A stretch of 39,059 nt of DNA from Muribaculaceae bacterium (lineage in GTDB: Bacteria; Bacteroidota; Bacteroidia; Bacteroidales; Muribaculaceae). Shown piece by piece: positions 1 to 39,059 of this stretch. The translations under genes were made by a program, and so were the position numbers. The notes under the pieces were generated by a model that saw only the letters and a list, made by a program, of their open reading frames with translations, was not told the origin of the DNA and made no database searches. The stretch is from contig JAFTDD010000023.1 in assembly GCA_017454355.1 (NCBI GenBank), positions 1 to 39,059 on the forward strand, given 5' to 3'. Each line of letters begins with the position of its first letter. Within the stretch, counting starts at the first letter, position 1.

Positions 1-291
1 GCCGACGGCGTGAAGTTGAAGGCGTCCTACGCTTTTGACCCGCTCAACGCCGTAGTTGACCCGATTATCGGTCCGATAGACGGTCCGATAGAGGGCCCGA
101 TAACGCCGATAAACGCCGGCGCGCCGATTGTGGAGCCTCAAGACAATCCCGACCATCCCGTTGTCGACCCTGGCATTGTTCCCGAGACCGAGCGAGTGCA
201 GAGTTGGCGCGACTATAGCGAAGTCCTCCCCCCGCCCATCCTAAAGGAGGGGGGCTTGCTGTTGTCGCACCAAATAGAAACTGTATCATAA
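1..291 (+). CDS. C-terminal end of an unidentified protein (5' end outside window)
   Basis: An open frame enters from the left edge and stops at 289-291, leaving about 96 visible residues. I do not recognise the family. Residues about 18-45 are a low-complexity, Pro/Ile/Gly-rich stretch made of near-repeats of DGPI / EGPI, from a 12-bp tandem repeat at about 61-110. The last 20 or so codons run through a GC-rich intergenic-type motif (CCTAAAGGAGGGG at 240-252) that recurs outside genes at 24077-24089. The true original C-terminus may therefore have been upstream, with the present tail encoded by a repeat. It faces the minus-strand cluster at 661-3768 convergently. No function is proposed. Confidence 0.45.
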   Translation, partial: ADGVKLKASYAFDPLNAVVDPIIGPIDGPIEGPITPINAGAPIVEPQDNPDHPVVDPGIVPETERVQSWRDYSEVLPPPILKEGGLLLSHQIETVS

Positions 292-308
292 TTTATATTT
301 TGATTAGG

Positions 309-324
309 CCGCCCTAACGGGCGG
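309..324. repeat. Small GC hairpin, CCGCCC-TAAC-GGGCGG
   Basis: A perfect 6-bp stem with a TAAC loop, the first of several similar hairpins in the 292-660 gap. Others are GCCC-TTAC-GGGGC (483-495), a 7-bp stem with TAGC loop (527-544), GCCCC-TGAC-GGGGC (558-571) and GCCGC-TT-GCGGC (583-594). A related form, GCCG-CCTAA-CGGC, is near 30103-30115. No gene is seen between 292 and 660. Confidence 0.6.
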
Positions 325-425
325 GAAATCTTTCAAAATTTAAGATAAAAATAAATAGTTAATTTTCTCATTTATAAGGATTTAATAAATGTGATATTTA
401 GAATAAGATTTTTGAAAGATTTCCG
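321..425. repeat. MITE-like element with about 22-bp inverted ends
   Basis: The left end (321-344) and right end (404-425) are inverted copies sharing the core GGAAATCTTTCAAAAWTTAAG. The 60 bp between are AT-rich and non-coding. The same core occurs once each near 19480-19500 and 30112-30133, so the ends belong to a dispersed family. It encodes no protein; mobility is inference from the terminal inverted repeats only. Confidence 0.45.
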
Positions 426-660
426 CACGCAACGCATGCGCTAATTATGATGCAGTTTCGACAGTCTCCGCACGTTTCTGTCGCCCTTACGGGGCTTTGT
501 TTGAGAAAAAACTCACACCATAGTCACGGGGGCTAGCGCCCCCGCCTATGAGCTGTCGCCCCTGACGGGGCTCACATTTGTCGCCGCTTGCGGCCACGCC
601 AAGGCGAGGCCCTACAGTCTTTGACAATCCTAATGGATTTTACCGGACAGTAATACTTTT

Positions 661-1251
661 TTAGAGGAGTTTGTTGAGCATGGCGTACATGGTGAGGCCG
701 GCTACGCTCTTGATGCCGGTCTTGTGCATGATGTTCTTGCGGTGGGAGATGACGGTGTGGACCGAGAGGTTGAGGTCGTCGGCAATCTCTTTGTTAGTGA
801 GGCCTTTTGCGACGAGCACCAGGACGTCGGTTTCGCGTTTGGAGAGTTCGTAGTTGTTTTCGGTGTTGTTGCCGGAGCCGTCGTCGTCGGTCGCGGCGTG
901 GGCCGCGTCAATGAGGGTGCGGATTAGTTCGCCGCGGCTTTGTGCCACATCGAGCACGGCGTCGTAACGTCGCAACTCGGTGAGCGGCACGTAACTATGG
1001 ACGAGGGCGACGAGGGTGACGTCACTGCCCAGAGTGGCGCGCAGGTTGTTGAGGTCGGTGACGGCGGCTGCGTCAACAATGAGCAGGTCCGGACGGTCGA
1101 GGGCGAGGCGCGTGAGCGCATCGTCAATGCTGCCGAGCGATGCCACGAGTTTGAAGTGTGCGCTGTCGGCGATGACATCGGCCAAACCGGCGCTAATCAG
1201 TTCGCTGGCAATAGCGCTCACCACGCGGTAACGGATATTGTCGCTGCTCAT
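661..1251 (-). CDS. LuxR-family DNA-binding regulator with degenerate receiver domain
   Basis: A 196-residue protein. Residues 135-196 are a clear LuxR-type helix-turn-helix (LSKRETDVLVLVAKG, LTNKEIADDL, VHTVISHRKNIMHKTG), so it binds DNA. Residues about 5-115 have the size and pattern of a response-regulator receiver. Asp60 in LLIVDAA sits where the phosphoacceptor would be. The N-terminal acidic pair is absent (RVVSAIAS) and the conserved Lys-Pro is not apparent, so phosphorylation-dependent control is doubtful. It overlaps the hemerythrin gene by 4 bp (ATGA) and is last in the cluster from 3768. LuxR/hemerythrin pairs are common in Bacteroidales, and a role in sensing redox, NO or iron stress is inference. 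Confidence 0.85.
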   Translation of the reverse strand: MSSDNIRYRVVSAIASELISAGLADVIADSAHFKLVASLGSIDDALTRLALDRPDLLIVDAAAVTDLNNLRATLGSDVTLVALVHSYVPLTELRRYDAVLDVAQSRGELIRTLIDAAHAATDDDGSGNNTENNYELSKRETDVLVLVAKGLTNKEIADDLNLSVHTVISHRKNIMHKTGIKSVAGLTMYAMLNKLL

Positions 1252-1946
1252 GAGTTGTTGGCGTTTGCCTCAAGGCGTTTGACGTATGGAACCATAACGC
1301 GTTCCTCGACGATGGAGTGGCAGTGCAGGTCGCCGGTGAGTTGCAGGATGTCTCCAACGACTTCGACGCTGTCGCCATCGGCGGGGATGTCTTCGGGCAG
1401 ATACTTGAAGATGATGAGCATCAAGTCGTTGAGTTTGTCTTCAAGGTTGCCGTGATTGTGGGTGAAGAGGTCGATAGAGTAGTCGGAGGGCCGCTCGCCT
1501 CGCTCCAGGGCGGTTATGTGCGGGAAGACGCGCTGCTCCTCGTGGGCGAAGTGGGCGTCCACATCGCGTTTATAGTCTTCAAAGAAGGCCATAAATGCGT
1601 CATGCAGTTGCACGGGCAACAGGTCGGCGATGTGGTGGAGGTGCTCCTCGATGTGCGGCAGTCGCTTGGCCACATAGTATTGATGGCTGCCGCGCAGGAA
1701 TGGCACGAGGCACTCGGGCGAAACGCTCTCGACGGCGATGTCGCGCGGCAGTTCGCCGGTGGCGTGGATGGCACAGATGAGCAGGAAGAAGTCGTCGGGC
1801 ACGTTGTGACGGATGCATACTTCGTGCACGGAGCAGTCGCCGAAGCCGAGAGACAGGCCGAAGCGCGGTAGCAGGTAGGTGAGTTGTGGGAAGTCGATGA
1901 GCAGGTCGCTCATCTTACTCGTGTTGTCGAAAGAAAATCTTGCCAT
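1248..1946 (-). CDS. Hemerythrin-domain protein, RIC/ScdA-like
   Basis: 232 residues. The N-terminal part (about 12-60) resembles the small helical domain preceding hemerythrin in iron-sulfur repair (ScdA/YtfE) proteins. The rest is a four-helix hemerythrin-like domain with candidate di-iron ligands in the expected order: H88, H98 or H102, H132/H135 with E136/E137, H163/H165, H208/H210 with E214/E215. Such proteins bind a non-haem di-iron site and act in O2/NO sensing or in repair of iron-sulfur clusters. The start lies 5 bp after the stop of the Cys-rich peptide gene and the 3' end overlaps the LuxR gene, so these three are probably translated together. The exact reaction is not shown by sequence. 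Confidence 0.85.
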   Translation of the reverse strand: MARFSFDNTSKMSDLLIDFPQLTYLLPRFGLSLGFGDCSVHEVCIRHNVPDDFFLLICAIHATGELPRDIAVESVSPECLVPFLRGSHQYYVAKRLPHIEEHLHHIADLLPVQLHDAFMAFFEDYKRDVDAHFAHEEQRVFPHITALERGERPSDYSIDLFTHNHGNLEDKLNDLMLIIFKYLPEDIPADGDSVEVVGDILQLTGDLHCHSIVEERVMVPYVKRLEANANNS

Positions 1947-1951
1947 GGTCG

Positions 1952-2116
1952 TTAGTTGTTAGGTTGATTGTGTGGGCACGTGTTGCGGTGTGGGCAGTTG
2001 TCGCCGCAACCGCAACCGCAGTCACTGTGGCCGTGCATGGCGCGCCACACTCTCCGTGCCGCGAGTGCAACCGCTGCCGTGACGATAGCCGCCACTGTTA
2101 TCGTTTGCCAATCCAT
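1952..2116 (-). CDS. FeoB-associated Cys-rich membrane protein
   Basis: A 54-residue peptide, found by reading the gap between its neighbours. It starts at ATG 2116 and stops with TAA at 1952-1954. Residues 5-24 form one hydrophobic segment (TVAAIVTAAVALAA). The tail is Cys/His-rich: CGCGCGDNCPHRNTCPH. This is the layout of the FeoB-associated Cys-rich family, thought to assist ferrous iron uptake at the inner membrane. No FeoB is in the window. It is 6 bp after the MlaF-like gene and 5 bp before the hemerythrin gene, which puts iron-linked functions into one operon. Confidence 0.75.
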   Translation of the reverse strand: MDWQTITVAAIVTAAVALAARRVWRAMHGHSDCGCGCGDNCPHRNTCPHNQPNN

Positions 2117-2122
2117 AGTAGT

Positions 2123-2914
2123 TTATTTGCCGGGGTTGTAGCCGTGGACAAGGCGGTACTTGCGCACGTCGCGGAAGAGGTCGGTGGCATAGACGAAGTT
2201 GTTGAGGTCATCGTTGTCGACGTTATAGATTTCGTCTTTGTTGCCCACCCAACCCAGATGGCCCTTGTTGACAAAGATGATGTTCTCGCCGATGCCCATG
2301 ACGGAGTTCATGTCGTGGGTGTTGATGATGGTTGTGATGCCATACTCGTGGGTGATGTCGCTCAACAGTTCGTCGATGACGATTGACGTTTTTGGGTCGA
2401 GGCCGCTATTGGGCTCGTCGCAGAAGAGGTATTTTGGATTTAACGCGATGGCACGCGCGATTGCTGCGCGCTTCTGCATACCGCCGGAGAGTTCGCTGGG
2501 GTACTTTGCTTCGGAGCCGGTGAGGTTGACGCGGTCGATGCAAAACTGCGCGCGTTCGCGCTGCTCCTCGTCGCTCATGCCGCTGAACATCATCAGCGGG
2601 AACATCACGTTGCCGAGCACTGTCTCGCTGTCGAAGAGTGCCGAGCCCTGGAAGAGCATGCCAATCTCCTTGCGCAACTCTTTGAGTTGACGGGCGTCCA
2701 TGACGGTGATGTCGCGTCCGTCGTAGAGCACATGACCCTCGTCGGGCTTGAACAGGCCGACGATGTTCTTGACCAGCACCGTCTTGCCGCTACCGCTCTG
2801 TCCGATGATGAGATTGGTCTTGCCGTCGTAGAATGTGGCCGAGATGCCGTGCAGCACCTCGCGGCGGTGCCCATCCTCTTCAAACGACTTTTTTATGTTC
2901 TGAACTTCAATCAC
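2123..2914 (-). CDS. mlaF: MlaF-type ABC transporter ATP-binding protein
   Basis: 263 residues with a full ABC ATPase core: Walker A GQSGSGKT (38-45), signature LSGGMQKR, Walker B YLFCDEPNSGLDP and the switch His in NTHDM. The DEPNSGLDP form and the partner permease at 3019 place it in the Mla/Mce phospholipid transport group, which moves lipids between inner and outer membrane. It is transcribed after the MlaE-like gene, with a 104-bp gap filled by an AATTCAT repeat, and is followed after 6 bp by the FeoB-associated peptide. No MCE-domain protein (MlaD) is present in the window, so the system is incomplete here. Confidence 0.9.
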   Translation of the reverse strand: MIEVQNIKKSFEEDGHRREVLHGISATFYDGKTNLIIGQSGSGKTVLVKNIVGLFKPDEGHVLYDGRDITVMDARQLKELRKEIGMLFQGSALFDSETVLGNVMFPLMMFSGMSDEEQRERAQFCIDRVNLTGSEAKYPSELSGGMQKRAAIARAIALNPKYLFCDEPNSGLDPKTSIVIDELLSDITHEYGITTIINTHDMNSVMGIGENIIFVNKGHLGWVGNKDEIYNVDNDDLNNFVYATDLFRDVRKYRLVHGYNPGK

Positions 2915-2915
2915 T

Positions 2916-2993
2916 TGTTATAATTCATAATTCACAATTCATAATTCATAATTTGTCGTTTATTCCAAATCGGATTATGAGTTATGCTTTGGA
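2916..2993. repeat. AATTCAT heptad repeat followed by conserved palindromic tail, copy 1
   Basis: AATTC recurs at 2922, 2929, 2936 and 2943 (7-bp period). It is followed by a tail (about 2950-2985) nearly identical to the one at 3802-3845. The tail includes ATTTG...CAAAT and is partly complementary to the heptads. It lies between the mlaE stop and the mlaF start. Confidence 0.7.
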
Positions 2994-3018
2994 TTAATTA
3001 AAATCTGTGTTTAATACA

Positions 3019-3768
3019 TTACATTAACAGCAGTTTGGTGAGGATAACGTCCCAGACGAGAATCATGATGTTGCTCATCACCACCGAGTCGGTGCTGGCC
3101 TTACCCACCTCAACCGAGCCGCCTTGCACGGTGTAGCCGTAATAACTGGCGATGCTGGCGATGAGGAACGCGAAGACGAGCGACTTGATTAGCGCGAACC
3201 AAACGTACCATTCGGTAAATGCGGTCTGGATGCCGTAGATGTAGGTGTCGACAGTGACGATGCCCGTGAGGACACAAATCAGGTATCCGCCAAAGAGGCT
3301 GGTCGCCATGCAGATGACAACGATGAACGGCATGATGGTAATCAATCCCAGGATTTTAGGCAACGCGAGGAAACTGGCGCTGTTAATGCCCATGATGTCG
3401 AGGGCGTCGATTTGCTCGGTGACGCGCATTGTGCCTATCTCGCTGGCGATATTACTGCCAATCTTGCCTGAAAGAATCAGGCAAAGGATTGATGACGAGA
3501 ACTCGAGCAGGATAATCTCGCGTGTTGACAAGCCCACGGTGTAGCGTGGCAACAGCGGGTTGTTCATATTAATCCTGATGAGGATGGTGCAGAGCGAGCC
3601 GATGAATAGCGACACAATGAGCACCAGCGGTATTGAGTCGATGCCCAATTTGTAGATTTCGCCGGTGTATCGCTTGAAGAACTCGCGCCACTTCTCTGGA
3701 ATGCTGATGCACTGCCACAGGAAGGTGCAGTAACGGCCGAAACTGTCGAGTGATTTGGTTAAGAACAT
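3019..3768 (-). CDS. mlaE: MlaE-type ABC transporter permease
   Basis: 249 residues with several hydrophobic helices (for example LVLIVSLFIGSLCTILI, ILGLITIMPFIVVICMA and LVFAFLIASIASYYGY). The conserved region SGKIGSNIASEIGTMRVTEQ followed by IDALDIMG is diagnostic of the MlaE/YrbE permease family. It pairs with the ATPase at 2123-2914 for lipid trafficking across the inner membrane and is likely the first gene of the operon. Both flanks carry the same AATTCAT repeat (2916-2993 and 3772-3845), which is unusual for an operon start. Length is close to the family norm of about 250-260. Confidence 0.92.
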   Translation of the reverse strand: MFLTKSLDSFGRYCTFLWQCISIPEKWREFFKRYTGEIYKLGIDSIPLVLIVSLFIGSLCTILIRINMNNPLLPRYTVGLSTREIILLEFSSSILCLILSGKIGSNIASEIGTMRVTEQIDALDIMGINSASFLALPKILGLITIMPFIVVICMATSLFGGYLICVLTGIVTVDTYIYGIQTAFTEWYVWFALIKSLVFAFLIASIASYYGYTVQGGSVEVGKASTDSVVMSNIMILVWDVILTKLLLM

Positions 3769-3771
3769 TTA

Positions 3772-3845
3772 TCAATTCATAATTCATAATTCATAATTCA
3801 TGATTTGTCGCTTATTCCAAATCGGATTATGAGTTATGCATTGTT
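3772..3845. repeat. AATTCAT heptad repeat with palindromic tail, copy 2
   Basis: AATTCAT recurs at 3774, 3781, 3788 and 3795 (7-bp period), followed by the same roughly 45-bp tail as copy 1 (GATTTG...CCAAATC, then GGATTATGAGTTATGC). The heptads pair imperfectly with the inverted tail. It sits just upstream of mlaE. Confidence 0.7.
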
Positions 3846-3868
3846 TTGAAGAATAACGATGAATAAAG

Positions 3869-3917
3869 CGGCTCCCCAGTCGCGCCCTTATCGTGGAGGC
3901 GACAGTGGGGGAGCCGT
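3869..3917 (-). terminator. Hairpin terminator after ferredoxin gene
   Basis: GGCTCCCC and GTCGC on the left pair with GCGAC and GGGGGAGCC on the right around a 15-nt loop, about 30 bp past the ferredoxin stop. The following bases on the minus strand (GCTTTATTC) are only moderately T-rich. Confidence 0.55.
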
Positions 3918-3947
3918 CGGTTGAGTTACATTGCCGTAGTGGGGTTG

Positions 3948-4139
<192 letters not shown>

Positions 4140-4169
4140 TTAGTAAATAAACAAGTAGTAAATAATTTG

Positions 4170-4177
4170 CAAAATTA
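4170..4177 (-). promoter_or_regulatory. Candidate -7 box for ferredoxin
   Basis: TAATTTTG on the minus strand matches the Bacteroidetes -7 element TAnnTTTG. No good -33 TTG is seen at the usual distance, so support is partial. Confidence 0.35.
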
Positions 4178-4229
4178 GTCGTTTTTTTCGGATTTTGATA
4201 ATTGTTTGACGATTTTTTGTCGTTTTAGT

Positions 4230-5276
4230 TTAAAAAGCGACTTGGAGTTGGGTTAGGATCGCACTCTCGGTGGCGAGTGGCGTGGCATTGCGGGTGTGGG
4301 TGTTGGTGTAGGCCAACTGGAGGCGGCATCTGGGGTAGAACCAGTATTGCACGCCGGCCTGCCATCGGTTGACGGTGGCGCTACCCATTGGCTCAAGGTG
4401 GTCGTAGCCTGCCACGAAATCAAGCCCCGCTGTGGCGATGTCTGTCGCCGCGGCGGTGACGTAGGCGGCACGGCTCACGTCGCCCTCTCCGCGTCCATCA
4501 CGGCCCCACATATACTCGGCGCGCGCGTTGAAGTGCGGCACATCGACTGTGGCGCCAACGGCGAGACGCTGGCGGCGGAAGTTGCCTTTGTCGTCCACGC
4601 CACGCAGGGTGGGTACGGTTGCAGGGTCGTCGAGGTGGCCGCGTCCGTGGATGCCGCTGATGCTCACGCTGACTTGCTTGACCGGGCGCAACGTGAGGCG
4701 CGCCGCGATGTCCTTGAAACTGTTGCGGTCGCTCTTATTGCGCCCCTCGCCGTTCATTAGCGCCAGGTCGTAGGATACACGTCCGTCCCAAGCGGTGCCG
4801 TAGATGGTAAGCCCCAGGTCGCGCCCCGCGCTGCCCGGCATCATTGTGGGGCTGGCGCCGATAATCATATAGTTGGTGGCGAGGCTCGTTTGGGTGATGA
4901 GTTCAAGGCGCGATGGCGAGATGGGGTTCTCGATGGTGAAAGGCGTCTTGAATTGGCCAAGTTTGACGTTGAACCACGGCCGGACGCTGTAACTCGTCCA
5001 GTATTCATGCAGCGTGGCTCCTTTGGCGTCAAACATCAGGAAGGCGTTCCATCCTTTGATGATTTTGACGTTGGCCATCAAGATGATTTTGTTCACCTTA
5101 AACTCGTTTGACGGGTTGGCCGTGTCGTGGTATTCCCATCCGGCCATGGCATATCCGCTGAAGGTGAAATGTCCGGCGATGTCGATTGTCAGTCGGGTGA
5201 GGGCATTCTCGGTCGGTCGCTCGGCCGCGGCGGCGAGTGCCGTGGCGGCTGCCATTATCAAGATTAATCGCTTCAT
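4230..5276 (-). CDS. OprO/OprP-type outer membrane porin
   Basis: 348 residues with a signal peptide (MKRLILIMAAATALAAAA) and alternating beta-strand pattern throughout, ending in aromatic Phe as outer membrane barrels do. Family landmarks include VKLGQFKTPFTIENP at about 110-125 and the repeated strand pattern near GVQYWFYPRCRLQLAY. These fit the phosphate/pyrophosphate-selective porin (OprO/OprP) family common in Bacteroidales. It follows the TlpA-like gene with a 61-bp gap that contains a hairpin. Substrate cannot be read from sequence; phosphate or another anion is inference, supported loosely by the 5'-nucleotidase further upstream on the same strand. Confidence 0.85.
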   Translation of the reverse strand: MKRLILIMAAATALAAAAERPTENALTRLTIDIAGHFTFSGYAMAGWEYHDTANPSNEFKVNKIILMANVKIIKGWNAFLMFDAKGATLHEYWTSYSVRPWFNVKLGQFKTPFTIENPISPSRLELITQTSLATNYMIIGASPTMMPGSAGRDLGLTIYGTAWDGRVSYDLALMNGEGRNKSDRNSFKDIAARLTLRPVKQVSVSISGIHGRGHLDDPATVPTLRGVDDKGNFRRQRLAVGATVDVPHFNARAEYMWGRDGRGEGDVSRAAYVTAAATDIATAGLDFVAGYDHLEPMGSATVNRWQAGVQYWFYPRCRLQLAYTNTHTRNATPLATESAILTQLQVAF

Positions 5277-5294
5277 TTCGGATTATAGCAGGGA

Positions 5295-5320
5295 GGTGGC
5301 TCGGGCGGTGCCGAGCCACC
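5295..5320 (-). terminator. Strong intercistronic hairpin
   Basis: GGTGGCTCGG and CCGAGCCACC form a perfect 10-bp stem with a 6-nt loop, 18 bp past the TlpA-like stop. It has no T-run, so it may attenuate or stabilise a transcript rather than end it. Confidence 0.5.
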
Positions 5321-5337
5321 GTGGACAAACTAATGGG

Positions 5338-6336
5338 TTACTTGAGGGCGTTGGCAACGGCGTCGGCGAGTTCCTCGCCCTGCAGGCCGCGGAAGACGAT
5401 TATGCCCTGCGGGTCAATGAGCATGATGTGGGGAATACCGTTGACGCCGTAGAGGTCAGCGGGCTCGGTGAGTTTCTTGTCACTCACCATCACGTGCCAC
5501 GGCAACTCCAGTTCTTGGATTGCCTTGAACGTGTCGTCCGGCTCGTCCCACACCGCCACGCCGATGATTTGCAGTTTGGCCTCATACTTTTGTAACAGCG
5601 CTTTGAGGTTGGGCATCTCCCGGCGGCACGGGCCGCACCAACTGGCCCAGAAGTCAACAATCGTGTACTTGCCGTCGCGTCCCACAAAGTCGCTCAGACG
5701 CTCCGCGCCGCCGCAACGCTCGATAGTGAAGTCGACAAACTTGCTGCCGGCCACGGTGCTCTCGGCGGTCTCAAGCGTTTTCAGCAACTTGACGATGCGT
5801 GGCGCGGTGCGGTACTCGGCCGGAACGGTGTCGAGCATCGCCTTGGCCTGGGCGAATGTCGGCTCGCTGTACCAAATAACGTAGAAATAGAAAAACTTGC
5901 CGAGTGTGTTGTCGCGGTTTTCGGCGTAGGCCTTTTTGATCTCGACTAAAAAATCCTCTTCGGTCTCGCAGTTCTCAAACTCATCATTCAATGCCTTCAG
6001 GCGTTCGTTAAGGACGGTGCCGCCGGCGTTGCCCTCTTTATCGATGGTAATAACGCCCGGCTCGACAACCAGATCGATGCGGTTAAACACCGGCAGGTTG
6101 ACAATGCGCGCCATGAAAGGCTTCTCCACCTTGGCCACGGGAATGTTGAGGACGCTATCGGTGATAATGGCGCGGGCAACGGTGTCGTCCTCAACGTCCA
6201 TGTTGACAAGAGCCACCTCAACGGGCTCCTTGACAGTGAATGGCAGGTTGGCTTGGATAGTGGCATCCGGCTTGTCGGTGCACGAGGTCATCATGCTCGC
6301 CGCGGCAAGCAGGATTAGTAAAAACGAATGTTTCAT
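5338..6336 (-). CDS. TlpA-like thioredoxin-fold lipoprotein with DUF4369
   Basis: 332 residues. A lipoprotein signal ends in MMTSC with Cys19 as the lipidation site. Residues about 25-115 look like the DUF4369 beta domain that precedes many Bacteroidetes thioredoxins. Residues about 205-332 are a thioredoxin/TlpA domain with active site WCGPC (C234, C237) and the cis-Pro loop GIP near residue 305. It probably reduces or exchanges disulfides at the cell envelope. Its ATG overlaps the stop of the GH3 gene by 4 bp (ATGA), so it is translationally coupled to that large secreted hydrolase and could act on its Cys residues; that partnership is inference. Confidence 0.92.
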   Translation of the reverse strand: MKHSFLLILLAAASMMTSCTDKPDATIQANLPFTVKEPVEVALVNMDVEDDTVARAIITDSVLNIPVAKVEKPFMARIVNLPVFNRIDLVVEPGVITIDKEGNAGGTVLNERLKALNDEFENCETEEDFLVEIKKAYAENRDNTLGKFFYFYVIWYSEPTFAQAKAMLDTVPAEYRTAPRIVKLLKTLETAESTVAGSKFVDFTIERCGGAERLSDFVGRDGKYTIVDFWASWCGPCRREMPNLKALLQKYEAKLQIIGVAVWDEPDDTFKAIQELELPWHVMVSDKKLTEPADLYGVNGIPHIMLIDPQGIIVFRGLQGEELADAVANALK

Positions 6337-9332
6337 TTTTTCAAATTTTGATAGATGATAGAGTGGATGTTGCTACGGGCGCTCACTCGGCCGAAGGCTC
6401 GGTTGTCACGTGTGGGACACACCCGGTTGCTCATAAAGATGTAAATCATGTCGTTGTCGGGGTCTACCCAGAAACTCGTGCCGGTGAAACCGGTGTGACC
6501 GTAGACCGATGGCCCGGCCTCGGCGCAGGTGTTGCCGGCGTCCGGGTTGCCGATAACGGGCTTGTCAAATCCCAGGCCGCGGTGGCTGGTGAGGCTCTTC
6601 TCGGTGGTAAACACTTTGACTGTCGCCTCGCTCAAGAAGCGGTCGCCGCCGTAGGTGCCGCCGTTGAGCCACATTTGTAACAGTTTGGCCAGGTCGACGG
6701 CGGGCGAGAAGAGGCCGGCGTTGCCCTGCACACCCAGTGAGAACGCGCTCAGTTCGTCGTGGACGTAGCCGTGGACGTGCTGGCGACGCAGATAAGTGTC
6801 CACCTCGGTGGGCACGATTTGGCTCAGCGGGAAGTGGTCGGCGGCACGGTAGCACGTGCGCCACATGCCCAGTGGGGCAAAGAAATTCTTGCGGTCAAAA
6901 TTGTCGAGGCGCTCGCCGCTGATGCGCTGCACGGCATCGGCCAGCAGCGAGAAGTTGAGGCAACTGTAGCGGTAGCGCTTCTCAAGCAACTTCACGTTGT
7001 AGATGCCGTCCATCACGGCGCGGTAAGTCGCCTGACCACCGTAGAGGTCACGTGCTATGGCGGTGGGAAAGTCGGCGGTGGGCACCGCCGAGAGGATGTC
7101 GCGGCGCAGGCGGGCGCGGTCGTTGCCCCAGGCGCCATTCATCACCTTGATGTTATGGTTGGCGTCGCGTTGTCCGGTGATGAGACGTCCGCTATAGGAG
7201 GTGGTGTCCATCATCATCTCCCACATGCTCAGGCTTGGCGGCATACCGGTCTCGTGGAGAAGGAGTTCGCGGAAGGTGATGTGTCGCTTGTCGGGTCGCT
7301 GCAAGCCGGGGATATATTTTGAAGCCTCATCGTCGAGGGCGAAGCCGCCGTTGTCAAACACTTTCATAACGGCGCTGATGGTGCCGGTGGCCTTTGACAC
7401 CGATGCCAGGTCGTAGATTGAGCCTGTTGTCACCTGGGTGGAGGCATCGACAGCATGTCGTCCCCAAGCACCGTTGACGACCACCTTGCCGTGGCGAGCC
7501 ACCAGCACTTGGCAACCGGGGAAGGCGCCTTGCTCGATGCCGTAGCGTGCAACCGAGTCAATCTGCTGGAGCAGCCGGTTGTCGAAGCCCGCGGAGGCCG
7601 GCGAGGCGAAACCGAGGCGTGTTGCGGCGTAATGTGTGCCTGCGCCCACCCGCAGGGTCTTGCCACCGCCAACGGGGCGCACCGTCACGGGTAGCGTGCC
7701 GCGAGCCGCGTTGCCGGCGAAAATTGTCTGCACCGCCAGGTCAACGGCTGTGGGGGCGGCGTCGTAGGTCAGCACCAGCGCGCGCGCGTCGTGGAGTGCG
7801 CTGCCGTAGTGCCGTATGTTGTATGGCGTGGCCGTGATGACGAGTGCCACGTTCTTGACGCGCGAGGTGAGGCCGCGCGCCAGCGCGCGCGTCGCTGCCT
7901 CATCGTCGGTCGCCACGGCGATGACCGTGGTAAAGCCGCCGCTCTTGAGGGCTGCGGTGGCTGCATGCAGCGACTCGTCGTCCTGCACGTGCAACGTTAG
8001 GTCGACGCGCGCATAGTCGCTCACGCGGCTCGAGACAGCCGGCGAGCGTCGCCCGATGGTCACCACGGCAATCTTCTGGCGCTCGAGGTGGCTCACGGGT
8101 AGCAAGTTCTTGCTGTTTTTAGCGATGGTGATTGATGCCGCCACCAGTTCGTCCTGCAAGGCGAGCGTTTCGGGCGTCTGCAGTCGCTGCTTGAGATTGG
8201 TGGTGTCGATTGGTGCCGTGTCGCGCGTCAGTCCGAGCGCGTATTTGAAGCGCAGTTGCTTGCGGCAACTCGCGTCCACCTGTTCCTGCGTGACACGTCC
8301 GGCGGCGATTGCCGCCATCACGGCCTTGATGTCTTGCTCCACCTGTTCGGGCATGAGTAGCACATCGTTGCCGGCCACCAGCGCCTCGACGGCCGCGCTA
8401 CTGCCTGCCGGCACGGCGTCAGCGGCCCCGTGCATGCCGAGGGCGTCGGTGAAAATCAAGCCTTCAAAACCCAGTTGCCCCTTTAGCAAGTCGGTCACGC
8501 AGCGACGGCTGAAGGTTGTTGGCGCCACGTCCTTGTCGATGGCCGGTACGTTGAGGTGGGCCACCATCACTCCGCCGAGGCCCGCGTCAAAGTATCGGCG
8601 GAACGGCACTAACTCGCACGTGTTGAGTTCGCGCATCGACTTCTTGATAGTTGGCAGCATCTTGTGGCTGTCGTCGCTGGTGGCGCCGTGGCCGGGGAAG
8701 TGCTTCGACACCGACAACACTCCGCCGTCTTCCAGTCCGCGCGCGTAGGCGGCCGCGTGGGCGGCGACGGCCTCCGGGCTTTCGCCAAACGAGCGGTTGT
8801 CGAGCGTTGGCTTGTCGGGCGTGTCGTTGACGTCCACCACCGGCGCGAAGTCAACGTGGATGCCCAGCAGCCGGCATTGCCTCGCTGTCTCACGTCCGTA
8901 GGCGTAGAGCAGTTTCTCATCGTTGATGGCGCCGAGCCGCAGGTTTTTGGCAAACGGTTTCAACTCATGCAGGCGCATGGCCACGCCCCATTCGCCATCG
9001 ATGGCCACAAGCATCGGCACTCGCGCCGCGGCTCGCAACCGGTTGGTGGCGGCCACTTGGGCAGCGATGGTGCTCTCGTGGTAAATCACGCCGCCCACCT
9101 GCAGGGAAGCAGCCATGCGGTCGATAATAGCGTTGGTGGCCGCATCGCCCTTGGGCGTGACGGCTACCATCATGAGTTGGGCCACACGTTGCTCGGGAGA
9201 GAGTGTGCTCATCACGCTATCCACCCATCGCTCCATAGCGGCGCTGTCGGTGGCACGAAGCAGCGACGGTGTCGTCGCCGACGCCGCCAGCCATGTCGCC
9301 ACGGCAATTGCAAGAGTCAAAATCCGTTTCAT
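6333..9332 (-). CDS. GH3 (NagZ-type) beta-N-acetylhexosaminidase fused to a serine hydrolase
   Basis: A 999-residue secreted fusion with signal peptide MKRILTLAIAVATWLAASAT. Residues about 35-370 are a NagZ-like GH3 domain: KHFPGHG (210-216), catalytic DSH (221-223) and nucleophile Asp296 in IFTDALGM. A GH3 C-terminal-type region follows to about 590. Residues about 600-999 are a class C beta-lactamase/penicillin-binding-type serine hydrolase with SVSK (S644, K647) and GHTG (H946). At the YxN position the sequence is Y789-S-C, so the usual Asn is replaced by Cys. This two-domain arrangement is known in Bacteroidetes and fits peptidoglycan fragment cleavage. It overlaps the TlpA-like gene, and its upstream gap is entirely the CTAG array. 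Confidence 0.93.
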   Translation of the reverse strand: MKRILTLAIAVATWLAASATTPSLLRATDSAAMERWVDSVMSTLSPEQRVAQLMMVAVTPKGDAATNAIIDRMAASLQVGGVIYHESTIAAQVAATNRLRAAARVPMLVAIDGEWGVAMRLHELKPFAKNLRLGAINDEKLLYAYGRETARQCRLLGIHVDFAPVVDVNDTPDKPTLDNRSFGESPEAVAAHAAAYARGLEDGGVLSVSKHFPGHGATSDDSHKMLPTIKKSMRELNTCELVPFRRYFDAGLGGVMVAHLNVPAIDKDVAPTTFSRRCVTDLLKGQLGFEGLIFTDALGMHGAADAVPAGSSAAVEALVAGNDVLLMPEQVEQDIKAVMAAIAAGRVTQEQVDASCRKQLRFKYALGLTRDTAPIDTTNLKQRLQTPETLALQDELVAASITIAKNSKNLLPVSHLERQKIAVVTIGRRSPAVSSRVSDYARVDLTLHVQDDESLHAATAALKSGGFTTVIAVATDDEAATRALARGLTSRVKNVALVITATPYNIRHYGSALHDARALVLTYDAAPTAVDLAVQTIFAGNAARGTLPVTVRPVGGGKTLRVGAGTHYAATRLGFASPASAGFDNRLLQQIDSVARYGIEQGAFPGCQVLVARHGKVVVNGAWGRHAVDASTQVTTGSIYDLASVSKATGTISAVMKVFDNGGFALDDEASKYIPGLQRPDKRHITFRELLLHETGMPPSLSMWEMMMDTTSYSGRLITGQRDANHNIKVMNGAWGNDRARLRRDILSAVPTADFPTAIARDLYGGQATYRAVMDGIYNVKLLEKRYRYSCLNFSLLADAVQRISGERLDNFDRKNFFAPLGMWRTCYRAADHFPLSQIVPTEVDTYLRRQHVHGYVHDELSAFSLGVQGNAGLFSPAVDLAKLLQMWLNGGTYGGDRFLSEATVKVFTTEKSLTSHRGLGFDKPVIGNPDAGNTCAEAGPSVYGHTGFTGTSFWVDPDNDMIYIFMSNRVCPTRDNRAFGRVSARSNIHSIIYQNLKK

Positions 9333-9344
9333 GTTGTTTGGTTC

Positions 9345-9450
9345 CTAGAATTTCTAGAATTCCTAGGGTTCCTAGAATTCCTAGGGTTTCTAGAATTCCT
9401 AGGGTTTCTAGATTATCTAGGGTTTCTAGATTGTTGTCTAGAAACCCTAG
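9345..9450. repeat. CTAG array: 12 copies at 9-bp period, ending in a perfect palindrome
   Basis: CTAG starts at 9345, 9354, 9363, 9372, 9381, 9390, 9399, 9408, 9417, 9426, 9438 and 9447. Ten copies are exactly 9 bp apart, with units alternating between CTAGAATTC and CTAGGGTTT. The last part is a perfect inverted repeat with 14-bp arms (9417-9430 and 9437-9450) around TTGTTG. It starts 10 bp past the 5'-nucleotidase stop and fills the gap to the GH3 gene. Confidence 0.9.
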
Positions 9451-9460
9451 TTGTTAAAAC

Positions 9461-10984
9461 TTACTTTTTCACCATGCGAGGTTTCTCGTCGGTGGTGAGG
9501 TGCTTGCCGGCTTTACCCATCTCGCGGGCATAGTTGATGATGTGGTCGCCGTACTTGACCTCGTCGGTGAAGATGACGTTGGCGCGGGTGAGCGGCGTCA
9601 TATAGTCGCCTCCACCGCTTAGGTAGTTGATTGTAGCCACCTTGTAGCGCTTTTTTGGGTCAATCTTCTTGCCCTTGAGTTTGGCGCTTGTCACCTTGCC
9701 GGCCTCGTTGAAGGTGACCTCCATACCACGGCTCAGGGCATCGCCTCCACGGCCGGCCATCACGTCGAGGGCCTCAAGGAGGTCTTTGCCGATGATGTCG
9801 AGCACCACGTAACGGTTGTCGAAGGGGAACATAGACATGAGTAACCCCTCGGTGATGGTGCCACGCGGCATAGAGGTGCGGATGCCGCCCTTATTCATAA
9901 TCACCAGGTCAACATTCTTGATGCCGCTGATTTTGCCGATGATGTCAAGCGTGACATCGCACACCCAGTTTTGGCTGGCATCGTTGCCGTTCTTCCACTC
10001 CATGTCGCTGACGCACAACGGGTTGTTCATCAGAGAGTCGACTCCGGCACGGTAGTGGTTCAGCCAGTTGTCCATCGCGACATACTTGCGTGCAGCGTTG
10101 TCCCATTTGTCGTTGACGGCTTCGTGCTTATAACTCACCTTGCCGGTCTCGAGGTCGAGGTCATAGATGCCCACGAGCTTGCCGCTCTTGCCGTTCTGTC
10201 CCACGACAATCAGTTTGCCGTCGGCGTTGGGGATGCGGTCAAACTCGCTGTCGGGCTTGATGACGGTGTGGCTGTGACCGCCCACGACAAGGTCGATGTA
10301 GTGGCTGCGGCGGATGATGGTCGTGTCGTTGGGCTCGGTGGGGTCATAACTGTCGTAGCCGATGTGACTGATCATCACGGCGTAGTCCACCTTTTGGACC
10401 TCCTTGAGATATTTGGCGGTGGCGTCGGCCACATCGCTGCTGAGCAGGTAATGCATGCCCTCATAGTTCTTCTCGCCGATGAGGCCTTTGGGCGTGATGT
10501 TGATGCCGAAAAAGCCCACCTTCTTGTCGCCAAAGCGCATGATGCGGTAAGGCTGGAACATGCCCTCAAGCGGCGTGCCGCTCATGTCGTAGTTGGCGCT
10601 CAGGCGGGTGGCCTTCACGTTCTTGTAGAACTTGGCCAGGCTCTCAAGGCCGTTGTCAAACTCGTGATTGCCCAAGATAACCATGTCGTAACCTAGGCTA
10701 TCTATCAAAGCATACTCTACCTCGCCCTCATAGAGCGTGAAAAAGACGGAGCCCTGCACGGCGTCGCCAGCGTGCACCACGACGGTACCCTCGGGGTTGA
10801 GGGCGCGGTAGTGGTCGTAGATGGCGCGGCGGCGCGCCACGCCGCCTTGTCCGTCGCTGGCAGGCTCAATCTGGCTATGGGTGTCGTTGACGGCCACAAT
10901 GGTCACATGGTCGCCGGCCGGCGCGACCAGCCAAGCGGTAATGGCGAGCGTCGCCGCCATGATGGTTTTCATTGTCATTCTCAT
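9461..10984 (-). CDS. Secreted bifunctional metallophosphatase / 5'-nucleotidase
   Basis: 507 residues with an N-terminal signal (hydrophobic 8-22). The N-terminal metallophosphatase domain shows NDTHSQ (D34, H36), HAGD (D74), the two-metal motif GNHEFDNG (105-112) and VVGGHSHT. The C-terminal 5'-nucleotidase domain carries the substrate-site motifs NKGGIR and MFPFDNRY. It is the UshA/CD73 type that hydrolyses nucleotides to nucleosides and phosphate in the periplasm. Both domains are in one polypeptide, as in UshA. It shares strand with the GH3, TlpA and porin genes downstream but is separated by the CTAG array. Its upstream gap holds a GTTGAG-type palindrome. Confidence 0.93.
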   Translation of the reverse strand: MRMTMKTIMAATLAITAWLVAPAGDHVTIVAVNDTHSQIEPASDGQGGVARRRAIYDHYRALNPEGTVVVHAGDAVQGSVFFTLYEGEVEYALIDSLGYDMVILGNHEFDNGLESLAKFYKNVKATRLSANYDMSGTPLEGMFQPYRIMRFGDKKVGFFGINITPKGLIGEKNYEGMHYLLSSDVADATAKYLKEVQKVDYAVMISHIGYDSYDPTEPNDTTIIRRSHYIDLVVGGHSHTVIKPDSEFDRIPNADGKLIVVGQNGKSGKLVGIYDLDLETGKVSYKHEAVNDKWDNAARKYVAMDNWLNHYRAGVDSLMNNPLCVSDMEWKNGNDASQNWVCDVTLDIIGKISGIKNVDLVIMNKGGIRTSMPRGTITEGLLMSMFPFDNRYVVLDIIGKDLLEALDVMAGRGGDALSRGMEVTFNEAGKVTSAKLKGKKIDPKKRYKVATINYLSGGGDYMTPLTRANVIFTDEVKYGDHIINYAREMGKAGKHLTTDEKPRMVKK

Positions 10985-11020
10985 AAGTGTAAATCCCAGT
11001 CTTTTTAAGGTTTATAAATA

Positions 11021-11178
11021 AAGGTTGAGAGGTTAGGGGTTGAGAGGTCGAGCCTCGCGCTATCGCGCTCGGGGATAATGGCTAGGTCGTTGAGGCGGCG
11101 CCGGGGGCGCGCCATGGCCAACATCCCCATTTGCGATAGCAAGTGGCTCAACCTCTCAACTCTCAACCTCTCAACGTT
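11021..11178. repeat. GTTGAGAG-flanked palindromic element, copy A
   Basis: Left arm is tandem GTTGAGAG followed by GAGCCTCGCGCTATCGCGCT. Right arm is TTTGCGATAGCAAGTGGCTC followed by CAACCTCTCAA repeats. Arms are inverted, with a variable centre. The same element occurs at 21388-21520 (opposite orientation) and 22132-22276. Each lies directly 3' of a minus-strand stop codon, here 11184. Confidence 0.8.
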
Positions 11179-11183
11179 TTAAG

Positions 11184-11957
11184 TTACTTGACAAGAATCT
11201 TGCGGCCCTTGACAACGTAGATGTTAGGCTCCAGGTTGTTCACGTCGGCTGCACGCACTCCGGCGGCCACTCGCTGTCCCATCAGGTTGAAGACGTCCAG
11301 CACCTCATCGGCTGCCGCGATGTCGGCGATGCCGGTGATTTCGTTGCTGTCCGTGTGACGGGTCTTGAGTTCATACTGCCCGGCACCGCTGGTGGTGACA
11401 TAGCAACGGGTGGCATAAAACACCTTGTCGCCGTCCACGCTCGTGAAACGGGCGTCGCTGTTGTCAATGGCGAGGATACCATACTTGCCACGGCCGTCGG
11501 TCTTAACCGCTGCGCCGCTCATAGTTACTTCCACACCCTCGGCGGTGGTGAATGAAAGCGGCTTGACATTGCTCGTCAACTCGGTTGTGAGGCTCAGTTT
11601 CTTGTTGCCGGTCTCTCCGGCGAAATAGAGGATGTAGGGTGCTCCGGCCTTGATGCCATCGGCCTTGCAGTCGCTAAAGGTGAGGATAATCTCACGTCCG
11701 CTCTGCTCCACGGCCACGAGTCGCTCGAGGCGGTAGTCGGCGCCGAGTGCCGCCTTGAGTTGGTCGGCGCTGACGTCCATGGGCAAGCACAGTGTGTTCC
11801 AACCGGAAAGGATATAGCGGTTGACATCAACGGCGCAAGTTTGGCCGGCAAACTTCTCGACCTGGGTGCCATTGTAGGTGCTCAGGTTAACACGCTTCTG
11901 GGCGGTGGCGCTCAGGCTGAGCGAGGCCACGGCTGCGATAAGTAACAATTTCTTCAT
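11184..11957 (-). CDS. Secreted protein of unknown function with T9SS-type C-terminal tail
   Basis: 257 residues with signal peptide MKKLLLIAAVASLSLSATAQ. The middle is beta-rich, with short motifs such as GWNTLCLPMDV and GAPYILYFAGE that recur in Bacteroidales surface proteins. The final 40 residues (VFNLMGQRV ... NIYVVKGRKILVK) match the short sorting-like tail common in this group and also seen in the protein at 34321-35610. A T9SS channel gene (PorV) is at 31074, so export by that route is plausible. A good promoter is at 11994-12024. No catalytic motif was found. Confidence 0.75.
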   Translation of the reverse strand: MKKLLLIAAVASLSLSATAQKRVNLSTYNGTQVEKFAGQTCAVDVNRYILSGWNTLCLPMDVSADQLKAALGADYRLERLVAVEQSGREIILTFSDCKADGIKAGAPYILYFAGETGNKKLSLTTELTSNVKPLSFTTAEGVEVTMSGAAVKTDGRGKYGILAIDNSDARFTSVDGDKVFYATRCYVTTSGAGQYELKTRHTDSNEITGIADIAAADEVLDVFNLMGQRVAAGVRAADVNNLEPNIYVVKGRKILVK

Positions 11958-11993
11958 AGTCGATATCGTTTTAGAGAGTTAGTAATCATCTTG

Positions 11994-12024
11994 CAAAAAT
12001 AGCAAAAAAAACTGTTTTCTGCAA
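11994..12024 (-). promoter_or_regulatory. Promoter of the secreted T9SS-type protein
   Basis: On the minus strand TATTTTTG (-7; plus-strand 11994-12001) and TTG (-33; 12022-12024) are 20 bp apart, matching the Bacteroidetes sigma consensus. It faces the promoter at 12365-12395 divergently. Confidence 0.65.
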
Positions 12025-12060
12025 GCAATACTTCGGTAAAAAAAATGAAGAAGTGCTATA

Positions 12061-12304
12061 AATAATTGTTTCGCGTCTATTTTCGTCTATAACAACGTCT
12101 ATTATCGTCAATTTTTTGTCTTAAATAATTAAGATAGACGGAAATTGACGATGTTATAGACGCGAATTGACGCTAACCCCAAAATAATTGTTTCGCGTCT
12201 ATTTTCGTCTATAACAACGTCTATTATCGTCAATTTTTTGTCTAAAATAATTAAGATAGACGGAAATTGACGTTGTTATAGACGAGAATTGACGCTAACC
12301 CCAA
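12061..12304. repeat. 122-bp direct tandem duplication of a phased GTC/GAC palindrome
   Basis: Two near-identical 122-bp units (12061-12182 and 12183-12304). In unit 1, CGTC boxes start at 12074, 12084, 12096 and 12106. The inverted GACG boxes start at 12137, 12147, 12159 and 12169. Spacing is 10, 12, 10 on both arms, so each unit is an imperfect palindrome about 100 bp long. Together they fill most of the 495-bp gap between two divergent genes. Nothing coding was found there. Confidence 0.88.
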
Positions 12305-12364
12305 AAATTACCGAACTATTGTGCAAGTGTACGCCCCGAAAATTCGTTAAATTCTTTAAATTCG

Positions 12365-12395
12365 TTGTCCCTTTCTCAAGAATGTGTTACCTTTG
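12365..12395 (+). promoter_or_regulatory. Promoter for the 12453 / 13090 gene pair
   Basis: TTG at 12365-12367 and TACCTTTG at 12388-12395 are 20 bp apart, a full match to the Bacteroidetes -33/-7 pattern, about 57 bp before the start codon. Confidence 0.7.
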
Positions 12396-12452
12396 CATTT
12401 CAGAAAGACCGCTAATGATTGGCGGCTAACGACTAATGACTAACGACAGTAA

Positions 12453-13067
12453 ATGAGATATTTCCTTTTAATTGTAATTGCGGCGGTGGCAATGGCCGTG
12501 AGTGCCGAACCCACCGACACGCTGATGGTGTATAACTCATGGAGCGCGGTGGCTCAAGGTCGCTGTGACGTGCGTTTGGTCGACCCGTATATTTATGTGG
12601 AGACACCATGGGAGGTTTACTTTGACGGCGACCGCGACGACGTGAACAGCATGCTCTACAGTGACGCGGTGGCCGTGGCACTCGGTGACTCGATTTGGAT
12701 GATTAACACCGAGCGCATCAAACGTCACTTTGATGGCAACGTGAGCGAACTGGCCGGTTATGCGCCCATGCTGTTCAACGACAAGGCTGTGATGATAGAG
12801 CATGCGCGGCCCACGGCCTCGTTCTGGAACGACGACACGTTCAACGAGCCCGAGTTATATTGGGTGGACTTTGAACAAGGTCAGGTGTTCAAACTCAACG
12901 ACAAGACGATGAGCGAGTTGCTCGCCCCATATCATGACTTGCAGATGCGTTACGACGGTATGAAGGACCGCAAGAAGCAGGATGTGATTCGCTACTTCCT
13001 CGGGCTATACCTTCGCCGGATTGATATGGACTCCGAGGTCCCCTATCTTGGAGAGATTGAGCGATGA
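12453..13067 (+). CDS. Secreted protein of unknown function
   Basis: 204 residues with a signal peptide (MRYFLLIVIAAVAMAVSAE). I do not recognise the family. The mature part is acidic and rich in Trp and Tyr, with no Cys and no obvious catalytic motif; the C-terminal third is predicted helical (MSELLAPYHDLQMRYDGMKD and onward). The start at ATG 12453 is chosen because it directly precedes the signal and follows the promoter at 12365-12395. The stop is 22 bp before the secreted muramidase gene, so the two are probably one operon. A role as inhibitor, chaperone or partner of the muramidase is possible but unsupported by sequence. Confidence 0.7.
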   Translation: MRYFLLIVIAAVAMAVSAEPTDTLMVYNSWSAVAQGRCDVRLVDPYIYVETPWEVYFDGDRDDVNSMLYSDAVAVALGDSIWMINTERIKRHFDGNVSELAGYAPMLFNDKAVMIEHARPTASFWNDDTFNEPELYWVDFEQGQVFKLNDKTMSELLAPYHDLQMRYDGMKDRKKQDVIRYFLGLYLRRIDMDSEVPYLGEIER

Positions 13068-13089
13068 ATATATATAAAACCGAAATACT

Positions 13090-13734
13090 ATGAGAAGCAA
13101 GATTTACTTGACAATTGTGCTATGGCTGCTTGCGGCGATGATGCCGTTGAGCGCCCAACGGTCGCTCACTGAGCAAGACTACCGAGAGGTGGCCGCCGAA
13201 CTGGATATAGATGTGGCGGCAATCAAAGCGTTGGCGGCGATTGAGGGTGGCGGACATGGGTTTGACGCCCAGGGGCGCGCGACAATCAACTTTGACTTGA
13301 GCGTGTTCAAGCGCTTCTTGCGTAAGGCCGGCATCAGCGAGGCCGCTGCACGCAAGACGGCGCCGGTGGCGTTTGCGGCTGTAAACAGCAAGCGCCACGG
13401 CGGCTATGTGGCCGCGCAACACGCGCGGTTGGATGCCGCGTGCAAGGTGGACCGCGAGTTGGCACTGAAGGCTACCTTTTGGGGAATGTTCCAGATTGGC
13501 GGCTTCAACTACAAGTTGTGCGGCTGCAAGAGCGTGGAGGAGTACGTGAAGCGCAACAAGGAGAGCGAGCGTGAACAATTGGAGTTGTTTGCCCATTTCA
13601 TCGAGCGCGCCGGATTGGTGGGTTATGTTAAGGCCCACAATTGGCGCGCGTTTGCCAGGGCTTATAACGGTGGCCGTCAGGTGGCCGGATACGCCGCAAA
13701 GTTGCAGCGAGCCTATAACAAGTTTAACAAGTAA
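13090..13734 (+). CDS. Secreted N-acetylmuramidase-domain protein (DUF3380 type)
   Basis: 214 residues with signal peptide MRSKIYLTIVLWLLAAMMPLSAQ. Residues about 26-210 match the N-acetylmuramidase domain found in phage endolysins and bacterial lysozyme-like proteins. They start at LTEQDYREVAAELDI and include the likely catalytic Glu52 in AAIEGGGHGF. WGMFQIGGFNYK (131-142) and the end motif AFARAYNGG (187-195) also fit. It should cleave the glycan backbone of peptidoglycan outside the inner membrane. It shares the promoter at 12365-12395 with the unknown gene before it and ends at a strong terminator. No phage structural genes are nearby, so it is more likely a cellular envelope enzyme. Confidence 0.88.
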   Translation: MRSKIYLTIVLWLLAAMMPLSAQRSLTEQDYREVAAELDIDVAAIKALAAIEGGGHGFDAQGRATINFDLSVFKRFLRKAGISEAAARKTAPVAFAAVNSKRHGGYVAAQHARLDAACKVDRELALKATFWGMFQIGGFNYKLCGCKSVEEYVKRNKESEREQLELFAHFIERAGLVGYVKAHNWRAFARAYNGGRQVAGYAAKLQRAYNKFNK

Positions 13735-13785
13735 AATATCCTGAAACATCTCCAGTTTTCTAACATTTTGGTTCATTTCGATAAG

Positions 13786-13830
13786 ATGGCGGGGGTGTGC
13801 CGAGTTTTGGCGCACCCCCGCCATACTTTT
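13786..13830 (+). terminator. Rho-independent terminator after the muramidase gene
   Basis: ATGGCGGGGGTGTGCC and GGCGCACCCCCGCCAT form a 16-bp stem (one G-T pair) with a 7-nt loop, followed by ACTTTT. Confidence 0.85.
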
Positions 13831-13886
13831 GCGGCATAAAATTTGCACGGAGACAAATTGCGCAAAAAGATTGCGCACCACTATTG

Positions 13887-13894
13887 TATCTTTG
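13887..13894 (+). promoter_or_regulatory. Candidate -7 box for the AAA ATPase gene
   Basis: TATCTTTG matches TAnnTTTG about 75 bp before the start at 13969. A -33 TTG is not at the standard distance (13858-13860 is 26 bp away). A second near-box, TACTTTTG, overlaps the end of the terminator at 13824-13831. Confidence 0.4.
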
Positions 13895-13968
13895 CCGCGG
13901 AAAATGCAATTAACAATTAAATTTTTTAAACAAATTACATATATATCTAAAAAGAAATCAAAATAATT

Positions 13969-15618
13969 ATGGCAACAACAACAAGGAAGATGACATTGCT
14001 CAATGCGGTTGAGCAAATCGTGGACAAGGCAAGCGGCTCGGCGTTGAGCGGCGAGTTCTATCGCAAGGCCGCCAAGCCAATCAACTACATTTCAAAGAAG
14101 ATGGGCATCACTCGCGAGCAAAGTGTGATGCTGGCGCTGCTCATTGAGCGTTGTGGCATGAACGATGAAACATCGTTGGGCGAGTTGGGCGAGTTGCTGG
14201 AATGTCGCAACGTGGTGCTGCTCAGGCATATCAATGATTTTGAGGAATTGGAGCGTCGACGGTTCATCGCTTGCCGTCACCGCAACAGTTATCTCGCCTT
14301 CAGAGTGCCGTCCGAGGTGGTGAAGGCGTTTAGTGATGACGTGTCCTTTAAGCCTCGTGACCTGGGACACATGGACTGCGCTGAGCTTTTTGTCGAGGTT
14401 GAGCAAATCTTTACTTTGCGCGAGAGCGACTATCTGACCTTTGAAGGCGCGGTGCAGCGCGTTAACGAACTCTTTGACAGCAACCGCGAGTTGGAGTTTG
14501 TGCGCAAGGTCCGTGCCATGAAACTTGGCGACGAAGACATGATGCTGCTGGTGATGTTCTGCCACTTGTTTGTCAATAACGGTGACGACCACATCTGCCA
14601 CCACGACTTGGACTCCCTTTATGACCGCCGGTCTACGTGGGCTAGAGTGAAAAATCGCCTTAGCACCGGTCGTCATCCCTTTTTTGTGCATAAGTTAATC
14701 GAATTCAACAATAGCGACGGCTTTGAAGACCGCTCGTCAATGCGTGTCACAATGTCGGCAAAGCGCGAACTGCTCGGCGAACTCAACCTTGTTGCCCGCC
14801 AGCAGGATCGAAACAGCGGCGATATGCTCCGTGCGGCCGAGATAGAGCACAAGGAGTTGTTCTACGGCGATCGAGTGACCGAGCGTGTAGATGAGTTGGG
14901 CAGTCTGCTTGACCAGGACCGCTACAACGACGTGCGTAGCCGGTTGAAGAAAAGCGGGTTCCGCTATGGCTTCGCGTGTTTGTTCTACGGTGCTCCCGGT
15001 ACGGGCAAGACCGAGACTGTTCTGCAGTTGGCGCGTCGCACCGGTCGCGACATTCTCCAGGTCAACATCTCTCAAATCAAGAGTATGTGGGTGGGGGAGA
15101 GCGAGAAGAATATCAAGCAGGTGTTTGACCGCTACCGTGCCATCGTCAAGGAACGTGATGTGGCGCCTATCCTTCTCTTCAACGAGGCCGATGCGGTGAT
15201 TGGCATCCGTCAGGAGGGGGCGCAGCGCGCCGTGGACAAGATGGAGAACGCTATCCAAAACATTATCCTCCAGGAGATGGAAGACCTGGACGGTATTCTA
15301 ATCGCCACCACCAACCTTGTCCAAAACCTCGACAAGGCTTTTGAGCGTCGCTTCCTCTACAAAATCAAGTTCGACATGCCCACCGCCGAGGCTCGTGCGA
15401 GTATCTGGCGGACGATGATACCGGCGCTTGACGAGGCTCAAGCGCTCACACTTGCCGACCGTTACGACTTTAGCGGCGGCCAAATCGAGAATATCGCGCG
15501 CCACTACGCCATCGGCACGATTTTGCACGGCACCCCAGAGGATGTAGTAGAGACAATCGCCGCCTACTGCGACGGCGAGCGCTTGGAGAGCACCCGGCTC
15601 AACGTCGGCTTCAACTGA
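13969..15618 (+). CDS. AAA-family ATPase
   Basis: 549 residues. Residues 1-320 are helical and unassigned. Residues 330-500 are a classical AAA domain: Walker A GAPGTGKT (341-348), a pore-loop-like segment SMWVGESEKNIKQVF (372-386), Walker B ILLFNEAD (401-408), sensor 1 IATTN (445-449) and arginine-rich AFERRF. Walker B has Asn405 in place of the usual first Asp before the catalytic Glu406; this NEAD form is seen in a subset of bacterial AAA proteins. It probably remodels a protein or complex in the cytoplasm, but the substrate is unknown. It stands alone between a terminator and a minus-strand Pmp3 gene. Confidence 0.85.
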   Translation: MATTTRKMTLLNAVEQIVDKASGSALSGEFYRKAAKPINYISKKMGITREQSVMLALLIERCGMNDETSLGELGELLECRNVVLLRHINDFEELERRRFIACRHRNSYLAFRVPSEVVKAFSDDVSFKPRDLGHMDCAELFVEVEQIFTLRESDYLTFEGAVQRVNELFDSNRELEFVRKVRAMKLGDEDMMLLVMFCHLFVNNGDDHICHHDLDSLYDRRSTWARVKNRLSTGRHPFFVHKLIEFNNSDGFEDRSSMRVTMSAKRELLGELNLVARQQDRNSGDMLRAAEIEHKELFYGDRVTERVDELGSLLDQDRYNDVRSRLKKSGFRYGFACLFYGAPGTGKTETVLQLARRTGRDILQVNISQIKSMWVGESEKNIKQVFDRYRAIVKERDVAPILLFNEADAVIGIRQEGAQRAVDKMENAIQNIILQEMEDLDGILIATTNLVQNLDKAFERRFLYKIKFDMPTAEARASIWRTMIPALDEAQALTLADRYDFSGGQIENIARHYAIGTILHGTPEDVVETIAAYCDGERLESTRLNVGFN

Positions 15619-15654
15619 TGCCGCCTCTCGTCAATTCCAGATTCTGCGCCCCGG

Positions 15655-15810
15655 TCATTCGTTCTTGTTGAGGATGACCAGGGCGCCGATGACGCCGGGT
15701 GCCCAACCGCAGAGGGTGAGCAACGTGACGATGATGATTGATCCGCAACCGCGGTCAATCACGGCCAACGGCGGCAAGATGACCGCCAGTAATACTCTAA
15801 AGCAAGACAT
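15655..15810 (-). CDS. Pmp3/YqaE-family small membrane protein
   Basis: 51 residues from the internal start at 15810 (MSCFRVLLAV). The upstream in-frame ATG at 15840 would add ten residues foreign to the family, so it was not used. Two hydrophobic helices (about 4-18 and 27-46) surround the family motif LPPLAV, and the tail is GWAPGVIGALVIL. Pmp3/UPF0057 proteins are small inner-membrane proteolipids linked to membrane potential and stress. The gene converges with the AAA ATPase, ending 36 bp from it. A candidate promoter is at 15904-15936. Confidence 0.85.
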   Translation of the reverse strand: MSCFRVLLAVILPPLAVIDRGCGSIIIVTLLTLCGWAPGVIGALVILNKNE

Positions 15811-15903
15811 ATCGTTGTAGAATAAAGTTTTCTTTATCAATAGATATAAATATCAACCTTGTTAAGCAAATATCGTGCCACGCGCGATATCCACCTCGCT
15901 CTG

Positions 15904-15936
15904 CAAAGGTATGGATTTGTTGCGGCTCTTGTTCAA
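15904..15936 (-). promoter_or_regulatory. Candidate promoter of the Pmp3-family gene
   Basis: TACCTTTG on the minus strand (15904-15911) with TTG (15934-15936) 22 bp upstream, slightly longer than the usual spacing; about 90 bp before the start. Confidence 0.4.
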
Positions 15937-15989
15937 GTTTCTAAAAATGGTTATGTTACAAACAATTTAAAAACTTCCGGTTATATTTG

Positions 15990-16020
15990 TTGCGGTTTTC
16001 AAAGAAAAGTCGTATATTTG
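15990..16020 (+). promoter_or_regulatory. Promoter of the Rpn-family nuclease gene
   Basis: TTG at 15990-15992 and TATATTTG at 16013-16020, spacing 20 bp. A second TATATTTG at 15982-15989 may be an alternative -7 box. Confidence 0.6.
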
Positions 16021-16072
16021 CAATCAGGTTATCAGCCCCATAGCAAAGTTGCGGGGTATAAAATGTGGTATT

Positions 16073-17017
16073 ATGGAAAGAGAACCGAAATTGATTAGAT
16101 TTGATTGGGCGATGAAGCGCTTGTTGCGCGACAAGGCCAATTATGGTGTACTTGAGGGCTTCATCAGCACTTTGCTTGAAAAAGACCTCAAGATTAACCG
16201 TCTTCTTGAGAGCGAGAGCAATCGCGCCAGAGAAGGCGAGAAACAGAATCGTGTCGACATTCTGGCAGAGGATGCTGACGGGGCTCTCTATATCATTGAG
16301 GTGCAGAATAACAACGAGTATGACTTCTTCCAACGGATGCTCTTTGCCACAAGTAAGGTCACAACAGAATATCTGAACAAAGGCGATGAGTATGAGCGGC
16401 TACGCAAAGTGTACAGTATTAATATCGTGTATTTTGACCTTGGTGTTGGTACAGATACTGTTTATCGCGGCACCACCGAGTTTCGAGGTATTCACGATGG
16501 TGACATCCTCAATCTGAGTAATGTGCAGCAAGAAAAGTTTGGTGTAGAGAAGGTGTGTGACATCTTTCCGGAGTACTACATCCTCAAGGCAAATGACTTT
16601 GACCGATGGTCGCGCACTCCGCTTGACCAATGGATTTACTTCTTGAGCAATAGTGAGATTCCTGCTGACGCCACCGCTCCCGGACTTCAAGAAGCACGCG
16701 AGCGGATGCGCATAGAGTCATTGTCGCCGGCCGACCGTGCCGCTTACGATGACCATTTGGATTATATGCGCTCGTGGCGGGTCCAATATGAAACGGCTAT
16801 CCTTGAGGGTCGTGCCGAGGGTCGTGCCGAGGGTCGCGCCGAGGGTCGCGCCGAGGGTCGCGCCGAAGGTCGCGCCGAAGGCCGCGTCGAGGGTCGCGCC
16901 GAAGGCCGCGCCGAGGCTGTCGCTGAGATGGCGCGTCAGATGAAAGCAAATGATATTGCGCCGGAAATGATTGCCTCTATCACAAGATTAGACTTGGAGA
17001 CCATCAAGTCGTTATAG
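16073..17017 (+). CDS. Rpn-family PD-(D/E)XK nuclease / putative transposase-like protein
   Basis: 314 residues from ATG 16073 (MEREPKLIRFDWAMKRLLRD), the start typical of this family; an ATG at 16049 lies 24 bp further upstream. The PD-(D/E)XK core is visible: VDIL (D62) and YIIEVQ (E76, Q78), followed by DFFQRMLFATSKV. Family members (recombination-promoting nuclease group) are Mg-dependent DNA endonucleases found in many copies per Bacteroidales genome. Residues about 245-280 are nine tandem EGRA units from a 12-bp DNA repeat at 16805-16912. It is flanked by a good promoter and a bidirectional terminator. Cellular role is not established. Confidence 0.85.
   Translation: MEREPKLIRFDWAMKRLLRDKANYGVLEGFISTLLEKDLKINRLLESESNRAREGEKQNRVDILAEDADGALYIIEVQNNNEYDFFQRMLFATSKVTTEYLNKGDEYERLRKVYSINIVYFDLGVGTDTVYRGTTEFRGIHDGDILNLSNVQQEKFGVEKVCDIFPEYYILKANDFDRWSRTPLDQWIYFLSNSEIPADATAPGLQEARERMRIESLSPADRAAYDDHLDYMRSWRVQYETAILEGRAEGRAEGRAEGRAEGRAEGRAEGRVEGRAEGRAEAVAEMARQMKANDIAPEMIASITRLDLETIKSL
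16805..16912 (+). repeat. 12-bp coding microsatellite (EGRA x9)
   Basis: Nine units of GAGGGTCGYGCC or near variants (GAAGGCCGCGCC) in frame, each coding Glu-Gly-Arg-Ala, with one unit EGRV. Unit gain or loss would keep the reading frame. Confidence 0.9.
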
Positions 17018-17035
17018 AGCCAGATATCACCATCT

Positions 17036-17099
17036 AAAAAAGACAGGAGAACGAGAGTTCAGTTTTCGTAAAAACGGCTCTCTTGTTCTCTTGTCTTTT
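17036..17099. terminator. Bidirectional terminator
   Basis: AAAAGACAGGAGAACGAGAG pairs with CTCTTGTTCTCTTGTCTTTT (two G-T or mismatch positions) around a 20-nt loop, with A-rich left and T-rich right flanks. It separates the convergent nuclease (+) and GH35 (-) genes. Confidence 0.85.
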
Positions 17100-17121
17100 A
17101 AATTGCTATAAGGGCGCGAGT

Positions 17122-19401
17122 TTAACGGAGGTAGAGGCGGGCGGTTTTGAGGGTGCCGGTGGAAAGCAGACGCAAGGCTGTGACTTCGAGGTCGGTGCCG
17201 AGGTCGATAACAATCAGTTGGGGCAGGGAAGAGCCGGTCGCTGCTTGCCATCGAGTGCTCTCCTGGAGGTCGATCGCCTTGGTGGCGTTGTTGTTGCCGG
17301 CGGCAAAGTCCTCACTGTCGACGTAGTGGACGGTGTATCGCGACGGGTCGATGTCGTTGCCGTTGCTGTCGATGACGCGCACTTCGGCGATGGCGGGCGC
17401 ATCGCCTTCGTTCCATACTTGGGAACACTCGATGATGATGAGGCGGCCGAAGAGTGGTTTTGCCAACTCGAACGTTTGCCAGTTGTTGCCGGCCGCAATA
17501 TCCATCGTCATGGCCACGTCCCAGTCGTGGAGCACGGGGCGTGTGGCGGCGATAGTTGCCTCTGCTTTGCCCGGGCGGTCGAGTATGGGCTCTGCGAGGC
17601 CGGCAATGGTAGGTTCGCCTTCCGGACCAATGAGGTCAAGCACTACGACCTCATTCTCTCCCTCCTGCAACCAGCACCCCGGCAGGTAGAGCGTTTGCTG
17701 CGGCCCGATGTGCCAGAATCGGCCCAACGCGTGGCCATTGACCCATACCTGCCCCTTGCCCCAATGGCTGAGATCGAGGAACGTGTCGCCAATGCGGTGC
17801 AGGCTGTCGGTGACAAATGTGCCGCGGTAGTATCCGGCCTTGCCGGCGGGCGCGTCTTGTTGTGTATTGAGGAAGGCGTTTGCGGCAACACTATACTCAT
17901 CGGGTAGCAACGCGATGTCCCAGTCGGTGACAGCCCTGCCATTGACTGAAACATCGCCGATGATGCCCTTGTGGTCGTTAATGCCGCGACCGAAGTTGAT
18001 GCGTCCCATTCCCTCCACAAGCAACTCGAGGCGGGCTTCGGCAGCGTGTGGCGGCAGGCGCAGCGTCGTGGTACCCTTGGCGCGGTTGAGCGTGCCCACC
18101 GGCCGACCGTCAAGCGTTACGCGAGCCCAGTCGTGGCAGCCGGGCACGTCGAGCGTGGTGCTGTCGGTGGCTGCATCGGCGAGTGTGGCGGTGTAGATTG
18201 CGGCTCCGAAGCCCATATCCATCTGCTCAAACGTTAGGGGACGCTCGCTGTGAATCGAGCCGGTGGCGGCAGCGTGTAGTGGCGCGTGGTCGGAGAGACG
18301 CAGCGCCGGTAGGGAGACTATCGGATGCGGCGGTTCGGGCACTGCCTCTATCATAGCCAATGGGTTGTCGCGCAGTAGCACGCCGCGCAGCCGATCAAAT
18401 TTGTCGGTGGGCAGACCCCACTCGTTGATAGGGGCATCGTAGTCGTAACTCGTCACATCGGGCGCGTAGCCCGGACTGTTGGCTCCGGCCCAGTGGCCAA
18501 AGGATGTGCCGCCGTGGGTCATATAGAGCGAGAAGGAGATGCCGCCCTCGAGCATGTGACTGACGCCGGCCACCATCTCATCGGCGGGTCGTGTCTCGTG
18601 GGCCGCACCCCATTTGTCGAACCACCCGCTCCAGTATTCCGAGCACATCAGCGGCGTGCGTGGCCGCAACTCGCGCAGGCGCGCAAACTCCTTGTCGACG
18701 TCGCTGCCGGTGCCAAAGTTCATTGTCCACAGCAAGTCCGGCAGGGCATTTTGCTCAAAATTGCTTGACCAGTCGCATTGGAAGAGTGTCACACCATTAA
18801 AGCCCGCCTGGCGGACGATGTCACGCACGGCGGCCACGTACTCGGGGTCGGTGCCGTAGGAGCCCATCTCGTTCTCGACCTGCACCATGATGATAGGGCC
18901 ACCGTTGTTGATGGTGAGCGGCGCCAGTTGGCGGCCGACCTCGTTCTCAAAGCGGCGAACATGATCGATGAAGCGTTTGTCGCAACTGCGCAAGGGTATA
19001 TCGGCCTTGAGCAACCACCACGGCAGTCCACCCATTTCCCACTCGGCGCACACGTATGGCTCGGGCCTGACGATAACCCACATGCCGTGCCTTTGTGCCA
19101 GGCGGCAAAATTCGGCCACATCGTTCTGGCCGGTGAAGTCAAATGTCCCCTCAACCTGCTCGTGGACGTTCCAAAAAACATAAAGGCAAATCGTGTTCAT
19201 GCCCAACGCTTTGCACATTTTGATACGGTGCTCCCAGTAGGGTCGCGGAATGCGCGGGTAGTGGAGTTCGGCAGCCTTGATGATGAACGGCTGTCCGTCG
19301 AGGCGGAACACACCGCCCACGGTGTCGGCCTCAAACGTGTGGGCGTTGGTGCCCAGCGCGATAACTATCGCCGCTATCAATAACTTGAGTCGTGAAATCA
19401 T
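17122..19401 (-). CDS. GH35 beta-galactosidase, secreted
   Basis: 759 residues with signal peptide (MISRLKLLIAAIVIALGTNA). The GH35 barrel (about 28-350) begins with FRLDGQPFIIKAAELHYPRI and WEHRIKMCKALGMNT. It carries the acid/base Glu178 in VQVENEMGSYG and nucleophile Glu255 in CSEYWSGWFD. Beta-sandwich domains follow, with GKGQVWVNGHALGRFWHIGP and YLPGCWLQEGENEVV typical of the family. Residues about 620-759 look like an F5/8-type (discoidin) carbohydrate-binding domain. It removes terminal beta-galactose from host or diet glycans in the periplasm or at the surface. No SusC/D pair lies nearby, so it is outside a classical PUL. The promoter at 19424-19455 is excellent. Confidence 0.95.
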   Translation of the reverse strand: MISRLKLLIAAIVIALGTNAHTFEADTVGGVFRLDGQPFIIKAAELHYPRIPRPYWEHRIKMCKALGMNTICLYVFWNVHEQVEGTFDFTGQNDVAEFCRLAQRHGMWVIVRPEPYVCAEWEMGGLPWWLLKADIPLRSCDKRFIDHVRRFENEVGRQLAPLTINNGGPIIMVQVENEMGSYGTDPEYVAAVRDIVRQAGFNGVTLFQCDWSSNFEQNALPDLLWTMNFGTGSDVDKEFARLRELRPRTPLMCSEYWSGWFDKWGAAHETRPADEMVAGVSHMLEGGISFSLYMTHGGTSFGHWAGANSPGYAPDVTSYDYDAPINEWGLPTDKFDRLRGVLLRDNPLAMIEAVPEPPHPIVSLPALRLSDHAPLHAAATGSIHSERPLTFEQMDMGFGAAIYTATLADAATDSTTLDVPGCHDWARVTLDGRPVGTLNRAKGTTTLRLPPHAAEARLELLVEGMGRINFGRGINDHKGIIGDVSVNGRAVTDWDIALLPDEYSVAANAFLNTQQDAPAGKAGYYRGTFVTDSLHRIGDTFLDLSHWGKGQVWVNGHALGRFWHIGPQQTLYLPGCWLQEGENEVVVLDLIGPEGEPTIAGLAEPILDRPGKAEATIAATRPVLHDWDVAMTMDIAAGNNWQTFELAKPLFGRLIIIECSQVWNEGDAPAIAEVRVIDSNGNDIDPSRYTVHYVDSEDFAAGNNNATKAIDLQESTRWQAATGSSLPQLIVIDLGTDLEVTALRLLSTGTLKTARLYLR

Positions 19402-19423
19402 ATTACTCGTTAGGGATATGTGG

Positions 19424-19455
19424 CAAAGATAGTCAAAAAAACGATATGCACCAAA
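19424..19455 (-). promoter_or_regulatory. Promoter of the GH35 gene
   Basis: Minus-strand TTTG (19452-19455), 20-bp spacer, TATCTTTG (19424-19431): full match to the Bacteroidetes promoter, about 22 bp before the start codon. Confidence 0.75.
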
Positions 19456-19477
19456 TATATCTGCTGCGCAGTCGCAC

Positions 19478-19570
19478 GGGAAATCTTTCAGTATCTTTTA
19501 TCCAAGTTTCTAAAGTAGATAAATTGATGGTTGTGAGAAATGTAGGGGCAGAATTTATTCTGCCCCTACA
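19478..19570. repeat. Dispersed element with 13-bp-stem hairpin, copy 1
   Basis: Order: GGGAAATCTTTCA, ATCTT, TCCAAGTTTCTAAAGTAGA, then a perfect hairpin GTAGGGGCAGAAT-TT-ATTCTGCCCCTAC (19542-19569). The same order appears at 30110-30223 with a different but still paired stem. No gene lies in 19402-20154; this element, a 51-bp repeat and a CG palindrome fill most of it. Confidence 0.7.
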
Positions 19571-19786
19571 AGTAACCGCTTATTATTAACATGACTATCA
19601 ATCACTTTTACATCAAAAACTTGAGTCTTTTATCCTTTGTAGGGCCTGGCCTTGGCCTGGCCATTTTACGGATTTTTCGTGAGAATAATAGACGGAAATA
19701 GACGGAAATAGACGAGAGGAATTTTAATCTTGGGCAGGCAGACAACGAGTTGCGGATTTTAGGCTTATCACAAATCTTTCCAATTA

Positions 19787-19915
19787 TAGCGTATTGCCGG
19801 CCACAAACCGTTGAAAAATGGTGTTCGTGGCTAACAATAGCGCATTTATGGCCATGAGTGGGTGAAAAATGGTGTTCGTGGCTAGCAATAGCGTATTGCC
19901 GGCCACGAACGGGCA
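19787..19915. repeat. 51-bp tandem repeat, 2.5 copies
   Basis: Units start at 19787, 19838 and 19889 with TAGCGYATT. Each contains GGTGAAAAATGGTGTTCGTGGCT-like sequence (shared core GAAAAATGGTGTTCGTGG). Inverted GTATTGCCGGCCAC / GTGGCTAACAATAGC segments allow stem-loops. A triplet of TAGACGGAAA-type units at 10-bp period lies just left (19691-19714). Confidence 0.75.
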
Positions 19916-19953
19916 TTTGTAATACTCCTTAATTCAGCTGGGCTCGATATTTC

Positions 19954-20112
19954 CTCTCGAAAATTCTCGAGAATTTCCGAAAAATTTTAATCTTATCCCG
20001 TGAATTTCTGTGAATTATCGTGAAATTAATTGTAGATAAAACACAGCAAATAAAATATTTACGAAATTTCACGAAAATTCACGGGAGATTAATTTTCGAA
20101 AATTCTCGTGAG
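19954..20112. repeat. Nested palindrome with CG every 10 bp (HflX 3' side)
   Basis: CG dinucleotides start at 19958, 19968, 19978 and 19999, (TG at 20009), 20019 on the left arm, then 20062, 20072, 20082 and 20097, 20107 on the right. Left-arm blocks TCGAGAATTTCCGAAAA and CCCGTGAATTT are inverted on the right as TTTTCGAAAATTCTCG and AAATTCACGGG. It lies 43 bp past the HflX stop. Confidence 0.85.
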
Positions 20113-20154
20113 CTCTCAAGGTTGTGGATTTTTGGATTCTGTGAATTGGGGCGT

Positions 20155-21384
20155 TTAAAGGTCGTCGTAGTGTTGGAAGAGGAAGTCGTTGTAGGGGTAA
20201 CGCTCGGCATGGATGCGGCGCGCGTGGTCGTAGAGCATCGCCTTGAGGCTGTCGATGCCGGCACCGGTGCGTGCCGAGACAAAGACGCAATTGCCCTCCA
20301 ACCGTGCCATCCACGTCTGCTGTAATTCTTCCAGAGGGATGTTCTCGCGGCTGCGTGGCGTCAGGTCGTCCTCGTCTTTGGGCACATGGCTGAATTTGTC
20401 CACTTTATTAAAGACCATGATGACCGGCTTGTCGGCCGCCTCGCAAACGTCTTGAAGGGTGCGTGTCACCACGTCAATCTGTTCCTCAAACTGCGGATGA
20501 CTGATGTCGACCACATGAACCAGCAGGTCGCTGTCGCGCACTTCGTCGAGCGTGGTTTTGAACGACTCCACGAGGTGGGTGGGCAACTTGCGGATAAAGC
20601 CGACTGTGTCGGTGAGCAGGAACGGCAGGTTGTCGATGACAACCTTTCGCACAGTGGTGTCGAGCGTGGCAAACAGGCGGTCTTCGGCAAACACTTCACT
20701 CTTGCTCAGCACGTTCATCAGCGTGGACTTGCCCACGTTGGTGTAACCCACCAGGGCCACGCGAGTGAGTTTGCCGCGGTTGCGCCGCTGGATTACCTTC
20801 TGGCGGTCCCATTCGGCCAGACGTTGCCGCAGCAAGGCGATTTTGGTCTTGATGATGCGGCGGTCGGTCTCAATCTGCGCCTCGCCCGGGCCTCGCATTC
20901 CGATGCCGCCTCGCTGTCGCTCGAGGTGGGTCCACATACCGGTGAGTCGCGGCAGCAGGTATTGGTACTGCGCGAGTTCGACTTGCATCTTGGCGTTGGC
21001 CGTCTGGGCGCGCTTGGCAAAGATGTCGAGGATGAGCGTGGTGCGGTCGAGTACCTTCACTTTCAGTTCGCGCTCGATGTTGGCAACCTGCTTTGGCGAG
21101 AGGTCGTCGTCAAAGACAACGAGGGCGATGTCGCTCGCGCCTACAAAGGCGGCGATTTCCTCCAGTTTGCCTTTGCCGACGTAGGTGGCGCGGTTGGGCG
21201 CGTCCATGCGCTGTGTGAACCGCTTGACTGTCACGGCACCGGCCGTAGTGGCGAGGAACTCGAGTTCGTCAAGATATTCGCGCGACTTGGCCTCGTCTTG
21301 TTGTGGCGTGATGAGTCCCACGAGCACAGCGCGCTCAGTCTCCAGTTCCGCTATGTGCCGTTTTCGGTCGTCAATAAATCCCAT
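20155..21384 (-). CDS. hflX: GTPase HflX
   Basis: 409 residues. The N-terminal HflX domain includes NRATYVGKGKLEEI and VVFDDDLSPKQVANIE; the central coiled region has RGGIGMRGPGEAQIETDRR. The GTPase domain has G1 GYTNVGKS (213-220), G3 DTVGFIRKLP (259-268) and G4 NKVD (326-329). HflX binds the 50S subunit and splits stalled or hibernating ribosomes. The C-terminal acidic loop and tail to residue 409 are somewhat longer than the shortest homologues but usual for Bacteroidetes. Start at 21384 gives the expected N-terminus. It follows the OmpH-like gene across a GTTGAG palindrome, and a CG-phased palindrome follows its stop. Confidence 0.95.
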   Translation of the reverse strand: MGFIDDRKRHIAELETERAVLVGLITPQQDEAKSREYLDELEFLATTAGAVTVKRFTQRMDAPNRATYVGKGKLEEIAAFVGASDIALVVFDDDLSPKQVANIERELKVKVLDRTTLILDIFAKRAQTANAKMQVELAQYQYLLPRLTGMWTHLERQRGGIGMRGPGEAQIETDRRIIKTKIALLRQRLAEWDRQKVIQRRNRGKLTRVALVGYTNVGKSTLMNVLSKSEVFAEDRLFATLDTTVRKVVIDNLPFLLTDTVGFIRKLPTHLVESFKTTLDEVRDSDLLVHVVDISHPQFEEQIDVVTRTLQDVCEAADKPVIMVFNKVDKFSHVPKDEDDLTPRSRENIPLEELQQTWMARLEGNCVFVSARTGAGIDSLKAMLYDHARRIHAERYPYNDFLFQHYDDL

Positions 21385-21387
21385 GAT

Positions 21388-21520
21388 GAAAGGTTGAAGT
21401 GTTGAGAAGTTGAGGGTTGAGAGGTTGAGCCGTTTGCTATCGCAACCGGGAATAAGTGTCTTTTCCCGAGCGCGGTAGCGCGAGGCTCAACCTCTCAACC
21501 CTCAACCCCTCAACCTCTAT
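21388..21520. repeat. GTTGAGAG-flanked palindromic element, copy B (inverted)
   Basis: Same element as 11021-11178 but in reverse orientation: GAGCCGTTTGCTATCGCAACC lies left and GCGCGGTAGCGCGAGGCTC right, flanked by GTTGAGAG and CTCTCAAC repeats. It begins 2 bp from the OmpH-like stop. Confidence 0.8.
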
Positions 21521-21521
21521 T

Positions 21522-22106
21522 TTACTTTTTCTCGACTTTAACGTAGCGTTTGTTCAAGCCGGCAACCACGTCATCGGTGGCATCGTAAGCGTTGTTAATG
21601 TAAACTGTGGCACTCTTGCGCAACACAACATCAAAGCCCTTCTCAACGGCATAGTCCTTCATAAAGTTAGTGATGGAATCTTGCAGTTGGTTCTGACTTT
21701 GGGCGAGTTCGCTCTCGATGCTCTGGCGCAGCGAGCCGAGGTAGTTTTCGGCATCTTTCTGCATCTTGTCGAGTTTGGCGGCATCGGCGTTGTAACTCTC
21801 CTCGGTGAGGTAGCCGTTGTTGCGATACTTGTTCTGCATCTCGCCGGCAAACTTTTGGATGGCGTTGCCGCGCTGCGTTTGGGCTGCGTCAAACTGGTTT
21901 TGGCGGCGAAGCATCGCCTCGTTGATGTCCTTGGCCAGATTGTAATTGTTGAGGATTGAGTCCTCGTCAATGTAGCAGATGCGCAGGCTCGGAGTGGCTG
22001 TGGAACCGCCGCTACCGGCTGTGGAAGCAGGTGCCGGCTTGCTGTTGCAGGCCATGGCCAGCATCATTGTGGCGGCTATGAGCGCCACATTAGTCAGTTT
22101 TCTCAT
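21522..22106 (-). CDS. OmpH/Skp-family lipoprotein
   Basis: 194 residues. A lipoprotein signal ends in MLAMAC (Cys20), unlike soluble Skp. After a Ser/Ala linker, residues 45-190 follow the OmpH pattern: RICYIDEDSILNNYN at the start of the fold, a long charged coiled coil (about 60-150) and a C-terminal KGFDVVLRKSATVYINNAYDATDDVV strand region. Family members act as periplasmic chaperones for outer membrane proteins. Here the lipid anchor would tether it to a membrane. It lies between two GTTGAG palindromes (copies B and C). Confidence 0.9.
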   Translation of the reverse strand: MRKLTNVALIAATMMLAMACNSKPAPASTAGSGGSTATPSLRICYIDEDSILNNYNLAKDINEAMLRRQNQFDAAQTQRGNAIQKFAGEMQNKYRNNGYLTEESYNADAAKLDKMQKDAENYLGSLRQSIESELAQSQNQLQDSITNFMKDYAVEKGFDVVLRKSATVYINNAYDATDDVVAGLNKRYVKVEKK

Positions 22107-22131
22107 GTCGTTATATTGATAATATTGTCGT

Positions 22132-22276
22132 TAGTGGTTGAGTGGTTGAGTGGTTGAGTGGTTGAGTGGTTGAGCCTCGCGCTATCGCGCTCGGGGATAA
22201 TAGTATTGTTTTACAATCCTTCCCATTTGCGATAGCAAATGGCTCAACCTCTCAACCCTCAACCTCTCAACCTTTT
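22132..22276. repeat. GTTGAG-flanked palindromic element, copy C
   Basis: Five 8-bp units of GGTTGAGT lead into GAGCCTCGCGCTATCGCGCTC. The right arm has TTTGCGATAGCAAATGGCTC and CTCTCAAC units. It ends 3 bp from the stop of the small membrane protein gene at 22279. Confidence 0.8.
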
Positions 22277-22278
22277 AG

Positions 22279-22440
22279 TCAGTTGTCATAGAACTCTTTG
22301 TCGCGGGCGCAGGTGATGCCCCGACGACGCATCTCGGCGTTGTCGTGGATGTGGGTGTTGGGGAAGCGACCGCCTTTAACGAAGAAAATCTTCACCCCCA
22401 ATAGAACCACCGCGATGGCCACTAGTGCCACCACTATCAT
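22279..22440 (-). CDS. Small single-helix membrane protein conserved in Bacteroidales
   Basis: 53 residues if started at ATG 22440 (MIVVALVAIAVVLLGV). A longer start at 22485 is possible, but its second and third codons coincide with the -7-like box TATTTTTG at 22475-22482, which argues against it. One N-terminal transmembrane helix (2-20) is followed by the conserved cytoplasmic tail KIFFVKGGRFPNTHIHDNAEMRRRGI with a Cys. Similar 50-65-residue proteins are widespread in the order and uncharacterised. Function unknown. Confidence 0.65.
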   Translation of the reverse strand: MIVVALVAIAVVLLGVKIFFVKGGRFPNTHIHDNAEMRRRGITCARDKEFYDN

Positions 22441-22598
22441 CACTGTCGCTATCACAAGTAAGTTAAATTTTGTGCAAAAATACAACTCTTTTCTAAATTA
22501 TGCGAGTAGTATCAGAAATTTTATGTACTTTTACGACTGATTTAGGTTTTTTTAGCAAATAACCGACTTTTAGAACCATTAAAATATTATCAATTATT

Positions 22599-24053
22599 AT
22601 GACAATCAAAGACCTGAAGCCGGCCCTGGTGTGGAGTATCTTCGACCAGATTAACCAGGTGCCCCGCCCCTCAAAGAAGGAGGACAAGATTCGTGAGTGG
22701 CTTGTGAAGTTCGCCCAGGACCACAATTTGGAATACAAGGTAGACGCCATCGGCAACGTGGCTATATTCCGCCCAGCGGCCCCCGGCCTGGAACACGTCA
22801 AGCAGGTGGTTCTGCAAGGCCACATGGATATGGTGGCCGAGAAGAACAAGGAGAGCAACCATAACTTCGATACCGACCCCATCCGCACCATCGTGGAGGG
22901 TGAGTGGCTGCGTGCCGACGGCACAACACTCGGCGCAGACGACGGTATGGGTATGGCCGGCGCGCTTGCCGCAATGATCGACCCGGAATTGAAGGTTGGC
23001 CCGCTCGAGGCTTTCTTCACCGTTGATGAGGAAACCGGTCTGACGGGAGCCAGCAACGTGGGTGAGGGAATGCTCAGCGGTGACTATCTGCTCAACCTCG
23101 ACAGTGAGGACGACGGCGTGATCACGATGAGTTGTGCCGGCGGTGTGGACACTATCGCCGAGTTTGACTTCAAGTCCGAAGCCGCTCCCGCAGGCCTCGA
23201 ATGGTTTGAGGTGAAGTTCGCCAAGATGCAGGGTGGCCATAGCGGCACCGACATCTGTCTGGAGCGTGGCGCCGCCACCAAGTTGCTCTGCCGCCTGCTG
23301 TGGGAAGTGGGGCAGAAGGTGGACTTTGAGTTGGCCACAATCGACGCCGGCAACCTGCGCAACGCTATCGCACACGATGCCGAGGCTATCATCGGTGTCC
23401 GTCCCGCCGACAAGGAGGCTCTTGCCGTGGCGTTCAATACCACCAGCGCCGACCTCAAGGACGAGTACGCGGTTGCCGAGCCCACGATGGAAATCACTTG
23501 CCAGAGTGTCGACGCACCTTGCTGCGTCATTGAGAAGAAAGTGGCTCAGGCCGTAATCAACACTGTTTTTGTCGCCCAGCACGGCGTGGTGAGCGTGAGC
23601 CTGCTGATTCCGCACTTCACTGAGACCAGCACCAACCTGGCCAGCATCAAGGTCAAGGACAACGTCATTGAGGTTGTCACCTCGCAGCGCAGCGCCATTG
23701 AGAGCCGCAAGTTTGACATCGCCCACCGCATTGAGCAGACTTTCAAACTGGGCGGCGCGCGCGTGCGCCACACCGATGGCTATCAGGGTTGGGCTCCCAA
23801 GGCCAACAACCACATCCTCGACATCGCCATCCGCGAGTGGAAGAACCTCTATGGCGTCGAGCCTACTGTGGAGGCTATTCATGCCGGCTTGGAGTGTGGC
23901 CTCTTCCTGAAGGTGTGCCCCAATATGGACATGATTTCTTATGGCCCCACGCTGCGTGATGTGCACTCGCCCAAGGAGCGCGTCCACATTCCCGCTGTGC
24001 AGAAGTTCTGGGACTTCACCGTGGCTATCCTCAAGGCTGTCGCCGCCGAGTAA
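22599..24053 (+). CDS. pepD: Cytosol non-specific dipeptidase (aminoacyl-histidine dipeptidase)
   Basis: 484 residues, full length for the M20C family. The N-terminus LKPALVWSIFDQINQVPRPS is diagnostic. Metal-site residues are visible: GHMD (H75, D77), LGADDG (D114), and catalytic DEETGLTG (E144/E145). Further C-terminal motifs are MQGGHSG and GLECGLF. It cleaves Xaa-His and other dipeptides in the cytoplasm using zinc. It is read alone, with its stop followed by a CCTAAAGGAGGGG motif and a very strong terminator. The start codon at 22599 is preceded by an AT-rich leader without a clear Shine-Dalgarno site. Confidence 0.95.
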   Translation: MTIKDLKPALVWSIFDQINQVPRPSKKEDKIREWLVKFAQDHNLEYKVDAIGNVAIFRPAAPGLEHVKQVVLQGHMDMVAEKNKESNHNFDTDPIRTIVEGEWLRADGTTLGADDGMGMAGALAAMIDPELKVGPLEAFFTVDEETGLTGASNVGEGMLSGDYLLNLDSEDDGVITMSCAGGVDTIAEFDFKSEAAPAGLEWFEVKFAKMQGGHSGTDICLERGAATKLLCRLLWEVGQKVDFELATIDAGNLRNAIAHDAEAIIGVRPADKEALAVAFNTTSADLKDEYAVAEPTMEITCQSVDAPCCVIEKKVAQAVINTVFVAQHGVVSVSLLIPHFTETSTNLASIKVKDNVIEVVTSQRSAIESRKFDIAHRIEQTFKLGGARVRHTDGYQGWAPKANNHILDIAIREWKNLYGVEPTVEAIHAGLECGLFLKVCPNMDMISYGPTLRDVHSPKERVHIPAVQKFWDFTVAILKAVAAE

Positions 24054-24107
24054 CGTCTCCCCACTCCCTGCCCTCTCCTAAAGGAGGGGAGCAGCGATAA
24101 AGTCAAT

Positions 24108-24163
24108 AAAAACAATTAAAAACAAGTCCTATTGTTTAAAGGACTTGTTTTTAATTGTTTTTT
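24108..24163. terminator. Bidirectional terminator with perfect 23-bp stem
   Basis: The left arm at 24108-24130 (ending AACAAGTCCT) and right arm at 24140-24162 (starting AGGACTTGTT) are perfect complements with a 9-nt loop and A/T tracts on both ends. It serves the convergent pepD (+) and nagA (-) genes. Confidence 0.93.
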
Positions 24164-24188
24164 ATCTCTTAAAAAAGGAAGGATGACG

Positions 24189-25340
24189 TCACACGCGGCG
24201 GCCCAACGAGTAGACGTCCTGCAGGTCGAGGTCCGGAGTGAGCAGCAGGATGTCGGCGTCCTTGCCGCGTTGCAGCGAGCCCTTGCGGTCATAGATGCCC
24301 ATGATGCGTGCCGGGGTCTCGCTGGCCATACGCACAGCGTCGCTCAGCGGCACTTCGGCTTGAGAAACCATCGTGCGGATTAGTCTGTCCATAGTGGCTA
24401 TGCTGCCGGCCAGAGCACTGCGGTCCGAGAGTTTACACACGCCGTCCTCGATAATCACGCGCGGATCGAAGGCGCGTTGACTGTTACTGCACGACACGGC
24501 GAGGGCGTCGGTAATCAATGCTGTACGCTCCACGCCTTTCATGCGGTAGACCAGTTTGAGCAGCGTGGCGGGCACATGGATGCCATCGCAGATGACCTCA
24601 ACGGTCATGTCCGGCATCAAGTAGACACTCTCGACGGTGCCGGCGTGCTTAAACTCGCGCACGTTGTGGAAGCCCGGCATACCATTATAGAAGTGCGTGG
24701 CGTGGGTGTAGCCGGCGTCAACAGCGGCAAGCACATCGGGATATTCGGCGGCGGTGTGGCCGATGGCGGCGATAATGCCTTTCTCGGTGATATAGCGCCC
24801 CATGCCGATGGCACCCGGCAATTCCGGCGCGACGTCCCAGCGGCGCACGCAGTCAAAATCCTCAACGATGTGGCGGTATTCCTTGACGTCGGGCAGGCGG
24901 ATGATGGTGGGGTCTTGCGCACCGGCTTTGCGTGGGTTGAAGTACGGGCCCTCAAGGTGCAGTCCCATGATGGTTGTCGTGGGGTCGCTCTCCATGATTG
25001 ATTGGCACGCGTGGCATGCGGCCTCCATCTGTTGCAGGGTGGAACTTGACAGTGTTGCGAAGATTGCTGTCGTGCCGTGCTTGAGGTGCGCTTTGGCGGC
25101 GGTGTTGAAGGCCTCTACGGTCCCTTCCATAAAGTCGCTGCCGCCGCCGCCGTGGCAATGCAGTTCGATGCCGCCGGGCACAATATAGCAACCGCCGGCA
25201 TCGACGGTGCTGTCGGCGCCGGGCAGAATGTGGCAACTCTTGGTAACCTCGGCGATGCGTGTGTCGTCAATGACGACCGAGCCGCCTTTGACCCACCCCT
25301 GCGGCGTGAGTATGGTTCCGTTGTAAATCTGCGTGATCAT
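24189..25340 (-). CDS. nagA: N-acetylglucosamine-6-phosphate deacetylase
   Basis: 383 residues, the family's usual length. Motifs in order: HCHGGGG (61-67; H61 and H63 in the metal-site position), HLEGPYFNPRKAGAQD with the metal-binding Glu, GHTAAEYPDVLAAVDAG, THFYNGMPGFH, ICDGIHVP, and catalytic Asp in LITDAL. It removes acetate from GlcNAc-6-phosphate in the cytoplasm, feeding amino-sugar or peptidoglycan recycling. No nagB is adjacent. It is monocistronic, bounded by the terminator at 24108-24163, with a TAAATTTG -7 box at 25362-25369. Confidence 0.95.
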   Translation of the reverse strand: MITQIYNGTILTPQGWVKGGSVVIDDTRIAEVTKSCHILPGADSTVDAGGCYIVPGGIELHCHGGGGSDFMEGTVEAFNTAAKAHLKHGTTAIFATLSSSTLQQMEAACHACQSIMESDPTTTIMGLHLEGPYFNPRKAGAQDPTIIRLPDVKEYRHIVEDFDCVRRWDVAPELPGAIGMGRYITEKGIIAAIGHTAAEYPDVLAAVDAGYTHATHFYNGMPGFHNVREFKHAGTVESVYLMPDMTVEVICDGIHVPATLLKLVYRMKGVERTALITDALAVSCSNSQRAFDPRVIIEDGVCKLSDRSALAGSIATMDRLIRTMVSQAEVPLSDAVRMASETPARIMGIYDRKGSLQRGKDADILLLTPDLDLQDVYSLGRRV

Positions 25341-25361
25341 CGCACCTATTTTTTGACTTCA

Positions 25362-25369
25362 CAAATTTA
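25362..25369 (-). promoter_or_regulatory. Candidate -7 box for nagA
   Basis: TAAATTTG on the minus strand about 22 bp before the nagA start; no convincing -33 element at the usual distance. The 302-bp gap 25341-25642 holds this and the box at 25594-25601, and I see no further feature in it. Confidence 0.4.
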
Positions 25370-25593
25370 CTATCTTTTGTTGAAACGGCATTGTGTCGTA
25401 AGCATTTTTTTTGAATTATTTACATTTTTTCAGGATAATCCCGAATCTCCTTACTAAGATTGAATTGTCTATAGTTAATGGTGTGAGCGGATCGCAATCG
25501 CGAGAAGACTTTTAAAATCGGCAATAATGTTTCAAAATCAGCAAAATCAGAGTTGAAGCGCGCGTGAGGCAATGTGGTTAGACGGTTTTTACC

Positions 25594-25601
25594 TATTTTT
25601 G
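25594..25601 (+). promoter_or_regulatory. Candidate -7 box for the amidohydrolase gene
   Basis: TATTTTTG, 41 bp before the start at 25643; -33 TTG not evident. Confidence 0.4.
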
Positions 25602-25642
25602 TAGGAGCAAAAGCCATTCAGACTTAAAAACATACTGACGAC

Positions 25643-27277
25643 ATGAAACAGACGATTATTCTTGGCAACATCATCACCATGGATGAGAAAAGGCCCTTTG
25701 CCAAGGCCGCATTAGTCAAGGACGGAGTGTTTGCGTATATCGGCGATGCCGAGCAGGCCAAGCGCTTTGCGGCGGCCGACGCCCGAGTGCTGGACTATGG
25801 TGACAATTTCATCTACCCTGGTTTCCTCGAGTCGCACTGCCACGGCCATCTGGCCGGCGCGCGCGCCATCGGTCAGGCCAACCTGACGCAGGTGAGCATC
25901 ACCGACTATGACCGCTACCGCGAGATTATCAAAGAGTTTATCGCTGCCAACCCGCAACGCGAACTCTACCTCGCCGCCGGATGGGTCGAGAACGAGCAGT
26001 ACGTCACCAAGGCTTATCTGGACGAGATTTGTCCCGATAAGCCGCTGATTATGCAGACCGGTGGCGGTCATTCGTGCCTGCTCAACACCAAGGCGCTGCA
26101 GTGGGCCGGCATCGACGCGGCCTACGCCAAAAGTACCGGATATGAGATGGTGCACGTCGACGAGGACGGCGAGCCCGACGGCTACATCTGTGAGAACCCG
26201 GTCTTTGAGATTATTCCGCGCCTACCCACCTCATTAGACGACGCCAAAGCCTATCTGCTCGCCTGGCAGGACTTCGCCATCAAGAGCGGCTTCACCGCCG
26301 TTGGCGATGCCGGCGCTGAGGTCGCCTACCGTCTCTCGCCACAAGCCTACCACGAGTTGGAGAAAGAAGGCAAGTTGAAGTTGCGCACCTACGCCTACAT
26401 GTATGTCAACGACAACGTCGATGACCCCAAGGCCGAGGTAGCGCGCGTTGTCGCCCAGCGCGCGACAATCAGCGGCGAGTATTTCCATATCATCGGCCTC
26501 AAGGCTTTCCTTGACGGCGTGACCGAGGCTCACACCGGTTGGCAAAACCAAGACTACCTCGACGAGCCCGGCTACCACGGCGTGGAGCGCTTCAACGACC
26601 ACGACAAGATGGTGGACATGATTGTCGCCGCCGATGCCGAGGGACTCGCCGTGCACGTCCACAGCGAGGGCGGCGGCGCCACGCGCTTTATGCTCGACTG
26701 CATCGAGGATGCCCAGCGGATTACCGGCGACCTCAACCAACGCAACGTGCTGGCGCATCTGCACTATGTGGCCCCCGAGGATATCCGCCGCATGGCGGCC
26801 ACCGGCTCGGTGCCGGCCGTCGCGCCGCTATGGTCGCCCAAGGTCCCCGGCGTCTATGAGCAAGAGGTGAGATATGTGGGACAGGAACTGGCCGATCAAG
26901 CCTACCCGATCAAGTCATTCTTTGACGCCGGCGCAAACGTGGTCTTCCATTCCGACTATCCCGTCTCGCCCATGATGAACGTCCGTTACAGCATCTGGAT
27001 GGCCGAGACCCGTAAGGCGCCAAAGGAACTGTTCGGCGACATCGACACGCAACGCAACCTCGGCCAGGCCATCACTCGCGAGCAGTCGCTGCGCGCCATG
27101 ACCATCAATGTGGCCCGCGCATGGCATCAGGAGCATCGCATGGGCTCGATCGAGGTCGGCAAACTTGCCAACATGACGGTGTCTGACTGCGACTTCCTCC
27201 ACGACGACCTCGATAAGGTGGAACAGGCCAAAATCCTCGCCACCATCATCGACGGCACCGAAGTCTACAAAGCCTGA
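25643..27277 (+). CDS. YtcJ-like amidohydrolase
   Basis: 544 residues. It begins with the beta-sandwich segment typical of the superfamily (IILGNIITMDEKRPFAKAAL). The metal HxH follows in LESHCHGHLAG (H65, H67), then AGWVENEQY, MQTGGGHSCLLNTKAL, FLDGVTEAHTGW, HVHSEGGGATR and the final Asp in FHSDYPVSP. These match the amidohydrolase 3/YtcJ group, metal-dependent hydrolases of uncertain substrate. It has no signal peptide and so is cytoplasmic. The gene stands alone and ends at a CCAT-phased palindrome shared with the convergent nuclease gene. Confidence 0.9.
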   Translation: MKQTIILGNIITMDEKRPFAKAALVKDGVFAYIGDAEQAKRFAAADARVLDYGDNFIYPGFLESHCHGHLAGARAIGQANLTQVSITDYDRYREIIKEFIAANPQRELYLAAGWVENEQYVTKAYLDEICPDKPLIMQTGGGHSCLLNTKALQWAGIDAAYAKSTGYEMVHVDEDGEPDGYICENPVFEIIPRLPTSLDDAKAYLLAWQDFAIKSGFTAVGDAGAEVAYRLSPQAYHELEKEGKLKLRTYAYMYVNDNVDDPKAEVARVVAQRATISGEYFHIIGLKAFLDGVTEAHTGWQNQDYLDEPGYHGVERFNDHDKMVDMIVAADAEGLAVHVHSEGGGATRFMLDCIEDAQRITGDLNQRNVLAHLHYVAPEDIRRMAATGSVPAVAPLWSPKVPGVYEQEVRYVGQELADQAYPIKSFFDAGANVVFHSDYPVSPMMNVRYSIWMAETRKAPKELFGDIDTQRNLGQAITREQSLRAMTINVARAWHQEHRMGSIEVGKLANMTVSDCDFLHDDLDKVEQAKILATIIDGTEVYKA

Positions 27278-27308
27278 AACAAGTTGGAAACAGTGCAGAT
27301 AATTTTTA

Positions 27309-27418
27309 ACATAAATATCCATAAATATCCATAAATTATCCATAAAAATAAACTCATGTTCTCTTAAGATTCATGTTCTCCTGTCTAAAATTCATGGATA
27401 ATTCATGGAAATTCGTGG
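27309..27418. repeat. CCAT-phased palindrome between convergent genes
   Basis: CCAT at 27319, 27329 and 27340 on the left; CATGG or CGTGG at 27393, 27404 and 27414 on the right. Spacings 10, 11 and 11, 10 mirror each other. The arms CCATAAATATCCATAAATTA and TAATTCATGGAAATTCGTGG pair with a few G-T positions. CATGTTCTC is repeated at 27355 and 27372 in the loop. It may serve as a bidirectional 3' structure. Confidence 0.8.
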
Positions 27419-27466
27419 TTAAAAATAATAAGCGACTTTTTACAGTGGACTCATAATTATAGGGTT

Positions 27467-28591
27467 TCATTTGGAGCCTTTGCGGCGGTTGCAGTCTCGG
27501 CACAGCATTTGGCAGTTGTCGACGACGGTGCGGCCTCCCTCTCGCCACGGCGTGATGTGGTCGCCCTCCATAAACTCAAAATCAAACTCTTTGCCGCACA
27601 CTGCGCAAAGATGGTTCTGTCGCTCCCACACGGCGAGTTTGATGTCGTCGGGGAATGCGCGCAGGTCAAGGTGGCGCTCGTCGCCGGTGAGCACATAGGG
27701 GATGATGCCGCCTGACCGCTGCACCTCGCTGTCGCGCATCAGTTCGCCAATGCGCTGCCACAAGGCTTTGGTGTCGAGCGTGATGCCGCTATAGCGGTCA
27801 TACCACAATGCCCAGTCAAGTCCTTTCATGATTTTGCGGAAGCGTTTGAGGTCAAAGTTGGTGATAGCCCAGTTGAGCACATTTTGGAAATAAGTCCACA
27901 GGTTATTGGCGTTCGGGTCGTGCTGATGTGCGGCCATATAGCCGACGATGGTCTGCGGGTTGCCTTGTCGTGTCTCGTGTTCGGCTATCCATTGCAGCGC
28001 CTTTTCGAGATAGTCTTGCCGAATAGCCGTGCCGTTGACCAGGTCACGTCCCAAACGATAGGCACCGCAATTGTTTTTTGAGAAATGCCGCTTGGCGTCG
28101 GTGACAAAAGGGCCTGCATAGACGGCATTTCGGATTTCCTGTGCGTTAAGCGGCTTTCCGGCGATATTGATGGTCTGGAACCACGCGAGTTTCTCGCTCG
28201 GCTCGCCCTCACAGACGTACACGGTTAGGCGGTAGTCGAGAATTTTCTTTTGCACGTCGGCGGGCTGATTGAAGAACGCCTTGAAGTCGTAACTGAATTT
28301 TCCGGCGACGTACTCGCAGAGCGACAGAGTGCGCTGCTGTCCGTCCATCACCTCATAGGGGCACTCGGCGTCCTCGCCGCGTCTTACCCAGTACATCACG
28401 TTGAGCGGGTAGCCTTTGAGCACAGTGTCGATAACGGCCTGCTGCTCGCGCTCGTTGTAGATAAACTCACGTTGGTAAGGTGGCCGGATGTCGAGGAGGC
28501 CGTCATAGCCTCGCACGCCCTGTTCGTCATTGTTGACATATCCGCGAGTAATCTCCCCCACGGTCACCTCTATCTGCTTAATGGTCATCAT
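27467..28591 (-). CDS. DUF262-HNH nuclease
   Basis: 374 residues. The DUF262 part (about 5-300) has IRPPYQREFIYNEREQQAVIDT and the signature DGQQR (83-87), associated with NTP hydrolysis or DNA-end handling in GmrSD-type restriction proteins. The C-terminus is an HNH domain: zinc pairs C329/C332 and C364/C367, with catalytic GDHITPW (H345) and N359. Proteins with this architecture cut DNA, in GmrS-GmrD often modified DNA. It lies 14 bp after an EcoRI-family adenine methyltransferase, so the two are probably one operon acting as restriction or defence. No SspE or pgl genes are nearby. Confidence 0.9.
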   Translation of the reverse strand: MMTIKQIEVTVGEITRGYVNNDEQGVRGYDGLLDIRPPYQREFIYNEREQQAVIDTVLKGYPLNVMYWVRRGEDAECPYEVMDGQQRTLSLCEYVAGKFSYDFKAFFNQPADVQKKILDYRLTVYVCEGEPSEKLAWFQTINIAGKPLNAQEIRNAVYAGPFVTDAKRHFSKNNCGAYRLGRDLVNGTAIRQDYLEKALQWIAEHETRQGNPQTIVGYMAAHQHDPNANNLWTYFQNVLNWAITNFDLKRFRKIMKGLDWALWYDRYSGITLDTKALWQRIGELMRDSEVQRSGGIIPYVLTGDERHLDLRAFPDDIKLAVWERQNHLCAVCGKEFDFEFMEGDHITPWREGGRTVVDNCQMLCRDCNRRKGSK

Positions 28592-28605
28592 AATAATAAC
28601 TAATT

Positions 28606-29682
28606 TTATTGCAAACGCGGGTGGCGATTGCGAATGAGGATTCGACTATATACACGTTTCCCGTTAATTATTCCGCAACCGCCACGGTCTTCAGGATGAG
28701 GCTTATATTGCAACCGCCAAAGTATGTCTTTTGGAGCCGATGCCCTTGTATTGCCGCTTGCCTGCCATATTATCTCAAATTGAGATGGGTTGTACTTGTC
28801 GAGGAAGGTGATTGGCACTCCCATCACTCCGGCATAGTCGCATGGGATGTCTTGGGTTCGACCAACCTCAATAGCATCATAATTCTCATATGTGGGATAT
28901 TCATCCGGTGAATAACGGCAAACTAAATCAAGTTCCTCGTTTCGCTTTGGTATTTCAAGATTAGTAAACCAATGAACTCCTGAGACCCTAATCATGCCTT
29001 GTTTATGGTCAGTCGCAGTCGCAATATCATCATAAGGTGACACGAAATGTGCCGCCCCTCCTTTAAAACCATATCCCAACCAAATCTCGTTGTTGATTAC
29101 CAAAGGGAAAATTTCTCTATAAATTATTGCACCTTGATTCCCGACAATTAAGAATTTCTTGTGGTGGGAGATGAGTTGGGCGATGTATTCACGGAACAAA
29201 GAGAACGGCGGGTTGGTCACTACGATGTCGGCCTCGTCGAGCAAGGTGACGCACTCTGGGTCGCGAAAGTCGCCGGTCTTCAGCAGCGACAGCACGTTGC
29301 GGTCGTTTTGAAGCAGATACTGCACGTCGCTCAAGTCCACCGCACCGTCGCCATTGAGGTCACTCACCTCGGTAATCTCAACCTTAAACGCCTGTTTGCG
29401 GGGCTCCTCCTCCAAGTCCTCAAAGCGAATAACCATCTCGGTGCCCTGCACAGGCGAACCATTATAGCACGTGCAGATGAGTTTCTTCAGCCCCAACTGG
29501 TTGAAGCGCAGGGCGAAGTATTTGAAGAAATTGCTCTCGTAGGGGTCATCGCAGTTGCAGAGCACCGTCTTGCCGCGGAAGTGCGGCCAGTAGTGTTGCA
29601 GTTCGCGCTCGATGTCGACCAGTTGGGTGTAGAACTCGTCCTTTTTGGCGACCTTTGCCGCGTTGAGGTTCTTGTTTGCCAT
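28606..29682 (-). CDS. EcoRI-family adenine-specific DNA methyltransferase
   Basis: 358 residues from ATG 29682 (MANKNLNAAKVAKKDEFYTQ), the family's start; the open frame runs 26 codons further but through non-family residues. SAM-binding region is VLCNCDDPYESNFFKYFA (40-57), catalytic motif IV NPPF (157-160) in ADIVVTNPPFSLFREY, then GYGFKGGAAHF. These match the EcoRI methylase family, which methylates adenine N6. Between the two halves is an EF-hand-like loop, DLNGDGAVDLSD (108-119). It precedes the DUF262-HNH gene by 14 bp. A 15-bp inverted repeat sits 6 bp upstream of the start, and a strong promoter lies about 350 bp upstream. Confidence 0.92.
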   Translation of the reverse strand: MANKNLNAAKVAKKDEFYTQLVDIERELQHYWPHFRGKTVLCNCDDPYESNFFKYFALRFNQLGLKKLICTCYNGSPVQGTEMVIRFEDLEEEPRKQAFKVEITEVSDLNGDGAVDLSDVQYLLQNDRNVLSLLKTGDFRDPECVTLLDEADIVVTNPPFSLFREYIAQLISHHKKFLIVGNQGAIIYREIFPLVINNEIWLGYGFKGGAAHFVSPYDDIATATDHKQGMIRVSGVHWFTNLEIPKRNEELDLVCRYSPDEYPTYENYDAIEVGRTQDIPCDYAGVMGVPITFLDKYNPSQFEIIWQASGNTRASAPKDILWRLQYKPHPEDRGGCGIINGKRVYSRILIRNRHPRLQ

Positions 29683-29687
29683 CAGAA

Positions 29688-29726
29688 TGATTGATAATGA
29701 ATGATATAGCAATTCACTATCAATCA
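29688..29726. promoter_or_regulatory. Operator-like inverted repeat at the methyltransferase start
   Basis: TGATTGATAATGAAT (29688-29702) and ATTCACTATCAATCA (29712-29726) are inverted with 14 of 15 positions matching and a 9-bp spacer. It covers the ribosome-binding region of the methyltransferase. It could be an autoregulatory operator or an mRNA hairpin. Confidence 0.6.
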
Positions 29727-30026
29727 CGCCATGACACAACAAAGGCGTGCAGCACACCATTGATTGCGTCCAGCTATGAGGCAGCGTAGGATGGAAACCT
29801 CAGTCCAGTAATCAATATGACGCGACACGCCTTATAGGCATGAAGCATCACTATTATCAAATTGGACGAAGGATTCCAACACGTATGCTGAAACCTTATC
29901 ACATATTATTTCGGTGACGTTATTTCCAATAAGTTTCCTACGCTTTTGGCTGAACGCGAAATAATAGCGAATGCTGTTTATTATACCACGATGTAATTAC
30001 CCGTCGTGCCGGATGGCACTCGCGGA
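29727..30026 (-). ncRNA. Long structured 5' leader or small RNA upstream of the methyltransferase
   Basis: The promoter at 30033-30063 would start transcription near 30026, leaving about 345 nt before the ATG at 29682. The minus-strand RNA contains several stems: GUGCC-AUCC-GGCAC (about 30007-30020), GGAAAC...GGUUUC (about 29893-29940), UUGGA...UCCAA, CAUGCC-UAUAA-GGCGUG (about 29827-29843) and CACGCC...GGCGUG (about 29727-29752). No convincing ORF is present. I do not recognise a known RNA family. Confidence 0.35.
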
Positions 30027-30032
30027 CGCTTG

Positions 30033-30063
30033 CAAAGTTACCGCTTTTACCGCTAACCACAAA
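30033..30063 (-). promoter_or_regulatory. Promoter of the methyltransferase-nuclease operon
   Basis: Minus-strand TTTG (30060-30063), 19-bp spacer, TAACTTTG (30033-30040): full Bacteroidetes consensus. Confidence 0.65.
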
Positions 30064-30109
30064 ATTTTCACCCCATTTTTTTTGATGTACCACTAAAGAG
30101 CCGCCTAAC

Positions 30110-30223
30110 GGCAGGAAATCTTTCAAAATCTTAATTTGTTTAATCAAGTTTCTAAAATAGAACATAGTGATAAACAAGAAATAATTCAAGAAAATGTAGG
30201 GACACAATGAATTGTGTCCCTAC
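30110..30223. repeat. Dispersed element with 13-bp-stem hairpin, copy 2
   Basis: Same order as 19478-19570: GGAAATCTTTCAAAATCTT, TCAAGTTTCTAAAATAGAA, then a perfect hairpin with arms GTAGGGACACAAT and ATTGTGTCCCTAC (30196-30223). The stem bases differ from copy 1 but remain paired. Confidence 0.7.
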
Positions 30224-30375
30224 AAAACGCTGATATTCAAAACTATTGCTACTTTAGAAACTCAATTTTGTTAACTTTAAAGTCGTCGCTGGGAGGCGAG
30301 GCCCTACAAGGAGGTGGCTAAACTATACAAGACTTTGTCTTGCAATACACAACCTTTTTTTGTGAGATAAAATAT

Positions 30376-30402
30376 TTACGGGAATTCTCGAGAATTCTCG
30401 GG
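30376..30402. repeat. Short CG-phased palindrome 3' of ispF
   Basis: CG at 30379, 30389 and 30399 (10-bp period) around the perfect palindrome GAATTCTCGAGAATTC (30382-30397), 24 bp past the ispF stop. Confidence 0.75.
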
Positions 30403-30425
30403 AGATAAATTGCGAGGCGGCATTT

Positions 30426-30923
30426 TTAAGGGAGACCGTCTGTGCTGACGATTGTGGCGACGGCCCAGGCGGCGATGCCTTCCTCACGGCCTGTGAAGCC
30501 GAGGCGCTCGGTGGTGGTGGCCTTGACTGAAACGCGATTGACGTCAACGCCGAGGCAGGCGGCCAGGCAGGCGCGCATCGCGTCGATGTGTGGACGCAGT
30601 TTGGGCCGCTCGGCGGCGATGGTGATGTCAACATTGTTCACCTGCCAACCTCCCTCGGCCAACAGGGCGACAACGTGGCGCAGCAACAGTTTGCTGTCGA
30701 TGCCCTTATAGCGTGGGTCACTATCGGGGAAGTGCTTGCCGATGTCGCCCAGGGCCGCCGCGCCGAGCAGCGCGTCACACAGCGCGTGGATGGCCACGTC
30801 GGCGTCGCTGTGACCCAGCAGGCCCAGTTCATGCTCGATGCGCAGGCCGCACAGCCACAACTCGCGGCCGGGCACAAGGCGATGGACATCATAGCCCATA
30901 CCTACATTAAATGCACAATTCAT
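30426..30923 (-). CDS. ispF: 2-C-methyl-D-erythritol 2,4-cyclodiphosphate synthase
   Basis: 165 residues. The family start GMGYDVHRL carries the metal ligands D12 and H14, followed by GLLGHSDADVAIHALCDALLGAAALGDIGKHFPDSD with H46. The C-terminal ERLGFTGREEGIAA motif is also present. It makes the cyclic diphosphate of the non-mevalonate isoprenoid pathway in the cytoplasm, as a trimer. The N-terminus has about four extra residues before the usual start; a later ATG at residue 9 is possible. It is downstream of porV, 150 bp away across a CG-phased palindrome. Confidence 0.96.
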   Translation of the reverse strand: MNCAFNVGMGYDVHRLVPGRELWLCGLRIEHELGLLGHSDADVAIHALCDALLGAAALGDIGKHFPDSDPRYKGIDSKLLLRHVVALLAEGGWQVNNVDITIAAERPKLRPHIDAMRACLAACLGVDVNRVSVKATTTERLGFTGREEGIAAWAVATIVSTDGLP

Positions 30924-30942
30924 AATGCATAATTAATAATTA

Positions 30943-31005
30943 TCCCGTGAATTTTCGTGCATTTCCGAAATAATTATTCACGAAAATTCACGAAAATTCA
31001 CGGGG
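30943..31005. repeat. CG-phased palindrome between porV and ispF
   Basis: CG at 30946, 30956, 30966 (left) and 30981, 30991, 31001 (right), all 10 bp apart within each arm. CCCGTGAATTTTCGTG on the left is mirrored by CACGAAAATTCACGGG on the right. Confidence 0.88.
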
Positions 31006-31073
31006 TGATAAATTGCGATGGCAGCAATTAATGGAAATTAATGGTAATTCGTGTTAATTTTAGCGTGTAGGAA

Positions 31074-32261
31074 TCAACGGCGGCCGAAGAGGTTGCGGAT
31101 GCCCTCCATGTCGAAACTCAAGGTGAAGCGCAACGTCTGGTCGAGCGGACTGTTTTGGGCAGTGGCAATCATATAGGCGGCATCCAGTTTGATGACGCTC
31201 AGCGCGAAACCGGCGCCGAAACCGAAGTACTGGCGGTTGCCTTTCCACTTGTTCTCGTGGTAGTAGCCGCCGCGCAGGAAGAATTGCTGGTTGTAGACAT
31301 ACTCGGCGCCAAGCGACCACGTAATCTCTCTCAACTCCTCCTTGAAGCCGCCGGGCGCGTCGCTGAACGACTTGAAGATGCCCGTGATTGACGACATGTC
31401 TTTCCACTTTTGCAGCGCGTCGTTATACTTCTCGGTGTCCTCATAGTCGCTCAAACGCGGCTTGACGGGCACAAGCAACTTGTTGGCTTCGGCCGAGATT
31501 GTCAGGTTGTGGTAGTCGGCCAGCGGGAAGGTGAACGCCGTACCCAGTTTGAGGTTAGCCGGCAGGAAAGCGGGGTCGTTGCCGCCGTTGTAACTCACCT
31601 TGGAGCCGATGTTGCTGATGTTGAAACCGAGCGTCCATTGACATTCGTTGCGGCCCACCATGGGGTAGGTGCACAGGTAGCCGTTGATGTCGGCGGCAAA
31701 GGCCGACGAGCCCTTGGTCTTGTCGCCGGTGTTCATGTCGCTGAAGCCCAAGTCGCTGTAGATGTAGCGCAAGGCGACGCCCATCGAGAATTTCTCGCTC
31801 AACTTGCGAGAATAGCCCACATCGACCGACATCTCAAACGGGCGTATGCTCGCCAGTGTGGCGCCGCTGCCGTCGTCGTGAGTTTGGATTTCGCCCAACG
31901 AGAAGTAGCGCAGCGAGGCGCTGATGGCCTGGTTGTCGCTGCTGCCCAACTTGAGGTAGCCCGAGAGGTTGGCCAGATAGATGTCGTTGACAATCTTGCG
32001 CAGCCACGGTGTGTAACTGAGCGAGATGCCGGCCTTGCTCTCGATGAAAGCATACTTTGACGAATTCCAGAACTGCGAGTTAACGTCCGGATCGGTGGCC
32101 GCGCCTTGGTCGCCCATCGAGGCACCGCGCGCGTCAGGTGTGATGCTCAACGAGGTCACGCCGGTGGTGACCGGATTGAACTCGTTGTCCTTGATATCAT
32201 CGGCAATGGCGGCGGTTGTTACCGCCACCATCGCTATTGCCGTTAAAAAAGTTCGTTTCAT
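31074..32261 (-). CDS. porV: Type IX secretion system outer membrane protein PorV
   Basis: 395 residues with signal peptide (MKRTFLTAIAMVAVTTAAIA) and a beta-barrel pattern ending in Phe-rich strands. The N-terminal segment VTTGVTSLSITPDARGASMGDQGAATDPDVNSQFWNS-type region (about 32-69) is the PorV signature, as are SLSYTPWLRKIVNDIYLANLSGY and the long loop near PVKPRLSDYEDTEKYND. PorV (LptO) is a FadL-like barrel that receives CTD-bearing cargo from the T9SS translocon and hands it to the PorU sortase. It sits downstream of two CTD- or cohesin-bearing secreted protein genes on the same strand. porU is not in the window. Confidence 0.93.
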   Translation of the reverse strand: MKRTFLTAIAMVAVTTAAIADDIKDNEFNPVTTGVTSLSITPDARGASMGDQGAATDPDVNSQFWNSSKYAFIESKAGISLSYTPWLRKIVNDIYLANLSGYLKLGSSDNQAISASLRYFSLGEIQTHDDGSGATLASIRPFEMSVDVGYSRKLSEKFSMGVALRYIYSDLGFSDMNTGDKTKGSSAFAADINGYLCTYPMVGRNECQWTLGFNISNIGSKVSYNGGNDPAFLPANLKLGTAFTFPLADYHNLTISAEANKLLVPVKPRLSDYEDTEKYNDALQKWKDMSSITGIFKSFSDAPGGFKEELREITWSLGAEYVYNQQFFLRGGYYHENKWKGNRQYFGFGAGFALSVIKLDAAYMIATAQNSPLDQTLRFTLSFDMEGIRNLFGRR

Positions 32262-32351
32262 ATTCTGTTGAAATAGACCGTAACTAACATAATAAACTAC
32301 AATGAGGCGGTTTTATTGTGTTACGGTCGTTTCAAATGAGTGACAAGCGCT

Positions 32352-34286
32352 TTAGCGGACCACTACTTTGTGGCTGCGACCGTCAATGGTGACGATATAA
32401 ATCGCGGCCTGCAGATCGGTCACAACGTTGCGTCCGGCCGCAAGGCTTACGCTGCGGCTGATGCCGTTGATGGCAGTGACGATTGCCTTGCCGGCAACCG
32501 TAGCATCGATAATGATGGCTCCGGTAGTGGCGCTGACGCGGTATCCGTCGGCGTCAACATCGTTGACGGCAGTGATGGTGCCGATGCGAGTGGCTCCACC
32601 TCGGCCAAGCCATGTCTTGTTGTCGGTGTCGGCCATAATCACGTTGTCCACCTCAATGGAGGCATCGGCAAGCAATGCGCCGCTGTCCACAACATCTATG
32701 GTGGCAACAGTATTACTGCCGGCCTCAAAGGGGATGTTGGTCACGCTATACACGGCCAGGCGTGTCACGCCGTTCTCGCCGGTGTACCATGCCACGGCTC
32801 TCCCCTGGCTGTTGATGCCGCGCTCGGCAATGGCCATACCCTCCGGCAGTGTGATGTCACACTGCACCGCGGCATAGTCGGTGCTGTTTTCCATGCGGAG
32901 CGTCAAAGTGCCGGCAGTAGCGAGGGCGGGAGCCACAGTCACCGCGTCTGTGGTCGTCGGATAGTTGTTGGCGGTCAGACGTTTTGTCTTTCGGACGTTG
33001 GTCTCAATGCCTTTAACGGCATAGTTGGCCACACCACTCACGTCGCTCACGTCAATAATCTTATCATCATTCACATCGGCAGCCTCAAAGACAAAAACAG
33101 GCGGCATTTGTCCCAACGAGCGCGAGGCTGTCGCGGTTATATCACCAACGTCAATGTGAGTGTCGTCGTTGACATCGCCCATCAGGTATTCCCACAGCAC
33201 ATGGAAGTCCTGCCACTGCTCGGCTTCCTTGTAGAGCGAGGCAACCGCGTTGGACGGTGTGCCCAGGTTGACGTTGGGCTGGTCAATACCGGCCCACACA
33301 TCAGCGCCAACGGCCGGGACCGCGGTGGCGGCAATCTCAAACTGCTTGATGCCTGTCGCGCCGGCAAAAGCCTCGGTGCCCACCGTGGTGAGCGATGCCG
33401 GCAGATTGAACACATCCACGTTGCCCGACATGCCGTAGAAGGCGCGGTCGCCGATGGTTGTCGTGCCCTCGGCGACAATATCGCCGGCGGTGAGCGCGGT
33501 AAGCGCGAAAGCCAGTTCGGGCACCTCGGTCATAGGCGCGGTGGCCGTGGTGAGCGCGGTGGCCGCAAGGAAGGCCCCTTTGCCCAACGCTACGTCATCG
33601 GGCAGGACGGCGGTGGCCAACGTTGAGGAAGTGAAGGCATAGTCGCCAATTGCCGTGAGCGAAGTGGCGGGGGAGAGGTCGACGCTTGTGAGTGACGTGC
33701 CGGCAAAGGCCTCGGCGCCGATGCTCTGCAACTCGCTGCCCACAGTGAGTGTGGTGAGTGCGGCATCCTTGAACGCCTCGTCGCCAAGGGCGGCACAGTG
33801 CAACTCGGCGGTAGACAGCGCGGCGCAATGGGCAAACGCACCGGCGCCTACGGTAGCCACTGTTGCAGGCACGTTAATGGCCGTGAGGCCGGTCGCCGTA
33901 AAGGCTCGCTCGCCGATAGCCGTGAGCGAGGACGGCAGCGTGATGCTTGACAACCGCGTGCAGCCGGCAAACGAGCCGTAGCCGATAGCCTCCAGTGTCG
34001 CGGGCAAGACAACCGTTTGCACCGGTGAGCCAATCAGCGCGCCATTCGGCAACGTGTTGCCGCTGACTGTGGCACCGCTGATGTCGAGGCTCTCGAGCAG
34101 CGGCAACTCGGTGGCGATAAAGCACAGGTCGGCCTCGTTGAGCGTGCCGGTCACGGTGAGTGTGGTGACGTCGGTATCGGTCACAAGCGTGTGGAGCCGG
34201 CCGGCGGTGTTCTCAACGTTGAGCGCGGCGGCGCCCATAGCAATCATTGTGGCGGCAACGGCAGCCGATAATTTAGCCTTATTCAT
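32352..34286 (-). CDS. BspA-like leucine-rich repeat protein with dockerin and cohesin-like domains
   Basis: 644 residues, Ala/Thr-rich, with a signal peptide (hydrophobic 6-22). Residues about 55-330 are BspA-type LRRs (repeats such as LPSSLTAIGERAFTATGLTAI). Residues about 368-425 are two dockerin-type EF-hand loops (GDVNDDTHIDVGD and ADVNDDKIIDVSD). Residues about 450-560 resemble a cohesin-like beta fold (AAVQCDITLPEGM). The C-terminus (about 575-644) is T9SS-tail-like, ending AIYIVTIDGRSHKVVVR. It is probably cell-surface exposed and adhesive. It lies 34 bp after the gene at 34321 and 90 bp before porV. Confidence 0.85.
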   Translation of the reverse strand: MNKAKLSAAVAATMIAMGAAALNVENTAGRLHTLVTDTDVTTLTVTGTLNEADLCFIATELPLLESLDISGATVSGNTLPNGALIGSPVQTVVLPATLEAIGYGSFAGCTRLSSITLPSSLTAIGERAFTATGLTAINVPATVATVGAGAFAHCAALSTAELHCAALGDEAFKDAALTTLTVGSELQSIGAEAFAGTSLTSVDLSPATSLTAIGDYAFTSSTLATAVLPDDVALGKGAFLAATALTTATAPMTEVPELAFALTALTAGDIVAEGTTTIGDRAFYGMSGNVDVFNLPASLTTVGTEAFAGATGIKQFEIAATAVPAVGADVWAGIDQPNVNLGTPSNAVASLYKEAEQWQDFHVLWEYLMGDVNDDTHIDVGDITATASRSLGQMPPVFVFEAADVNDDKIIDVSDVSGVANYAVKGIETNVRKTKRLTANNYPTTTDAVTVAPALATAGTLTLRMENSTDYAAVQCDITLPEGMAIAERGINSQGRAVAWYTGENGVTRLAVYSVTNIPFEAGSNTVATIDVVDSGALLADASIEVDNVIMADTDNKTWLGRGGATRIGTITAVNDVDADGYRVSATTGAIIIDATVAGKAIVTAINGISRSVSLAAGRNVVTDLQAAIYIVTIDGRSHKVVVR

Positions 34287-34320
34287 CGCGAATTGTGAAT
34301 TGTATATTATGAATTGTGCG

Positions 34321-35610
34321 TTACTTGACGAGCACTTTCTTGCCGCCGTGGATATAAATGCCGGCGGTGGGCTGCGCCACGCGGCGCCCCATCAGGTCAT
34401 AGTAGGCCTCATCGGCAGTCTCGACCACGGTGACATCGGTGATGCCGGTGGGCAGAGGCTCCTCCTCGGGAGCGTAGAGCGGATAGACAATATAGTTCTG
34501 GAAGGCGAGGGCGTCGGTGCTGGCGATGCGTGCCGGCGCGCCGGCGGCGCCACGGTCGCTCCAACCCTCCTTGAGCATGGCTACGCCGCTCACGAAGTAT
34601 TTGTTGCCGGGCGTGAGTTCATACTCGTCGGCACACCAGTCCATGTTGAGCGTCAGGCTTTGACCTCCGCCACGGTTGCCGTTAGTGAAGGCTCGCATGG
34701 TAGGCACTCCGTTCTCGGTGTAGTAGTAGCCCTCCACGTCAATCACTTGATTTGGCAAAATCTCGAATTTTTGTTCCATATTAATCTGCACAACATCGAC
34801 TTTAGTGCCGCGGCGGGCCGAGGTGGGCGACTGGGTAATGGTGAGCGTCGGGTTGCGCTCAACGTCACTCAGTGTGCCCAAAAGTGTCTCTGCCTCAATG
34901 TAGTTCATCGCCAAAATATCTTGCAACACGTCACCGGTTGCGGCGATGCGAATCCAACTGCCGTTGGCATCGCTGGCAAACACGCTGCCGGCTTTCTCGC
35001 TCACTTCAACAACGGTGAGTTTCTCTTCAACGACGTACGCCTTGCCATTAACGCCTTCCGAGATAATGGTTTCAAGCGGAGACGAGCCCACCACATTCAG
35101 AGCGAATTCAGCATCAGGCACCTCAATGCGCTGCCCAATCGCGTCCGCCCTCACGGTCACAATGTTATTTGTTGTTACAGTGAAAACACTGCCCGCGGTC
35201 AGTGACTCGTCGGCCTCAATCTCCAACTGGGCGACAGCGCCGCTATTGCCCCAGATAGAGAAATTCTGTCCGGAGTAACATTGCGCGCGCAAGCAGCCTT
35301 CCGGCAGGTCATTGCCTTCGCCGGCAATCTCGGCTTCAAGGGTGTGGTCCTCAGTACGCTCCGTAGCATTTATCACGGGCACGCCACGCTTGTTCAGTAC
35401 TGGAGACACGCCTTCGGGCAGATAAATGTCAAGTTGGAAGGCCACATACTCCACATCATTGTCCATCATGACGTTCAGCACAGCGGTGCCTCCAGGCATA
35501 ATGTTGCAATCCTGAACGTAGATGCTGCATTCGGCACTTGCGCCGGCAGCGGTCGCCATAACTGCCAGGGTAATCAGGCAAGCGCAGACGTTATTAAAAA
35601 GTTTTTTCAT
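34321..35610 (-). CDS. Secreted protein with cohesin-like domain and T9SS-type tail
   Basis: 429 residues with signal peptide (about 1-27, ending GASA). Residues about 28-175 have a cohesin-like pattern: PGGTAVLNVMMDN, VAFQLDIYLPEGV, and a closing FALNV strand. The middle (200-400) is beta-rich and unassigned. The end AYYDLMGRRVAQ ... GIYIHGGKKVLVK is a sorting-type tail like that of the protein at 11184. A strong promoter (35656-35687) precedes it. It likely heads an operon through 32352 and porV. Binding partner and ligand are unknown; the dockerin-bearing neighbours are candidates by inference. Confidence 0.78.
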   Translation of the reverse strand: MKKLFNNVCACLITLAVMATAAGASAECSIYVQDCNIMPGGTAVLNVMMDNDVEYVAFQLDIYLPEGVSPVLNKRGVPVINATERTEDHTLEAEIAGEGNDLPEGCLRAQCYSGQNFSIWGNSGAVAQLEIEADESLTAGSVFTVTTNNIVTVRADAIGQRIEVPDAEFALNVVGSSPLETIISEGVNGKAYVVEEKLTVVEVSEKAGSVFASDANGSWIRIAATGDVLQDILAMNYIEAETLLGTLSDVERNPTLTITQSPTSARRGTKVDVVQINMEQKFEILPNQVIDVEGYYYTENGVPTMRAFTNGNRGGGQSLTLNMDWCADEYELTPGNKYFVSGVAMLKEGWSDRGAAGAPARIASTDALAFQNYIVYPLYAPEEEPLPTGITDVTVVETADEAYYDLMGRRVAQPTAGIYIHGGKKVLVK

Positions 35611-35655
35611 CTTTATAGGTTGTTTGTTATTGTTTTAGCGTTTGTTTCCAACTTG

Positions 35656-35687
35656 CAAAAGTACAACCAAAAATCCAATATTGCAAA
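35656..35687 (-). promoter_or_regulatory. Promoter of the cohesin-like / LRR / porV cluster
   Basis: Minus-strand TTTG (35684-35687), 20-bp spacer, TACTTTTG (35656-35663): full Bacteroidetes consensus, about 45 bp before the start codon. Confidence 0.7.
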
Positions 35688-35747
35688 TTTCGAAATTTTT
35701 TTCTCTCGAAAATTATCGACAACCTTAATTCCTCAACTCAATATTTA

Positions 35748-35913
35748 TCTCTCGAAAATTTCCGAAAATTTCCGAAAAATATTATATCTCGTAAATTTTC
35801 GTAAATCTACGTAAATTCAATTTGGTGATAATATTCTGTTGATAAAATATTTACGATAATTTACGCAAATTTACGAGAAAATTATTTTCGAGAATTTTCG
35901 GAAATTTTCGTGA
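35748..35913. repeat. Double nested palindrome with CG triplets at 10-bp period
   Basis: CG starts at 35753, 35763, 35773 and 35790, 35800, 35810 on the left; 35854, 35864, 35874 and 35889, 35899, 35909 on the right. Outer blocks use CGAAAATTTC-type units and inner blocks CGTAAATTTT-type units, each pairing only with its own kind. It lies 20 bp past the alcohol dehydrogenase stop. No gene lies in the 323-bp gap. Confidence 0.92.
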
Positions 35914-35933
35914 GCATATTCAATGTTGCGGGT

Positions 35934-37121
35934 TCAATGGTTGGCGGCGCGATAGACGGCCTCCATCTCTTTGGGACCCATCTTCACCATCGAGCCGATG
36001 GTGAACGTGCCGCCGCGGCTGCAACGATCCACCATGCGAGCAATCTCACCGTCGGTCACCGGCCGCCCAAGCAACTCAACTATGCCCACCGGCATGCCAA
36101 TGCTGTGGAAGAAGTCCTCGACAGCCTCGATGCTGGCAATCGACATGGCGTGAGGATCTTTGCCCGGCTCAACGCCCATCACGCGCTCGGCAAACCCGGC
36201 GAAGCGCGCCTCGTGGCCCGGCAACACAAACCGTGCCCAACTGCCCCACAGCGCGGCCAGTCCAGCGCCATGTGTCACGCCAAACTCGGCGCTCAACTCA
36301 TGCTCCAGGCGGTGGGTGGCAAAGTCTTTCTCGTAGCCGCACTCCGTCAGGTCGTTGTGCGACAGGCTGCCGGCCCACATCAACTGCGCGCGGTGCTGGT
36401 AGTTCTCCGGATCGCGAAGCACGATGGTCGCACTCTCCATCACCGTGCGCAACAGTGCCTCGGCGATAGCGTCGGTCAGCGTCATGCCGTTAAAGCGCGT
36501 GAAGTAGCGCTCCATGGTGTGCATCATGATGTCCGTCGCGCCGGCGGCCGTCTGATAGGCCGGCAGCGTGAAGGTGCGCTCGGGGTTCATGATGGCAAAC
36601 CGGCAACGGCACAAGTCGCTGTTGATGCCGCGTTTGACCAGTGTGTCGTCGCGCGTAATCACACACGAACTACTCATCTCGCTGCCTGCCGCCGGAATGG
36701 TCAGTACACAGCCCAAAGGCACCGTGGCGGTGGGCACTGCCTTCCCCTCCCAAAAGTCCCACACATCGCCGGCGGTGTAGGGCACACCGTAGGCGATGGC
36801 TTTGGCACTGTCAATCACGCTACCGCCGCCGATAGCCAGAATGAAGTCCACACCCTCGGCACGGCACAACTCAACGCCGCGGCGCACCATGCTCAGCAGC
36901 GGGTTGGGCACCACACCGCCAAGTTCCACGGTCGCTATCCCGGCCTGATTGAGCAGCAAGCGCATCTTGTCCAGCAGCCCGCTGCGCACCGCGCTGCCGC
37001 CGCCGTAGTGCAGCAGCACACGGCTGCCGCCATTTTGCTTCACAAGCGAGGCCACTTGCTCCTCGCTCTCGCGCCCGAACACCACACGGGTGGGCGCGTA
37101 ATAATTGAAATCCTTAAACAT
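35934..37121 (-). CDS. Iron-containing alcohol dehydrogenase (YqhD/BDH type)
   Basis: 395 residues. The N-terminus FNYYAPTRVVFG and the cofactor motif GGGSVIDSAKA (98-108) fit NAD(P)H-dependent group III dehydrogenases. Metal ligands are at the expected places: D197, H201, H270 and H284 (GATDIMMH, ATHRLEHEL, VTHGAG). It reduces short-chain or toxic aldehydes in the cytoplasm. Its ATG overlaps the stop of the CotH gene by one base (TAATG), so it is translationally coupled to a secreted protein, an odd pairing. A CG-phased palindrome follows its stop. Confidence 0.93.
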   Translation of the reverse strand: MFKDFNYYAPTRVVFGRESEEQVASLVKQNGGSRVLLHYGGGSAVRSGLLDKMRLLLNQAGIATVELGGVVPNPLLSMVRRGVELCRAEGVDFILAIGGGSVIDSAKAIAYGVPYTAGDVWDFWEGKAVPTATVPLGCVLTIPAAGSEMSSSCVITRDDTLVKRGINSDLCRCRFAIMNPERTFTLPAYQTAAGATDIMMHTMERYFTRFNGMTLTDAIAEALLRTVMESATIVLRDPENYQHRAQLMWAGSLSHNDLTECGYEKDFATHRLEHELSAEFGVTHGAGLAALWGSWARFVLPGHEARFAGFAERVMGVEPGKDPHAMSIASIEAVEDFFHSIGMPVGIVELLGRPVTDGEIARMVDRCSRGGTFTIGSMVKMGPKEMEAVYRAANH

Positions 37122-38686
37122 TACGGTATGCTGTCAATAACGTGCTTGCGCACTTTGAAATAATTCTCTTTGTCGGTGCCATAGGTCAGGCGGTAGTCAC
37201 GGATGTTGCTCATCGGGTTAGGACCGTCATAGATTATGTTGTCGCGGTCCAAGTCGTTAGGAAACAACGGCTTGATGAACGCCATCCACTCGGCCACGCG
37301 CGTCATGCTCGTCGCCGGGTCCATCAGCGCACCGGGCGTGTTCACCAACTCCTTGAGGTAACCCTTGTAGAGTTCGCGATAGTCCGAATGGTGCATCAGC
37401 CGAGCGATGAGCAGATTATGCTCTTGGCCCCAATTCATCGGGTCGTGCCGGCCGGTGTCGACAACATTGCCAACGATGCGAGAGCAACCCAACGTGTTGT
37501 CCAAGTCGTAAGGAATGAAAAACACCTTGTAGTTACTCTGGTTGGTGCTGTTGAAGTAGAGGTAGTAGTTATTTGAGTTGTTCCAGTAGTCGTCCCAGTT
37601 GCCGATGGCCACCATTATGGCGTAAGTCTTCAGCAGCAGCGGCACGTCGGTCACCGTGGCTATCCAGTCGTGGAACTCGGCTTCGCCAAGCGTCACGAGA
37701 TTGTTGATAAAAGCACTCATCTGCCGTTTGGCTTGTTTGAACTGTGACGTGTTGGTCTTCAACACGTATGGGCGCTCGTCCATCTCGCCGTTGTCGTCCC
37801 AGCCAAACATCTCGTCAAACTTGAACTTCAAGTCGGCCTCGCCCTTGCCGCACTTCCACAGGTAACCGTCGCTGCCGCCAAAGAAGTCACTGCGGTCCAT
37901 GAGGAAACGGTCGTCGATAGGCTCCAAAATGTAGAACGCGCCATAGTTGGCCTCGCGCTCATCGCCCTCCACGTGGATGCCCACGTTGCAGAATGTGATG
38001 CGTGGAACGCACTTCACACCAAACTCCTCATAGAGGCGGTAACAATACATCTCGCGCACGTGGGTCGGCTCGTTGTAGCCGTAGCGCAGCCAAATCTTGC
38101 GGATGCCCCTGAGCGTGTGGGCCTCGTCTTTGACATACTTGCGCAGGTTCACACCCCAACCTACCGAGTGCCACGTTGTGGAGCCCGCCGTGTGCAGTTC
38201 GCCGGCCTTGCCCTCGGGACGGTGTCGCGAACCGTTGCCGCGGATGCGCAACCCGATGCTGTCGACGCGCGTCACTTGGCCGCGCTGCACAAATGTCAAG
38301 TTGGCCGGTATATAAAGTTTCGTGAGGCGGTCGGCGTCATAGGCCAGCAGTAGCCGGTTCCAGTCATCTACGCCCACTTCGAGGTGTACCTCGGGTATCT
38401 GGTCGTAGTCCCACACAAAGTCATAGCCTGTGCGCTCCTCCACGTGGCCGCCGGTGAGGATACACTCCAGCACAGCGTTCACGTCGCCCACATCCACCAT
38501 GCCGTCGCCATTCACGTCACTGCGAGCCAAGTCGCCCGTGCCGTCGAGCAAACTGCCCAGCACTGTGTTCACGTCGCCCACGTCGGTTGCCCCGTCAAGG
38601 TTAACGTCGTCGCGATGGATAATGTCGGCTGTTGCCGTAATCCATACCGTCGCTAATAATATTGACAAGAATTTGACTCGCATCAT
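37121..38686 (-). CDS. Secreted CotH-family protein with N-terminal dockerin
   Basis: 521 residues (stop at 37121-37123). Signal peptide about 1-20. Residues 26-72 hold two dockerin EF-hand loops (DVNLDGATDVGD and DVNGDGMVDVGD) directly after the signal. Dockerins are more often C-terminal. Residues about 95-515 are a CotH domain: LRIRGNGSR (146-154) and FFIPYDLDNTLG with the Mg-binding Asp pair. CotH proteins are secreted protein kinases in Bacillus and invasins in fungi; in Bacteroidales the role is unknown. No T9SS-type tail is seen. It overlaps the alcohol dehydrogenase start by one base. Confidence 0.9.
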   Translation of the reverse strand: MMRVKFLSILLATVWITATADIIHRDDVNLDGATDVGDVNTVLGSLLDGTGDLARSDVNGDGMVDVGDVNAVLECILTGGHVEERTGYDFVWDYDQIPEVHLEVGVDDWNRLLLAYDADRLTKLYIPANLTFVQRGQVTRVDSIGLRIRGNGSRHRPEGKAGELHTAGSTTWHSVGWGVNLRKYVKDEAHTLRGIRKIWLRYGYNEPTHVREMYCYRLYEEFGVKCVPRITFCNVGIHVEGDEREANYGAFYILEPIDDRFLMDRSDFFGGSDGYLWKCGKGEADLKFKFDEMFGWDDNGEMDERPYVLKTNTSQFKQAKRQMSAFINNLVTLGEAEFHDWIATVTDVPLLLKTYAIMVAIGNWDDYWNNSNNYYLYFNSTNQSNYKVFFIPYDLDNTLGCSRIVGNVVDTGRHDPMNWGQEHNLLIARLMHHSDYRELYKGYLKELVNTPGALMDPATSMTRVAEWMAFIKPLFPNDLDRDNIIYDGPNPMSNIRDYRLTYGTDKENYFKVRKHVIDSIP

Positions 38687-38725
38687 TTATCATTTAACAT
38701 CTCGCCGCAATTCAACTCTTGATCT

Positions 38726-39059
38726 CTACTGGGCCCTTTTGTTCTCTTGTTTCCACTCGGTGATGGTGCGGCGCGTGGGGTCGACGAGCACGCCCACTTT
38801 CACCTTGGGGCGCGGGTCATTCCAGTAGGGGATGAGGTAATTTTTCTCGTCGATTTGCGCCAGAGCGTCGTCCACGGTGCCGTTACCGTCGAGTTTCAAC
38901 TCGAGCACATAGACTGTCGTCTTGGACTTCATCACCACGTCACAGCGGCCGGTGGCGTTCTTCACCTCGGTGTCCACCTTGATGCCCAGGCCGTCGAAGA
39001 GCACGCGCAGGATAGTCTCGTAGTCCTTCTCGGTTTTGTTGCTCAGGTCGTAGGGCAGC
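38726..39059 (-). CDS. PD-(D/E)XK nuclease-superfamily protein, C-terminal part (5' end outside window)
   Basis: About 110 residues are visible, with the frame open to the right edge. The segment begins LPYDLSNKTEKDYETILRVLF and contains the nuclease core GRCDVV (Asp) and YVLELKL (Glu-x-Lys), then DDALAQIDEKNYLIPY. This is the C-terminal nuclease-like domain of the AAA-ATPase/DUF1703 (PDDEXK_9) proteins that are abundant in gut Bacteroidales. The N-terminal ATPase-like part would lie beyond the window. The role is unknown; many copies per genome are usual. Its 3' end is 39 bp from the start of the CotH gene. Confidence 0.85.
   Translation of the reverse strand, partial: LPYDLSNKTEKDYETILRVLFDGLGIKVDTEVKNATGRCDVVMKSKTTVYVLELKLDGNGTVDDALAQIDEKNYLIPYWNDPRPKVKVGVLVDPTRRTITEWKQENKRAQ

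Follow-up and report, generated by a model that had tools for sequence, protein, structure and literature searches.

The stretch of DNA analysed here (the window) comprises 39,059 nucleotides of a contig from a Muribaculaceae bacterium, whose genome, G000, is an incomplete draft, as is that of the relative G016. On the minus strand of the window lies an iron-containing alcohol dehydrogenase gene (35934..37121; PF00465, E 1.8e-43), the 3' end of which meets a 217-bp element at 35723..35939 (plus strand). No gene was called inside this element, and it holds no transposase reading frame. Its interior is made of arms, each of which, in the family, repeats a 10-bp unit inward over two to four CG steps; the unit is CG-NNN-ATT followed by two free bases. 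We distinguish flavours by the letters NNN: A (AAA), B (TAA), C (TGA) and D (TCT), with AGA, GAA, ATA and ACA counted as A. When aligned with 14 other copies, the window element is a whole copy with an outer flavour A and an inner flavour B, bounded by a left terminal inverted repeat, CCTTAATTCCTCAAC (35723..35737, plus strand; 1 mismatch to the consensus), and by a degenerate right one (35925..35939, minus strand; 3 mismatches) that overlaps the dehydrogenase stop codon. An extra partial flavour-A array with two CG steps sits immediately to its left (35707..35718, plus strand).

An earlier note on this DNA had described twelve CG dinucleotides in four triplets at exact 10-bp steps, and these are real: they fall at 35753/63/73, 35790/800/810, 35854/64/74 and 35889/99/909, and there are no further CG dinucleotides within 35748-35913. 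When these 166 bases were shuffled 5000 times with their dinucleotides preserved, no shuffle had more than 2 such triplets and the mean was 0.05, as against the four observed. They define an outer left arm of flavour AAA (35753..35774, plus strand; CG at 35753/35763/35773), an inner left arm of flavour TAA (35790..35811, plus strand; CG at 35790/35800/35810) and, read on the minus strand, an inner right arm of flavour TAA (35854..35875) and an outer right arm of flavour AAA (35889..35910). The left-side units are those given originally, CGAAAATTTC in the outer arm and CGTAAATTTT in the inner one, and the arms do form two nested palindromes, with inverted arms at 35749-35788/35875-35914 (83%) and 35787-35816/35849-35878 (87%). 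As RNA, 35700-35960 folds with -79.4 kcal/mol (z -7.9), and none of 200 shuffles folded as well. Two parts of the original description need amending. While phasing and nesting stand, the feature is larger than was supposed and extends to its terminal inverted repeats, 35723-35737 on the left and the degenerate 35925-35939 on the right; and although palindromic, the arms complement each other imperfectly, for the two bases that separate successive 8-bp words usually fail to pair with their counterparts on the other side.

Related arrays occur elsewhere in the window. A second family copy, with an outer flavour A, an inner flavour C and a decayed left inner arm, lies at 19927..20135 (plus strand), close to the right part of a flavour-D copy (19693..19763, minus strand) that consists of a TCT array and an exact terminal repeat at 19749-19763. 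A flavour-C palindrome without terminal repeats stands alone at 30946..31003 and is near-identical at the homologous place in G016, and a one-sided array, of AGA followed by one last CG step, is found near a gene 3' end at 30379..30400 (minus strand). Two genes near these other copies, for a family 35 beta-galactosidase (17122-19401) and the type IX secretion protein PorV (31074-32261), are ordinary for Bacteroidales.

The double palindrome represents a short mobile non-coding element of which many copies are scattered through G000 and two close relatives. The window element yields 91 BLAST matches in its own genome with both strands counted, a figure that counts many places twice, the query being palindromic. 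Contig ends truncate many of the copies, which is what one expects where repeats interrupt an assembly, and this is the practical effect of the family. The family's terminal repeats are CCTWAAWTCCGCAAC; 35 fuller copies, once aligned, share the ends CCTTAATTCCGCAACTC... and ...GTTGCGGATTTTAGG, and the sequence outside these is unrelated. With at most one mismatch, the terminal repeat occurs 103 times, as against once for the reversed pattern. In the part of G000 examined, perfect 5-bp target duplications flank 9 of the 20 copies that have both ends and flanks (shuffled mean 0.6), and a perfect 5-bp repeat was seen at none of the four bounded G016 copies having both flanks. At C77:24192-24444 in G000, a 253-bp D-B copy with ATTAG on both sides splits a Y1 transposase gene, the two parts of which match profile positions 4-70 and 62-121. 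At C82:49126-49189 in the same genome, a 64-bp copy that has no array and little beyond the two end repeats interrupts a flavour-C palindrome at its midpoint, with the target duplication GTAAA; since this array-less copy still has a 5-bp duplication, the end repeats suffice. The inner palindromes gave, at the best offsets for a target duplication, agreements of only 2-3 bp, which AT-rich symmetry can explain.

No clean empty sites were found: the five element-absent G016 sites that were aligned carry other changes. At the dehydrogenase locus, G016 has the same gene without the element, but the left neighbour differs too, so this is an absence and not a clean empty site. The suggestion that the palindrome belongs to the alcohol dehydrogenase transcript is not supported, as many other genomic sites carry the element and G016 lacks it beside the homologous gene. 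The copy in the window is an old one, with a worn right end and no target duplication.

What might have moved these elements is suggested by their ends. Terminal repeats of the form CCTNAAATCCGCA are shared by the family with IS1380 insertion sequences and their MITEs, and the duplications in 9 of 20 copies have a length that fits the IS1380 family, for which we take 4-5 bp to be typical. In G000, family-type ends flank two pieces of an IS1380 transposase (C37:7079-8015; NF033539, E 6.6e-14 and 3.7e-10), so that the genome contains a same-ended transposase remnant, itself without a target duplication. Of 19 IS1380 loci inspected in further genomes of the Bacteroidales, 4 have similar ends on both sides, one of the four with a perfect 5-bp repeat, GATAA; the ends of the other IS1380 loci differ. 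Unlike IS1380 insertion sequences, the element has no transposase, and its nested phased foldback interior was not seen in the IS1380 loci examined. An intact IS1380 gene was not found in either draft, where NF033539 gave two sub-cut-off matches in G000 and none in G016 (PF13701, tried as the transposase profile, matched nothing in either genome and was replaced by NF033539). An orphan MITE can, however, outlive its IS, and the missing gene thus lowers the case for current mobility but not that for descent. Given the shared ends, the 5-bp duplications, the dispersed copies, the insertion into a transposase gene and the similar ends at IS1380 genes, the element, its interior a foldback, has probably moved as an IS1380-type MITE. 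The best-shown part of the mechanism is the copying, in which the ends were most likely the substrate of an IS1380-type transposase; such a DDE transposase would act in trans and spread copies.

The interior of the family follows a regular plan. We detected 205 capped arms in the 680 kb of G000 examined, of which 187 have one of four NNN in the first unit (TGA 64, TAA 57, AAA 38 and TCT 28), and the NNN of first and second unit are the same in 169 of the 205. When repeated-word arrays are sorted by step, 206 have a step of 10 bp, four of 8 bp, three of 9 bp and none of 11-13 bp. Nor is the phasing a product of chance across the genome: a looser unit pattern, CGNNNATTNNCGNNNATTNNCG, occurs 567 times on both strands of G000 against 0 for the reversed pattern, and in relatives the phase is kept while the unit sequence varies between loci, which is the outcome that the earlier note had proposed to look for. 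The step is nevertheless not universal in the family, since two bounded G000 copies (C4:11726-11890 and C17:7326-7513) have an inner palindrome of CGTAAAAT words with irregular 9/10/12-bp steps.

Architecturally, an outer palindrome of flavour A or D carries in its middle an inner palindrome of flavour B, C or D. Among 30 distinct elements with at least three detected arrays, 17 have two arms per side, and in all 17 outer matches outer and inner matches inner, in five combinations (AB 10, AC 2, DB 2, DC 2 and AD 1); the remaining 13, with other arm numbers, include two flavour conflicts (C11:31331 and one in G016 C78) and one over-extended element (C63). This result uses a changed method, in which arms are ranked from the outside within terminal-repeat bounds. 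The cap pairing that it replaced had found no flavour agreement beyond shuffles (13/36 vs 11.1; in G016, 5/12 vs 3.6) because it paired neighbouring arms of different nests. Comparison of the copies shows that flavours are exchanged as whole modules and that arms gain or lose whole 10-bp units. In each of two orthologous pairs of palindromes, the G000 and G016 members differ by one 10-bp unit exactly, and in the orthologous array at C22:6567 a CG step has been lost in G000. The distances from outer to inner arrays cluster at 25/35/45 and 38/48/58, and in some copies the arms are unequal between sides. We also note runs of one-sided B, C and D arrays in a single orientation (G000 C21:295-1853, locus L127; G016 C68:8874-10387, locus L145), which have T-rich spacers, are not palindromes and adjoin very long genes (at least 2033 and at least 2866 aa). 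Between the arrays of L145 lie an HTH_3 gene (9071-9394) and a small gene with no Pfam match (9378-9704) that look like an antitoxin-toxin pair, a presumed pairing.

Across 101 genomes of the genus, the three-unit pattern occurs 210 times in G000, 83 times in G016 and 10 times in G493, once in each of 8 more genomes and in none of the other 90, so that arrays are repeated in 3 of 101. Across the order, 12 of 393 genomes including G000 have any match, and beyond G000 only G324 (8) and G386 (5) have more than one. Judged from the match list, G386 has a plain tandem array. G324, from another Bacteroidales family, contains dispersed hairpins (L308, L320, L322 and L324) with units CGCAGATT or CGCGGATT at a 10-bp step. 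In the four loci, read by eye, CAGATT words mirror the units on the other side at about the same step, and there may thus be a fifth flavour, CAG, in that family. A scan of genome contigs returned at least 45 stretches, several of which (Streptomyces and Chthoniobacteraceae MAG records among them) proved by eye to be plain tandem repeats, not palindromes. Phage and plasmid collections, in which near records are possibly absent, gave no match at blastn sensitivity; a viral scan found TRA words in one contig, whose tandem repeat did not look mirrored, and the CAG flavour in five contigs.

The earlier note knew of no named family with this design, and our comparison divides that answer. The ends are of a known kind, that of IS1380-type MITEs; for the interior, with its arms of four interchangeable 8-letter words one turn apart, we found no name either, and no description of a nested, flavoured design was recognised in the open-licence literature as represented by titles and abstract openings. 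Besides IS1380 elements, three known systems come closest. BrickBuilt of Porphyromonas gingivalis (PMC4596501) is likewise a dispersed, intergenic Bacteroidales MITE with an internal tandem repeat, but it has 23-bp repeats with inverted-repeat ends, in place of the 10-bp units, mirrored nested arms and four exchangeable flavours seen here. The foldback transposon Tm1 of root-knot nematodes (PMC3169594) has a 13-15-bp unit and 9-bp target duplications. Its likeness is architectural only and consists in long inverted repeats made of short tandem repeats, in a number that differs from copy to copy and from one end to the other; the present family, too, has inverted repeats with variable numbers of tandem units (2-4 CG steps per arm), but it is bacterial and has nested flavours, whereas Tm1 is eukaryotic, un-nested and built of one unit type. 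REP and BIME sequences, the third system, are taken up below.

How the interior is conserved bears on what it may be for. Fifteen copies selected for being of A-B type (11 from G000 and 4 from G016) were aligned, and their mean pairwise diversity rises from 0.043 in the 8-bp core through 0.163 in the terminal repeat and 0.239 in the spacer to 0.331 at the free bases, counts that are not independent because the copies share ancestry. In the second unit, which was selected only by its CG, the commonest base of any core position is present in at least 82% of arms. Across the palindrome (23 elements, 79 mirrored unit pairs), core letters agree at 0.93 and free bases at 0.27, as against 0.41 for the latter when shuffled, figures that shared descent inflates. 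With the core kept and the free bases mismatched, what is constrained is less a perfect stem than a directional word repeated at a fixed step, a pattern that favours a putative protein-binding array.

The strongest rival is a pure slippage origin of the phase. On this account the element is an IS1380-type MITE in which the phase has no function, the arms being short 10-bp tandem repeats that expand and contract by replication slippage and the palindromes having arisen by inverted duplication and template switching. In its favour are the orthologues that differ by entire 10-bp units and the clustering of distances at 10-bp intervals, and a published Bacteroidales MITE carries a 23-bp minisatellite (PMC4596501). 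Slippage with conversion should, however, homogenise whole units, whereas here the free bases are the most variable part and the core the least; the mismatch of free bases across the palindrome points the same way, if less strongly in view of shared ancestry. The same 10-bp period in all four flavours and the absence of 11-13-bp steps also speak against it. We regard this account as a serious possibility, though not the one that we would choose.

A less probable explanation, which we consider unlikely, is that the palindromes are REP-like and are spread by Y1 (RAYT/IS200-type) transposases, with the IS1380-type ends merely carrying some of them along. REP and BIME sequences are also dispersed intergenic bacterial palindromes, (PMC3733652), and IS200-type genes are present in the genome: Y1_Tnp has 10 matches in G000 and 9 in G016, where one IS200-like gene (L145:10874-11320; PF01797, E 2.5e-20) lies 0.6 kb from an array. 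Many palindromes, moreover, are found by themselves, with neither terminal repeats nor a clear target duplication, as single-strand insertion predicts. Yet an AT-rich CG triplet lies within 1 kb of none of the five unsplit Y1 genes examined in G000 (the nearest at 1.0 kb) and of one of two in G016, and while 55 of 61 genomes of the genus have Y1 genes, only 3 of 101 have multicopy arrays. Y1 transposases are thus common in the genus and mostly distant from arrays, which makes a REP system less likely. REPs as published (PMC3733652) measure 20-40 bp and bear on one end an unpaired tag, GTAG or CGTC; the family is much longer, has 10-bp array arms and no consistently adjacent Y1 gene, and the copies inspected showed neither tag at an end, CGTC occurring inside flavour D words.

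We think it improbable that the arrays are a structured RNA or bidirectional terminator, maintained for a hairpin at gene 3' ends, in spite of the strong fold and of arms that match across flavours and so preserve the stem. By crude gene calls, on stretches that were in part selected because they contain copies, array clusters are intergenic in 66 of 67 cases, and the nearest gene end is a 3' end (31) more often than a 5' end (15). Gaps with arrays are, however, not enriched for convergent genes (6/46, 13%, vs 11% of gap length), the stem mismatches at the free bases, and none of 42 consensus pairs in the 15 A-B copies had changed on both sides so as to keep the pair. For the putative cruciform or RNA stem raised in the earlier note, this lack of paired changes likewise stands against the strong fold. 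Rfam gave no family at the gathering score; its 15 matches at E up to 1 fall far below, are mostly to microRNA families and were taken as chance, the query being an AT-rich hairpin. Curved DNA from phased A-tracts is the least probable reading, and a very doubtful one, as flavour A resembles the classical curved-DNA repeat GAAAATTTTC but flavours C (AATT only) and D (CGTCTATT) hold the 10-bp phase without comparable A-tracts.

We return to an IS1380-type MITE with a nested foldback interior whose 8-bp core serves as a recognition word, a combined reading that we consider likely, the recognition being its less certain part. The core would be recognised by a DNA-binding protein, either the transposase or an accessory factor, sitting once per helical turn on each arm, and the NNN letters could set which protein or paralogue binds. 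Slippage would supply the unit-sized changes and selection for binding would maintain the phase, and intergenic copies, which lie more often by gene 3' ends, might as a side effect add a long hairpin to transcripts that run through them. More speculatively, and with a good deal of reserve, the phased CG-NNN-ATT words might form a modular addressing code of bacterial mobile DNA, in which dedicated proteins discriminate the NNN and the modules AAA, TAA, TGA and TCT, with CAG in the other Bacteroidales family, are swapped from element to element with pairing partner and phase kept.

MITEs are common; what is odd about this one is an interior more conserved than the ends that a transposase needs. 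If the phased words are binding sites, the family would provide a natural variant set (four flavours, five combinations and hundreds of arms) with which to find the binder and to learn how three differing letters can determine its specificity. Otherwise, it would be a clean case of a tandem repeat that holds a one-turn phase through slippage.
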